Virus record (IMG/VR): IMGVR_UViG_3300044991_001606
Coordinates: 1 to 43,368 of that record
Length of the DNA stretch: 43,368 nt
Reading direction: 5' to 3' (one strand)
From: a virus
In this document: piece after piece, positions 1 to 43,368 of the stretch
Layout: each line of letters begins with the position of its first letter
Position numbering within the stretch: the stretch's first letter is position 1
Program-made: the position numbers and the translations under genes
Notes under the pieces: generated by a model
Database searches by the model: none
Seen by the model: only the letters and a program-made list of their open reading frames with translations
What the model was told of the DNA's origin: nothing

Positions 1-765
1 GCCATGCTTGGCGTCGATAATGTTTCGACGGTTCCGCTGGAACTTTTCGGGGATAAATTCCAGCTTGCAACAGCCATCGGCAAGCTCCTGAACGCGGCCG
101 GCGACTGCGGCGACCTCGACAAAGCCGCGGAGGGAACCTTGAAATCCTTCACGTCGGGCGATCGAATGTTTTTTGATCGGAAGGGAATTTCGCCGGTAAC
201 GTGCGTCCCTACTGCCAGACTTATGCTGGCTTGCAACACGCTCCCGAGATTTTCGGACAGGACCGACGGCGTTTGGCGGCGAATGCTCATGATACCGTGG
301 GGCGTTTGGATTACCGAAGAGAAGCGAATCAAGGGTATGGACAAAGTGGAGTATTGGAACCGGAGCGGCGAGCTTCCCGGTATCTTCAATTGGGCACTCG
401 AAGGACTCGCTCGACTCCGGCGGCAAGGCGGGTTTACTGAGTCGGAAACGATGCGAGAAGCAATCGAGGAACACAAAAACGAAGCCAACCCAACAAGATT
501 CTTCCTTCAACAAAACGTCGAAGAGAACGCCGACGGCATCATTCGGTCTTCGGAAGTCTACAAAATCTACAAAAAATGGACTGAGGAAAATGGATACCGG
601 CCACTTTCAGAGCGGCCGTTCGGCAAAGAAGTCAAACGAATCTTCAGAAAATCAGATCGAGTCCACCGCGGAACCCGTGAAGAACGCTACTGGGCCTATG
701 AAGGCATTCAATTCTCACAAGCCGAGATATGTGGCATGAAAACCGACGAATTAAAATTATTTTAG
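1..765 (+). CDS. P4/D5-type primase-helicase, C-terminal part (5' truncated)
   Basis: This is the C-terminal part of a phage/plasmid SF3 helicase-primase that unwinds DNA at the phage origin. The frame is open to the window edge, so the N-terminus and Walker A are missing. Visible are the family's post-Walker blocks: a segment reading GDRMFFDRKG, then PTARLMLACNTLPRFSDRTDGVWRRMLMIPW. The ACNTLP is sensor-1 (motif C) and the DGVWRR carries the arginine finger. About 100 further residues form the usual C-terminal winged-helix region. The ATG at 4 is internal to the conserved core, so it is not the true start. It differs in type from the prim-pol/SF1 replication set at 38212-41839, which is odd for a single phage. 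Confidence 0.85.
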   Translation, partial: AMLGVDNVSTVPLELFGDKFQLATAIGKLLNAAGDCGDLDKAAEGTLKSFTSGDRMFFDRKGISPVTCVPTARLMLACNTLPRFSDRTDGVWRRMLMIPWGVWITEEKRIKGMDKVEYWNRSGELPGIFNWALEGLARLRRQGGFTESETMREAIEEHKNEANPTRFFLQQNVEENADGIIRSSEVYKIYKKWTEENGYRPLSERPFGKEVKRIFRKSDRVHRGTREERYWAYEGIQFSQAEICGMKTDELKLF

Positions 766-832
766 GAAAAATGGAAATGAAAAATAATAATTTAATAATT
801 TACTCCCAAAATCTACCACCCTTAGGCTCTCC

Positions 833-985
833 GTGTCTCATGTGTCTTATGTGTCTCATGTCTACTAATGAGGCTATAGCGCAAATGGATACCACCCGGA
901 AGAATACATATATAGGGGGGAAATAACGGGGGGTATATACAGAAATAGAATCTATATACAGCAGGAGTGGAGGACATGAGACACA
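833..985. repeat. 9-nt tandem repeats plus inverted copy in an AT-rich gap
   Basis: The gap 766-1068 has no convincing gene. It contains three tandem 9-mers (gtgtctcat, gtgtcttat, gtgtctcat; 833-859) and an inverted fourth copy at 976-984. Together they form a perfect 13-bp inverted repeat, 850-862 with 973-985. Between them is AT-rich DNA with two tatatac motifs. An open frame here would encode a repetitive CLM tripeptide, which looks like an artefact. The position directly after an SF3 helicase would suit a replication origin or an operator; that role is inference. Confidence 0.55.
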
Positions 986-1068
986 AGGGACACACGATAC
1001 ACCGACCCATTTTAACATTCAAGCCTTGACCGCATCAGCCAACCGCAATTTGACCGCAGGAGCTAATC

Positions 1069-1605
1069 GTGGGCGTACTCTCAAAAATTCTCAACCGAAA
1101 TCAATCGACGGAAAATAAAAAAATATCGTTGCCAGAAAATTCGACGCCGGAAAATTCACCGGGAAATTCACGCGAAGAAAAAAAATCGACGCGACCAACA
1201 GAGCCATGCCCCAACCAACACCCTGGCCCAACGCCGCCATACGGTTTGCATCACTGGCTCGATTCTTATGGCCAGTGGCATTGCACGCAATGCGAGCCGC
1301 CGGCCACGCTAGGCATGGTGAGGGACGAAATGCTTATCGACCTCTCCGGACGCAATGGCGACGGCAAAAACGCATCGACAGGGACATTAGACACAAAAGA
1401 CAACAGCAGCGAACGAGAAGCCGAGGTCAAACAATGGAACCCGTCGCCCGGCTTTCGCATCATCTCGATTCGCCACCCCGACGGAACCCGCGAGTTCTCA
1501 CCTACAAGCACGCAGGCTGAGCGGGCCGCCGCCGTCGAATCCGATGAGTGGTTTGACCGCATTGACTCTCGGCTTGAAAAACAGCGTCAATCACAATCCG
1601 CATGA
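1069..1605 (+). CDS. Hypothetical protein with a short Cys/His motif
   Basis: The family is not recognised. It has 178 residues and starts at GTG 1069, chosen because an AGGAG Shine-Dalgarno lies at 1058-1062. The first 60 residues are low-complexity, rich in N, S, T, E and K. They are followed by a compact conserved-looking block HHWLDSYGQWHCTQCEPP that may bind zinc through the CTQC pair and nearby histidines. The rest is polar and lacks membrane segments. Its position between replication and the hydrolase gene gives no function. The coding assignment rests on the RBS and on the length of the open frame. Confidence 0.55.
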   Translation: MGVLSKILNRNQSTENKKISLPENSTPENSPGNSREEKKSTRPTEPCPNQHPGPTPPYGLHHWLDSYGQWHCTQCEPPATLGMVRDEMLIDLSGRNGDGKNASTGTLDTKDNSSEREAEVKQWNPSPGFRIISIRHPDGTREFSPTSTQAERAAAVESDEWFDRIDSRLEKQRQSQSA

Positions 1606-1645
1606 TATTACTAATCATTGTCATTGCAATTATGGAGATCAAGCA

Positions 1646-2056
1646 ATGAACGAAGGCACGCCGCTGAATTTTCCAAAAATAATTTTGGAAATCGAAAAAC
1701 ACCTATTCGTAAAAAATTATTTTATTCCCAAGGCTACAGGCCGGCGGCTAGATTTTTTGATCGATGCAGTCGCCAAGCGATTCAATGTTTCGTCCTACGT
1801 GGTCCGCGTTATTGCCGGCGATAAGTTGCGTCATTCTGGACCCGGGCCGAAGGACCGTGGGGCAAGGCGAGGTAGCCGAATAAAATTTCGTAAACCGGTC
1901 ATCTCGCCGGGCGAAATAATCATTCCGCAATCGCCACAAACCACGCGGGCTTATCGTTGCAGCGTTTGCGGGGTCGCTCTTGCCGTTATTCCCTGCCGAA
2001 AGTGCAAAGCCGATCGTGCCGCCGAAGCCCGCCAGCAAGCACAAAAGGTTGGCTAG
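1646..2056 (+). CDS. Small zinc-ribbon protein
   Basis: A predicted 136-residue protein. ATG 1646 is preferred over upstream in-frame starts because a GGAG-type site (tatggagatc) precedes it. The N-terminal half has a helical stretch (LDFLIDAVAKRFNVSSYVVRVIAGDK) that reads like a helix-turn-helix. The middle is basic. The C-terminus has two CxxC knuckles, CSVCG and CRKC about ten residues apart, forming a zinc ribbon. This layout suggests a small nucleic-acid-binding regulator, but no named family is recognised. It is the last gene before the hydrolase copy at 2193. Confidence 0.6.
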   Translation: MNEGTPLNFPKIILEIEKHLFVKNYFIPKATGRRLDFLIDAVAKRFNVSSYVVRVIAGDKLRHSGPGPKDRGARRGSRIKFRKPVISPGEIIIPQSPQTTRAYRCSVCGVALAVIPCRKCKADRAAEARQQAQKVG

Positions 2057-2192
2057 CCCAGTTGCCCGCTGGCCGTCGCGATACTTTTCGTTGGTTTGGA
2101 TTTTGCTGTTTGTCTAAGGGCACCAATATGCTTATCTATCTGTCATTCTTAACCGAGCGGCCGAATGGACATCGCCCCAGGACACTCCGAAG

Positions 2193-2933
2193 ATGGATTG
2201 CAAACTTGTCGTTGAGTACGCCGAAGCCCGCAGGAAAATCCGCGATGGGGATATTCTGCTGTTCCGGTCGAAAGGCTTCTTGTCGCAACTAATCCGCGTC
2301 GGCGGTCGATCGGAATACTCCCACGCCGCGATGGCCGGGTGGTGGAGCGACCGCCTCATGTGCGTCGAAATGACCGATAGCGGCGGCCAGGCACAATTAC
2401 TATCCAATCTCGTGGAGCGGATGCCGGGGGCCATCGACGTGTTTCGGGCCAATGCCACCCGCCGGAGGTTTTCCCGCGAAAAGGCCCTGGCCGCGATGGT
2501 GGCCATTACGGGCAAGCCCTACGGTAACTGGAATCTAATCAGGGCGGCGGCGATGCACGCGATCTTTTTCCGGTTCCTCGTCACGCCGGACACTGACGAC
2601 TCCGCAAACGGGAGCGTTCCGTTCTGTTCGCAGGCCGTGGCCCGTGCGTGCCGGGCCGGCGGCGTCGATCCCGTGCCAAATCTGGCCGACCGACTCACGG
2701 AGCCAGGCGACTTGGCCCGGTCGGCGTTTTTCGAGTACCGATTCACGCTGGGGACGCCGGGCGAGAAAAAACGAGACAACCCGAAGCCGCCGGGCATCTT
2801 TCGGCGACTTTGCAAGTGGGCCGCTGAGTGGCCAAGGATCGGAGATTGTGAAAGCGATGGCGGATGCGGAACGGTTGAAACAGATCAAAAAGGGCGTATG
2901 GCTTGCCCGGCAGTTTCGCCGAACCGGCGTTGA
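2193..2933 (+). CDS. Permuted NlpC/P60-like (YiiX/YebB-type) cysteine hydrolase
   Basis: This probably cleaves amide bonds in cell-wall peptides or lipid-linked substrates; as the only recognisable wall-hydrolase candidate it may be the endolysin. The order of key residues is that of the permuted papain-like group. DGDILLFRSKG opens the fold, His44 lies in EYSHAAMAG and Cys145 in FCSQAVARAC. There is no signal peptide. ATG 2193 has only a weak AGGA upstream, but the start fits the second copy at 43003, which begins a similar number of residues before the shared YAEARRKIRDGD. The last about 28 codons overlap the next gene in another frame, so the extreme C-terminus may be unimportant. Confidence 0.75.
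   Translation: MDCKLVVEYAEARRKIRDGDILLFRSKGFLSQLIRVGGRSEYSHAAMAGWWSDRLMCVEMTDSGGQAQLLSNLVERMPGAIDVFRANATRRRFSREKALAAMVAITGKPYGNWNLIRAAAMHAIFFRFLVTPDTDDSANGSVPFCSQAVARACRAGGVDPVPNLADRLTEPGDLARSAFFEYRFTLGTPGEKKRDNPKPPGIFRRLCKWAAEWPRIGDCESDGGCGTVETDQKGRMACPAVSPNRR
2219..2555 (+). repeat. Direct repeat, copy 1 (hydrolase 5' region)
   Basis: These 337 bp recur at 43032-43368 with about 14 substitutions, giving roughly 96% identity. All differences lie in the first 210 bp. From 2429 to 2555 the two copies are identical for exactly 127 bp, up to the last base of the window. Several differences fall at third codon positions, which suggests diverged homologous genes. Confidence 0.95.
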
Positions 2934-3039
2934 TTCGCCGCGAGCCAGGCAGGTTTCGCGTGAGATTATGGCAGACGTAACAACCAGAGAATGGATCGAG
3001 GCTGAGGCGGCACTCGATCGGGAGGAAGGGCGATTATGA
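2848..3039 (+). CDS. Small hypothetical protein
   Basis: About 60-63 residues, beginning at GTG 2848 (aaggatcggag upstream) or at ATG 2857. It is charged and helical (KQIKKGVWLARQFRRTG; TREWIEAEAALDREEG) with no Cys pairs or membrane segment. It overlaps the end of the hydrolase gene by about 86 bp in another frame, and its stop overlaps the next start as ATGA at 3036. That indicates translational coupling within the envelope/lysis operon. No family is recognised. Confidence 0.5.
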   Translation: MKAMADAERLKQIKKGVWLARQFRRTGVDSPRARQVSREIMADVTTREWIEAEAALDREEGRL

Positions 3040-3338
3040 GCGGCGGCCAAGATGAAGTATGGGTGGAACATAAAGACGCAATAGACCTGTTGGTCGCCGA
3101 AGTGCGAGAGCAGGCCAAAAGAAAAAAAGCTGAAACTACGGCTTGCCAGTATGAGCTTGTCGGAATGACAACCGAGCGAAACCGCTATCGTACTGCGGCA
3201 GAGTTGTGGGAAGGAAGATTCAACGCGGTAAGCGAATCGCAAATCGGGGCGTGGAACCGAGGATTTTTGTACGGCATGGTGTTTGGGGCGTTTTTGGCCG
3301 TTGTGTTGAGTATTTTCGGTTACGTCATAGCGGTGTGA
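3036..3338 (+). CDS. Single-helix C-terminal membrane protein (holin/spanin-like candidate)
   Basis: A 100-residue protein with an 80-residue hydrophilic, charged N-terminal part and one hydrophobic helix at the end (GFLYGMVFGAFLAVVLSIFG). It has no signal peptide or lipobox. The start overlaps the previous stop (ATGA). A soluble domain plus C-terminal anchor, next to a wall-hydrolase-like gene, makes it a candidate lysis accessory. Sequence alone cannot separate a holin, an inner spanin or an unrelated tail-anchored protein. Confidence 0.6.
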   Translation: MSGGQDEVWVEHKDAIDLLVAEVREQAKRKKAETTACQYELVGMTTERNRYRTAAELWEGRFNAVSESQIGAWNRGFLYGMVFGAFLAVVLSIFGYVIAV

Positions 3339-3386
3339 TCAACTGAGTGTTTTGGAAAATTATTATTCCAGTCTGGAGGAAATTCG

Positions 3387-4931
3387 ATGCGAGAAGCGAT
3401 GCGAGAAAAACGATGCCGAGTGATCGTTGTGCAGCTTTGGCAAGCGGCCTTAGCATTCGTCGCTGCGATCGCCATTATGTGGTACGCGGCTTCCACCGTT
3501 TGCGGTGCCGAGGCCGATCAGCCGCCTACGTTGATGGCATTCTCTGCGACCTGGTGCGGGCCGTGCCGGTCAATGGAACCGGTGGTGGACCAGCTTGGCC
3601 GCGATGGTTATGTCGTGCAAAAAGTGGACATCGACCAAAACGGCCAGCTTGCCGCGAAATTCGGCGTCCAGGCTGTGCCGACGTTTATTGTCGTGGAGCG
3701 AGGCGTCGAGGTGGATCGGGTCACCGGCTCCACGACAATCGAACGATTGAAAATGAAGCTGCGGCAAAAATCCGGCGACGAACAGCCGAGAGAATCTTTT
3801 CGAGAGAAGTTGAAGTCGCGTGGAAATGCGAAGTCAAAGCCTAGCGAAAAGCCAAAAGCCGAGCGGCAGCCGTCACCCGCGTGGCGCTACGAAAATCCCG
3901 TGGGCCACCGTGCGGCTGTCGTTCGCATTTACTGCAAAGACACCGAGCGTGTAAGCTCGATCGGTTCCGGCACCCTGGTACGCTGGGGCGCAAAGAGGAT
4001 CGTGGTATTGACCGCGAACCACGTCATCAAAGACGCCAAGTCGATTATCGTCGAACTTTTCAATAAGAAGACCTATCGGGCCAAGGTTCTTAAATTCGAT
4101 GCAACGTGGGACTGTGCCGTATTGGAACTCACCGGCCTGCCTGCGGGCGTCGAATGCGTGAATCTTGAGCTTGGCGACCCGGCCATGCAGCAGGAAGGCA
4201 ACCGTCTCGAATCGTGCGGCTATGGACCCGATGGCAAACTTGCGGCCAATAGCGGCTTGTTTCTCGGCTACAAGCGTTCGACGGCCACGCCCAACGGCCC
4301 GGACGATTGGTTCGAGATTTCCGGCCATGCCCGACAAGGAGACTCGGGAGGCGGCGTATTCAACGCCAAGGGCAATCTTGTCGGCGTGCTCTGGGGCACA
4401 GACGGCAAAGTGGTAGTCGGCGTCCAGGCAGGCCGGATTCACGTTTTGCTCGATTCTGCCATTGAACAGCGGGCGTACTGGCCGCTGAATCGTGCGGCTA
4501 CGGTGGACCCAAGCCACTACACCGCTCTGCAATTTATGCAACGGAACCCTACGCCCGCGAAACCGCTAATGCCCATCGAGGACTTGCCAGCCTACAACAG
4601 CGGCGGCGGAACGTGCGGGCCGAATGGTTGTCCTCTGCCCGGCCCGGCGGCAGAAACCATCGACGAAACTGCCGCCTCCAAAAAACCGTTGCTTCCGTGG
4701 CGTGGCGATACCCAGGCCCGCGACGATTCGCAGGACGCACGGATTGAAGCCTTGATTCGCTTGGGCGAGCAAAAGGCCCGCGAACCCGCCGCGCAGCCGC
4801 CTGAGCGTGGCGTAGTGGTGGAAGTCGGCCCGCCCGCGAAGAAAGAGCCGTCGCCCGTCGGCGTGGTGCTTTGCCTCCTGGCCGCCGTGGTCGCCGGGTT
4901 TGTGTTTTTCTACGGCGTCCAAAAGAAATAA
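3387..4931 (+). CDS. Membrane-anchored thioredoxin-trypsin fusion protein
   Basis: A 514-residue predicted envelope protein. In order it has: a hydrophobic signal/anchor (about 14-37); a thioredoxin fold with the redox motif WCGPC (Cys57, Cys60) and the cis-proline loop VPTF (Pro98); a Lys/Ser/Pro linker (about 125-165); a trypsin-like domain with His212 (TANHVI), Asp242 (WDCAVLEL) and Ser320 (QGDSGGG); a Pro/Gly-rich region; and a C-terminal helix (about 492-510). The complete triad and CxxC suggest both domains are active outside the cytoplasm. ATG 3387 has a strong GGAGG site. Thioredoxins and proteases occur singly in phages, but I know of no described phage protein with this architecture. 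Its role (envelope remodelling, lysis, exclusion, host-protein processing) is unknown. Confidence 0.85.
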   Translation: MREAMREKRCRVIVVQLWQAALAFVAAIAIMWYAASTVCGAEADQPPTLMAFSATWCGPCRSMEPVVDQLGRDGYVVQKVDIDQNGQLAAKFGVQAVPTFIVVERGVEVDRVTGSTTIERLKMKLRQKSGDEQPRESFREKLKSRGNAKSKPSEKPKAERQPSPAWRYENPVGHRAAVVRIYCKDTERVSSIGSGTLVRWGAKRIVVLTANHVIKDAKSIIVELFNKKTYRAKVLKFDATWDCAVLELTGLPAGVECVNLELGDPAMQQEGNRLESCGYGPDGKLAANSGLFLGYKRSTATPNGPDDWFEISGHARQGDSGGGVFNAKGNLVGVLWGTDGKVVVGVQAGRIHVLLDSAIEQRAYWPLNRAATVDPSHYTALQFMQRNPTPAKPLMPIEDLPAYNSGGGTCGPNGCPLPGPAAETIDETAASKKPLLPWRGDTQARDDSQDARIEALIRLGEQKAREPAAQPPERGVVVEVGPPAKKEPSPVGVVLCLLAAVVAGFVFFYGVQKK

Positions 4932-4970
4932 TTTTCACACGCAACCACTCTCAGAAAAGGATACGCAAGC

Positions 4971-5381
4971 ATGAACGAACTTTTGGTATGGCAGTACATT
5001 GGCATTTTCTTCGCGGCACTCGCTGCCGTTACGCTGTTTCTGTACGGCTGGGGTCGCCGGGAGGAACGCCGCGAAAAGGCGGGCGAGTTGGCCGTCACAA
5101 TGAATGAATGGGGTTTTGAGCACCTCGCCAAGCTGCTTAGAGCCTATTCGATCGGCAACTATCTCGGCAAAAACTCCGTGACCCGCACTGTACATGAGAT
5201 GATCGACGAACTGAAAACCGATGGCGGCCTGCGGGCGATGCTCAAAAAGATCGGGTGGAAGGTCGTTGAAGGCGTTTTTCTGAAAAATGCAGACGACCGG
5301 ACTCGACTACAGACGCTTCTGACAGCCTCGACCACCATCGCCCAGGCAACCGGCGTAACGCCGCCAGCCCCGACGTTGTAG
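4971..5381 (+). CDS. N-terminally anchored membrane protein
   Basis: A predicted 136-residue protein with one N-terminal transmembrane helix (WQYIGIFFAALAAVTLFLYG), a basic stop-transfer patch (RREERREK) and a helical soluble domain of about 100 residues. That orientation puts the soluble part in the cytoplasm under the positive-inside rule. An AAAGGA site precedes ATG 4971. It lies 39 bp after the thioredoxin-trypsin gene and is likely in the same transcript. No family is recognised; a holin or lysis-timing role is possible by neighbourhood only. Confidence 0.65.
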   Translation: MNELLVWQYIGIFFAALAAVTLFLYGWGRREERREKAGELAVTMNEWGFEHLAKLLRAYSIGNYLGKNSVTRTVHEMIDELKTDGGLRAMLKKIGWKVVEGVFLKNADDRTRLQTLLTASTTIAQATGVTPPAPTL

Positions 5382-5460
5382 CTCGAATCCATGTCGTGGT
5401 CGGCGAGCGGTGAAGGGAATCATCGCACGCCGGCCATTATTCGGTTTGTGGAGGTACATA

Positions 5461-5649
5461 GTGGCCATGCTTGCGGAACTTGCCGGATTGCCAGAAACAG
5501 TGAAGGCCCTGGCGGCGGCAAAGCCCATCATCCAGGAAGGCAAACACGCTGCACTGGATGGCAAGCTGGCTAGGATCATTGCAATGGTTGTTGCAGAACA
5601 CGCGGCGGAAAGAGAAAGAGCCGGAGAAGCATGGCCCCAGCAAAAGTAA
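5461..5649 (+). CDS. Small hypothetical helical protein
   Basis: A predicted 62-residue protein. GTG 5461 is chosen because GGAGG at 5450-5454 is well spaced; ATG 5467 is the alternative. It is amphipathic and Ala-rich (LAELAGLPETVKALAAAKP), ends in a charged tail and has no clear membrane segment or motif. Its 3' end overlaps the next gene by 19 bp. Coupling suggests the two act together, but the function is unknown. Confidence 0.5.
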   Translation: MAMLAELAGLPETVKALAAAKPIIQEGKHAALDGKLARIIAMVVAEHAAERERAGEAWPQQK

Positions 5650-5963
5650 ATGACGACGGCGGGAGTGTGTCGGTTCCCTTAGATGAACACACAAAAGCCA
5701 TTGCCGAAGCAGCCGCACGCGAGGCCGTCCGCGAGCACATGGCAACGTGTCCGATCATGAGTGAGTTTCGCACGATGCACGCTGACTTCTATGGCCCGCC
5801 AGGTGAGAAGAGCGAGCATCCAGGGACGATGGGCGAAGTGCAATCCTTGAAAGAGTGGCGAGGCGCGGTGACGGGTCATCTTGTGCGATTGTGGGCGGCG
5901 GCGGTGGTGATAGCCGGGGCACTCATCGGACCGCTTTGGGCATGGGCCAACTCGAAACAGTAA
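5631..5963 (+). CDS. C-terminally anchored small membrane protein (XhlA-like holin candidate)
   Basis: A predicted 110-residue protein: a charged soluble region, a short linker with QSLKEWRGAVTGHLVRL, and a single C-terminal helix (WAAAVVIAGALIGPLWAWA). The layout resembles XhlA-type haemolysin/holin accessory proteins, although no diagnostic motif is present. ATG 5631 follows a GGAG site. With the hydrolase and the other one-helix proteins it rounds off a block that looks like an envelope/lysis module. Confidence 0.6.
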   Translation: MAPAKVNDDGGSVSVPLDEHTKAIAEAAAREAVREHMATCPIMSEFRTMHADFYGPPGEKSEHPGTMGEVQSLKEWRGAVTGHLVRLWAAAVVIAGALIGPLWAWANSKQ

Positions 5964-5990
5964 CAACTCACGGAACGCGAGGAAACCACG

Positions 5991-6443
5991 ATGGACTATC
6001 CAAAACTTGTAACGATTCTCGAACAACCCACGTATGCCGGGCTTTCCGACAATGGCGCCCTTGCTGCGGTAAATGCGAAGACCGTCGCACAGACCTACAG
6101 TCGATTTGGCTCGCTGCGGACGTTGGCCGCTTTGCTGACGCCGGAGGAATACGCGGCGGTAAAAGCAACCATTGAAGCAGCGGCAACGCAAAACGTGATG
6201 GTGTCCGACATGCTCACGTTTCTCAAACTCCCTGGCGATGAGGCGGGCAACGGCGGCGGGATTGATCTGGGCAATGCGTCGGTGCGGGCGATGCTCGATT
6301 CGCTCTGTGCCCTAGAAGTCGCCGCGAAAATCAAGAGCTACGCCGAAACGCTCATCAGCCTAGCCGAATTTGAAGAGCTTGACGAAGTCGGCCTCGGCCA
6401 CATTCAATCCGCTCGACAAATGATCGAGGAGAAAAATCAATAA
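5991..6443 (+). CDS. Hypothetical protein upstream of the fibre genes
   Basis: A predicted 150-residue, mostly helical, acidic protein (for example LTPEEYAAVKATIEAAA and ALEVAAKIKSYAETLI) with no membrane segment. A GAGGAAA site precedes ATG 5991. Its stop overlaps the next gene as TAATG, coupling it to the structural protein at 6443. A virion-associated or chaperone role is possible from context, but I recognise no family. Confidence 0.6.
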   Translation: MDYPKLVTILEQPTYAGLSDNGALAAVNAKTVAQTYSRFGSLRTLAALLTPEEYAAVKATIEAAATQNVMVSDMLTFLKLPGDEAGNGGGIDLGNASVRAMLDSLCALEVAAKIKSYAETLISLAEFEELDEVGLGHIQSARQMIEEKNQ

Positions 6444-6964
6444 TGGCAACGCAAAACGTAGACCTAATCGCCGGGACGAAAATCACGCTCGGCACGAACA
6501 GCGACACTTACTTGCTGACGATGAAAAACTTAGGGGCGGTCTATCAGCAGTCGGCGAAGATCGACTTCGGAGCAAACTGGGCAAGCCTCTACAACGTGAT
6601 TCTTTCCAACAAGTTCGGCTCAGCCCCAACTGCAGGGCTGACAATGGACCTTTGGATTGGTTATTCCGATTCAGGAACGGCAGCCACCAACAACTGGGCG
6701 AGTTGCACGGGTGCCGATGCTGCCTACACGGGCTTGAACACAGACCCCGCCGCGTCGGTGTTGCGACTCGACCGCATTGGCAGCATGAAATTGAGCAACC
6801 ACGTCGGGCCACAGACCGGCATCGTAGGCAGCTTCACGCCACGTGCCCGCTACGGATACCTCGTGTGGCTCAATGGCAGCGGCCAAACGACAACGAACGT
6901 GGATGCCGACCATCAGATTCAGCTCTGGCCGGTCTTGGATCGGATCGAGGCCGCAGTAGCATGA
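6443..6964 (+). CDS. Putative virion surface/fibre protein
   Basis: A predicted 173-residue beta-rich protein, high in Gly, Thr, Asn and aromatics and poor in Lys, typical of phage fibre or appendage domains. No named domain is recognised. It is coupled on both sides, TAATG with the preceding gene and ATGA with the LamG-like gene. It is likely part of a receptor-binding or virion-decoration unit with 6961-9728. Confidence 0.55.
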   Translation: MATQNVDLIAGTKITLGTNSDTYLLTMKNLGAVYQQSAKIDFGANWASLYNVILSNKFGSAPTAGLTMDLWIGYSDSGTAATNNWASCTGADAAYTGLNTDPAASVLRLDRIGSMKLSNHVGPQTGIVGSFTPRARYGYLVWLNGSGQTTTNVDADHQIQLWPVLDRIEAAVA

Positions 6965-7755
6965 GTAGCATGATGCGACAACTTCGAGAGCGACCACCCG
7001 AGTTTTCACTCAACCAAAGCCATTCTCTGGCCCGTGGGTTGGTATTCGCCGGGCTGGGTCGAGAGTATGGCAGTGCGTTCTACCACGATTCATCCGTGGC
7101 AAAGAATCACGGCACTCTCACCAACATGACCCCGGCGACCGACTGGGTATGGGATGCTGAACTGCGAAGGTTTTGCGCAAAGTATCTGGCAGCAAGTAGC
7201 CAGTACGTTCGAGCGGTTCGCCCTGACCTATCGAACGGTTTTACAATTGCGCACTGGTATTGGAATTCTTCTAACCCCTCCAATTATGGAACCTTTGGCG
7301 TAGGGGTGGCAGAGTCTTCAACTGCTTACGATATGATGCTGAATTTCAATACCGTATACCCAAGATTTACGTTTTTTGACTCCGCTAATAGTGCTACCGC
7401 CATTCAAAGTGCGGTGGCGTATCCAACTGAAAAGTGGCAACACCATGCCACTACCTGGAATGGGAGCAACACGATTGCATTCTACGTCAACGGGTTATCT
7501 GTCGGGACATCATCAAAAGCGAGTTTGAGGGTGACAGCAAACTCAGAGTTGCTGATCGGGTTTGTCCGCATCGCGTCTACGGGCAAAATTGCCGACCCGT
7601 GTGTCTGGAATCGTGCCCTTTCAGAATCAGAAATCCAGCAGCTTGCCGGTCCGTCCAACGTGATGCTTTCCGGCTTGATCGTGCCGCCGCGTCGAAGGGT
7701 ATTCGCGGGCTATTCTTTCAATCGTCGTCGTCGCCTAATTTGTTGTGAGGGATGA
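6961..7755 (+). CDS. LamG/concanavalin-like lectin domain protein (adhesin)
   Basis: A 264-residue protein with a jelly-roll lectin signature of the LamG-like superfamily. It shows FTIAHWYW, then W-N-G-S with IAFYVNGLSVG, and ends in the typical closing strand DPCVWNRALSESEIQQLAG (residues about 90-235). Such domains bind glycans or proteins on the host surface. A short basic Arg-rich tail follows. ATG 6961 overlaps the upstream stop. It probably forms an adhesin tip or head decoration together with its neighbours; carbohydrate binding is a family-based inference. Confidence 0.75.
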   Translation: MSSMMRQLRERPPEFSLNQSHSLARGLVFAGLGREYGSAFYHDSSVAKNHGTLTNMTPATDWVWDAELRRFCAKYLAASSQYVRAVRPDLSNGFTIAHWYWNSSNPSNYGTFGVGVAESSTAYDMMLNFNTVYPRFTFFDSANSATAIQSAVAYPTEKWQHHATTWNGSNTIAFYVNGLSVGTSSKASLRVTANSELLIGFVRIASTGKIADPCVWNRALSESEIQQLAGPSNVMLSGLIVPPRRRVFAGYSFNRRRRLICCEG

Positions 7756-7758
7756 ATC

Positions 7759-8607
7759 ATGCACTTATTGAAACAATCGACTGCGGCAACAGTGCTTGTC
7801 GGGCCGGTTCTCGACTCGACAGGCGCAGCCGTAACAACAGCCGCCATCGGGGACTTCAACCTAACAAAGAACGGAACAACGGCGGCACTTGCGGCGGCGG
7901 CCACGGCAACGCATTCGCATAACGGCTGCTACCTAATCGAGTTGACAACCGGCAACACCGACACGCTCGGGCGTTTGGTCATCAGCGTCAATAACGCGGC
8001 CCAAGCGATGGCGACGATCCACTACGAAGTGCTTGCCGCCGCCACGTTCGATGCACTCGTTACGAATGCGGCTGGAGCGGCGAATGGGATGCTGTTGAGT
8101 GGGGCAAATAACAAAGCCTTGGTTTCGACATGTGATACTGTTACGTCGGCGACTCTTGCGGCAAACCAGGACGTGCGGAATGTCAGCGGTACGCTTCCCT
8201 CCGTTACGCTCGCCAACGGGGCACACGGTGGAGCGGCAGCAACAATCGTTCTACAAACTCCGATTGCAGCAACGGTGCCCGACACCCAAAAGGTCGATGT
8301 CAACACGATCAAAACGAGAGCGGTTCAAGACGTAGGTGTTGGTAATACGGCATATCTAGGCACACTTGCATTTCCGACCAGTTGGCCGGCTAATTGGAGT
8401 TGGAGCACCTACGCCGGTGTGGATACTGCGGGCACCACGGAACTACTCACACGAATCCCCAACGCCAATCCTGGCGCCGAGGGCGGATTGCCCGTGTTGC
8501 AAGCCGGGCTGAAAATCCCAGCCACCGTTGCGGCAGGCGACGGAGTGGACTCTGCGGCAATCAAAATCGTGATCGACAACCTGCCACCCACCGAGGTACA
8601 GCCATGA
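7759..8607 (+). CDS. Putative fibre/appendage structural protein
   Basis: A predicted 282-residue protein rich in Ala, Thr and Gly. The N-terminal about 95 residues read as a compact beta domain (VGPVLDSTGAAVTTAAIGDF through MATIHYEVL). This resembles the attachment domain of upper-baseplate or fibre proteins. A longer low-complexity region with repeated T/A/V strands follows, then a Trp-rich patch. It has no enzymatic motif. It starts four bases after the LamG-like gene and overlaps the next gene as ATGA. A virion role is inferred from composition and context. Confidence 0.55.
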   Translation: MHLLKQSTAATVLVGPVLDSTGAAVTTAAIGDFNLTKNGTTAALAAAATATHSHNGCYLIELTTGNTDTLGRLVISVNNAAQAMATIHYEVLAAATFDALVTNAAGAANGMLLSGANNKALVSTCDTVTSATLAANQDVRNVSGTLPSVTLANGAHGGAAATIVLQTPIAATVPDTQKVDVNTIKTRAVQDVGVGNTAYLGTLAFPTSWPANWSWSTYAGVDTAGTTELLTRIPNANPGAEGGLPVLQAGLKIPATVAAGDGVDSAAIKIVIDNLPPTEVQP

Positions 8608-9728
8608 CGCGACGATTCAAGGCACCCGTAAGCGGCCAGCGACGATTCACCACGGCGGGATTAGGTGAGATTGTGCCAGCCGTGGCGAGTGTCCTCACGA
8701 CCGACACAGTAAACGGCGAGGCAGGCACGTGGGATGCTACAGAACTATCACCAAGCACGGTAGAAATCGGCACGCACTACGGTCCCGGTGGCGCATTGAT
8801 CGGAGTGGCCGTGTTAAGCGAAACGGACGTAGCCAACGCCATCAGTACGCTAGCCGCGAATATCGTTGACATCAAGGCGGATATGGCCACCGAGGCCAAG
8901 CAGGACGTTGCTAAGGCGGTGTTGGATGCGATCGCTGTCAATGCGGCAGAGACGTTGGCGACGGCTCTCGATGCCGCGGGTATTCGCGGTGCCATCGGAA
9001 TGGCGGAAGCCAACCTCGATACGCAGCTTGACGGAATCGCATTAGATGCGGCAGCCGCCACAGTGGACGTGGCCGCGATCAAAGCCGACTACCAGAAACG
9101 AGGCGTGGCGGTAACACTGCCTACATTGCCCGACGTGACGCTGGCAACAACGCAAGCCAGCTACGCTCCCGCAAAGGCTGGCGATGCAATGACGTTGACC
9201 TCGATCGAGCGTACCAACATCGGTACGGCAGTTTGGGCCTCGGCAACGCGGACACTAACCAGCTTCGGTACGCTGGTCGCCTCAATATGGACGTACACGC
9301 TAAGAACGCTCTCGGGTACAAGCGGAGCGAACGCACCAACTGCCGCAACCGCTGATTGCGACATCTACGCCACGGCGTTCAAGGGCGGAACAGTGCGGCT
9401 TTGTGCCCGAGTTTACAAGGATGGGGAAGATATCAAGCAGGCCGATGTTTCAACGATAACCTACAGCATCTACCTATTGGACGATCAGAACCCGGACACG
9501 CGAACGGTTGTGACCGGGCATAGTGCAGTGTCGCTCCTCGCTGCTGACGTGCTGTTTGATACGCTCCAAAGCGATTCGCAGGCTAGCAACTATAACTTCA
9601 AGCACGTCATACCGATCAGTGCCCACGCGGCATTCACGATTGCCGATCGACACTGCATGGTCGAATACGTAATCACGCCCACGACGGGCGAGAAGATCAT
9701 CGCGCGGTTCAAGGTACAGGTGGTTTAA
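8604..9728 (+). CDS. Putative fibre protein with coiled-coil repeats
   Basis: A predicted 374-residue protein starting at ATG 8604, coupled to the previous stop. Residues about 70-170 are helical and Ala/Asp-rich with quasi-repeats (ANIVDIKADMATEAKQDV; AEANLDTQLDGIALDAA), as in trimeric coiled-coil shafts. The C-terminal about 120 residues are beta-rich (GTVRLCARVYKDGEDIKQADVS through IARFKVQVV). It is probably a trimeric fibre or spike subunit and the last gene of the adhesin module. No receptor-binding domain is named with confidence. Confidence 0.55.
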   Translation: MTRRFKAPVSGQRRFTTAGLGEIVPAVASVLTTDTVNGEAGTWDATELSPSTVEIGTHYGPGGALIGVAVLSETDVANAISTLAANIVDIKADMATEAKQDVAKAVLDAIAVNAAETLATALDAAGIRGAIGMAEANLDTQLDGIALDAAAATVDVAAIKADYQKRGVAVTLPTLPDVTLATTQASYAPAKAGDAMTLTSIERTNIGTAVWASATRTLTSFGTLVASIWTYTLRTLSGTSGANAPTAATADCDIYATAFKGGTVRLCARVYKDGEDIKQADVSTITYSIYLLDDQNPDTRTVVTGHSAVSLLAADVLFDTLQSDSQASNYNFKHVIPISAHAAFTIADRHCMVEYVITPTTGEKIIARFKVQVV

Positions 9729-9736
9729 CCAAAAAA

Positions 9737-9771
9737 CGGCCGGCCGAGAAGGTGCAACTTCACCGGCCGAC
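9737..9771. terminator. GC-rich inverted repeat after the fibre genes
   Basis: The arms (around cggccg and gaag) form a bulged hairpin shortly after the stop at 9728. There is no T-run on the plus side. The A-run just upstream (9731-9736) gives a T6 tail on the minus strand. The intrinsic terminator is therefore stronger for minus-strand transcripts, and plus-strand termination is uncertain. Confidence 0.4.
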
Positions 9772-9815
9772 CTAACACAGCGATCTGCACGAACAGACCG
9801 CCATGCTTTTTGTTA

Positions 9816-9842
9816 TCGTGTTATCGAAATTCGGTAACACGA
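9816..9842. promoter_or_regulatory. Inverted-repeat operator candidate upstream of the ParB-like gene
   Basis: Two 11-bp arms (tcgtgttatcg and cggtaacacga) with one mismatch surround a 5-bp AT spacer. The palindrome lies 24 bp before the chosen ATG at 9866. A dimeric regulator, perhaps the ParB-like protein itself, could bind here; no promoter boxes are clear. Confidence 0.45.
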
Positions 9843-9865
9843 TGCCGCATGGAAGGTTTTTCGTT

Positions 9866-10513
9866 ATGCAGATACGCAACAGAATCAAAGAACTTCGGCA
9901 GGTCCGGGCAGGTGACTTGAGGCCCAACCCGAAAAACTGGAGAACTCACCCGATCGAACAGCAGAATGCCTTGCGTGGACTTCTGGCAGAGATTGGTTTT
10001 GCCGACGCCCTGTTAGCTCGAGAACTTGACGACGGATCGTTGGAATTGATCGACGGCCACTTGCGGGCGGAAACGACGCCCCATGAAACCGTGCCCGTAC
10101 TGGTCTTGGACGTGAACGAACAAGAGGCCGACCAACTGCTGGCAACATTAGACCCGCTGGCGGGCATGGCGACCGCCAACAAAAACACCCTAAACGAACT
10201 GCTTGGGAATGTGGAGTTTAAGAGCGATGCTGTGACGGCGATGCTGGGCGACATCCTGGGCGGCCCGGCGTCGGGCGTCGATGGGAAAGACAAGAGCGTC
10301 GCTGAGTTGGAAATCAGCCCTGAACTGTTCGAGCGGCAAGACTACTTGGTTGTGTATTTCGACAACGAATGGGACTGGAACGTCCTATGTGAACGGCTTG
10401 GAGTGAAAACGGTTGCTAATGCCATCATCGACAGATCCAGTACGATCAAGCAAAAAGGGCTCGGGCGAGTCGTTAGCGCCAAGGTTTTGCTCAGGGAACT
10501 CGGCTATGGTTGA
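9866..10513 (+). CDS. ParB/sulfiredoxin-fold protein
   Basis: A 215-residue protein with the N-terminal ParB-like fold: RAGDLRPNPKNWRTHP (residues 14-29) and the catalytic-type motif LIDGHLRAE (61-69), which corresponds to the nucleotide/phosphate-binding box. Family members act as CTPases, DNA nickases or partners of DNA-modifying enzymes. There is no ParA nearby and no partition HTH is obvious, so plasmid segregation is unlikely. ATG 9866 follows GGAAGG; earlier in-frame starts lack a site. The 3' end overlaps the glycosyltransferase gene by 8 bp, so the two probably work together, most plausibly in DNA base modification (inference). Confidence 0.75.
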   Translation: MQIRNRIKELRQVRAGDLRPNPKNWRTHPIEQQNALRGLLAEIGFADALLARELDDGSLELIDGHLRAETTPHETVPVLVLDVNEQEADQLLATLDPLAGMATANKNTLNELLGNVEFKSDAVTAMLGDILGGPASGVDGKDKSVAELEISPELFERQDYLVVYFDNEWDWNVLCERLGVKTVANAIIDRSSTIKQKGLGRVVSAKVLLRELGYG

Positions 10514-11270
10514 ACTCGATGACAGAATCCACGTCGCCATTCGATCCTACAAAAGGGCTGGCAAGGTGACAACATTTGGTTCCTTCCCCTTCGCCCACGT
10601 CTGGGTGCCCGAATCGCAAGGTGAAGACTATCGCAAGCACTACGGGGATCGTGTGGTCACGATCCCAGATGCTTGCGATGGCAACCTTTGCCGCAAGAGC
10701 AACGCCATCCTGGACCGCTCCCCGCGTTCCTGGACGCTCATCATCGACGACGACATCACACGTATCGGCATGTGGGAGGGTGGGCAGCGGCACTGGCTCA
10801 GCCCCGAGCAGATTGCCGTGATGATCGTCCATCACTTTGAGTTGGCTGAGCAAATGGGCGTTCGATTGTGGGGGATCAATCAGAACTTTGACCCAACGTC
10901 CTACCGCGTCTACTGCCCATTCAATCTGCTGTCACCCATCCTTGGCCCGTTCAACGGCCACCTGTCGCCTGAGTTGCGATACGATGAGTCGATGTTGGGC
11001 AAAGATGATTACGACTTCTGGCTTCAGAACATCCGCCGCCATCACAAGACGCTACGTGCCAACAAGTATCACTACGTCCACGATCATGGCAAGAAGGCAG
11101 GCGGCTTTGTATCAATGCGAACGGCGGAGGCAGAACAGAATGGGGCGAATAGGCTGATAGCCAAGTGGGGTGGCAGTGTGATTCGTCCAGGCGGGGTAAA
11201 GGGCAAGCGGCACAGTACAGGCAAGAACATCCTCAACACAAGGGTGATCGTGCCCATCAACGGTTGCTGA
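10506..11270 (+). CDS. GT-A-like glycosyltransferase (TET-associated family resemblance)
   Basis: A 254-residue protein resembling the phage TET-associated glycosyltransferases predicted to add sugars to hypermodified bases. The pattern is a beta strand ending in VWVPESQGEDYRKHY, an R/N-containing segment (GNLCRKSNAILDRSP) and the metal/sugar-nucleotide-binding strand WTLIIDDDITRIGMW with Asp81-83. ATG 10506 has an AGGGA site and overlaps the ParB-like gene. No TET/JBP oxygenase or nucleotide-modifying enzyme is seen in the window. Either the acceptor base is made by host or unseen genes, or this protein modifies another target. A general GT2-like enzyme is the alternative. Confidence 0.6.
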   Translation: MVELDDRIHVAIRSYKRAGKVTTFGSFPFAHVWVPESQGEDYRKHYGDRVVTIPDACDGNLCRKSNAILDRSPRSWTLIIDDDITRIGMWEGGQRHWLSPEQIAVMIVHHFELAEQMGVRLWGINQNFDPTSYRVYCPFNLLSPILGPFNGHLSPELRYDESMLGKDDYDFWLQNIRRHHKTLRANKYHYVHDHGKKAGGFVSMRTAEAEQNGANRLIAKWGGSVIRPGGVKGKRHSTGKNILNTRVIVPINGC

Positions 11271-11284
11271 ATGGAGGGAACACT

Positions 11285-11494
11285 ATGCAGAACACAGGAC
11301 TGACTGAGGCTGAATGGGGCGTTGTAGAACGCCTGGCTGAGTGCCACAGCCTATTGGCTGAATTGCCCGACCTGGACGCCACACGCTTCGATGCAGGCGT
11401 GCAGGCTTTGCAGGAGCAAGTGTTGAGCCTGCCTGCCAAGCGTGCCCTGAGACGTGCCGAGAGCCGCACAGAGGCAGCCCCCCCCGGGTTGTAG
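11285..11494 (+). CDS. Small hypothetical protein before terminase
   Basis: A predicted 69-residue helical acidic protein (LTEAEWGVVERLAECHSLLA) with a GGAGGG site before ATG 11285. It ends just after a run of eight C residues (11478-11485). A -1 slip there would join it to the frame read at 11575. By position it could act in packaging, but no family is recognised. Confidence 0.5.
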   Translation: MQNTGLTEAEWGVVERLAECHSLLAELPDLDATRFDAGVQALQEQVLSLPAKRALRRAESRTEAAPPGL

Positions 11495-11574
11495 GTACTT
11501 CCTGGCAGTCTGGGCGGTTGACGGCTTGGGGAACAGTGAGGAATAGCGGGCGAGTTTGTTTTTGGAGAAAAGTA

Positions 11575-11781
11575 GTGGCGGTGGAATTCCAACAAGATGG
11601 TCAAGGCAGAGTGACGGCGGCGAAGTTGGCAGACGTACTTTCGCAGGTTGGCCCGCTGGTGACTGAGTCCGACATCCTGGTCGACGTGCAGGCCGGGGCA
11701 CCTGTAGAGTCGGATGGGCGTGTCCCGATGCTCGATTACTTCGGCTGGCTTTACAATCAAATGGTGAACGGTGTCTCTTGA
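11575..11781 (+). CDS. Small putative DNA-binding protein (small terminase candidate)
   Basis: A predicted 68-residue protein from GTG 11575 (ggag upstream). Its layout, a short helix (AAKLADVLSQVG), an acidic loop and a final LDYFGWLYNQM helix, parallels the first 65 residues of the adjacent terminase (EVARVLNGSLAAG ... VKYGAWLRATW). It overlaps the terminase start by 11 bp. The position fits a small terminase subunit, but the size is low and the family is not established. Confidence 0.45.
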   Translation: MAVEFQQDGQGRVTAAKLADVLSQVGPLVTESDILVDVQAGAPVESDGRVPMLDYFGWLYNQMVNGVS

Positions 11782-14050
11782 CTACACTCGCCTTCGACCG
11801 ACCGAGGTTGCCAGGGTTCTCAATGGATCCCTTGCTGCTGGCTGCTTACCGGTAGACGTACGCGCGATTAGAAGACATCAGAATGAGGGGGGTACACGTA
11901 TAGGGGAGGATGGCCGAATCCACCTCGTGAAATATGGGGCGTGGTTGCGGGCGACGTGGAGGGGGCGAGGTCTACAAAGTCCATTGCAGGCCGATGCAAC
12001 GCTCAGCGGGGATTACGAGCGGATCAAGGCAGATGCGGCGGCACGGAGCAAGGATGCGTCGGCGGCCGGACGGGACATTGGCGAGTTGCCGGCGGTGGCC
12101 GACCCCGAGCGTCGGGCTGCGGCTTTGGAATGTCTTGAGACGTTTTGCAGAACGTACCTCAGCGTGTCGTTCTTTCGTGAGTTCTCGCGTGCCCATAAAA
12201 AAGCGGCGAAGAAAATCGAGCGAGCGGCGAGCGGTGGCGGTTGTTTCGGTTACGCAATGCCGCGTGGTTTTGGAAAAAGCACATTAGCCAAGGCTGCGTG
12301 TTTATGGGTACTCCTAAAGGGGATTCGCCGATTCGCGTGTTTGATCGGTTCGGCGAGTACGATGGCGGAACGACGGCTAAAGGAAATCAAAACGTGGTGT
12401 GAGACGATGCCGCTGTTGCTGGCCGACTTCCCCGAGGTGTTTTATCCAATCCGCAAAATTGACGGCATTGCCGGCCGTGCCCCCGGGCAACGCTACAAGG
12501 GCCAGCCGACACGCATCGACTGGTCGGCCAACAAGATCGTGTTTCCGACGATCCCTGGCTCGGCGGCCAGCGGCGCCGTGATCTCGGCTTGCGGTCTGAA
12601 AGGTTCGGAGGTTCGCGGGCAAAGCCACGTGACCGCCGATGGCGATACGATCCGCCCGGACTTTGTTTTGCTCGACGATCCGCAGACGCGGGAGTCGGCC
12701 CGCTCCACGTTGCAATGCGACGAGCGTGAAGAGACGGTATTCGCGGACGTGATGGGCATGGCGGATTCTCGTCGCGGCATTGCCATTTTTGCGGCCGTGA
12801 CGGTGATCTGTCCCAACGACTTGGCTTCTCGGCTCCTAGATCGCAGGCGGCATCCCGAGTTTCAGGGTGAGCGGACGCCGATGCTTTGGGCGCTTCCAGC
12901 GAATCTAAAACTGTGGGATGAATTCGGGCGGATTCGCACGGAGAGTCTGATTGCCGACAGCGACGGCCGCGAGGCTGACGAATTCTACTTAGCGAACCGT
13001 GAGGCGATGGACGCGGGTGCCGACCCTGCTTGGCCGGAGTTCTTCTCTCAACATGAGATTTCGGCGATTCAGCACGCGATGAAACTTCGCTTGCAGGATC
13101 TCCGCGCGTTCATGGCTGAGTGCCAAAACGATCCGCAAGACGACTCGAAGAAACACGGTGCGGACCTGACCGTTGAGATCGTCAGCAAGAAAATCAACGG
13201 CCTCCCACGTGGCGTTGTGCCGTTGCGATGCACGACGCTGAGCGGTTACATCGACGTTCACGATGATATTTTATACTGGGTGGTATTGGCGTGGGAGCCG
13301 GACTTTACCGGCTACGTGATTGATTATGGAACGTGTCCCGACCAGCCGACGGCGTTCTTTTCGCAAGCATCGCCGCCTGTGCGGTTACGCGACTTCTTCA
13401 AGAACGCCGGGACAACCAAGGAGGCGATCATCGTGGCTGGACTCGACGCACTCGATGATAAATTGCTCACCCGAGAATGGATGCGCGAGGATGGCGCGGC
13501 CATGCGGATCGGCAAGTTGCTCAAGGATTCAAAATACGAGACGGATTCCGTGAAGTCGCAATGTCGACGGTCACGGTTTGGAAACCTGACGGCACCGGCA
13601 CAGGGATTCTACTTGAGGCCCGGGCAAGAGTGGTACTCGTTTTTCCGAAACAAGCCGGGCGGGCAAACCGGCTACCATTGGCGCATCCTCCCGCCCGATG
13701 CCGGGCAGCGCGTCGTATTGATCGACGCCGATCATTTTAAGACGATGGCAGCCGAGCGGATTCGTATGCCGCCCAACGATCCAGGCGGGTGGAGTCTCTT
13801 CGGCCGCAATCCGCGAGAACAAGAGCCGTTTGCCGAGCATTGTTGTGGAGAGTTCCGCGAGTGGCGTCAAGTTGGCGACAATGGGAAGTGGCACTGGACT
13901 ATCAAGCCGGGCAAGCCTGACATTCACTGGTGGGACTGCCTTTGCGGATCGGCCGCAGCGGCGTCGATGCTTGGAATCAAAGTGCCTGGGTTAGAGGGGC
14001 GGGAAAAGAAAAAGCGAATCCGATTTTCCGAAAGGGCCGCACAAGAATGA
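11771..14050 (+). CDS. Phage terminase large subunit (GpA-like)
   Basis: A 759-residue DNA-packaging motor: an ATPase plus nuclease that cuts concatemers and translocates DNA into the prohead. The ATPase shows Walker A in AMPRGFGKSTLA (about 162-173) and Walker B in FVLLDDPQT (about 298-306). The C-terminal nuclease region starts near YIDVHDDILYWVVLAWEP and keeps an acidic LDALDD segment. It ends in a basic tail (GREKKKRIRF). It begins with GTG 11771, overlapping the previous gene. The extra about 65-residue N-terminal domain looks like a second small DNA-binding fold. The C-terminus is coupled to the NrdR-like gene (ATGA). Confidence 0.9.
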   Translation: MSLDYTRLRPTEVARVLNGSLAAGCLPVDVRAIRRHQNEGGTRIGEDGRIHLVKYGAWLRATWRGRGLQSPLQADATLSGDYERIKADAAARSKDASAAGRDIGELPAVADPERRAAALECLETFCRTYLSVSFFREFSRAHKKAAKKIERAASGGGCFGYAMPRGFGKSTLAKAACLWVLLKGIRRFACLIGSASTMAERRLKEIKTWCETMPLLLADFPEVFYPIRKIDGIAGRAPGQRYKGQPTRIDWSANKIVFPTIPGSAASGAVISACGLKGSEVRGQSHVTADGDTIRPDFVLLDDPQTRESARSTLQCDEREETVFADVMGMADSRRGIAIFAAVTVICPNDLASRLLDRRRHPEFQGERTPMLWALPANLKLWDEFGRIRTESLIADSDGREADEFYLANREAMDAGADPAWPEFFSQHEISAIQHAMKLRLQDLRAFMAECQNDPQDDSKKHGADLTVEIVSKKINGLPRGVVPLRCTTLSGYIDVHDDILYWVVLAWEPDFTGYVIDYGTCPDQPTAFFSQASPPVRLRDFFKNAGTTKEAIIVAGLDALDDKLLTREWMREDGAAMRIGKLLKDSKYETDSVKSQCRRSRFGNLTAPAQGFYLRPGQEWYSFFRNKPGGQTGYHWRILPPDAGQRVVLIDADHFKTMAAERIRMPPNDPGGWSLFGRNPREQEPFAEHCCGEFREWRQVGDNGKWHWTIKPGKPDIHWWDCLCGSAAAASMLGIKVPGLEGREKKKRIRFSERAAQE

Positions 14051-14235
14051 AACAACGGATTACGCAAGCGGCAGCGAGGGAAAGAATCGACGGGACCGAA
14101 GGAATCAAATGTCCGATTTGCGACTGTCGGCATTTCTGGGTTCTCTATACCCGCCCGCGCGGTGACCGGAATATGAGGCGTCGAGAATGTCGATACTGCG
14201 GCCACCGAATCACGACTTTTGAGCGCCAAGCATAA
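14047..14235 (+). CDS. NrdR-like zinc-ribbon protein
   Basis: A 62-residue protein matching only the zinc-ribbon part of NrdR-type regulators: CPICDC, then RRRECRYCGHRITTFERQ. The ATP-cone domain of full NrdR is absent, so it cannot sense dNTPs in the usual way. Free-standing ribbons of this type are common beside phage packaging genes and probably bind nucleic acid. The start overlaps the terminase stop as ATGA. Confidence 0.8.
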   Translation: MKQRITQAAARERIDGTEGIKCPICDCRHFWVLYTRPRGDRNMRRRECRYCGHRITTFERQA

Positions 14236-14264
14236 CAATGAAGTTCTACATGCGTAACGAACTG

Positions 14265-14294
14265 ATAGAAACACCTAAAAACAGGTGTTTCTAT
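14265..14294 (+). terminator. Perfect 12-bp hairpin between terminase and portal
   Basis: Arms atagaaacacct and aggtgtttctat are perfectly complementary around a 6-base loop (aaaaac). No T-run follows, so it may be an attenuator, an RNA-processing site or a protein operator rather than a full terminator. It stands out as the most AT-rich structure in the late operon. Confidence 0.5.
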
Positions 14295-14331
14295 ATTGCT
14301 GGCTCACGACGTGTTTGTTAATTGTAAGATT

Positions 14332-14544
14332 ATGGCCTCACTGACTGACGAACAACTGATGCAAGCGGCAACCGATCCAAATCGAGTATCGGTAGATGGA
14401 ATGTCGGTTGACGCGCCGTCCGCTTCGGACGTAATTGCAATCGACAAGTACATGTCTGCCAAAGCGGCTGCAAAGTCCCGGAAGTTTCCATTGAAGCGTT
14501 TTCAAATGGTTGCGCCTGGCACAGTCGGACAACGGAGCGAATAG
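14332..14544 (+). CDS. Small head-tail connector candidate (gpW-like position)
   Basis: A predicted 70-residue protein from ATG 14332, ending three bases before the portal gene. It has a helical N-terminus (ASLTDEQLMQAATDP), a central IDKYMSAKAAAKS helix and a basic C-terminus (RKFPLKRFQMV). Lambda-like phages usually encode a small gpW-type head-completion protein between terminase and portal. The assignment is by size and synteny, since no strict motif is seen. The RBS is weak, so it may depend on translation from upstream. Confidence 0.55.
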   Translation: MASLTDEQLMQAATDPNRVSVDGMSVDAPSASDVIAIDKYMSAKAAAKSRKFPLKRFQMVAPGTVGQRSE

Positions 14545-14547
14545 GCT

Positions 14548-16029
14548 ATGAGTCTGCGTTCCGCAATTCGATCTTTGTTTTCCGATGATCGGACGCGATC
14601 GAAGTTTTCCGACTCCGATCAAAATCATGTCGGTCCGCGCTCGATTCAGTCGCGTTATGACGCCGCACAAACTAGTGACGAAAACAAGCGGCACTGGCAG
14701 TGGGCCGACTCATTTTCCGCCGACGCTTCAATGGTTCCCGGCGTCCGACGTTCCCTGCGGATGCGATCGCGTTACGAAATTGCCAACAACTCCTACGCAA
14801 AAGGGATCGTGCTGACGGTCGCAAACGACACGATTGGAACCGGTGCTCGATTGCAATGCCAGGGAGATAACGGCGATGATCTTGCCGAGGTGGAAGGCCG
14901 TTGGGCAGAGTGGGCAGACGCGACATTATTGGGCATGAAATTGCGGACAATGGTAATGTCCCGAATCGGCGACGGTGAGGCGTTCGGAATGATGGTGGAT
15001 AACCCACGAAATCCGAATCCCGTCAAGCTCGACATCAAACTGATCGAGACCGATCAGGTTGCGGACATTTGGATGCCGATGCTTTTGCCTAACTTGGTGG
15101 ACGGGATGGTGCTCGATGAGTTTCATAATCCTCTTGAGTATCACGTCTTGAAATACCACCCGGGCGGCCTCTATCCGATGACGAATTTCGAGTCGGAATC
15201 GGTTGCAGCCCGCTACATGCTTCACTTGTTTCGCCGTGACCGCCCCGACCAATCACGCGGTGTCCCTGAGATTACACCGGCATTGCCGCTCTTTGCACAA
15301 CTGCGGCGTTTTACTCTGGCCGTCATCAGCGCGGCGGAAGCGATTGCCAACCATGCGGCGGTAATCGAAACGAACGGTCCGGCGGTCGATGGTGATTCGG
15401 AAGGGGCCGAGCCGTATGATCTTGTGGAATTGAACCGCAACATGGCGACAGTGCTGCCGGACGGCTATCACTTGAACCAGCCAAAGCCAGAACAACCAGC
15501 AACGACATACGGTGAGTTCAAAAAAGAAATTCTCAACGAAATAGCACGGTGTCTTAATCTTCCCTTCAACGTCGCTGCATGCAATTCATCCTCCTACAAT
15601 TACGCCTCAGGCAGGCTCGATCATCAAGTTTATTTCAAGTCGTTGTCGGTGGATCGCCACCATGTTGAAAAAACCATTCTTGACCGAATCTTCCGCGAGT
15701 GGTTTTTTGAGGCGAGCGGAGTCTACCGCTGGGGATTTCCAATACCGTCGCACTGCTGGAGGTGGGATAGGTTTGCGGACATCGATCCGGCAACCGAGGC
15801 GACGGCCAGACTCACACGGCTTGCAACCGGAAGCTCTTACGCAACGGAAATGGCCGAGCAAGGAAAAGACCCCGACGAAGAGCAGCGGAGTGCGGCAAAG
15901 TATTTAGGTGTGACCGTGGCGGGGTTCCAAGAACTACTACGGCAGCGGCTCTTTGCAAACCAGCAAGCCACCTCACTGCCTGGATCAACTCAAGGAGAAA
16001 GCGCCAATGGCCAAACCACGGCGGCATGA
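14548..16029 (+). CDS. Phage portal protein, lambda family
   Basis: A 493-residue portal that forms the dodecameric channel at one capsid vertex for DNA entry and tail attachment. The lambda-family signature begins with RARS/RYEIANNSYAKGIVLTVANDTIGTGARLQCQ (about 75-110). The rest follows the family pattern: LFRRDRPDQSRGVPEITPAL in the middle, and NLPFNVAACNSSSYNYASGRLD near the wing/clip. Length is normal for the family. It overlaps the protease-capsid gene by 23 bp. Confidence 0.92.
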   Translation: MSLRSAIRSLFSDDRTRSKFSDSDQNHVGPRSIQSRYDAAQTSDENKRHWQWADSFSADASMVPGVRRSLRMRSRYEIANNSYAKGIVLTVANDTIGTGARLQCQGDNGDDLAEVEGRWAEWADATLLGMKLRTMVMSRIGDGEAFGMMVDNPRNPNPVKLDIKLIETDQVADIWMPMLLPNLVDGMVLDEFHNPLEYHVLKYHPGGLYPMTNFESESVAARYMLHLFRRDRPDQSRGVPEITPALPLFAQLRRFTLAVISAAEAIANHAAVIETNGPAVDGDSEGAEPYDLVELNRNMATVLPDGYHLNQPKPEQPATTYGEFKKEILNEIARCLNLPFNVAACNSSSYNYASGRLDHQVYFKSLSVDRHHVEKTILDRIFREWFFEASGVYRWGFPIPSHCWRWDRFADIDPATEATARLTRLATGSSYATEMAEQGKDPDEEQRSAAKYLGVTVAGFQELLRQRLFANQQATSLPGSTQGESANGQTTAA

Positions 16030-18019
16030 CCCGACAACCATTGATGTACGCGCGGAGTCGTTTTCGATCATCGAAGCGGCTGCGGGTGAAGGTCAACCGA
16101 AGATTCCACGATTTGACATGCTGGCCTACACGGGTGGCCCGTTGCGTCTCGGCAATTTCACGAATCCCGTTGTCGCCGATCTTGCCGGAATGAAAATACC
16201 GTCGCAGAGCCGACCTGTTCGGTTGCAGCACGATGCCAATATGGGCGTCGGTCACACGGACATGATTGCAAACGATGGTCGGTGTCTCAAGGCATCTGGC
16301 ATAGTGTCGCGTTCCACGCCTGCGGCGGCCGACGTGGTGGCGTCCGGCTTGAACGGCTTCCCCTGGCAGGCGTCGATGGGCTGTTCGATCGAGGCCAAGG
16401 AGTATCTGGCCCCTGGCGCAACGGCTTTTGTCAACGGGCAAACAATCAGCGGGCCGTGCATCATCGCGCGACAAACGACGCTGCGCGAACTCACGATATG
16501 CGATGCGGGTGCGGACGATCAAACCTCTGTTAATATCGCGGCATCGGCCGCACAGACAACCAAGGAGTTTATTATGGACCCGAATTTTCAAGAATGGCTG
16601 CAAGCGAAAGGATTTAACCCCGACTTGCTGGCCGATGTCGGCGTTTCCACGCTCGAGGCAGCGTGGGAGGCCGAAATCAAGGCGGCCCAAGTTGAGACGC
16701 CGGACCCCAAGACGATCCAGGCGACCAGTCCGGTCGCCGACATTCGTGCTGAGTCGGCCGCCGAGTCGCTGCGGATCAGTGCCGTTCGCAAGGCGTGTGG
16801 CGGTAAGCACGGTGAGATCGAGGCCAAGGCCATCGCCGAGGGTTGGGACGAAACCAAGACGGAGCTGGCCGTGATCCGGGCCGAGCGACCCAAGGCCCCG
16901 GCCGGTCACGTCGCCAACCATTCGCTCGACGGCACGGTGATCGAGGCGGCCATCCGTCTCGGCACTGCCGAGCAGCAATCGATCATCGAGGCGGCCTACA
17001 AGCCGGAAATCCTCGATCGTGCATATCCGCTTCGCGGAATCGGCCTCCGTGGCCTGATTCAGGCGTGCTGCGCTATGGACGGCCGCGAAGCACCGGCGGC
17101 ATGGGCACAAGAAGGCGAAGTCATCAGGGCGGCATTTTCCACGGCCAGCTTGCCGGGGATTCTGTCGGCGGCCATGAATAAGACGTTGCTTTCCGCCTAT
17201 CAAGCCGTGCCAAGCACAGCCAAGCGGATTGCGCAGAAGTTGACCGCCAACGACTTCAAAACACACACCGGCTATCGTCTTACCGGCGATGCGATGATGA
17301 AGGAAGTCGGCGCTAACGGTGAACTCAAACACGGTACGCTTGGAGAGCAATCTTTCACCTACTCGGTGAAAACCCACGGGCGCATTTACGGAATCACGCG
17401 GCAGATGCTCAAGAACGACGATCTTGGCGCATTGATGGGGATTCCCCGGATGCTAGGCCGAGGCGCAGCCTTGGCGCTTGAGGATTGTTTTTGGACGTTG
17501 GTCTTGGCGAATACCGGCAACTTTTTCCACGGGAACAACAAAAACCTTTCCACCGGCTCCGCCCTCGCCTCCGCTGGTCTTGGGAAGGCTGTGCAAAAAC
17601 TGCGTGATCAAACCGACCCTGACGGGAATCCGGTCTTGCTCTCGCCCAAATTTGTCGTGTGCCCGACGGCGCTCGAAGAGACGGCATGGGAACTGTTCAA
17701 GTCCACCAATATCGCTGTATCTGGCACGACGGACGCTGTTCGCGCCAATGCGAACATCTACGCAGGCTTGTATGAGCCGGTCGTGACGCCGTACCTCGGC
17801 AACAGCACCTACGCTGGCTACAGCGCCACCTCGTGGTATCTCTTCGCCGATCCGCAAGACATCGCCGCTTTTGGCCTTGCGTACCTGGATGGCAACGAGC
17901 AGCCTACGATCCAAGACGCGCCGCAAGACCCGGACGTTTTGGGCCAAGGTTGGCGCGGCTTCTTTGACTTTGGCGTCTGCCAACTCGATCCACGCGGAGC
18001 CGTCAAGGCCACCGCGTAA
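16007..18019 (+). CDS. Prohead protease fused to gpT-like major capsid protein
   Basis: A 670-residue polyprotein. Residues 1-180 look like a phage prohead serine protease, with His75 in PVRLQHDANMG and Ser123 in WQASMGCSIEA. Residues about 290-670 match the Mu gpT-type/HK97-fold major head subunit (LRGIGLRGLIQACC, HGRIYGITRQMLKNDDLGAL, GQGWRGFFDFGVC). Between them, residues about 190-290 are charged and helical, like a scaffold/delta domain. ATG 16007 has AAGGAG at 15992. An internal RBS at 16562-16567 with ATG 16574 could yield capsid without protease. The fusion resembles those of other protease-capsid phages. Confidence 0.88.
   Translation: MAKPRRHDPTTIDVRAESFSIIEAAAGEGQPKIPRFDMLAYTGGPLRLGNFTNPVVADLAGMKIPSQSRPVRLQHDANMGVGHTDMIANDGRCLKASGIVSRSTPAAADVVASGLNGFPWQASMGCSIEAKEYLAPGATAFVNGQTISGPCIIARQTTLRELTICDAGADDQTSVNIAASAAQTTKEFIMDPNFQEWLQAKGFNPDLLADVGVSTLEAAWEAEIKAAQVETPDPKTIQATSPVADIRAESAAESLRISAVRKACGGKHGEIEAKAIAEGWDETKTELAVIRAERPKAPAGHVANHSLDGTVIEAAIRLGTAEQQSIIEAAYKPEILDRAYPLRGIGLRGLIQACCAMDGREAPAAWAQEGEVIRAAFSTASLPGILSAAMNKTLLSAYQAVPSTAKRIAQKLTANDFKTHTGYRLTGDAMMKEVGANGELKHGTLGEQSFTYSVKTHGRIYGITRQMLKNDDLGALMGIPRMLGRGAALALEDCFWTLVLANTGNFFHGNNKNLSTGSALASAGLGKAVQKLRDQTDPDGNPVLLSPKFVVCPTALEETAWELFKSTNIAVSGTTDAVRANANIYAGLYEPVVTPYLGNSTYAGYSATSWYLFADPQDIAAFGLAYLDGNEQPTIQDAPQDPDVLGQGWRGFFDFGVCQLDPRGAVKATA
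16562..16576 (+). promoter_or_regulatory. Internal ribosome binding site and start for capsid-only product
   Basis: AAGGAG at 16562-16567 is followed six bases later by an in-frame ATG at 16574 (Met190 of the polyprotein). The site sits exactly at the boundary between protease and scaffold/capsid domains. Initiation here would give a 481-residue capsid precursor in excess, similar in principle to the lambda C/Nu3 nested arrangement. Confidence 0.6.
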
Positions 18020-18038
18020 GCGACAACCACAACGGACG

Positions 18039-18056
18039 GGGGCCAATTACGGCCCC
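18039..18056 (+). terminator. Hairpin after the capsid gene
   Basis: Six-base arms ggggcc and ggcccc around aattac lie 19 bp after the capsid stop, with no T-run. It is likely an mRNA-stabilising or attenuating hairpin, not a full stop, because late genes continue at 18098. Confidence 0.4.
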
Positions 18057-18097
18057 AGGCCTTCCTCAAAAACCAATACTCTTGAAAGGATACGAAC

Positions 18098-18913
18098 ATG
18101 TCTCAAGTCCCTTGTGTTTTTCGCAACGAAGGCGAAAGCCTTGACTACACTCCAGGCTCGGCCGTTACCGCCGGTGACGTTGTGCTGCAAGGTACGATGA
18201 TCGGAATTGCAAAGAGCGACATCGCCGCCAATGCGCTTGGCTCGTTGTGCGTTCAGGGTGTTTTCACCGTGCCTAAAGACAGCAGCAACATGTCGGCTGT
18301 CGGCACGGCGATCTACTGGGATGCCGATGGCACTCCGGTAGGTGGCACCGCCGTTGGTGCCTTCACCGTCACGCCGACCGGTAATACGTTTGCTGGCTGG
18401 TGTCTGGAAGTTGCCGGCGCAGGCGTTGCCACGGTCAAAGCTCTTATCAAGTCGAGTTTCGCCGTATCGGTGACAACCATCGACGATCTGACCGACGTTG
18501 GAACGGTTGACTACGCGGCCGGCTCTTTGATTGTTGGTGACGGCGCGAAGTTCGAGAATGTTCCGGTAAGCGGTGCGTTGACGTTGGCAGCGACCGGCTT
18601 GGTTGCTGTGAAATCGGCCACGATTGCCGCAAGTGGAACAGGCTCGGGCGACAGTGCAATCACGGAAGGATTCACCCTCGTGACTGCTGCCGACGCCACG
18701 AAGGCTGTCACGCTTCCAACTGCGGCGGCGGGCAAACTGTGTATCATCAAAAACAACGCCAATGCGGTGTTGAAGGTGTTTCCTGGAACTTCCGACAAGA
18801 TCAACGGTGGCACGGCGACCACCGGCCAACTGGCCGTTGCGGCCTATGCCTCTGTGATTCTCGTTGCTTACGATGCGACCGATTGGTATTCAATTCCGTT
18901 GCTTCCGTCCTAG
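18098..18913 (+). CDS. DUF2190-like head decoration protein with C-terminal fibre domain
   Basis: A 271-residue protein. Residues 1-120 match the DUF2190-type small capsid/decoration fold: GESLDYTPGSAVTAGDVVLQGTM, GSLCVQGVFTVPKD, AIYWDADG and GWCLEVAGAGVATVKALI. A second, usually absent segment (about 128-271) is beta-rich (VDYAAGSLIVGDGAKFENVP; KAVTLPTAAAGKLCIIKN; DWYSIPLLPS) and resembles fibre or head-spike repeats. It probably binds the capsid lattice and displays the C-terminal domain outside. AAAGGA precedes the ATG, in the position expected for a decoration gene. Confidence 0.7.
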   Translation: MSQVPCVFRNEGESLDYTPGSAVTAGDVVLQGTMIGIAKSDIAANALGSLCVQGVFTVPKDSSNMSAVGTAIYWDADGTPVGGTAVGAFTVTPTGNTFAGWCLEVAGAGVATVKALIKSSFAVSVTTIDDLTDVGTVDYAAGSLIVGDGAKFENVPVSGALTLAATGLVAVKSATIAASGTGSGDSAITEGFTLVTAADATKAVTLPTAAAGKLCIIKNNANAVLKVFPGTSDKINGGTATTGQLAVAAYASVILVAYDATDWYSIPLLPS

Positions 18914-18928
18914 TGTTCGGAGCGACTG

Positions 18929-19309
18929 ATGGAAAAAATGATGAAACGCGCTCTCCGCATGGCGGCCCGGGCTTTGGCCCGGGCCGCCGGTGGGAAGATT
19001 GTGTACCAGCGTGGCGAACGTCGCGTGACGATTGACGACGCGACGTTTGGGCGAACGGAGTATGAGGTGGAAGCGGGCCAGGTGGTTCGGATCGAACATA
19101 CCGACCGCGATTTCATCTTTCCCGCCGAGAGCCTGATTCTCGATGGGAAGTTGGCCGTGCCGCAAAAGGGCGACCGGATAGCGATCGTCGAAGACGATCA
19201 CGTTGATAAGCAGATATTCGAGGTGTTGGCCCCTGCCGGGTCTCAGGTTTTCAAGACGTGCGATGCGTACGGGGTTATGATTCGCGTTCACACAAAACGA
19301 ATTCAATGA
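18929..19309 (+). CDS. Putative head-tail joining protein
   Basis: A predicted 126-residue protein with a basic helical N-terminus (KRALRMAARALARAAGG) and a beta-rich body (GERRVTIDDATFGRTEYEVEAGQVVRIEHTDRDF). A GGAG site precedes ATG 18929. Position after the capsid genes and before the tail terminator fits a head-completion or neck (adaptor/stopper) protein. The family is assigned by synteny and fold impression only. Confidence 0.55.
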   Translation: MEKMMKRALRMAARALARAAGGKIVYQRGERRVTIDDATFGRTEYEVEAGQVVRIEHTDRDFIFPAESLILDGKLAVPQKGDRIAIVEDDHVDKQIFEVLAPAGSQVFKTCDAYGVMIRVHTKRIQ

Positions 19310-19335
19310 GCGCACAACAAAACAGGAGTCTATAA

Positions 19336-19977
19336 ATGGCCACAGTAGCGAGGTTCGTGGGTTCGGTTGTGATTGGAACCGTGTCGATGCCGGCTGATGT
19401 CACTCGGTCGGACGTTGGCGGCGAAGCGCACGAACCGATTTTGCCAGCGGGGAAAGCCGGAACTCTGTCCACGCGAACCAGCGACACGGCTGGTGTCGTG
19501 ACGGTTGCGGCCAATTCCGTTGATCCAATCGCGGAAAACGACATCGTCGCGGTTTCATGGGTTGACGTCAACCTCGTGACGCACTGCATGTATGGCATGA
19601 AAGTGACCGGCGTGGCGTCCCTCGACATCACGGTCGATTACAGCGGAAGCGAGTACGAAGGCGAGTTCCCGGCGTCAACGGTTTTTCCCGCAGAAGATTA
19701 CGCGGTTGTGATTTCCAAAAAAGTCACGTCAAACGTCTCGTTCGACAAAGACGACGTGACCTATTTTGCGGCGAACGCAAACGTCAAAGCGGTCGGATCC
19801 TTTGGCGGAGCTTCGGAAATCTACGCCTTGCAGATTCCAATCGCCAACAGCCCGGTTGTGTGGGATGGTGCATCGGGCACGGATTCGCCGTTCACTTCCG
19901 ATCCGACCACGCTCGCCTGTTACAACTGCACCACCACAGCCGGTGTATTTCAATACGGAGTGCTGCTCAGCACCTAG
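19336..19977 (+). CDS. Putative structural protein of the neck/tail region
   Basis: A predicted 213-residue beta-rich protein (VARFVGSVVIGTVSMPADV; TLSTRTSDTAGVVTVAANS; DIVAVSWVDVNLVTHCMYGMKV), low in Lys and without enzymatic motifs. An AGGAG site precedes ATG 19336. It sits between the joining protein and the tail terminator. It could be a second decoration protein, a neck protein or a tail-associated protein; I cannot choose among these. Confidence 0.5.
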   Translation: MATVARFVGSVVIGTVSMPADVTRSDVGGEAHEPILPAGKAGTLSTRTSDTAGVVTVAANSVDPIAENDIVAVSWVDVNLVTHCMYGMKVTGVASLDITVDYSGSEYEGEFPASTVFPAEDYAVVISKKVTSNVSFDKDDVTYFAANANVKAVGSFGGASEIYALQIPIANSPVVWDGASGTDSPFTSDPTTLACYNCTTTAGVFQYGVLLST

Positions 19978-19983
19978 TCAACA

Positions 19984-20421
19984 ATGGCCGCACACGATCT
20001 CGCCGATGCTGTCACCGCATTGATCTCTGGCGAATACGCCAGCGATGCGGTGACGGTGCGCCGGTGCCGGCTGGTCGAAACGGAGTTGGCTGCCGTTGAT
20101 GGAATCCTTGTTTCTGTTGTCCCATTTTCAGTGGTCCGAAAAATCGACGCGGTTGGAACGCAGGAACGAACCACCGAGATCCGCGTGGTGGTTCAGCGAA
20201 AGATTGCAGGCACCTCAACGGTCCTTAACGCTACCGAAGAGGACGAAGCAGCGGAGTTGGCTGAAGCCATCGCCGATTTATTGCTTGGCGTGTCGCTTTT
20301 ATTTTCAGAATGTGAATCGTCGGAAATGCTGCCTTCCTATGAGGCCGGTTACCTTGCTCAGTTTGGCCTGTTCGATGCGACCATTCGGACAATGTGGGGG
20401 GCAAGCGACGATGGGGATTAG
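19984..20421 (+). CDS. Putative tail terminator protein
   Basis: A predicted 145-residue protein with the alpha/beta pattern of tail-completion proteins: an N-terminal helix (HDLADAVTALISG), central strands (VSVVPFSVVRKI; TEIRVVVQRKI), a long acidic helix (EEDEAAELAEAIADLLLG) and a final strand (AQFGLFDATIRTMW). Such proteins cap the tail tube and bind the head. The start follows the previous stop by six bases. Its end overlaps the gp10-like gene, as is usual in lambda/HK97-like late operons. Confidence 0.65.
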   Translation: MAAHDLADAVTALISGEYASDAVTVRRCRLVETELAAVDGILVSVVPFSVVRKIDAVGTQERTTEIRVVVQRKIAGTSTVLNATEEDEAAELAEAIADLLLGVSLLFSECESSEMLPSYEAGYLAQFGLFDATIRTMWGASDDGD

Positions 20422-20986
20422 CATTGAAATCAAAGGCGTCGAAGAGCTAAGCAAGTTGCTTTCGCAGTTGCCTTACGAAATGCGGGAGAAGCACGTTCGC
20501 GCCGCAATGGTCGAGGCGTCTCAATACACGGTCATGGCGATCAAGGGAAGAGTCCCGAAAGATACGGGAACCTTATACGCTTCGATCCAGGCCAGCCGCG
20601 TAAAATACTACCCGAGTTCCGGCGTGTTGTTCTGCGCGATCGAACCCAAAAGCGGATTCAGTCGCTCATTTTCCGCAATGCCGTCTTCGTCCGGGAAAAC
20701 TCGGCGACTCTCGAAAAAAAAAGCCACAGCCACGGCCGGGGCAGTCAAGCGAAACCCTCGCAAGTATTTGCATATCATCGAAAGCGGTCGCAAGGCCGTC
20801 GTGCCGGTTACGGCAAAAGCATTGCATCCGGCGATGAGCAGTCGGTTCTTCGCACGTGCCAGCGCCGTTGCGGGCCGTCCGATTTTCGGACCCGTCGCGT
20901 CCCAGATGGCACCGGCCTTCAAGGTCGCCGTGACGTATGCCGTCGAAAAAGCAGTGGCAGAATTCAACAACTCGAAAACCACCTAA
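20411..20986 (+). CDS. HK97 gp10-like head-tail protein
   Basis: A predicted 191-residue protein. The N-terminal half follows the HK97 gp10-like pattern, ISIEIKGVEELSKLLSQLP followed by the conserved KGRVPKDTGTLYASIQ block (residues about 45-60). A basic middle (KTRRLSKKKATATAGAVKRNPRKYLHIIESG) precedes the final helix (VAVTYAVEKAVAEF). Family members act at head-tail joining or tail completion. ATG 20411 overlaps the terminator gene by 11 bp, which couples the two; longer in-frame extensions upstream would lie inside that gene. Confidence 0.8.
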   Translation: MGISIEIKGVEELSKLLSQLPYEMREKHVRAAMVEASQYTVMAIKGRVPKDTGTLYASIQASRVKYYPSSGVLFCAIEPKSGFSRSFSAMPSSSGKTRRLSKKKATATAGAVKRNPRKYLHIIESGRKAVVPVTAKALHPAMSSRFFARASAVAGRPIFGPVASQMAPAFKVAVTYAVEKAVAEFNNSKTT

Positions 20987-21001
20987 CCCAGGGAGATAAA
21001 C

Positions 21002-21343
21002 ATGGCAACCTACCGATTCGCGGGTACCGGAACGATCTGCGGCACCTCGTACACGAAGAAACTTCGCAAAGTCGATGAGGACGAATCCGTCGATGAGATC
21101 GACGTCACCGGCGGCGGCGACGCCGAAAAGTATTTCGAGGCCGGTCTCTCCGATTCAACCCTGACGGTCGAGGCTCTGGGCTCTGCGCCAATTCTCGGGG
21201 CCACGGGTGCCGTGAGTGTGGTCTGGGGCGACGGGTCAACCACAAGCTGGGCCAATGGCGTCGTGACCAAGCGGAAGCGATCCGGCTCGGTCGGCCAGGC
21301 CGTTGTGTATTCTTTTACCGTGAGAAAAGCCGCTGCTGCTTAG
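21002..21343 (+). CDS. Putative major tail tube protein
   Basis: A predicted 113-residue beta-rich protein (YRFAGTGTICGTSYTKKLRKV; STLTVEALGSAPIL; AVVYSFTVRKAAAA) with a strong GGGAG site. It lies directly before the tail chaperone pair, the usual place of the tube protein in siphophages. It is shorter than most tube proteins (about 140-250 residues), so a minimal tube subunit is inferred from synteny, secondary structure and likely high expression. Confidence 0.6.
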   Translation: MATYRFAGTGTICGTSYTKKLRKVDEDESVDEIDVTGGGDAEKYFEAGLSDSTLTVEALGSAPILGATGAVSVVWGDGSTTSWANGVVTKRKRSGSVGQAVVYSFTVRKAAAA

Positions 21344-21354
21344 GACAATAACCC

Positions 21355-21744
21355 ATGAACCTCGCTGATATGATTTTGGTCTGTGATGACCTCCCACGCG
21401 CACCGGTGGCAACGCCGGAGTGGCCGGCCGTCGATGGCAAGTTGTTTGTTCGCGTGATGACCGGCCAAGAACGCCGCGACGTGGAACTGTTCTTCCGACC
21501 GAACGACGCGGGCGAGCCGCAAAAGGGCGATCCACGCGCGGAGATTGCCGTAAAGTGCCTCTGCGACGGCGATGGATTGCGAGTGTTCACCGAAGAGCAG
21601 ATTGCCAGGCTGGCGTCAAAATCGGCGACTGCCTTGGATCGAATCTATCAGGCGGCATTGGAAATCAACGGCATGGGGCAGAGTGCCGATGACGCGAAAA
21701 AAAACTCCGGAGCGACCCCTGGCGACGATTCTGCTTCCGGCTAG
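21355..21744 (+). CDS. Tail assembly chaperone, short form (G-like)
   Basis: A predicted 129-residue protein in the position of lambda gpG: after the tube protein and before the tape measure. It has an N-terminal beta part (GKLFVRVMTGQERRDVELFFRP), a helical centre (FTEEQIARLASKSATALDRIYQAALEINGMG) and a low-complexity acidic end. A slippery run near the end directs a fraction of ribosomes into the -1 frame (see 21699-21705). The unshifted form coats the tape measure during tail assembly. Confidence 0.8.
   Translation: MNLADMILVCDDLPRAPVATPEWPAVDGKLFVRVMTGQERRDVELFFRPNDAGEPQKGDPRAEIAVKCLCDGDGLRVFTEEQIARLASKSATALDRIYQAALEINGMGQSADDAKKNSGATPGDDSASG
21699..21705 (+). promoter_or_regulatory. Programmed -1 ribosomal frameshift site
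   Basis: The heptamer A_AAA_AAC matches X_XXY_YYZ in the frame of the 21355 gene, within eight A residues (21697-21704). After a -1 slip the frame is open through 21971 and reads KLRSDPWRRFCFRLALAMG, the arginine-rich junction typical of G-T fusions. The expected fusion has 205 residues. Confidence 0.85.
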
Positions 21745-21971
21745 CGTTGGCGATGGGCTGTTCCTTGCGTGAATTGTTCCAACGTTTTGACAGCCGCGAA
21801 CTGAGCGACTGGCAAACGTACTACGATTGCGAGCCGTGGGGCTGGAAGCAAGACAATCTGCGATTCGGAACGTTGGCGACGATCGCCGCGCCAAAATCCG
21901 CCGATACGATGGCCACCGTGGAAAACTGGTTTACTGATGAGCTTCCCGAGATTCCGCTGTATGAGGTATGA
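21705..21971 (+). CDS. Tail assembly chaperone, frameshift extension (T-like)
   Basis: This 88-codon segment (87 or 88 residues after the shift) is read only by -1 frameshifting from the upstream chaperone. It contains LALAMGCSLRELFQRFDSRELSDWQTYYDCEPWGWKQDN, the T-domain pattern (R-E-L ... SEL.EW..Y....P.G) that recruits tube subunits to the chaperone-coated tape measure. Independent initiation at ATG 21747 is unlikely as no RBS is clear. Its stop overlaps the tape-measure start. Confidence 0.8.
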   Translation, partial: LRSDPWRRFCFRLALAMGCSLRELFQRFDSRELSDWQTYYDCEPWGWKQDNLRFGTLATIAAPKSADTMATVENWFTDELPEIPLYEV

Positions 21972-24022
21972 CGATGCCTGAAATCAATATCAAGCAAACC
22001 GTCAACGACTCTCAGTTGAAAAAGGGGTTTGCGGAAAGCGCCGGTTCAATTCGTTCTTGGGGTAAAGAAGCCTCACGTGTTTTCGAGGAAACAAGAACCG
22101 CTGCCGAAAAATACGAAGCCCAGATGCAGCGTCTCGGGAAGATGCGGGGCTACCTCGGCGAAGATGCTTACGGCCGTGCGGCAAGGCAGGCAGAGCTAAA
22201 GTTTCTGCCGCGGGCACAAGAGATCAAATCGACGCCTCCCGCAATACCAGCGGGATATTTTGACTCCGTAAAAGCGGCAGGGCAAATTTTCGCGCAGACG
22301 CGCACGCCGATGGAGCGGTATGCGATTGACCTAGCGAAAATAGAAAAACTGCACAAAGATGGTTTTCTGGCGACGAACGCCTATGCTCGCGCGACAGATC
22401 AGCTTACCTCCAAGCTAATTCTCGGCGGCAATCGAGCAACCTTCAAGGGGTTGCCGCAAGCCGCTGGGGTAATGGGCGGCGCGTCGTTTGCCGATACCGC
22501 CGCACAAATAAGCGGGTCATTCGGCCCGCTAGGAGGAATGATTGCCGGCGTTCTCACGAATCCGCTCACCGGCGCTGCCGCTGCCGCTGCCGCCACGCTC
22601 TATGCCGTCAAAAACCTTGCGGTGGCGATGGATGAGACGGCGCACAATGCGGAAAATCTCGGCGTGTCGCTTGGCACATTTCTAAAGCTCGAAACCGCCG
22701 CCATCAACGCGGACACGCCCTTTGAGTTGGTGAATACAGCAATGCTGAAACTCACCAAAACCATTGGCACGGCTGCCGTGGAAGGCGGCAGCGCGGAGGA
22801 AACATTCAAGCGACTGGGATTGACTTCGGCGGAGTTGGAATCGTTGTCACCCGATGCGGCGTTTGTGCGGACAGCCAAGGCGGTATCGGAAATGTCGAAT
22901 CGCTACGATCGTGCTAGGGTTGAAGTGGAGTTGTTTGGCAAGTCTGGCGCGAAGATGGACACGATGCTTAGGGAAGTGACCAAAGGAATTGAGGACCTGG
23001 ATGCGCCTCTTGAGGAGAACGCGCAGGCGGTTGCCGACCTCGGCCATTCATTTGAAGTTGCCGCCCACAAGGCCAAAAACTTTTTTATCAATCTAGCTGG
23101 CGAAGCGATTCTTCAAAAATCGCCTATTTGGAAGTATATCCTCGGCGGGCCCATTATACCGCTTCTTTTGGGTGGAGAAAAACCGGACACGGAGCCAGCG
23201 GTGCCGCCCGACATTGCCGCCGATCGACAGATCTACGAACGAAGGAAAGCCCGGACAGACGTATTGATGGGCGAGGCGAAGAGCCTTCTTCCAAAAGACG
23301 AGGAATCCCGCTGGGAGAAGTTTGCCAAAATCAAAAACGAACTGGACGGGCTTGGCCAGCGAGGAAAAGAAGCGAGGGAGCAGGTTGACAAGATCGAGTC
23401 GGGAATGCTGGCCGCTGAAGAGGCTGCAAAAAAAACGAAAATCGAACAGGAAGCGGCCAAGGTTCGTGAGGCCGACCAAAAGAAAGCCGACGCCGCACAG
23501 CAACAGTGGGTGGATCGTTTAGAAAAGGCAAGAGGCAATGCCGACGAGTTGGCCGCGTCACTGATACGAGGCTCAAAAGAGTTTGCCGGGAACATGGAAA
23601 AGGCGCGCGATCTAATTGCGAATGTCAAAAAGGCTGAGTCTGAAAATGAACTTATAAAAAGTGCGGAGCAATTTGAAAAACAGATGCGCCGTGAATTTCG
23701 CGCGAAAGACGGCGAAACCAGCCGCGAGGCTCAGTTACGCGAATTGGTCAACGGCGGATTGAATGAGCGCAGCGCCAACCGGTTTGCCGAGCAGATTGCA
23801 CAGTTGGACGCCGAGGCGTCGGTGACTCGCCGACCGGCCACCACGGCGGCAATGTCTTTCGGCAGCCGCGAGGCCAACGACATTCTTGCGGCGCGCAGCC
23901 AGGGTGGCAAGGAAGATAAGGCCGCTCAATTGCAGGCGGATGCGAACAGACACCTCGCGCGTATGCAGGAGCGGCTTCGTGATATTTACTACAAAACCGC
24001 ACAAGTGGCCCCTGCGCCCTAA
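21968..24022 (+). CDS. Tail tape measure protein
   Basis: A protein of 684 residues from ATG 21968, or two fewer from ATG 21974, which is better spaced from the gagg at 21963-21966. It is largely helical and charged with coiled-coil stretches (residues about 30-70 and 430-560). One hydrophobic Gly/Ala-rich segment (about 185-220, GPLGGMIAGVLTNPLTGAAA) probably enters the host membrane during DNA injection. At about 1.5 angstrom per residue the tail would be near 100 nm. The location right after the frameshifted chaperones is diagnostic. No lytic domain is seen. Confidence 0.88.
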   Translation: MTMPEINIKQTVNDSQLKKGFAESAGSIRSWGKEASRVFEETRTAAEKYEAQMQRLGKMRGYLGEDAYGRAARQAELKFLPRAQEIKSTPPAIPAGYFDSVKAAGQIFAQTRTPMERYAIDLAKIEKLHKDGFLATNAYARATDQLTSKLILGGNRATFKGLPQAAGVMGGASFADTAAQISGSFGPLGGMIAGVLTNPLTGAAAAAAATLYAVKNLAVAMDETAHNAENLGVSLGTFLKLETAAINADTPFELVNTAMLKLTKTIGTAAVEGGSAEETFKRLGLTSAELESLSPDAAFVRTAKAVSEMSNRYDRARVEVELFGKSGAKMDTMLREVTKGIEDLDAPLEENAQAVADLGHSFEVAAHKAKNFFINLAGEAILQKSPIWKYILGGPIIPLLLGGEKPDTEPAVPPDIAADRQIYERRKARTDVLMGEAKSLLPKDEESRWEKFAKIKNELDGLGQRGKEAREQVDKIESGMLAAEEAAKKTKIEQEAAKVREADQKKADAAQQQWVDRLEKARGNADELAASLIRGSKEFAGNMEKARDLIANVKKAESENELIKSAEQFEKQMRREFRAKDGETSREAQLRELVNGGLNERSANRFAEQIAQLDAEASVTRRPATTAAMSFGSREANDILAARSQGGKEDKAAQLQADANRHLARMQERLRDIYYKTAQVAPAP

Positions 24023-24034
24023 GAAGGATTTTTC

Positions 24035-24862
24035 ATGGCGACGATCAAAGAAGCCTTCGATGGAATGCGGCAGAACAAGACGGCCAACGGCACAGAGTAT
24101 TCCGTGCGGTATCTGGTCAAGGGCTACGCATTGGTGTCCGAGTTCCCGCAAAGTTTTACGTGGCAGGGCGCAAGCAACCCATTCGCGCGTTTGACCGGCA
24201 TTTCGGGCGAGCGTCAATTGGGACCGGATTACTATGAAATCACGGCCAATTATTCAACGCTTCCAAGAGACAGCCAGCAACGAAAGGCCGACCAAGAACA
24301 GCCCGCCAATCCGCTCCTTCGCGCGGTGCGCCGCAGTTGGTCGAGTGGTTATTTGGAGGTGTTTCGGCAGGAAGACTTGGACGGCGTGAAATACTGCGCC
24401 TCCAATCTGCAACCATTTTCGGGCGGACTTTCGATTCGCATCCCCTACCTCATTAAGAAATACGTGAGAAACGAGGCGTATTTCAACGAGTCGGAGGCGA
24501 TGGGCTGTCTGTGGCATACCAACGCATCGAAGCTAACGCTCTGCGCCAGATACGACGGCGGTGAAGAGCTCATCGACAACAACGTCGCTTTCGTTGAGGT
24601 GTCCTACGAATTTTGGTGTCTGAAGCCTACGGCGATTGTGAAGTGGGAGGATAAGGTGCTTGATGCCGGATCGTTCTACTTGGACGCCGACAAAAAGCCG
24701 GTCTACCTTGAAGATGCGTCGGGAACCAAGTCCTATGCCGATGGCGCGATACTTTTGGACGGCACGGGGAAAAAACTTGCCGACGATGCCCCGCCCGTAT
24801 GGCTTACGTTTCGCAACTACGACGTGACGTCGTTTGCCAGCCTCGGGCTCCCTGGAGTTTAG
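24035..24862 (+). CDS. Putative distal tail protein
   Basis: A predicted 275-residue protein immediately after the tape measure, where siphophages encode the distal tail or baseplate-hub component. It has mixed alpha/beta sequence (SFTWQGASNPFARLTG; GYLEVFRQEDLDGVKYCASN; VAFVEVSYEFWCLKPTAIVKWED). The C-terminal acidic beta region repeats short turns (YLDADKKPVYLED, LLDGTGKKLADD). AAGGA precedes ATG 24035. No classic Dit/hub motif can be asserted. Confidence 0.5.
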   Translation: MATIKEAFDGMRQNKTANGTEYSVRYLVKGYALVSEFPQSFTWQGASNPFARLTGISGERQLGPDYYEITANYSTLPRDSQQRKADQEQPANPLLRAVRRSWSSGYLEVFRQEDLDGVKYCASNLQPFSGGLSIRIPYLIKKYVRNEAYFNESEAMGCLWHTNASKLTLCARYDGGEELIDNNVAFVEVSYEFWCLKPTAIVKWEDKVLDAGSFYLDADKKPVYLEDASGTKSYADGAILLDGTGKKLADDAPPVWLTFRNYDVTSFASLGLPGV

Positions 24863-24866
24863 CAAC

Positions 24867-26597
24867 ATGCCTGGCCTTCTCCTAGAACCCGATCACGTGC
24901 GCCGCATCAATGACGTTGTGCGTTGGTACGAGAGCCGCAAAGGAACTCTGAATGCGAACCAACGCGGCCTAAACCGCACTCCGCAGATTCTCAACCCCTC
25001 CGCCCTCACGCCATTCGAGCTTTACGATGACATTACACCGGGCCAGAGCGACAAGTACGCATGGAGACTCCACGCCGATCTCACGCGAGACGAAGATGCC
25101 GACAAGGTTTTGGTGTCCGATGGAATCTTAAAATCCACACGGGCCTTTGGGACGAGCCATGCGGGCGTGACGGATGGCGCTCGAGGTTGGTACTCGACCG
25201 GGCCGGATGGAAAAAATCAGATCGTTTCGATGGAACCCTTGGGTACTTGGATCAAGGCTCAGGCCTCGGCTGATGCAGCGGCGGGCTATCCCGTTTCACT
25301 CAAGAACCATGCAATCATTCAGCCGATTGGCGGCATTCTCGCAGAATATCCGGCCACTGCTGCCAGCGTATTCTCGCAGGAGTTTGATGAAAACGACTGG
25401 GTATTGGTTTTTTGGAATGAAAGCACGGCATCGTGGGGCTGCTTCAAGCCGGGTATCAGTGGTGGCAGCAACGTCGATGAGAAGGTGAAGGCGAATTATC
25501 TCGACCCCACCGCTGGCTTTCTGGACGAAAAACTAGAGGGCGATGGGACGTGGACAGGAACTGCCGTCAATGCCGTTGCCCATAAAGTTACCGTGTCTCA
25601 CTTGGCACTGGGCGAGGCCACTGGTACGGCTACGCCTTCACTTAAGGCGACGGTTGCCCCATACAATACGACCAGCCAAAGAATCACGATAACCCCCGTT
25701 GCAATCGCTAGAGATGCGAAGAGGCATGTCGTTTCCGTAGACGACGCAACAGCAATTACCTTAGATGTCACTCCCACTGACGTGATCGGCGATGCTGTCT
25801 GGACAAGTGCGGCATGGGACGGGGCACAACGCAAAGTCTCCCACATCAACAATGGCACTCTCAGCGGATCAGCCCACAACGTCGGCGTAATGTCCAAGAG
25901 CGGCACGGCATTCTCAGTGACGCCGACCGGCATCGGCTTGGACGCCTGCAAACACGTCTACGCGATGGTGGATGGGACGGCGGTGTCGTGGGACTTAGCC
26001 GACCACCTCGCGGGCACCACTTGGATTACGCTTGCTTCTGCGCTTGGTGTAATCAGCATCACTCATGCGGACGCATCCACTGCCACGCAGACCGGGCCGA
26101 CTCCGACTATCGACCTCTCTGGGCAAACCGTCACACTTTCGTTTACGCCAGAGACGTTTGACGCGAAGGGCCACTACAAGGCGAATGGGTCGGCAGTCAC
26201 CGATACGATCACTCTTCCGATCATCGACGTGGACGGGTCAACTTGGATCGACGTTTCCATTTCCACGGGCACGGCCACGGTCAGTCACAAAGCCCCCGAC
26301 TCGACGGTCAGCTACGCCTACTCGCCCGCCTCTTCGCTTGCGGTCGTGAGCGACGGTGGTACGGGTTACAATCTGGCCTTAACACCTCACCGCCTTGATT
26401 TCGACTCGAAGGGCCACGAGATTCTAACGGCGAATACTGACGAGACGGCAGTTGTGGCGGCGCTCACTGAGATAACCATCAATGAGTTTCAATATACTAG
26501 TGGTGAGTTTCAATACCGCACTCACTCTTTCTGGGTTCTCAAAGATGGGACAACCGGAACTTGGACGCAAGCACTCGACACCACTGCCTGCCCATAG
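24867..26597 (+). CDS. Tail fibre/receptor-binding protein candidate
   Basis: A predicted 576-residue protein. The N-terminal about 120 residues are helical/basic (HVRRINDVVRWYESRKG) and probably attach to the tail tip. The middle and C-terminal parts are Thr/Ser/Gly/Val-rich with recurring beta units (KVTVSHLALG, KVSHINNGTLSGSAHN, ITHADASTATQTGP, TVSHKAPDSTVS). That periodicity is usual in trimeric fibres. ATG 24867 has a GGAG site. It is one of the longest late genes after the tape measure, and a host-recognition role is inferred from composition and order. Confidence 0.65.
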   Translation: MPGLLLEPDHVRRINDVVRWYESRKGTLNANQRGLNRTPQILNPSALTPFELYDDITPGQSDKYAWRLHADLTRDEDADKVLVSDGILKSTRAFGTSHAGVTDGARGWYSTGPDGKNQIVSMEPLGTWIKAQASADAAAGYPVSLKNHAIIQPIGGILAEYPATAASVFSQEFDENDWVLVFWNESTASWGCFKPGISGGSNVDEKVKANYLDPTAGFLDEKLEGDGTWTGTAVNAVAHKVTVSHLALGEATGTATPSLKATVAPYNTTSQRITITPVAIARDAKRHVVSVDDATAITLDVTPTDVIGDAVWTSAAWDGAQRKVSHINNGTLSGSAHNVGVMSKSGTAFSVTPTGIGLDACKHVYAMVDGTAVSWDLADHLAGTTWITLASALGVISITHADASTATQTGPTPTIDLSGQTVTLSFTPETFDAKGHYKANGSAVTDTITLPIIDVDGSTWIDVSISTGTATVSHKAPDSTVSYAYSPASSLAVVSDGGTGYNLALTPHRLDFDSKGHEILTANTDETAVVAALTEITINEFQYTSGEFQYRTHSFWVLKDGTTGTWTQALDTTACP

Positions 26598-26605
26598 GAT
26601 AGAGC

Positions 26606-27094
26606 ATGAGTACCGCGTGGCTGCTGAATGGAAAGCTCGTTCTTGATGGCGATGGCAAGGTGATTCTTTGCGATGAGTGCCCGTGCATTCCTTGCGATGA
26701 CCTAGACACCAACTCAATTATCGATGTAGTTTGGAACGGGACCACGTATCATTTGCCTTATTCCTACACTTCTGGGTATTTCATCGTTTGGGAGTATGTC
26801 GAGGGCAACGATACGACAGGGAAATTCAGCATCAAGTTTGCGAATCAAACTTCGACGATTCCAAGCCGTTCATTTTTCATCGAAATAACATGGTACATGT
26901 CCAACCCTGAACATAACGAAAATTGGTACATTACTTATTGGTTAGAATATCCAGTTGATTGCTGCTCAGATCAGGGGCCAATAGAGGGAACGCTTACGTC
27001 CTACGAACCTTATCCCACTGGATCAGGCTGGATCAATCCTCCTCCCGATCCTGTCCCAACGGTTTCATTCTCGACAGATTGCAGTGGAGGGTAG
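26606..27094 (+). CDS. Small Cys-rich tail-tip/adhesin protein
   Basis: A predicted 162-residue protein. It starts with WLLNGKLVLDGDGKVILCDECPCIPCDD, a beta hairpin followed by a cluster of four cysteines. The remainder is aromatic and Asn/Thr-rich (SGYFIVWEYVEGND, NENWYITYWLEYPVDCC). It is probably an extracellular structural domain stabilised by metal or disulfides. It begins 8 bp after the fibre gene and is likely virion-associated. No family name is claimed. Confidence 0.55.
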   Translation: MSTAWLLNGKLVLDGDGKVILCDECPCIPCDDLDTNSIIDVVWNGTTYHLPYSYTSGYFIVWEYVEGNDTTGKFSIKFANQTSTIPSRSFFIEITWYMSNPEHNENWYITYWLEYPVDCCSDQGPIEGTLTSYEPYPTGSGWINPPPDPVPTVSFSTDCSGG

Positions 27095-27096
27095 CG

Positions 27097-27564
27097 ATGC
27101 AAACGTACTGCAAACTTATTCCGGCAGGCAAAAGCACCAACGATTTCGTTTGCTCGGTGTGCGGCAGCAAAGTGCATGTTGTCCAAGGAAATCCGCTGAT
27201 TCCGTGTGACGGCAGCATCGCGTCCCGCCTGCAACGCGAAGAGGCGGAAAAGGAAGCCACCCTGCAAATACTTGCCAAAGCATCCGAATCGTGGCAGCGA
27301 CTCGATACCGGCCTGCCCATGCCCTCAGCACTCACACAGACCCTAGCTGAGTGGCGAGACGCAAACTACCCGGAGCGAGGAACGCATGAAGAATGCTTGA
27401 CGGCGATAGCGGCCATTCCATGCAAACATCGCTCGACGGGCGGATTCTGCCGCAAAATCGGATGCGGCAAAGACCCCTCAAAAAACGTCGCCTGCGTCTG
27501 GCTTTATCGAATGGCTACCGCTGGTTGCCGGGCCGGGAAGTTTGCGGCGCGCTCGCAAAAGTAG
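27097..27564 (+). CDS. Cys-rich hypothetical protein at the end of the late operon
   Basis: A predicted 155-residue protein from ATG 27097 (tggaggg upstream). The N-terminus has a split zinc-ribbon pattern (TYCKLIP ... FVCSVCGSKV ... IPCDG). A central helix and a second Cys cluster follow (CLTAIAAIPCKHRSTGGFCRKIGCG). Two clusters suggest two metal sites. Its 3' end converges with the minus-strand gene 27515-27889 and overlaps it by 50 bp. The late operon therefore appears to end here, though no terminator hairpin is evident. Confidence 0.55.
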   Translation: MQTYCKLIPAGKSTNDFVCSVCGSKVHVVQGNPLIPCDGSIASRLQREEAEKEATLQILAKASESWQRLDTGLPMPSALTQTLAEWRDANYPERGTHEECLTAIAAIPCKHRSTGGFCRKIGCGKDPSKNVACVWLYRMATAGCRAGKFAARSQK

Positions 27565-27889
27565 ACTTTTTCTGCGACGCCGGCAGCTCGAAAGCACCGG
27601 GCCAAGTCTCCGCGCTTCGCCGATCCGCTGGCACACACACGATTGGCTTTCCATGAGGCCAACTGAGAGGCGTTGCACAGTGTTGACAATGTTTTGTAAA
27701 TGAGTCCAACCGCCCTCCACAAGCCGGGCATTTCACGCGGCCATCAATTCCAAGGGCCGCGATAACGCCAAGAGGGCCGCAGAAGCAGCCCAATAGCACA
27801 CCCTCGAATGTCGCGCTTTTTCCGCTCCCGGCGACCGCGCCGCAAATAATGGAGGAAGCCCATAACCAAAGCCAAAACAGAGTATCCAT
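27515..27889 (-). CDS. Membrane protein with zinc ribbon
   Basis: A predicted 124-residue minus-strand protein. Two hydrophobic segments (TLFWLWLWASSIICGAVAG and EGVLLGCFCGPLGVIAALGI) are followed by a cytoplasmic zinc ribbon (VKCPACGGRLD ... CQHCATPL) and a polar tail. A strong GGAGGG site lies just upstream of the start at 27889. Small membrane/ribbon proteins on the strand opposite to the late genes, next to attP, are often expressed from the prophage. A superinfection-exclusion or lysogenic-conversion role is possible but unproven. Confidence 0.65.
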   Translation of the reverse strand: MDTLFWLWLWASSIICGAVAGSGKSATFEGVLLGCFCGPLGVIAALGIDGRVKCPACGGRLDSFTKHCQHCATPLSWPHGKPIVCVPADRRSAETWPGAFELPASQKKSTFASAPQTSRPGNQR

Positions 27890-27985
27890 CGTTGCCCTCC
27901 GGTGAATGGTGAATGGAATGAGTTCCCCTCTACCATCCCGCGCCGCCGCCCGAAAATCAAGCCCCCCTGAATTAGCGAGGCACTC

Positions 27986-28225
27986 TCAGCCGCCGGCCTC
28001 TTTGACTTTTCGCTCGGCGTCCTGGGCGAACGGGGTGATTGTGTTGGTGATAGCCGTGTCTGTGCCAAAACCGCACCTGACGTTGATCGTGTGGACGCCG
28101 GCCCGATCCATCCGCTCGGCGGTGTCCTTTAGGGATTTTGCGATTCTTTCCAGCGTTTCCGCCAAATGTCTCAAGTCGGCTGGCGATTCGTCCGCGTTGC
28201 GAGGGATTGTAGTGCGCTTGCTCAT
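27986..28225 (-). CDS. Small hypothetical protein near attP
   Basis: A predicted 79-residue minus-strand protein from ATG 28225; an in-frame TTG at 28246 is also possible. It is helical and charged (SPADLRHLAETLERIAKSLKDTAERMDRAG), likely a short coiled coil, followed by a Thr-rich segment. No good Shine-Dalgarno is seen at either start. It lies between the attachment site and the membrane/ribbon gene on the same strand, suggesting a two-gene lysogenic transcript. Confidence 0.45.
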   Translation of the reverse strand: MSKRTTIPRNADESPADLRHLAETLERIAKSLKDTAERMDRAGVHTINVRCGFGTDTAITNTITPFAQDAERKVKEAGG

Positions 28226-28272
28226 TCCAGGGAAATCGGTAGGCAAGCTCCTGCCGCCTTAGAAGTCGCCAA

Positions 28273-28305
28273 TAGTCCGGCTATAGTCCGGCTGTAGTCT
28301 GACTC
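28273..28305 (+). repeat. Three tandem 11-nt repeats leading into attP
   Basis: Units start at 28273, 28284 and 28295 (tagtccggcta, tagtccggctg, tagtctgactc). The first two are identical over ten bases and the third is degenerate, merging into the tRNA-like sequence. The one-turn spacing suits integrase or accessory-protein binding sites. Confidence 0.65.
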
Positions 28306-28344
28306 TTAATCAGAGGGTTCGCAGTTCGAGTCTGCGAGGGGGCA
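28298..28344 (+). other. Putative attP: 3' part of a tRNA-Lys(CTT) gene
   Basis: This segment folds as the tRNA anticodon arm (stem 28298-28302/28310-28314, loop ctcttaa with anticodon CTT), a 5-base variable region and a T-arm (28320-28324/28332-28336, loop ttcgagt). It ends with the acceptor strand agggggc and discriminator A (28344). No matching 5' acceptor or D-arm exists upstream, so it is not a tRNA gene. Tyrosine integrases commonly use such a tRNA 3' copy as attP so that the host gene is restored on integration. The integrase is 1.8 kb downstream. Confidence 0.75.
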
Positions 28345-28380
28345 CTTAAAGCGTTGCACAGAAAAGGGTTAAGAGTGCGA

Positions 28381-28683
28381 ATGGAGCAAATTGACGATTT
28401 TGACGAGGATGTTCCGGCGGTTGCGATTTACCCGGACGACATGAAACTCTTGCTCGATTCTGATGAGGATTCAGATTCCTACGCGGACAAGCTGTTTGTT
28501 CTTGAATTGATAGATTGCGAAGGAAATTCTTTTGAGATTCACATGGACGGCATCCAGGTGGGGGACATCATTGCCGACGCCCGTGAAGCCGGATTGCCGG
28601 TGGAGTGGCCATACCCCGATGGCGTCCCGCGAGTGCAAAACCCGGATGGAAGCTGGGGATTGCCGCCGGAGGTAAACGCGTAG
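28381..28683 (+). CDS. Small acidic hypothetical protein
   Basis: A predicted 100-residue protein from ATG 28381 (a TTG at 28354 is in frame). It is very acidic (EQIDDFDEDVPAVAIYPDDMKLLLDSDEDSDS) with a C-terminal VEWPYPDGVPRVQNPDGSW stretch and lacks a membrane segment. It begins 37 bp after the tRNA-like core, so on integration it would sit at a prophage edge. An acidic DNA-mimic type protein is conceivable, but there is no direct support. Confidence 0.5.
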   Translation: MEQIDDFDEDVPAVAIYPDDMKLLLDSDEDSDSYADKLFVLELIDCEGNSFEIHMDGIQVGDIIADAREAGLPVEWPYPDGVPRVQNPDGSWGLPPEVNA

Positions 28684-28748
28684 GGCGTCCCGGTTCAAGG
28701 TCCGGGGATCGGTACTGTTAGAACAAGACTTAAAAAAGGGGGTGCAAA

Positions 28749-28955
28749 ATGCAAGGGACGAAACTTGACAGTCTCGAAGAAGTCGAAAAAGTGATGGCCC
28801 AAATGCAAGATTATGCAGAAAGCCAATCGGGGGAAACCGGCATTCAGGTCATCGGCCCGAGCGTGCTTGCACCTTTTGCCGAGGCGATTGTGACGCTGGC
28901 AAAGGAAATTCGCGTGTTGCGTGACCAGAAGACTCAAGAGGAAGTTGATATTTAG
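28749..28955 (+). CDS. Small helical hypothetical protein
   Basis: A predicted 68-residue protein with a G-rich site (aaaaagggggtgc) before ATG 28749. Two helices (SLEEVEKVMAQMQDYAE and APFAEAIVTLAKEIRVLRDQK) suggest a small coiled-coil dimer. No family is recognised. A short hairpin (ctcgt/acgag, 28957-28971) follows the stop. Its 3' half overlaps a possible minus-strand gene (28849-29025). Confidence 0.5.
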   Translation: MQGTKLDSLEEVEKVMAQMQDYAESQSGETGIQVIGPSVLAPFAEAIVTLAKEIRVLRDQKTQEEVDI

Positions 28956-29025
28956 ACTCGTCGAAAACGAGCTTCCCACGCGAAACTCGAATACCATTCA
29001 GCACGGTAACTGTCGTTTCTTTCAT
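28849..29025 (-). CDS. Possible small minus-strand gene
   Basis: A possible 58-residue protein starting at 29025 (MKETTVTVLNGIRVSRG...). A good GGAAGGG site lies about eight bases upstream on the minus strand. The first 30 residues look protein-like, but the rest lies antisense to the 28749 gene and is Pro/Gln/Arg-rich. It may be a real antitoxin-sized or regulatory protein, or chance. Confidence 0.3.
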   Translation of the reverse strand: MKETTVTVLNGIRVSRGKLVFDESKYQLPLESSGHATREFPLPASQSPRQKVQARSGR

Positions 29026-29050
29026 CGCAAAACCCTTCCGTAAAAACCAC

Positions 29051-29216
29051 CGTGGTGGCTGCTGATACAAGAGCCACCGGAGAAACAAACACCGTGACGG
29101 GGTGGCCTATCCGCAAGGACGGCCGGGGGCACCAAACAAACTGCGATGCGGCGGGGTCCGTAAGCCGCGAGGCCCGGGCGGTTGCTTTAGGCCGTTCTAG
29201 CCCCGCCGCAATTTTT
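29051..29216 (+). ncRNA. Candidate structured RNA ending in an intrinsic terminator
   Basis: About 165 nt with no plausible gene but three nested helices. The first is ggtggct/agccacc (29054-29060/29072-29078). The second is a stem from 29101 to 29133 with an inner tcc-gcaa-gga GNRA-type tetraloop. The third is a perfect 9-bp stem gcggcgggg/ccccgccgc (29148-29156/29201-29209) followed by attttt, which looks like a Rho-independent terminator. It matches no riboswitch or ribozyme class I can name. It could be a small RNA or the terminator of a leader transcript just upstream of the excisionase-like gene. Confidence 0.45.
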
Positions 29217-29219
29217 CGT

Positions 29220-29248
29220 ATTGTAAACTGTTGCGAAGTAAATACAAT
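29220..29248 (+). promoter_or_regulatory. Sigma70-like promoter, copy 1, upstream of excisionase
   Basis: Boxes TTGTAA (29221-29226) and TACAAT (29243-29248) are separated by 16 bp. The site also forms a 7-bp inverted repeat (tattgta/tacaata, 29219-29225/29243-29249), so it could be an operator too. Its 18-bp upstream part recurs at 29520. Confidence 0.5.
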
Positions 29249-29260
29249 AGGAGCATGGAA

Positions 29261-29464
29261 ATGGCTATAGACCTACTGAGTGTCACTGAAGTTGCTCACC
29301 GCTTGCGGCTGACCCCAGCGCGAGTGCGAAGATTTATTGCCGAAGATCGCCTAAAGGCCGAAGATGTTGGTGGAAGGTACGTAATCCACAAGCGAGATTT
29401 CGATAAATTTGAGTCGATTCCGCGACGTGCCGGAAAGCCTCCTGAAAAATCTTTTCGACGATAA
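29261..29464 (+). CDS. Excisionase-family HTH protein
   Basis: A 67-residue winged-helix protein of the excisionase/MerR-like HTH_17 type: SVTEVAHRLRLTPARVRRFIAEDRLKAEDVGGRYVIHKRDFDKFE. The recognition helix is around PARVRRFIAE and the wing is VGGRYVIHKRD. Such proteins bend DNA at attachment sites to favour excision, or regulate early promoters. ATG 29261 is chosen because AGGAG ends seven bases before it; ATG 29255 is too close. It lies between attP and the integrase, the expected place for xis, and is flanked by two similar promoter-like repeats. Confidence 0.75.
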   Translation: MAIDLLSVTEVAHRLRLTPARVRRFIAEDRLKAEDVGGRYVIHKRDFDKFESIPRRAGKPPEKSFRR

Positions 29465-29519
29465 CCGCTATGCTTTCAATGGTTTACGGCGCGACTTTGG
29501 AAAAATCGCATGAACTCAT

Positions 29520-29548
29520 ATTGCAAACTATTGCGGACTCGCTATAGT
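29520..29548 (+). promoter_or_regulatory. Sigma70-like promoter, copy 2, downstream of excisionase
   Basis: TTGCAA (29521-29526) and TATAGT (29543-29548) with a 16-bp spacer. Bases 29520-29537 match 29220-29237 at 15 of 18 positions, exactly 300 bp apart. It may drive the small membrane protein and integrase. Confidence 0.5.
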
Positions 29549-29846
29549 TGTCGTTTATGAGACGCAAGTTTACGTTTCAACGGGCGTAGAAACCCGCTAA
29601 AGCAATCTCCGCGATCCCAATGAGGTCAAAGACTCCATGAAACGCTGGTTTTAGACGCGATTCGCTCCGTCGCCCGTTTTCGAGTCTTGCCTCTCTTCGA
29701 TCGCCCTGGTTGCTGTACCAGAGTAGTGCGAACAAGTCATCCGCTTCCCGACGAATGCACGTTTTCGTTGACGTGTTTTCTGCGGAGATTGCACCGTGGG
29801 CGTTTACGTGCATTCTTCGGGCGGCGGCTGACCAGGAAGCCAAACA
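29549..29846 (+). other. About 300 bp without a convincing gene
   Basis: Several open frames on both strands cross this stretch, but none has a good RBS, a protein-like composition or a motif. A frame starting at 29754 (MHVFVDVFSAEIAPWAF) is the best but runs into low-quality sequence. It is probably a leader region between promoter copy 2 and the small membrane protein gene. Confidence 0.4.
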
Positions 29847-29996
29847 ATGCCTCGTTTGCTCATGTCGTTGGCCAGTCTTCTTTTCATCGTGGGCCTTTCC
29901 GCGATGCAAGCGGACTGGCAGGCAACAGCAGCGGTGGCGTTCATGGTTTCCGGTGCGTGTGCGTTGCGATCCGGTGAGATTCGCCGGGCAGTGTAA
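29847..29996 (+). CDS. 49-residue two-helix membrane protein
   Basis: A short gene from ATG 29847 with AGGAAG eight bases upstream. It encodes two hydrophobic helices (LLMSLASLLFIVGLSAM and WQATAAVAFMVSGACAL) joined by a short QAD turn, ending in a basic tail (RSGEIRRAV). This hairpin topology with cytoplasmic ends resembles small holin- or toxin-like peptides or superinfection-exclusion proteins. It sits just before the integrase. The coding call rests on RBS plus hydrophobic patterning. Confidence 0.5.
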   Translation: MPRLLMSLASLLFIVGLSAMQADWQATAAVAFMVSGACALRSGEIRRAV

Positions 29997-30156
29997 CAGC
30001 GTTTCCTCAGATCGAATCTGAGTGGTTCCGTCGGCACGACAGCCGACGTGGCAAGGACGGTTTGCAATATGGATGCTTTCACTTTCATTTTGTGCGGCGA
30101 TTCAAGCATGGCAAAAAGCTACGCTTGTGCCGGGCGCACACCTGAGAGGAAGCAAC

Positions 30157-31053
30157 ATGATCGCCTTTGCCACTGCACCAACACTGCCAGAGTTCTTTTT
30201 CGACTCCTACCTACCATTGCGCCTTGTAGGCGAATCACCAAAAACAGTCGTTGCATATCGAACTGCGTTGAATCGGTGGACGAAGTTCGCGGGCGACTTG
30301 CCAATGGACCGAATCGACGGTCGGCTGTTGGCGAAATTCCAACAGCACCTTTTGCAATCGCTCAAGCCTGCCTCTGTAAATACCTACTGCAATCACTTGA
30401 TGGTGATTTTGCGATTTGCCGCGAACGACGAAGAGGCGGCGGTGATCGGGCGGATTCCTCGGTGGAACAAACTGCGGGAGCCGAAGCGAGTCCCGTTGGC
30501 GTTCACGACCGAAGAGTTTTCCAAGGTGCTTGCCGAGGCAAAACGGTGGCCCGTTCCAATCGCGGGCTATTCAGCAGCCGACTGGTGGGAGGCCGTTTTG
30601 CTCACCTGCTGGGAATCCGGCCTTCGGTACAAGTCGCTTATGCTTCTTCGATCCGTCGATGTTTTGTTCGATTCAGGCGGCTTGTATTGTCAAGCGGAGC
30701 CGCAAAAAGACAAAGAGGCTCAGTGGTTCGCTTTGCCGCCCAACGTGTTGGACGCACTGCGAAAAATCTATCAGCCATCGCGGGAACTTCTCTTTCCGCG
30801 AACTGTGACCATCGAAGTGGTAGGCCGCTGGTTTCGCAAGGTACTCGATTCGTCGGGCATCTATGCGCCGAAGGGTTGCGGCACACGCTGGCATCGCATC
30901 AGGAAGTCGAAAGCGAGCTACACCGAAGCAATGGGCGGCGATGCCCAGCGGGAACTCGGCCACTCTCAGCGGTCGGTTACCGAGAGGTATCTCGACCCGC
31001 GAATCGTCGGCAGGGGCAAAACGCTCTACATGCCGCTGCCCACGTCACTTTAG
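30157..31053 (+). CDS. int: Tyrosine recombinase integrase
   Basis: A 298-residue phage integrase that catalyses attP x attB recombination. The N-terminal SAM-like core-binding domain (residues about 10-95; GESPKTVVAYRTALNRW) is followed by the catalytic domain with Arg157 (SGLRYKSL), His246-x-x-Arg249 (WHRIRKSKAS), His269 (LGHSQRSVTERY) and the nucleophile Tyr278. No N-terminal arm-binding domain is evident, although an arm-type site array could lie near attP. ATG 30157 has an AGAGGAAG site; longer extensions upstream lack one. A strong terminator follows. Together with attP and the excisionase-like gene it indicates a temperate life cycle. Confidence 0.9.
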   Translation: MIAFATAPTLPEFFFDSYLPLRLVGESPKTVVAYRTALNRWTKFAGDLPMDRIDGRLLAKFQQHLLQSLKPASVNTYCNHLMVILRFAANDEEAAVIGRIPRWNKLREPKRVPLAFTTEEFSKVLAEAKRWPVPIAGYSAADWWEAVLLTCWESGLRYKSLMLLRSVDVLFDSGGLYCQAEPQKDKEAQWFALPPNVLDALRKIYQPSRELLFPRTVTIEVVGRWFRKVLDSSGIYAPKGCGTRWHRIRKSKASYTEAMGGDAQRELGHSQRSVTERYLDPRIVGRGKTLYMPLPTSL

Positions 31054-31081
31054 GCCGCGTTACGGGAGTCTCGCGGCGAAC

Positions 31082-31128
31082 AGGGGTTCCGGGGCAGCCG
31101 GCCTTGGCCCCGAACCCCTTCTTTTTTT
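31082..31128 (+). terminator. Rho-independent terminator after the integrase
   Basis: A long GC stem (aggggttccggggc with ggccccgaacccctt, one bulge) is followed by T7 at 31122-31128. It is 29 bp after the integrase stop and is the clearest intrinsic terminator in the window. Confidence 0.85.
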
Positions 31129-31148
31129 CGCGGTTCCGGCTCGCTGTG

Positions 31149-31391
31149 TCAGAGAATCCCAGCCTGTTTCAGGTACTGCATGTACGGATGCTCTTCGGTC
31201 AGTTTGTAATGCAGGTCGGGAACTTCGTTGAATTCGATTTGTACGCATCCCGTCCTGTCCTTCACGCGGTAGCAAGTGAAATGTCCGTGCGGACCAAGGC
31301 AGACCGGATAGTCGCTGGGAAAGCCTTGCAGTTGTTCAATCAGCTTTCCAACCGTTACGCCACTCTCGTTTTCATCCCAAGGATTAACCAT
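31149..31391 (-). CDS. Small hypothetical protein of a widespread phage/bacterial type
   Basis: A predicted 80-residue minus-strand protein: VTVGKLIEQLQGFPSDYPVCLGPHGHFTCYRVKDRTGCVQIEFNEVPD. The pattern of an N-terminal helix (KLIEQLQ), P-D-Y-P-V strand and terminal VQIEFNE recurs in many uncharacterised small proteins of phages and plasmids. A GAGGTGA site precedes the start. Its start codon overlaps the start codon of the divergent gene at 31390, so the two genes share regulatory sequence. Function is unknown. Confidence 0.65.
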   Translation of the reverse strand: MVNPWDENESGVTVGKLIEQLQGFPSDYPVCLGPHGHFTCYRVKDRTGCVQIEFNEVPDLHYKLTEEHPYMQYLKQAGIL

Positions 31392-31629
31392 GTCTCACCT
31401 CGTTTTGATTTACCACGTGTCAATTCACGTCTTGCAGGAAGCCGACGGAAAATTTACGGTTCACACCTACGTCAATGGCAAGCTGGATGCCCAGTACGGT
31501 TCAGGTACGCAGGAGTGGGCCACCGCTTTGGCGGTATCTCTCGCCAACGGCGATTGCCCGCGATGCAGCGGCTTGACGACGCCGCAAGCGAGAGCCGTCC
31601 TATCGAACACGTCGGACGCGGCTCAATAG
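31390..31629 (+). CDS. Small hypothetical protein, divergent from 31149-31391
   Basis: A predicted 79-residue protein with AAGGA at 31379-31383 before ATG 31390. It has a beta-rich start (LVLIYHVSIHVLQEADGKFTVHTYVNGKLDA), then a helix and a C-terminal CPRCSGL knuckle followed by TTPQARAVL. Only one CxxC is present, so zinc binding would need dimerisation. Its start and that of the minus-strand neighbour overlap within catg, and each RBS lies inside the other gene. No family is known. Confidence 0.55.
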   Translation: MSHLVLIYHVSIHVLQEADGKFTVHTYVNGKLDAQYGSGTQEWATALAVSLANGDCPRCSGLTTPQARAVLSNTSDAAQ

Positions 31630-31708
31630 GTTCTTTAGTGATTCTCACTTCGCCGTACCGGCTCGGGCCGTGTTCTGCCCCCGCGGTTCCGAGTCGGGCG
31701 GCGATTTT

Positions 31709-31718
31709 CTGTATACAG
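31709..31718. promoter_or_regulatory. Perfect 10-bp palindrome, operator candidate
   Basis: ctgtatacag is fully self-complementary and lies in the 331-bp gap before csrA. It could be half of a repressor site or part of a promoter. The CTG...CAG ends recall LexA boxes, but the spacing is too short for the enterobacterial consensus. Confidence 0.35.
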
Positions 31719-31802
31719 TACCGGGCGCGAACTGCGTTGAACGGTGGACCGGCTAGCCGTCAACCATCAGACAGGCACGGTGTATTGTGCGAGGTAGCTT
31801 AT

Positions 31803-31960
31803 CGGTTGGATTCGCAAGCAGCCTGTACGCGAAACCGACACACTGGTGGGATGCCAGTGAATGGCCTGCAAGCTGTAGCTGAGTACCCGAGGGAAAAGGC
31901 TCCCCGTTGCGATGCGGGGCAGGCCGCTTGCTTTGTACTCACCATTTCACGGAGGAAATC
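31803..31960 (+). ncRNA. Structured GGA-rich leader of csrA
   Basis: The gap before csrA folds into a series of helices. cggt(tgga)ttcgc pairs with gcgaaaccg (31803-31837) with GGA in a bulge. cactgg/ccagtg (31841-31846/31854-31859) has the loop tgggatg containing GGA. ccccg/cgggg (31902-31919) comes next. A gggaaa stretch (around 31891) and the Shine-Dalgarno cacggagg add further GGA motifs. GGA in hairpin loops and over the RBS is the known binding pattern of CsrA. An autoregulatory leader or CsrA-titrating RNA is therefore inferred. Confidence 0.5.
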
Positions 31961-32185
31961 ATGCTCGTTCTATCGCGCAAAAAAAACGAACGGATTCGGA
32001 TCAATGACGACATCACGCTCGTGGTGGTCGAGATTCGCGGTGACAAAGTGCGACTCGGCATCGAGGCCCCGGACGCAGTGGCCGTTCACAGGAGCGAGGT
32101 CTACGACGCAATTCACAGGGACGCGGACGCCAGGAGGGCCGACGCGATGGACGGGGACGGCTCCCCGAATCAACAGGATGCGTAG
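31961..32185 (+). CDS. csrA: CsrA/RsmA carbon storage regulator
   Basis: A 74-residue CsrA: MLVLSRKKNERIRINDDITLVVVEIRGDKVRLGIEAPDAVAVHRSEVYDAI, with the N-terminal LxLSRK and the RNA-contacting VHRSEV (Arg44) intact. It extends into an acidic 20-residue tail. The dimer binds GGA motifs and blocks or stabilises translation. A near-perfect GGAGG site precedes ATG 31961 and itself contains GGA, as in autoregulated csrA genes. A phage copy could reprogram host translation or time the lytic/lysogenic switch. A terminator follows. Confidence 0.93.
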   Translation: MLVLSRKKNERIRINDDITLVVVEIRGDKVRLGIEAPDAVAVHRSEVYDAIHRDADARRADAMDGDGSPNQQDA

Positions 32186-32189
32186 GCTG

Positions 32190-32221
32190 GCGGCGCATGG
32201 AGCGCAGTCGGCCGCTTTTTC
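32190..32221 (+). terminator. Terminator-like hairpin after csrA
   Basis: Outer arms gcggc/gccgc and inner gcgc/gcgc around atgga are followed by T5-T6 (32216-32221), five bases after the csrA stop. Confidence 0.6.
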
Positions 32222-32254
32222 AACCACGTTTATAGCCAAAGGGAGGACGAACCT

Positions 32255-33064
32255 GTGGCACACGAGATTACTGTTCGAGAGGGCGGCGTAGCTGAAGCCG
32301 CGTTTGCACTCACACCGGCATGGCACGGGCTTGGCGCCGTGCTTGACCATCCCATGAGCAGCCGGGAGGCGCTCGAATCGGCCGGCCTGGAATGGCAGGT
32401 CGTACAGCGGCCGATGGCCGTGGGCGTGCCCGAGACGATCGACACGCCCGAGGGCCAGGTCGAGACGTTCCGGTATCACGACATCCCAGGGATGTTGACC
32501 AACGTGCGGGCCGACAACGGATTCTTTCTGGGGTCGGTAAGTGAAGCGTACAAGGTGATTCAGAACACTGAGGCGTTTCAATTCCTCGACGGCCTGATCG
32601 AGTCACACGAAATGCAGTACGAGTCGGCCTTCTCGCTTTCAGGCGGCAAGAAGGTTGTGTTGCTTGGCCGGTTGCCGAAGGTCGATGAAATTGCCCTCGG
32701 CGACGAGACGCTTCGCTACGTGCTGCTGAGCCTGCACCACGACGGTGGCGGCGCTATCCGCTTTGGACCTACTTCCGTTCGCGTGGTCTGCGCCAACACC
32801 TACGCGATGGCGCTGGGTGAAGGTGGGATCGGCGACTTGAAGGGCGACCAGTTCTCCCGCGAAGTCGCCATCCGTCACATGGGCGACGTTGGCAAAAAGC
32901 TGGAGATCGCCAAGAAGGCCCTCGTTGCGGCTAACCAGGCATTCGACAAGCACGCCGAAATGTCGAGGGCGCTGGCCAAGCACAGTATGACGGGCGAGTT
33001 GACCCAAGAAGCACTGCGGGCCGGTCGCTTGCGACGACCGGCCCCGGTGCGGAGTTTCGATTGA
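32255..33064 (+). CDS. DUF932 phage/plasmid-like protein
   Basis: A 269-residue member of the DUF932 (phage/plasmid-like TIGR03299) family. It shows ALTPAWHGLGAVLDHPMSS near the N-terminus, then FLGSVSEAYKVIQNTEAFQFLDGLI, VVLLGRLP, RYVLLSLHHDGGGAIRFGPTSVRVVCANTYAMAL and the helical IRHMGDVGKKLEIAKKAL. Members are typically longer (300 or more residues), so the C-terminus looks short and ends in a basic tail. Function is unknown; it is often found near mobile-element replication genes. GTG 32255 has an AGGGAGGA site. Confidence 0.85.
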   Translation: MAHEITVREGGVAEAAFALTPAWHGLGAVLDHPMSSREALESAGLEWQVVQRPMAVGVPETIDTPEGQVETFRYHDIPGMLTNVRADNGFFLGSVSEAYKVIQNTEAFQFLDGLIESHEMQYESAFSLSGGKKVVLLGRLPKVDEIALGDETLRYVLLSLHHDGGGAIRFGPTSVRVVCANTYAMALGEGGIGDLKGDQFSREVAIRHMGDVGKKLEIAKKALVAANQAFDKHAEMSRALAKHSMTGELTQEALRAGRLRRPAPVRSFD

Positions 33065-33106
33065 GCGTTTTACCACACCAACAATCATTATAGAGAGGAC
33101 GAAGCA

Positions 33107-33556
33107 ATGAGTACAGCACAGTTGGGCGAGGCAATCTCGCACGAGACCATAGTGAATGGAATGCGTGAGGACGGCTTTTTGCCGCCGAAGACGCCGGAGT
33201 GGGAACCCCAACCGGTCCGAACTCCGCCGACACCTCCGCGTGAGGACCGGTGTCAAGTCACGCAACATACCTCGGTGAGTGTTACCCACGGCCACTACGG
33301 CTACGGCTGCCTTTACGTCCATTTCTCCGGCGGAGTCAATCCGGCATGGCCCCAAGACGGCGGCGACCTGGAACAGCGGTTGGCGACGTTGCAGTTTGCC
33401 GCGTCGGAAATGGAAAAGGCGTTGCCGGTGGTTCGCGCGATGATTCGGCAGTTGGACGGGTCGAGCGAACTGCGCGATGAGATCGTTACCAACCTCGCCA
33501 ATGAGGCTAGTGAATTTGACCCTTACAAGGAACCTGTTGCGGCCCCGGCCGCGTGA
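33107..33556 (+). CDS. Hypothetical protein
   Basis: A predicted 149-residue protein with a good site (agagagga) before ATG 33107. A Pro-rich region (residues about 25-45) separates a helical start from a small beta segment rich in His, Gly and Tyr (TSVSVTHGHYGYGCLYVHFSGG). A long helix (LEQRLATLQFAASEMEKALPVVRAMIRQL) follows. It is co-directional with the DUF932 gene and lies before the helicase. No family is recognised. Confidence 0.5.
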   Translation: MSTAQLGEAISHETIVNGMREDGFLPPKTPEWEPQPVRTPPTPPREDRCQVTQHTSVSVTHGHYGYGCLYVHFSGGVNPAWPQDGGDLEQRLATLQFAASEMEKALPVVRAMIRQLDGSSELRDEIVTNLANEASEFDPYKEPVAAPAA

Positions 33557-33572
33557 CTTCGTCCTCCCGTCA

Positions 33573-33611
33573 GCCTCCGGCCGGTGCTTTCTCGTCGCAT
33601 CGGTCGGAGGC
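33573..33611 (+). terminator. Inverted repeat before the helicase gene
   Basis: Arms gcctccg and cggaggc (33573-33579/33605-33611) surround a 25-nt loop, with no T-run. It may attenuate transcription or be an operator. Confidence 0.3.
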
Positions 33612-33642
33612 GGGGATGGGTGGAGCGTGAAAGGAATCACTC

Positions 33643-35337
33643 ATGCTACTCGCACAACAACGCACTCAGGCTTATTTAGTCAGGCTTTCCGCCAATGGGA
33701 CCAAGATCATCCTCGGCCCGGGCAATGCCGCATGGACAGAGTTTTGCCAAAGCCTACCGGCAGCGCGATGGTCGCAAGTCGATTGCCGATGGACGTGCGA
33801 CTTTACCCCGGCGGCCGCGTGGCGAATTGTGTGCAGGCCCGAAAGTGAGGCGTTACGCGACGACCCACACAATGTCGTCGTTGCGGTAGCGAACACTTTT
33901 GGCTCGCTTGCACACTGCGCGCACAACTGTTTGCAAAACGAAGGGCCAATGTCGCAGCCGATGAGCAAAACAACATCATGGCGGCATCAGTTGATCGGCT
34001 TCCATTTCGGTTCGCTGCTTGACGCCTCTTTGTTGGCGATGGATATGGGAACGGGTAAGTCTAAGGTAGCTGTGGACCTGGCGATCAATTGGGACTGCAA
34101 GACAATCCTGATTCTCTGCCCGGCATCCGTGCGGGGCGTGTGGCGGCGTGAGTTCGAGCGACATTCCGGCAAGCCGGTATCGGTTTGCGTTCTGGAAAAG
34201 GGCACAACGAAGGATAAGGTTCACGTCGCCCGAGGGGCCGTGAAAATGGGCGCAGCACTTCGGCGGCCGGTTGCGATTGTGCTGAATTACGAATCCGCGT
34301 GGCGACCTGAGTTCGCCGAGTTCTCGCTCGGCATGGACTGGGACTGTGTAATCTGTGACGAATCTCACCGGATCAAGGCCCACAACTCGCAGGTGAGCAA
34401 GTATGCAGCGAAACTCGGGCGTCGGGCAAAGAAGCGGCTCTGCCTCTCGGGGACGCCGCTGGCTCAGTCGCCCCTCGATCTCTACGGCCAGTTCCGATTC
34501 CTCGATCCTGGTTTGTTCGGCACAAGCTGGCATCACTTTTCAAACCGATACGCGATCAAGGGCAATCCACATATCCCTCAACAAATCACCGGCTATAAGA
34601 ACCAGGATGAGTTGCAAGAGCGGTTTCGGCTCCTCAGCTACCGATGCAAGGCGTCCGACGTGCTGGACCTTCCCGAGGCGTTGCACGAAGAGCGGACGTG
34701 CGAGTTGTCGCCGGCCGCGAGAAAGGCGTACAAGGAAATCGAGGAAGAGCTGATTACAGACCTAGGCACGGGCGTTGTGACGGCGAGTAATGCCTTAGTT
34801 CGCCTACTGCGATTGCAACAAATTACGAGCGGCTACTTGATCGAGGACGAAACGGACAAACTACATCGACTCGACACAAGCAAGCAGGCTTTGCTCGGCG
34901 ACCTGCTCGAAGATGCCGGTGGCGAGCCGTTCGTTGTGTTTTGCCGGTTCAAGTACGACCTAACCGCTGTACGGTCGCTTTGTGAAACGATGGGATTGCG
35001 GTACGGAGAGCTTTCCGGCAACGCGAAAGACGGCCTGACCGATCGCGCCGAAATGTCACCGTCGATCGACGTGCTCGGGTGCCAGATTCAATCGGGCGGC
35101 GTCGGCATCGACCTGACCAGGGCACGCTATGCCGCCTACTATTCGCTCGGGTTCTCCTTGAGCGAGTACGAACAATCGCTGGCCCGGCTGCATCGGCCCG
35201 GCCAGAAACGAAACGTGTGTTATTACCACCTGGTCGCGGAGAACACGGTGGACCGTCGCGTGTATTCTGCCCTACGTGCGCGGAAGAATGTTATCGAGGC
35301 AGTGTTGAGTGGATTCCAAAACAAGGAGAACGTGTAA
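33643..35337 (+). CDS. SNF2-like DEAD/DEAH helicase
   Basis: A 564-residue SF2 ATPase of the Swi2/Snf2 group common in phage replication blocks. After a 110-residue N-terminal extension of unknown fold come: the Q-motif/Walker A (LLAMDMGTGKSKVA, about 130-143); motif Ia (ILILCPASVRGVWRREFERH); motif II as DESH (VICDESHRIKAHNS, about 235); motif III (CLSGTP); and the second RecA fold, with motif V (QSGGVGIDLTRA) and motif VI (SLARLHRPGQKRN, about 514). It probably remodels replication or recombination intermediates. Its stop overlaps the next start as TAATG. Confidence 0.88.
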   Translation: MLLAQQRTQAYLVRLSANGTKIILGPGNAAWTEFCQSLPAARWSQVDCRWTCDFTPAAAWRIVCRPESEALRDDPHNVVVAVANTFGSLAHCAHNCLQNEGPMSQPMSKTTSWRHQLIGFHFGSLLDASLLAMDMGTGKSKVAVDLAINWDCKTILILCPASVRGVWRREFERHSGKPVSVCVLEKGTTKDKVHVARGAVKMGAALRRPVAIVLNYESAWRPEFAEFSLGMDWDCVICDESHRIKAHNSQVSKYAAKLGRRAKKRLCLSGTPLAQSPLDLYGQFRFLDPGLFGTSWHHFSNRYAIKGNPHIPQQITGYKNQDELQERFRLLSYRCKASDVLDLPEALHEERTCELSPAARKAYKEIEEELITDLGTGVVTASNALVRLLRLQQITSGYLIEDETDKLHRLDTSKQALLGDLLEDAGGEPFVVFCRFKYDLTAVRSLCETMGLRYGELSGNAKDGLTDRAEMSPSIDVLGCQIQSGGVGIDLTRARYAAYYSLGFSLSEYEQSLARLHRPGQKRNVCYYHLVAENTVDRRVYSALRARKNVIEAVLSGFQNKENV

Positions 35338-35585
35338 TGAAACTCGAAGTGTTGTTTTCTGAATCTCCGGCGGCCGTGAAGTTACACTTCACAAAGCAGG
35401 AGAAAAAAGAGTTTGGCCACGTCGCCGATATGTGCGAGGCAATCAACAAGTGGATGCGCCCCCGCGATACGGAGTTGGCGGACGACGCGCAGAAGGCGGC
35501 AGAATGTTTAACCAACATCGTCGATAGCGTCATGGATGGCGTTACCGAGCCGGAGAGCATGAAAGGATGTGAATCCGATGCGTGA
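35337..35585 (+). CDS. Small hypothetical protein
   Basis: A predicted 82-residue protein coupled to the helicase (TAATG). It is acidic and helical (KQEKKEFGHVADMCEAINKWMRP; AAECLTNIVDSVMDGV) without known motifs. It overlaps the next gene by 8 bp. Membership in the replication transcript suggests an accessory to helicase or recombination functions. Confidence 0.55.
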   Translation: MKLEVLFSESPAAVKLHFTKQEKKEFGHVADMCEAINKWMRPRDTELADDAQKAAECLTNIVDSVMDGVTEPESMKGCESDA

Positions 35586-35991
35586 TGAACAAAGCGAAGG
35601 CGACGCGGTTGCTCGATTCGCCGCCCTCGAACGAGAACGGAGGACTGTCGAGGATCGACTCGACGCGATCAAGAGGGAAGAGGCGAAACTGCAAGAACGA
35701 ATCCTCGAAGAGTGGGTTGATCGTGGCCAGCGGTCGGCAAACGTGAACGGACTCACGATCTTCATTGCAATGGATTTTTATTGCAGCAAGAAGGCAGAGA
35801 TCAGTACGGAACAAATCATCGACGTGCTGAAGGAGTCAGGGCTGGAGCGTTGTGTCCAAATTGGCTACAACGCTTCCTCGCTGAAGGCGTTCGTTAAGGA
35901 GCAAATCGCCGATGGATCGGAGTTGCCAGAGACGCTACGCAACTGTCTGAACTATGACACGGTGCCGCGTTTGCGGACACGGTTGGCGTAG
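35578..35991 (+). CDS. Hypothetical coiled-coil protein of the recombination block
   Basis: A predicted 137-residue protein from ATG 35578 (AAAGGA upstream; GTG 35569 is too close to the site). Residues 10-50 form a charged coiled coil (FAALERERRTVEDRLDAIKREEAKLQERILEEW). A compact domain with FYCSKKAEISTEQIIDVLKESGLERCVQIGYNASSLKAFV follows. The layout recalls small phage proteins that sit beside nuclease-inhibitor and recombination genes, but an assignment to the Gam type cannot be defended. Confidence 0.55.
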   Translation: MRDEQSEGDAVARFAALERERRTVEDRLDAIKREEAKLQERILEEWVDRGQRSANVNGLTIFIAMDFYCSKKAEISTEQIIDVLKESGLERCVQIGYNASSLKAFVKEQIADGSELPETLRNCLNYDTVPRLRTRLA

Positions 35992-36038
35992 ACGTGTTTT
36001 CTGATTTTCACTTTCCACTTTTTTAAGGACTAAGAACA

Positions 36039-36752
36039 ATGAGCAACGAACTGGTTACACTCTCCCCGGCGCAGTATCCGGCTCTGGACCCAAACAACGA
36101 TCGGGTTCAGTTAATGATGCAAAACCTCGGCGGCGAATCACTATCAGTCGCCGACTTCAATCGCATCAAGATTCCGTCGCAGGGAGGAACGAAGTGGCAG
36201 ATTGAATCGGCGGTCGGCACGGAGGTTGTCGATGCGTTGGACGGCGTGATTCTGTTCACGACGCGCCGACGGGCGTACTGGAAGGATCCGAACCCATCTC
36301 AGTCGCCGCCTGATTGTGCGAGCGTGGATATGGTGAACGGCAGCGGAAACCCTGGAGGTGAGTGCGAGCAATGCCCATTCAACGCTTTTGGAACGGCGAA
36401 GAATGGACACGGAAAAGCCTGCAAGGAAACGCGAGTCTTCTTCTTGCTTCGTCCGGGTCAAGTATTGCCCGACGTTGTCGCCGCATCGCCTGGCAGCCTG
36501 AAGGCTGTTCGGAAGTACCTGATGGACCTTTCTCAGGTCGGCGCACCGTATTGTGCCGTTGTAACGCGGTTTGGCCTTGAGAAGGCCACCAACGCCGACA
36601 ACACGGCGTACGCGAAGATCACCGCCAAGATGGTCGGAAAGCTGGATGAGGCCAGCTACAAGAACATTCTGGCCACGATCAAGCAATACCAAAGCACCTT
36701 CGAGCAAGTCGTTGACGACTTTGCCGAAGAGGCAGGACCGCAAGAGGTCTAA
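36039..36752 (+). CDS. Phage protein of an ssDNA-binding/recombination-associated type
   Basis: A 237-residue protein whose pattern recurs next to phage helicases and primases. ADFNRIKIPSQGGTKWQI and a DGVILFTTRRRAYWKDP strand are followed by PPDCASVDM...GNPGGECEQCPFNAFGTAKNGHGKACKETR, where four cysteines probably bind zinc or a cluster (about 92-130). Then come FFLLRPGQVLPDVVAASPGSLKAVRKYL and a terminal helix. An ssDNA-binding or recombination role is inferred from genome context, not from a verified fold. Confidence 0.6.
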   Translation: MSNELVTLSPAQYPALDPNNDRVQLMMQNLGGESLSVADFNRIKIPSQGGTKWQIESAVGTEVVDALDGVILFTTRRRAYWKDPNPSQSPPDCASVDMVNGSGNPGGECEQCPFNAFGTAKNGHGKACKETRVFFLLRPGQVLPDVVAASPGSLKAVRKYLMDLSQVGAPYCAVVTRFGLEKATNADNTAYAKITAKMVGKLDEASYKNILATIKQYQSTFEQVVDDFAEEAGPQEV

Positions 36753-36754
36753 CC

Positions 36755-36795
36755 GGGCCAATATGCGCAAGCCGGCTTCGCAACCGGCTTGGCCC
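36755..36795 (+). terminator. Strong hairpin before the zinc-ribbon gene
   Basis: aagccgg/ccggctt (36769-36775/36784-36790) is stacked by gggcc/ggccc (36755-36759/36791-36795). There is no T-run, and the RBS of the next gene follows directly. It is likely a translational or transcriptional attenuator. Confidence 0.45.
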
Positions 36796-36812
36796 CTAAA
36801 GGAGGCTATGAC

Positions 36813-37001
36813 ATGAATGATCTTCCCAAGTGCCCGTGGTGTGGCACAAACAAGCACGTTCGACTAACGGGGTTCCGCCACTTCTACTGTGCCAACTGTG
36901 CAAGGGAGTTTGACGACTCGGATGATGGCGACATCGGCTATGGTAGCCCAAGTCGCCGCATCGAACGTGAAGAGCGAAAAGGAAAGGGCAATAAACGATG
37001 A
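36813..37001 (+). CDS. Small zinc-ribbon protein
   Basis: A 62-residue protein with AAAGGAGG upstream of ATG 36813. It has a classical ribbon, CPWCGTNKHVRLTGFRHFYCANCAREFDD, followed by a basic tail (SRRIEREERKGKGNKR). Such small ribbons bind DNA or RNA or act as transcription adaptors. It is coupled to the next Cys-rich gene (ATGA at 36998), suggesting joint function in the early operon. Confidence 0.7.
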   Translation: MNDLPKCPWCGTNKHVRLTGFRHFYCANCAREFDDSDDGDIGYGSPSRRIEREERKGKGNKR

Positions 37002-37225
37002 CTCCGATCGAACTGCATAACGAATATCGCAAGGGTCGGCGTGATAGGTTTCGTGCCATGTCGAAACAGGAGCTATCGGAAGCCCCTTGCCGCTCGTGCG
37101 GATGCCTTGGAAACCAGCGTTGCGGACACCTTCCGCTTGCCGCCCCCGAGCACCACTGCGAACTCGATTATGAATCCATGACCTGCTTTTGCTGCAAGAC
37201 CGCCAAACGGATGAAGTGCTGCTAA
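36998..37225 (+). CDS. Cys-rich small protein
   Basis: A predicted 75-residue protein starting within the previous stop (ATGA). It has eight or more cysteines and several histidines: CRSCGCLGNQRCGH, EHHCELDYESMTCFCC and a terminal KCC. That suggests one or two metal sites. The basic N-terminus (EYRKGRRDRFRAM) could bind nucleic acid. The pattern matches no family I can name. Confidence 0.6.
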   Translation: MTPIELHNEYRKGRRDRFRAMSKQELSEAPCRSCGCLGNQRCGHLPLAAPEHHCELDYESMTCFCCKTAKRMKCC

Positions 37226-37270
37226 TTAACCGTCTCTTTACTTAACCCCTAGACCCAAGGAACCCTAACA

Positions 37271-38137
37271 GTGGGACGTAGACGAATGAGTACGGGCGAA
37301 AAGCCTGAAAAGAAACTCCCGACTAAAATCAAGCCGATACCACGCAAACATGCCGGTAAGATTACCGCACCGTGGACGCTCATGGAACGGCTCATCGAGG
37401 AGGTGGAGGAATTCGCACACCTGAAGGTGGCGAAGATCAAGTTGTGGTGGCAAAAGGACTGGAAGGCCGACGTTGATGGAATCGCGATCGGTGCCCAAGT
37501 CTGCAAGGCCAGTGAGGTTGACCGCAATCTCGTTGAGGAATCGAACGGCGAAACGGTGGACTTGTTTATCAAGTTGCCTGAAAAAGTGTGGCCGACGCTC
37601 GATGAAACCGAGAAAGAACATCGGATGTTCCATGAACTATGCCACATTATGCCTGCAAAAAACAGCAACGGCGACCAGAAGCGGGACTCAAAGGATCGAC
37701 TGTTGTGGCGGCTACGCAAGCATCCGATTACCGCGTTCCACGAAGAAATTCAGCGTTTTGGAATGGACCGCGTTATCGGCCACAACGCAACGCTTCTTGC
37801 GTCGATCGAAATTGCGGATCGTCCGATGGAACGCCTCTTCGATGAGGCTGAGGCGAAGCCTGAGCCTGAGAGTGGTGAGGAAAACGCAGACGACAAAAAC
37901 GCAAAAGCGTGGCGACGCTTCAAGGTGACTAAGCTAGCGATTGAAGAGAAGATCGCCGCGAAGTTGCTTGATTTCGGACTCACGACCCTCGGTAAGCTAT
38001 TCGACCACATGTCCGATCAGGGCATGTTTTGGGCGAAGGAAATCCCAGGCGTCGGAGAATCGTCGGCCGACAAAATCAGCGATGCCTTCGCACAGTTTTG
38101 GGCGAAACATCCTGAATTTTGTTGCGAGACGACGTAA
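37271..38137 (+). CDS. Putative phage metallopeptidase with HhH domain
   Basis: A 288-residue protein. The first half has the putative phage metallopeptidase/zincin core with HELCH (residues 121-125, HExxH) preceded by DLFIKLPEKVWPTLDETEKEHRMF. The middle carries acidic low complexity (EAEAKPEPESGEENADD). The C-terminus has a helix-hairpin-helix-like segment (LLDFGLTTLGKLFDHM ... IPGVGESSADKISDAF), typical of DNA binding. GTG 37271 has AAGGA nine bases upstream; ATG 37286 is the alternative. A DNA-tethered protease acting on repair or replication proteins is a fair inference. A hairpin terminator follows. Confidence 0.7.
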   Translation: MGRRRMSTGEKPEKKLPTKIKPIPRKHAGKITAPWTLMERLIEEVEEFAHLKVAKIKLWWQKDWKADVDGIAIGAQVCKASEVDRNLVEESNGETVDLFIKLPEKVWPTLDETEKEHRMFHELCHIMPAKNSNGDQKRDSKDRLLWRLRKHPITAFHEEIQRFGMDRVIGHNATLLASIEIADRPMERLFDEAEAKPEPESGEENADDKNAKAWRRFKVTKLAIEEKIAAKLLDFGLTTLGKLFDHMSDQGMFWAKEIPGVGESSADKISDAFAQFWAKHPEFCCETT

Positions 38138-38149
38138 AACCCACCCCGG

Positions 38150-38181
38150 TCGGTAGGCCGCTCCTATCAGCGGCCTACCGA
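38150..38181 (+). terminator. Hairpin terminator after the metallopeptidase gene
   Basis: Perfect 12-bp arms tcggtaggccgc/gcggcctaccga with an 8-nt loop are followed by a T-rich stretch (tcttctctt). The spacing to the next gene (30 bp) allows termination and re-initiation. Confidence 0.6.
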
Positions 38182-38211
38182 TCTTCTCTTGATTCTTAGC
38201 ACGGAGGCATT

Positions 38212-39969
38212 ATGAAAACGGACTGCGATCGGCTTCTTTCGGCAGCGCGCGAATACGCGAGCTACGGGTGGCGAGTTTTGCCGATCAAGCCATCGAGCAA
38301 ATTGCCGCTCATCAAGGCGTGGCAGAAACACGCCTCAGCCAACGCCGCACAGATCGAAGCGTGGTGGACGCAGTGGCCAACGGCGAACGTCGGGGTATGC
38401 CTTGGCGAAGAATCGAACCTGATCGACGTGGAGTGCGATTCGACGGAGGCCGAGGAGCAACTCATCAAGTTGCTTGGCGGCGCAATCCCAAGAACGGCGA
38501 CTTACCGAGGGCAGCGAGGTAACCACTTGTTGTTTCAGTGGCGACCGGACTTACCGGGCGGCGCAGTCGTACACCTCGGCAAGATCGAAGTCCGCTCCGG
38601 CAACGGCGGCAAGGGCGCTCAGAGCGTTTTTCCGCCGTCGATCCATCCGAGCGGCGCAATCTACCAGTGGAGCATTCCGCCGACAGATTGTATGCCGATC
38701 GCGTTGCCCGACGCAATTCTTGCCGCCTTGTGGAATCAAGCGGGCGACGATCTGACGCCTCCGGCGGAATGGCGAACCGGCGAGAAGTCGCCCGCCGATC
38801 GGGCGGCGCTCTACGTTGATCGAATCCCGCCGGCGGCGGAAGGCGCACGCAATCAGCAGTGCTATAAAGTGGCGTGCGTTCTGTTGCGCGATTTTGCTCT
38901 GTCCGAATCGGAGGCGGCACCGATCCTAGCCGCCTACAACGCCCGATGCACTCCGGCGCTTGCTGAGCGAGAATTGCAGCACACGCTGCAATCGGCGCAG
39001 AAATACGGCCTCGGCGTTCGTGGATCGAAGCTCGACGGCGACACTCCAAAGCGGGCGAAGGTGTGGGAACCATCGCCGCCGAAAGCGACAACCGACGACG
39101 ATTTAGATTTTGACGGCTCGCTCGATATGGCCGAAATGGCCCAGATGCTCGTTGCCCAAGCAAGAGAACTCACGAAACAAGATCAGATCAAGCTGTTGTT
39201 TCGGTCGATCGAGGCCGTCAACGCCGGCCTTGATCGGCCGCTTGGACCCAACGAACTCAAAGCCGTGTTTACCTTCGCTTTACGGCAAGAGCGGTCCAAA
39301 AGGCTCGACGAAAGCGCCGTATCGGTTCTGACCAATCCTCCCGAAGCAGCCGTCAACTCGGCGGCGTCCGCACTGGCAGGCCGCAAGGCTTCTGGCGTTT
39401 TCAAGCTAGTGATCGTTCACAGTGACCCGCCCCGGTACGAACTGCACGCGCCGCAATTCGACAAGGCTGCGGGCAAGTGCATCGTGTTGACGGCCGAGCA
39501 AATGACCTCTTCGAGCGCGATCCGCGTGCAGGCCCTAAAGCAGGCCGAGTACCCGTTGCCCAAAGTGTTCGACAAGGAATGGAGCAAGGCAGGCGGAATC
39601 TACGAAGCCGTTGTCCATATGGCGGAGCACCGCGACGCGCCTTCGGACTCAAAACGATCCGTGGTGGTCGCAGAAATGCTGTTGGCGGCGATCGAAAGAC
39701 CAAAGATCATTGAAGAGGGAAAAGAGCCGGATACCCGTGGCAAGCCTTGCTTGATGCCCAACGGGGAGGTGGTTTGTAAATTCAATCACGTTTGGGAACC
39801 CATGCGGCGAAGCGAGGACAAGGTTGAACGTATGGAGCTTTCCAATGTTTTTCAGGCGATCAAGGCCACCTATGAAAATCGCAGAGTAGCAGGGAAACAA
39901 CACAAGTTTTTGGTGATAAGTCCAAGCTCTGTAAGGAGTTTGCGGCTGTTGTGCGAGGTGGAAGAGTAA
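38212..39969 (+). CDS. Bifunctional primase-polymerase (prim-pol, AEP family), helicase-less
   Basis: A 585-residue protein with an N-terminal archaeo-eukaryotic primase domain. It has GWRVLPIKPSSKLPL, the metal-binding LIDVECD (Asp72, Glu74), GNHLLFQW (His105) and IEVRSGNGGKGAQSVFPPSIHPSG. A PriCT-like helical domain follows (ARNQQCYKVACVLLRDFALSESEAAPIL). The long C-terminal part ends in a winged-helix-like segment but has no SF3 or Walker motifs. Helicase must come from another protein, perhaps the adjacent SF1 enzyme. GGAGG precedes ATG 38212. It likely primes phage replication. Confidence 0.82.
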   Translation: MKTDCDRLLSAAREYASYGWRVLPIKPSSKLPLIKAWQKHASANAAQIEAWWTQWPTANVGVCLGEESNLIDVECDSTEAEEQLIKLLGGAIPRTATYRGQRGNHLLFQWRPDLPGGAVVHLGKIEVRSGNGGKGAQSVFPPSIHPSGAIYQWSIPPTDCMPIALPDAILAALWNQAGDDLTPPAEWRTGEKSPADRAALYVDRIPPAAEGARNQQCYKVACVLLRDFALSESEAAPILAAYNARCTPALAERELQHTLQSAQKYGLGVRGSKLDGDTPKRAKVWEPSPPKATTDDDLDFDGSLDMAEMAQMLVAQARELTKQDQIKLLFRSIEAVNAGLDRPLGPNELKAVFTFALRQERSKRLDESAVSVLTNPPEAAVNSAASALAGRKASGVFKLVIVHSDPPRYELHAPQFDKAAGKCIVLTAEQMTSSSAIRVQALKQAEYPLPKVFDKEWSKAGGIYEAVVHMAEHRDAPSDSKRSVVVAEMLLAAIERPKIIEEGKEPDTRGKPCLMPNGEVVCKFNHVWEPMRRSEDKVERMELSNVFQAIKATYENRRVAGKQHKFLVISPSSVRSLRLLCEVEE

Positions 39970-40177
39970 TACTCGTTCCCTATACGGGGCCAAAAAAGGG
40001 GGATTTTTTTGGATTTTGCCAGTAGCAGTAGCAGTGAAAAACGAGAAAAAGCACTTAAAACAAGCACTATTTTAGTATTTTTCGTGTTACTACTTTTTGT
40101 TTTTGAAAAATAAAAGCGCGCAGCGGAAGCATATTTCTTATTTCATTCACCGAGTAACAACGGTAGCCAAAGTAACG
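39970..40177 (+). other. AT-rich gap after the prim-pol gene (origin/promoter candidate)
   Basis: About 200 bp markedly more AT-rich than the surroundings, with A- and T-runs, a short tandem repeat (agtagcagtagcagtg near 40020) and no convincing gene. The location beside the primase suits a replication origin or an early promoter; this is inference from composition and place. Confidence 0.4.
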
Positions 40178-41839
40178 ATGCCTCAAATTGCCCAACTTAT
40201 CGGCGGAGCCGGAACAGGAAAGACAACCGAGCTGCTGCGGCTCATGGACGGCGTGGTCGAACGATTGCACGATCCGCACGCCATCGGGTTTGTGTCTTTC
40301 ACGCGAGCCGCCCGACGCGAGGCGTCTTCCCGAGCCGCCGATCGATTCAACTTGAAGCCGTCCGAGTTGGAAGATGCCGGTTGGTTTCGCACGCTCCACA
40401 GCGTGTGCTATCGCTGCCTGGGCGTGGGCAAGGAACTCCTAGCCGGAAACAAGGCCGACCGCGAGTGGCTTTCAGAATCGCTCCAGGAGGCCGTGGACGG
40501 TCAAGCGATGGGCGGCGACATCGACATGACCGAGCCTTTTGCCTCGACCAACACAGACGCGGGGAAGGCGTTGGCATTGTGGGATCATGCCCGCAGCCGG
40601 CTGGAGCCTTACGAGACGGTGTGGAACCGCGTGGATGGAATCGCAGATCAAACGCCCGATTTTGATTTCTGTCGGCAGATCGTTGACAGATACGAGCAGG
40701 CCAAGCGACTCGATAACCGGCTCGACTTCACCGACCTACTAGCCAGATTCGCCGGATGGCATCTGACTACCGAGGGCGCGGAGCGATGCGACCCGGACGG
40801 TGAAACTCCCGACCTGCCGGTATGGTTTTTTGACGAACAGCAAGACGCAAGCCCACTTCTCCATTCCGTGTGTACGCGCTTGATTGAAACTCCAAGCTGC
40901 CAGTGGGTATACGTAGTGGGCGACCCGTTCCAGTCGATCTACGGATGGTGTGGTGCCGATCCAAAATGCTTCCTTGAGGGATGGCCGGCGGTGAAAAGAA
41001 GGATCATGCCGAAAAGCTATCGTTGCCCAGCCCCCATCCTCGAACTCGGCGAAACAGTTCTGCGCGAATGTTCGGATTACTTCGACCGCGAGATTCAACC
41101 GGCCGATCACCCAGGGGAGATAGACAGTTGGCAGTTTGAGGATGGCCTCGATGACTTGATTGATCCACGCGAGTCTTGGTTGCTGCTAGCCCGCACAAAT
41201 ACACTCGCCGCGCGATTAGCCCGAATGCTCGATGCCTCTGACATCCCTTGGCTGCCGACGCGGGGAAATGGTTCGTGGAACGCACCGGTACGTGGCGAGG
41301 CAATCGCCGCGATGATGAATCTTGAAGCCGGCGCGCCGATCGACGGGCGAGAGTGGCGGTCGATCTTGAAATATATTCCCGCGCGATTGCCGGAGGGCGC
41401 GCTCTTAGAGCACGGAACGAAGGCCGATTTCGAGAAAATGACGCCCGAGCAAGCGCAGGAAAACAACCCTTGGGTACTTCCTGACGAACTTGCGGAACTT
41501 GGTGCTACGCAACTTTTGATCGACGGAGTGCGCGCCGGCAAGTGGCGTCAGTGGATCGAAGGCGCGCAGACTTACTCGTCGGCAGTCGAGCAATGGGGTC
41601 AAGAAGCGGTGGACCATCCAAAAGTTCGCATCGGAACCATCCACTCGGCAAAGGGGAGCGAGGCCGACAACGTGGCAGTTCTCACGTCGATCCCATCGCC
41701 ATGCTTTCGCGCGGCACAAACGCCGGAAGGGTTCGACGAAGAGACGCGATGTAAGTACGTAGCCGTTACGCGAGCCAAGCGGCGACTGGTGATTCTCAAC
41801 GAATCGAAGACAAAATTTCGATGGAGGTTGGACGTATGA
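40178..41839 (+). CDS. UvrD/PcrA-like SF1 helicase
   Basis: A 553-residue SF1A helicase. It has Walker A (LIGGAGTGKTTELL, residues 8-21), motif Ia (IGFVSFTRAARREA), TLHSVCYR, motif II as FDEQQDASPLL, motif III (VVGDPFQSIYGWCGAD), motif IV (SYRCPAPILELGE), motif V (IGTIHSAKGSEADNVAV) and motif VI (CKYVAVTRAKRRLVIL). All core motifs are intact. ATG 40178 is used because conservation begins there; its RBS is poor and longer in-frame starts exist upstream. It probably unwinds DNA for phage replication or repair alongside the prim-pol. Confidence 0.9.
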   Translation: MPQIAQLIGGAGTGKTTELLRLMDGVVERLHDPHAIGFVSFTRAARREASSRAADRFNLKPSELEDAGWFRTLHSVCYRCLGVGKELLAGNKADREWLSESLQEAVDGQAMGGDIDMTEPFASTNTDAGKALALWDHARSRLEPYETVWNRVDGIADQTPDFDFCRQIVDRYEQAKRLDNRLDFTDLLARFAGWHLTTEGAERCDPDGETPDLPVWFFDEQQDASPLLHSVCTRLIETPSCQWVYVVGDPFQSIYGWCGADPKCFLEGWPAVKRRIMPKSYRCPAPILELGETVLRECSDYFDREIQPADHPGEIDSWQFEDGLDDLIDPRESWLLLARTNTLAARLARMLDASDIPWLPTRGNGSWNAPVRGEAIAAMMNLEAGAPIDGREWRSILKYIPARLPEGALLEHGTKADFEKMTPEQAQENNPWVLPDELAELGATQLLIDGVRAGKWRQWIEGAQTYSSAVEQWGQEAVDHPKVRIGTIHSAKGSEADNVAVLTSIPSPCFRAAQTPEGFDEETRCKYVAVTRAKRRLVILNESKTKFRWRLDV

Positions 41840-42135
41840 AAGAATCAACCGTCACTCGCAACATCGTTGCCTACCTAAAGGATTTGAAGCGAACAGGTAA
41901 ACGAATATGGTTCTCAAAGCTACATGGTGGGCCGATGCAAAAAGCAGGTCTGCCGGACTTGATCGTCTTATACCGTGGAGTTTTTTTGGCCATCGAAATC
42001 AAGCGACCTGGCGGAAAAGCAACGCCGCTGCAACTACACACGCTCGCGGAAATGGAGAAGGCCGGGGCACAAACCATTGTCGCGAGTAGCGTCGAGGACG
42101 TTGCCGGATTTATTAGGAGCGTATACGCAAAATGA
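41836..42135 (+). CDS. VRR-NUC domain nuclease
   Basis: A 99-residue stand-alone VRR-NUC (PD-(D/E)XK) nuclease: KESTVTRNIVAYLK, WFSKLHGGPMQKAGLPDLIVLYRGVFLAIEIKRPGG, then LQLHTLAEMEKAGA and a final helix. The catalytic D...EIK is in place (PDLI...AIEIK). Phage VRR-NUCs are thought to resolve branched DNA or process replication intermediates. GGAGG lies eight bases before ATG 41836, and the start overlaps the SF1 helicase stop. Confidence 0.9.
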   Translation: MKESTVTRNIVAYLKDLKRTGKRIWFSKLHGGPMQKAGLPDLIVLYRGVFLAIEIKRPGGKATPLQLHTLAEMEKAGAQTIVASSVEDVAGFIRSVYAK

Positions 42136-42422
42136 GAAGCCAACACGTTTCAGGTGGCACGGATCGAACTTCGAAACAGGCAGGCCCGTTGCCATGTGCT
42201 TTGCTCTTTGAATTACGACGAGCACTCAAAAGTACAACCTTGAAGCCGCAAGAGTTTGCGGACTGCCTCGGCTCAATCATTGATGTGATGATCGAGGACA
42301 TACGGCGCGAGCAGCAAGAACCATCGACAATCGAGCACGCCATCGCAAAAGCGGCGGCCACGCGGAAAGCAAACGCGAAAGCCAGGGTTATGGCGAATCG
42401 AGGGCAGAGCAATGGCCGTTGA
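42132..42422 (+). CDS. Small hypothetical helical protein
   Basis: A predicted 96-residue protein coupled to the nuclease (ATGA). It is helical (CALLFELRRALKST; LKPQEFADCLGSIIDVMIEDIRREQ) with a very basic Ala-rich C-terminus (AKAAATRKANAKARVMANR) that probably contacts nucleic acid. It overlaps the next gene by 11 bp. No family is recognised. Confidence 0.55.
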   Translation: MRSQHVSGGTDRTSKQAGPLPCALLFELRRALKSTTLKPQEFADCLGSIIDVMIEDIRREQQEPSTIEHAIAKAAATRKANAKARVMANRGQSNGR

Positions 42423-42681
42423 TGAAGCCACGTGCGAACGTGCCCTGAAGTTACGATCTTCGGGGTTAAGCTACAAAGCTATCGGTGAAACGATTGCAAT
42501 CTCCAAAGAATCGGCACGGGTGATCTGCTTGCGAGGCAACAAGCAAACGCCGACACAGATCGCAAAGGGGTTCAAGTCTCGCCTGTGTGCGACACACGTT
42601 TGCCCTGAATGTCATCGGCTCATCAATCGCTTGCCCTGCTTGGTGTGTTATCTTCGGGAACTTAGAGAAGATAAGCAATAG
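42412..42681 (+). CDS. HTH plus zinc-ribbon regulator
   Basis: An 89-residue protein with an N-terminal helix-turn-helix of the resolvase/sigma-4 kind (CERALKLRSSGLSYKAIGETIAISKESARVICLRG), a short linker and a CPECHRLINRLPCLVC zinc knuckle. The combination suggests a transcription factor, possibly an early-to-late switch or repressor. It is the best candidate regulator in the early operon. The start overlaps the previous gene. Confidence 0.65.
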   Translation: MAVDEATCERALKLRSSGLSYKAIGETIAISKESARVICLRGNKQTPTQIAKGFKSRLCATHVCPECHRLINRLPCLVCYLRELREDKQ

Positions 42682-42754
42682 GCCATTTCTGGAATTGCTT
42701 CATCCGAAAATCTTGTTCTAATGCGCGGAGTTGAAACACAGCAGAGCAATAGCA

Positions 42755-43000
42755 ATGGCCGATCCTACAACATTCACTGACCGAGACCCGGACGATGTCG
42801 ATCGGTTTCGCCGTGGGTTTCGAGAAGCGATTCGAGGAATGAAAAAATGTGGGTCTGTAGCTAGCGCTTGGGGGAGTGGCGGAGAACAGATTGCGGCGAT
42901 TTTCGATCTTTTTTCGGAGTTGGAAGAGGAAACCGGCGTATCGCCCAGTATGGCCGCGAGCCATCGACGGCGTTGTGAGTGTGATTCCTGCGAGGATTGA
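42755..43000 (+). CDS. Small hypothetical protein
   Basis: A predicted 81-residue acidic protein (MADPTTFTDRDPDDVDRFRRGFREAIRGMKK...) ending in CECDSCED. ATG 42755 is chosen without a strong RBS; a TTG at 42731 extends it. A helical central part (IAAIFDLFSELEEETG) and the C-terminal Cys pairs are the only features. It separates the HTH gene from the second hydrolase copy. Confidence 0.45.
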   Translation: MADPTTFTDRDPDDVDRFRRGFREAIRGMKKCGSVASAWGSGGEQIAAIFDLFSELEEETGVSPSMAASHRRRCECDSCED

Positions 43001-43002
43001 TT

Positions 43003-43368
43003 ATGCCATTCCATCCTGAAAACGTAAGTTACGCCGAGGCCCGCCGGAAAATCCGCGATGGGGATATTCTGCTGTTCCGGTCGAAAGGCTTCCTTTCACA
43101 ACTGATCCGCGTCGGCGGTCGGTCGGAATACTCCCACGCCGCGATGGCTGGTTGGTGGGGTGATCGCCTCATGTGCGTCGAAATGACCGATAGCGGCGGC
43201 CAGGCACAATTACTATCCAATCTCGTGGAGCGGATGCCAGCGGCCATCGACGTGTTTCGGGCCAATGCCACCCGCCGGAGGTTTTCCCGCGAAAAGGCCC
43301 TGGCCGCGATGGTGGCCATTACGGGCAAGCCCTACGGTAACTGGAATCTAATCAGGGCGGCGGCGATG
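43003..43368 (+). CDS. NlpC/P60-like hydrolase, second copy (3' truncated by the window)
   Basis: The first 122 codons of a homologue of the 2193 gene. ATG 43003 with GAGG upstream gives MPFHPENVSYAEARRKIRDGD, and the catalytic-type histidine (EYSHAAMAG) is present; the Cys region is beyond the window. The first ten residues differ from copy 1, whereas the final stretch is identical at the DNA level. This is either the same gene seen again because the molecule is circular, or a paralogue. Confidence 0.85.
   Translation, partial: MPFHPENVSYAEARRKIRDGDILLFRSKGFLSQLIRVGGRSEYSHAAMAGWWGDRLMCVEMTDSGGQAQLLSNLVERMPAAIDVFRANATRRRFSREKALAAMVAITGKPYGNWNLIRAAAM
43032..43368 (+). repeat. Direct repeat, copy 2, at the window end
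   Basis: Matches 2219-2555 with about 14 substitutions, offset 40,813 bp. Bases 43242-43368 are identical to 2429-2555 (127 bp), and the window stops at the last identical base. Confidence 0.95.

Follow-up and report, generated by a model that had tools for sequence, protein, structure and literature searches.

What would a phage gain from a protein in which a thioredoxin and a trypsin-like protease are joined, and on which structure of its host would such a protein act? The question is raised by a locus in an IMG/VR virus record (IMGVR_UViG_3300044991_001606, positions 1 to 43,368; this whole 43,368-nucleotide stretch is referred to below as the window), which holds terminase, portal, capsid-protease, tape measure and replication genes. 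An earlier note, made from the letters of the window, had described the protein and proposed redox opening followed by proteolysis of host envelope proteins, for lysis, for exclusion of other phages or for processing of a phage protein. The analysis reported here follows up these proposals.

The host of the virus is very probably a planctomycete, as judged from sequence relatives: the window's C92 and ParB-like genes are 43–48% and 53–64% identical, respectively, to genes of elements found on the chromosomes of planctomycetes, Lacipirellula limnantheis among them. To our knowledge, planctomycete phages and their way of breaking their hosts are almost unstudied, and it is a long-standing question how far the planctomycete envelope relies on disulfide-linked protein besides peptidoglycan. 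Cysteine-rich, disulfide-stabilised envelopes are reported for these bacteria (PMC2754498); peptidoglycan sacculi are present and lysozyme-sensitive (PMC4432640); many peptidoglycan genes are non-essential in Planctopirus limnophila, and the high cysteine content of a YTV-domain protein restricted to Planctomycetia has been suggested to regulate wall rigidity (both PMC10632474).

Anatomy of the fusion and reality of the gene

The open reading frame at 3387–4931 (plus strand, as are all features of the locus; ATG start) encodes a single protein of 514 amino acids, with both enzyme domains in one frame. Residues 1–43 (3387–3515) form a hydrophobic N-terminal helix (hydropathy; AlphaFold helix 2–43), a putative secretion signal, either cleaved or retained as an anchor. 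Residues 45–127 (3519–3767) form a CxxC-type thioredoxin domain with W56-C57-G58-P59-C60 and Pro98 at the cis-Pro position (PF00085, residues 45–125, E 1e-17, 64 bits against a cutoff of 23.5). Residues 176–355 (3912–4451) form a trypsin-like serine protease domain (PA clan, S1-like; PF13365, Trypsin_2, residues 193–334, E 2e-20, 74 bits against a cutoff of 27.6), with the His-Asp-Ser triad in a chymotrypsin fold; the catalytic His212 (4020–4022), Asp242 (4110–4112) and Ser320 (4344–4346, in GDSGGG) are invariant among 47 aligned trypsin domains. A juxtamembrane motif around PLLPWRxDTQxRDDxQDAR (residues 432–459; 4680–4763) is common to the window and its orthologues in contigs L002 and L262. 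Residues 490–513 (4854–4925) are predicted as a C-terminal transmembrane helix with a basic end (AlphaFold and hydropathy), also found in L002, L262 and L309; residues 493–511 are the most hydrophobic 19-residue stretch of the protein (mean 2.67). Pfam, the 47-domain alignment, hydropathy and AlphaFold thus bear out the anatomy given in the earlier note (signal or anchor, WCGPC thioredoxin, intact trypsin triad and C-terminal helix). Residues 410–415 hold a short two-cysteine motif of a kind also seen after the signal in trypsin-only relatives; such motifs (CPGGNC, CVGGSC, CGPNGC) recur at the N-termini of L245, L294, L271, L305 and L238 and in the tail of the window protein.

The CxxC (C57/C60), the triad and GDSGG are present in all five phage fusions, and Pro98 is invariant across the three that were aligned. 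The orthologues in L308 and L309 have N-terminal signals of ordinary, cleavable-looking type; that in L308 has a longer tail, with the helix further from the C-terminus. A sequencing error or artificial join of two genes, which the earlier note had named as a way for its reading to fail, is excluded because both domains lie in one open frame in four independent IMG/VR contigs (L002, L262, L308, L309). Between the window and L002, dN/dS is 0.10 in each domain; by this sequence measure both domains are under purifying selection.

Predicted structure and nearest protease families

The AlphaFold model rests on ten sequences from the window and from viral loci (with two sequences, pLDDT was 34). 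It reaches pLDDT ~90 in both domains and has helices at 2–43 and 490–513, disordered linkers and an unreliable relative placement of the domains (pTM 0.42). Compared with the PDB, the modelled protease part matches DegS (Z 26) and MarP (3k6y, Z 24.2), and its nearest solved relatives are DegQ, DegP and DegS, so that an HtrA-like fold is predicted. The structure search proposed in the earlier note thus placed the trypsin part and, among the best 50 matches of the viral fold search, returned no clear two-domain relative. By profile the domain falls outside both neighbouring families: TIGR02037 (HtrA/Do) gives 56 bits against a cutoff of 416, with no PDZ match in Pfam, and NF033740 (MarP) gives 53 bits against a cutoff of 250 (NCBIfam E 2.5e-14, below the family cutoff), the protein having one N-terminal helix and not the four of MarP.

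Gene neighbourhood

The gene upstream of the fusion (2193–2933) encodes a C92 permuted papain-like hydrolase (PF05708) with no evident signal peptide, whose putative catalytic His (HAAMAGWW) and Cys (FCSQA) are invariant in an alignment of 14 sequences. Small open reading frames with one hydrophobic segment each flank the fusion: a 100-amino acid protein with a C-terminal segment (3036–3338; hydropathy; homologue in L002), a 136-amino acid protein with an N-terminal segment (4971–5381; homologues 3' of the fusion in L002, L262 and L309) and a 110-amino acid protein with a C-terminal segment (5631–5963; homologues in L002 and L262). The block of small membrane proteins described earlier is thereby confirmed; the wall-hydrolase-like neighbour is a hydrolase gene, though by Pfam a permuted papain-like amidase and not a canonical wall hydrolase. 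Among the neighbours of the fusion, C92 gave the sole match, and no holin, endolysin or spanin family was matched in Pfam, PHROGs or NCBIfam. Those window open reading frames that were scanned (part of the total) gave no match to a canonical endolysin family, and the window may hold an unrecognised endolysin.

Two other assignments were rejected. A role as capsid maturation protease was dropped because the window has its own capsid-protease gene (15953–18019) and the fusion carries a secretion signal. As to a defence system, PADLOC gave matches to the trypsin region of the fusion only (RT-Protease, LmuA and weaker ones) and none to its neighbours; the proposed exclusion of other phages likewise found no support.

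Several further features of the window were recorded. The start of the C92 gene (2217–2516) is repeated at 43030–43329 with 95% identity, cut by the contig end, and may represent a second copy, a strain mixture or an assembly join. A TET-associated glycosyltransferase-like open reading frame (PF20691) lies at 10413–11270 and may point to modified phage DNA; a putative phage metallopeptidase (PF18894) with a DUF3701 match lies at 37271–38137, and a tRNA-Arg(ccg) gene at 28253–28345.

Orthologues in other phage contigs

Scans of viral contigs with the window fusion or its parts returned the 85% identical orthologue of L002 only, which has the same neighbours as the window, and the scan of genome contigs returned none. 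A scan with the window's ParB-like gene, situated between cassette and terminase, brought in 80 viral loci, including L262 (48% identical in a first alignment and 50% in a larger one); L308 and L309 (53–54% identical) were found with a three-sequence fusion alignment. All four further orthologues are full-length, and from its recurrence in five viral contigs the fusion is a genuine phage protein. C92 lies directly upstream in 5/5 contigs and a homologue of the 136-amino acid membrane protein downstream in four (window, L002, L262, L309; absent from the L308 DNA examined), a conserved block of hydrolase and membrane proteins such as lysis cassettes have. The backbones that carry the fusion are of at least two terminase types, one in the window and L309 (41% identical terminases) and another in L262, the contig of which also has an ABC/GNAT gene.

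Other hydrolases in related elements

Beyond what the earlier note had described, a serine protease directly after C92 recurs in related phage elements. A trypsin domain is fused to C92 or directly follows it in 11/13 C92 loci, a count that includes loci reached through the fusion itself, and in 5/7 of the loci found via the ParB-like gene, which is the least biased count. In L131 and L238 the C92 and trypsin domains are fused; L230 and L233 have C92 but no protease between C92 and ParB. Trypsin relatives without thioredoxin, the complete forms of which carry, for the most part, a signal and hydrophobic helices at the C-terminus, occupy the slot of the fusion in prophage-like elements. As regards the prophage survey proposed earlier, trypsin-only relatives hold this slot in planctomycete prophage-like elements, and the full phage fusions are those of the five viral contigs.

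In seven related elements of Gemmata-like genomes, ParB is preceded by a trypsin-like gene and there is no recognisable C92; in two of those read in detail a phospholipase A2-like gene lies close upstream of the trypsin gene (L197, 7381–7755, Pfam above cutoff; L205, 12787–13161). A subtilisin-family (subtilase) gene with no evident signal lies at a comparable place in L194, and in the distant phage contig L009 a lone thioredoxin with a signal is encoded upstream of ParB and terminase. This gene order suggests that the locus is a place for secreted hydrolases generally and not for one fixed enzyme.

Phage-like elements or their C92 genes lie near one and the same chromosomal endo/exonuclease/phosphatase-like gene in different planctomycetes, namely in L127 (Lacipirellula), L194, L152 and the viral contig L233, and a MoaB-like gene is likewise near in L127 and L152. 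The common neighbour may mark either a single site of integration or an element inherited vertically and perhaps GTA-like.

Chromosomal fusions of planctomycetes

Thioredoxin-trypsin fusions were also found on chromosomes, in at least 31 of 392 sampled Planctomycetota genomes and in two of seven other genomes; the architecture is therefore not unique to phages. In the 33 whose open frames were extracted, with both domains, an Arg precedes the catalytic Ser in every case (GRSGG, against GDSGG with Asp in the phage-type proteins), and no strong C-terminal helix was found. The two best-matching ones sit among housekeeping genes. In the trypsin tree the chromosomal fusions lie on one side of a branch with 97–100% support and the phage proteins lie outside, the five phage copies forming one clade with conserved phage neighbours. 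A joint clade of phage and chromosomal fusions is rejected with the long-branch rows included (p 0.004) and is not rejected when L280 and L271 are left out (p 0.46); the thioredoxin tree does not discriminate (p 0.28), and a shared or a convergent origin of the fusion would both agree with these trees. Recent capture of a chromosomal fusion by the phage is not supported by the trypsin tree. The earlier note had counted it as a refutation if the architecture should prove to be a known host chromosomal family without phage association. In part this applies, as chromosomal fusions do exist; the phage association stands nonetheless, because the chromosomal fusions are a separate family (Arg before Ser, no C-terminal helix).

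Two related observations concern other trypsin-like proteins. L280 (596–2320) encodes a phage trypsin-like protein after C92 with GRSGS, which resembles the chromosomal fusions more than the phage ones, on a long tree branch; chromosomal trypsin-like proteins among housekeeping genes in L126, L130 and L143 represent an unstudied planctomycete family, and two of them (L126, L143) carry a hydrophobic helix at the C-terminus.

Proposed role and alternatives

The reading that fits best, at a probability of about 45%, is that the fusion serves in the lysis cassette of these phages as an enzyme directed at the envelope of planctomycete-like hosts. From the domains and their setting (a phage protein, intact active sites, hydrolase and membrane-protein neighbours) we infer secretion, a reductase direction, a substrate, a timing and a part in lysis, as follows. 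By way of the signal both domains would cross the inner membrane, to be tethered at its outer face by the C-terminal helix. Host DsbD-type proteins would recharge the thioredoxin half (DsbD is above cutoff in 53/59 planctomycete genomes); this half would reduce disulfides of cysteine-rich envelope proteins, and the trypsin half would then cut the opened chains. The C92 enzyme, let out through one of the small membrane proteins, would finish the breach; it would need release, as endolysins do, because it has no evident signal. A secreted reductase and protease fits a disulfide-linked protein target. Several points weigh against this lysis reading: the peptidoglycan wall of planctomycetes is lysozyme-sensitive (PMC4432640), none of the small membrane proteins belongs to a known holin or spanin family, no protease stands between C92 and ParB in L230 and L233, and the host is assigned from relatives only. 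In addition, secreted thioredoxin folds may act as oxidases or isomerases too, and the window protein has no Asp ahead of WCGPC, as E. coli thioredoxin does. A stronger form of the proposal, that progeny are released mainly by dismantling a disulfide-linked protein envelope, is doubtful; here the fused reductase-protease would replace or precede peptidoglycan hydrolysis as the decisive step and related elements would have different secreted hydrolases in its place (trypsin alone, C92-trypsin, or phospholipase A2 with trypsin).

The leading alternative, because C92-trypsin fusions exist (L131, L238), is that the fusion activates the neighbouring C92 or a holin-like partner in the manner of MarP, the protease half processing C92 in the periplasm and the thioredoxin half keeping its catalytic cysteine reduced. 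C92 lies upstream in all five contigs, its putative catalytic cysteine is invariant, the trypsin domain resembles MarP by profile and by structure, and mycobacterial MarP, a similar protease acting on a hydrolase, cleaves the NlpC/P60 hydrolase RipA (PMC6628586). This reading is nevertheless rather unlikely: the likeness to MarP is no closer than that to DegS and DegP, no cleavage site was identified, and the Gemmata-like elements carry the protease without a recognisable C92. That the DegQ, DegP and DegS structures are the nearest solved relatives, and that planctomycetes carry the same domain pair on the chromosome, would also agree with periplasmic quality control or host takeover, in which the fusion would work during infection as a DegP-like protease with a disulfide helper, removing or folding secreted proteins such as receptors or phage proteins, and would take no direct part in lysis. 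This we consider unlikely; the fusion has no PDZ domain, and its close association with C92 and small membrane genes, with other secreted hydrolases in comparable places, fits a cassette better.

Redox-switched phage lysis enzymes exist, e.g. P1 Lyz, and the thioredoxin half, as an oxidase or isomerase of the fusion or of its neighbours, might turn on the protease in the oxidising periplasm. Cys183, Cys243 and Cys277 of the trypsin part, invariant in the three phage fusions aligned, agree with such a switch; trypsin-only relatives hold the same slot without any thioredoxin, and we regard it as improbable. Least probable is a host chromosomal gene captured by the phage, with a housekeeping role and no phage-specific function: the 33 chromosomal fusions in Planctomycetota share the domain order, but they form a separate clade, are all GRSGG and have no C-terminal helix, and all five phage copies group together and keep conserved phage neighbours.

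Redox opening and proteolysis for lysis, as first proposed, remains the best-fitting reading of the fusion, at the strength of an inference. In the literature searched (open-licence papers) no phage thioredoxin-trypsin fusion, no thioredoxin in a lysis cassette and no matching planctomycete phage lysis was found; if the role in lysis is true, the strategy is one absent from that literature. A reductase-protease conserved among phages of different terminase type would offer a natural way to probe the planctomycete envelope and possibly a tool for opening these cells.

Comparison with known systems

As in a canonical lysis cassette (holin, endolysin, spanin), a hydrolase and small membrane proteins are clustered in the window; unlike it, the window has no recognised endolysin or holin family and has a putative secreted reductase-protease instead. 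The C92 neighbour has the His and Cys of the permuted site of its family (YiiX/YaeF; PHROG 1128), a family that has no established function in phages and is not a proven wall hydrolase. With HtrA proteases (DegS, DegP, DegQ) the fusion shares the chymotrypsin fold, the His-Asp-Ser triad and a periplasmic location, predicted for the fusion; it differs in having no detected PDZ domain, a thioredoxin in front, a C-terminal anchor and scores far under the NCBIfam cutoffs. MarP (Rv3671c) is likewise a membrane-anchored chymotrypsin-like protease (anchoring predicted for the fusion) linked to an NlpC/P60-type hydrolase, but has four N-terminal helices and no thioredoxin. E. coli thioredoxin has an Asp before WCGPC, which the window fusion lacks and some orthologues keep. 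The chromosomal fusions (e.g. those of Blastopirellula marina DSM 3645, L092) have signal, thioredoxin, linker and trypsin-like domain in the same order as the phage protein; they differ from it in GRSGG, the missing C-terminal membrane helix, their separate clade and, in the two examined, housekeeping neighbours. On present evidence the fusion is a variant of phage envelope-attack genes and not a categorically new system.
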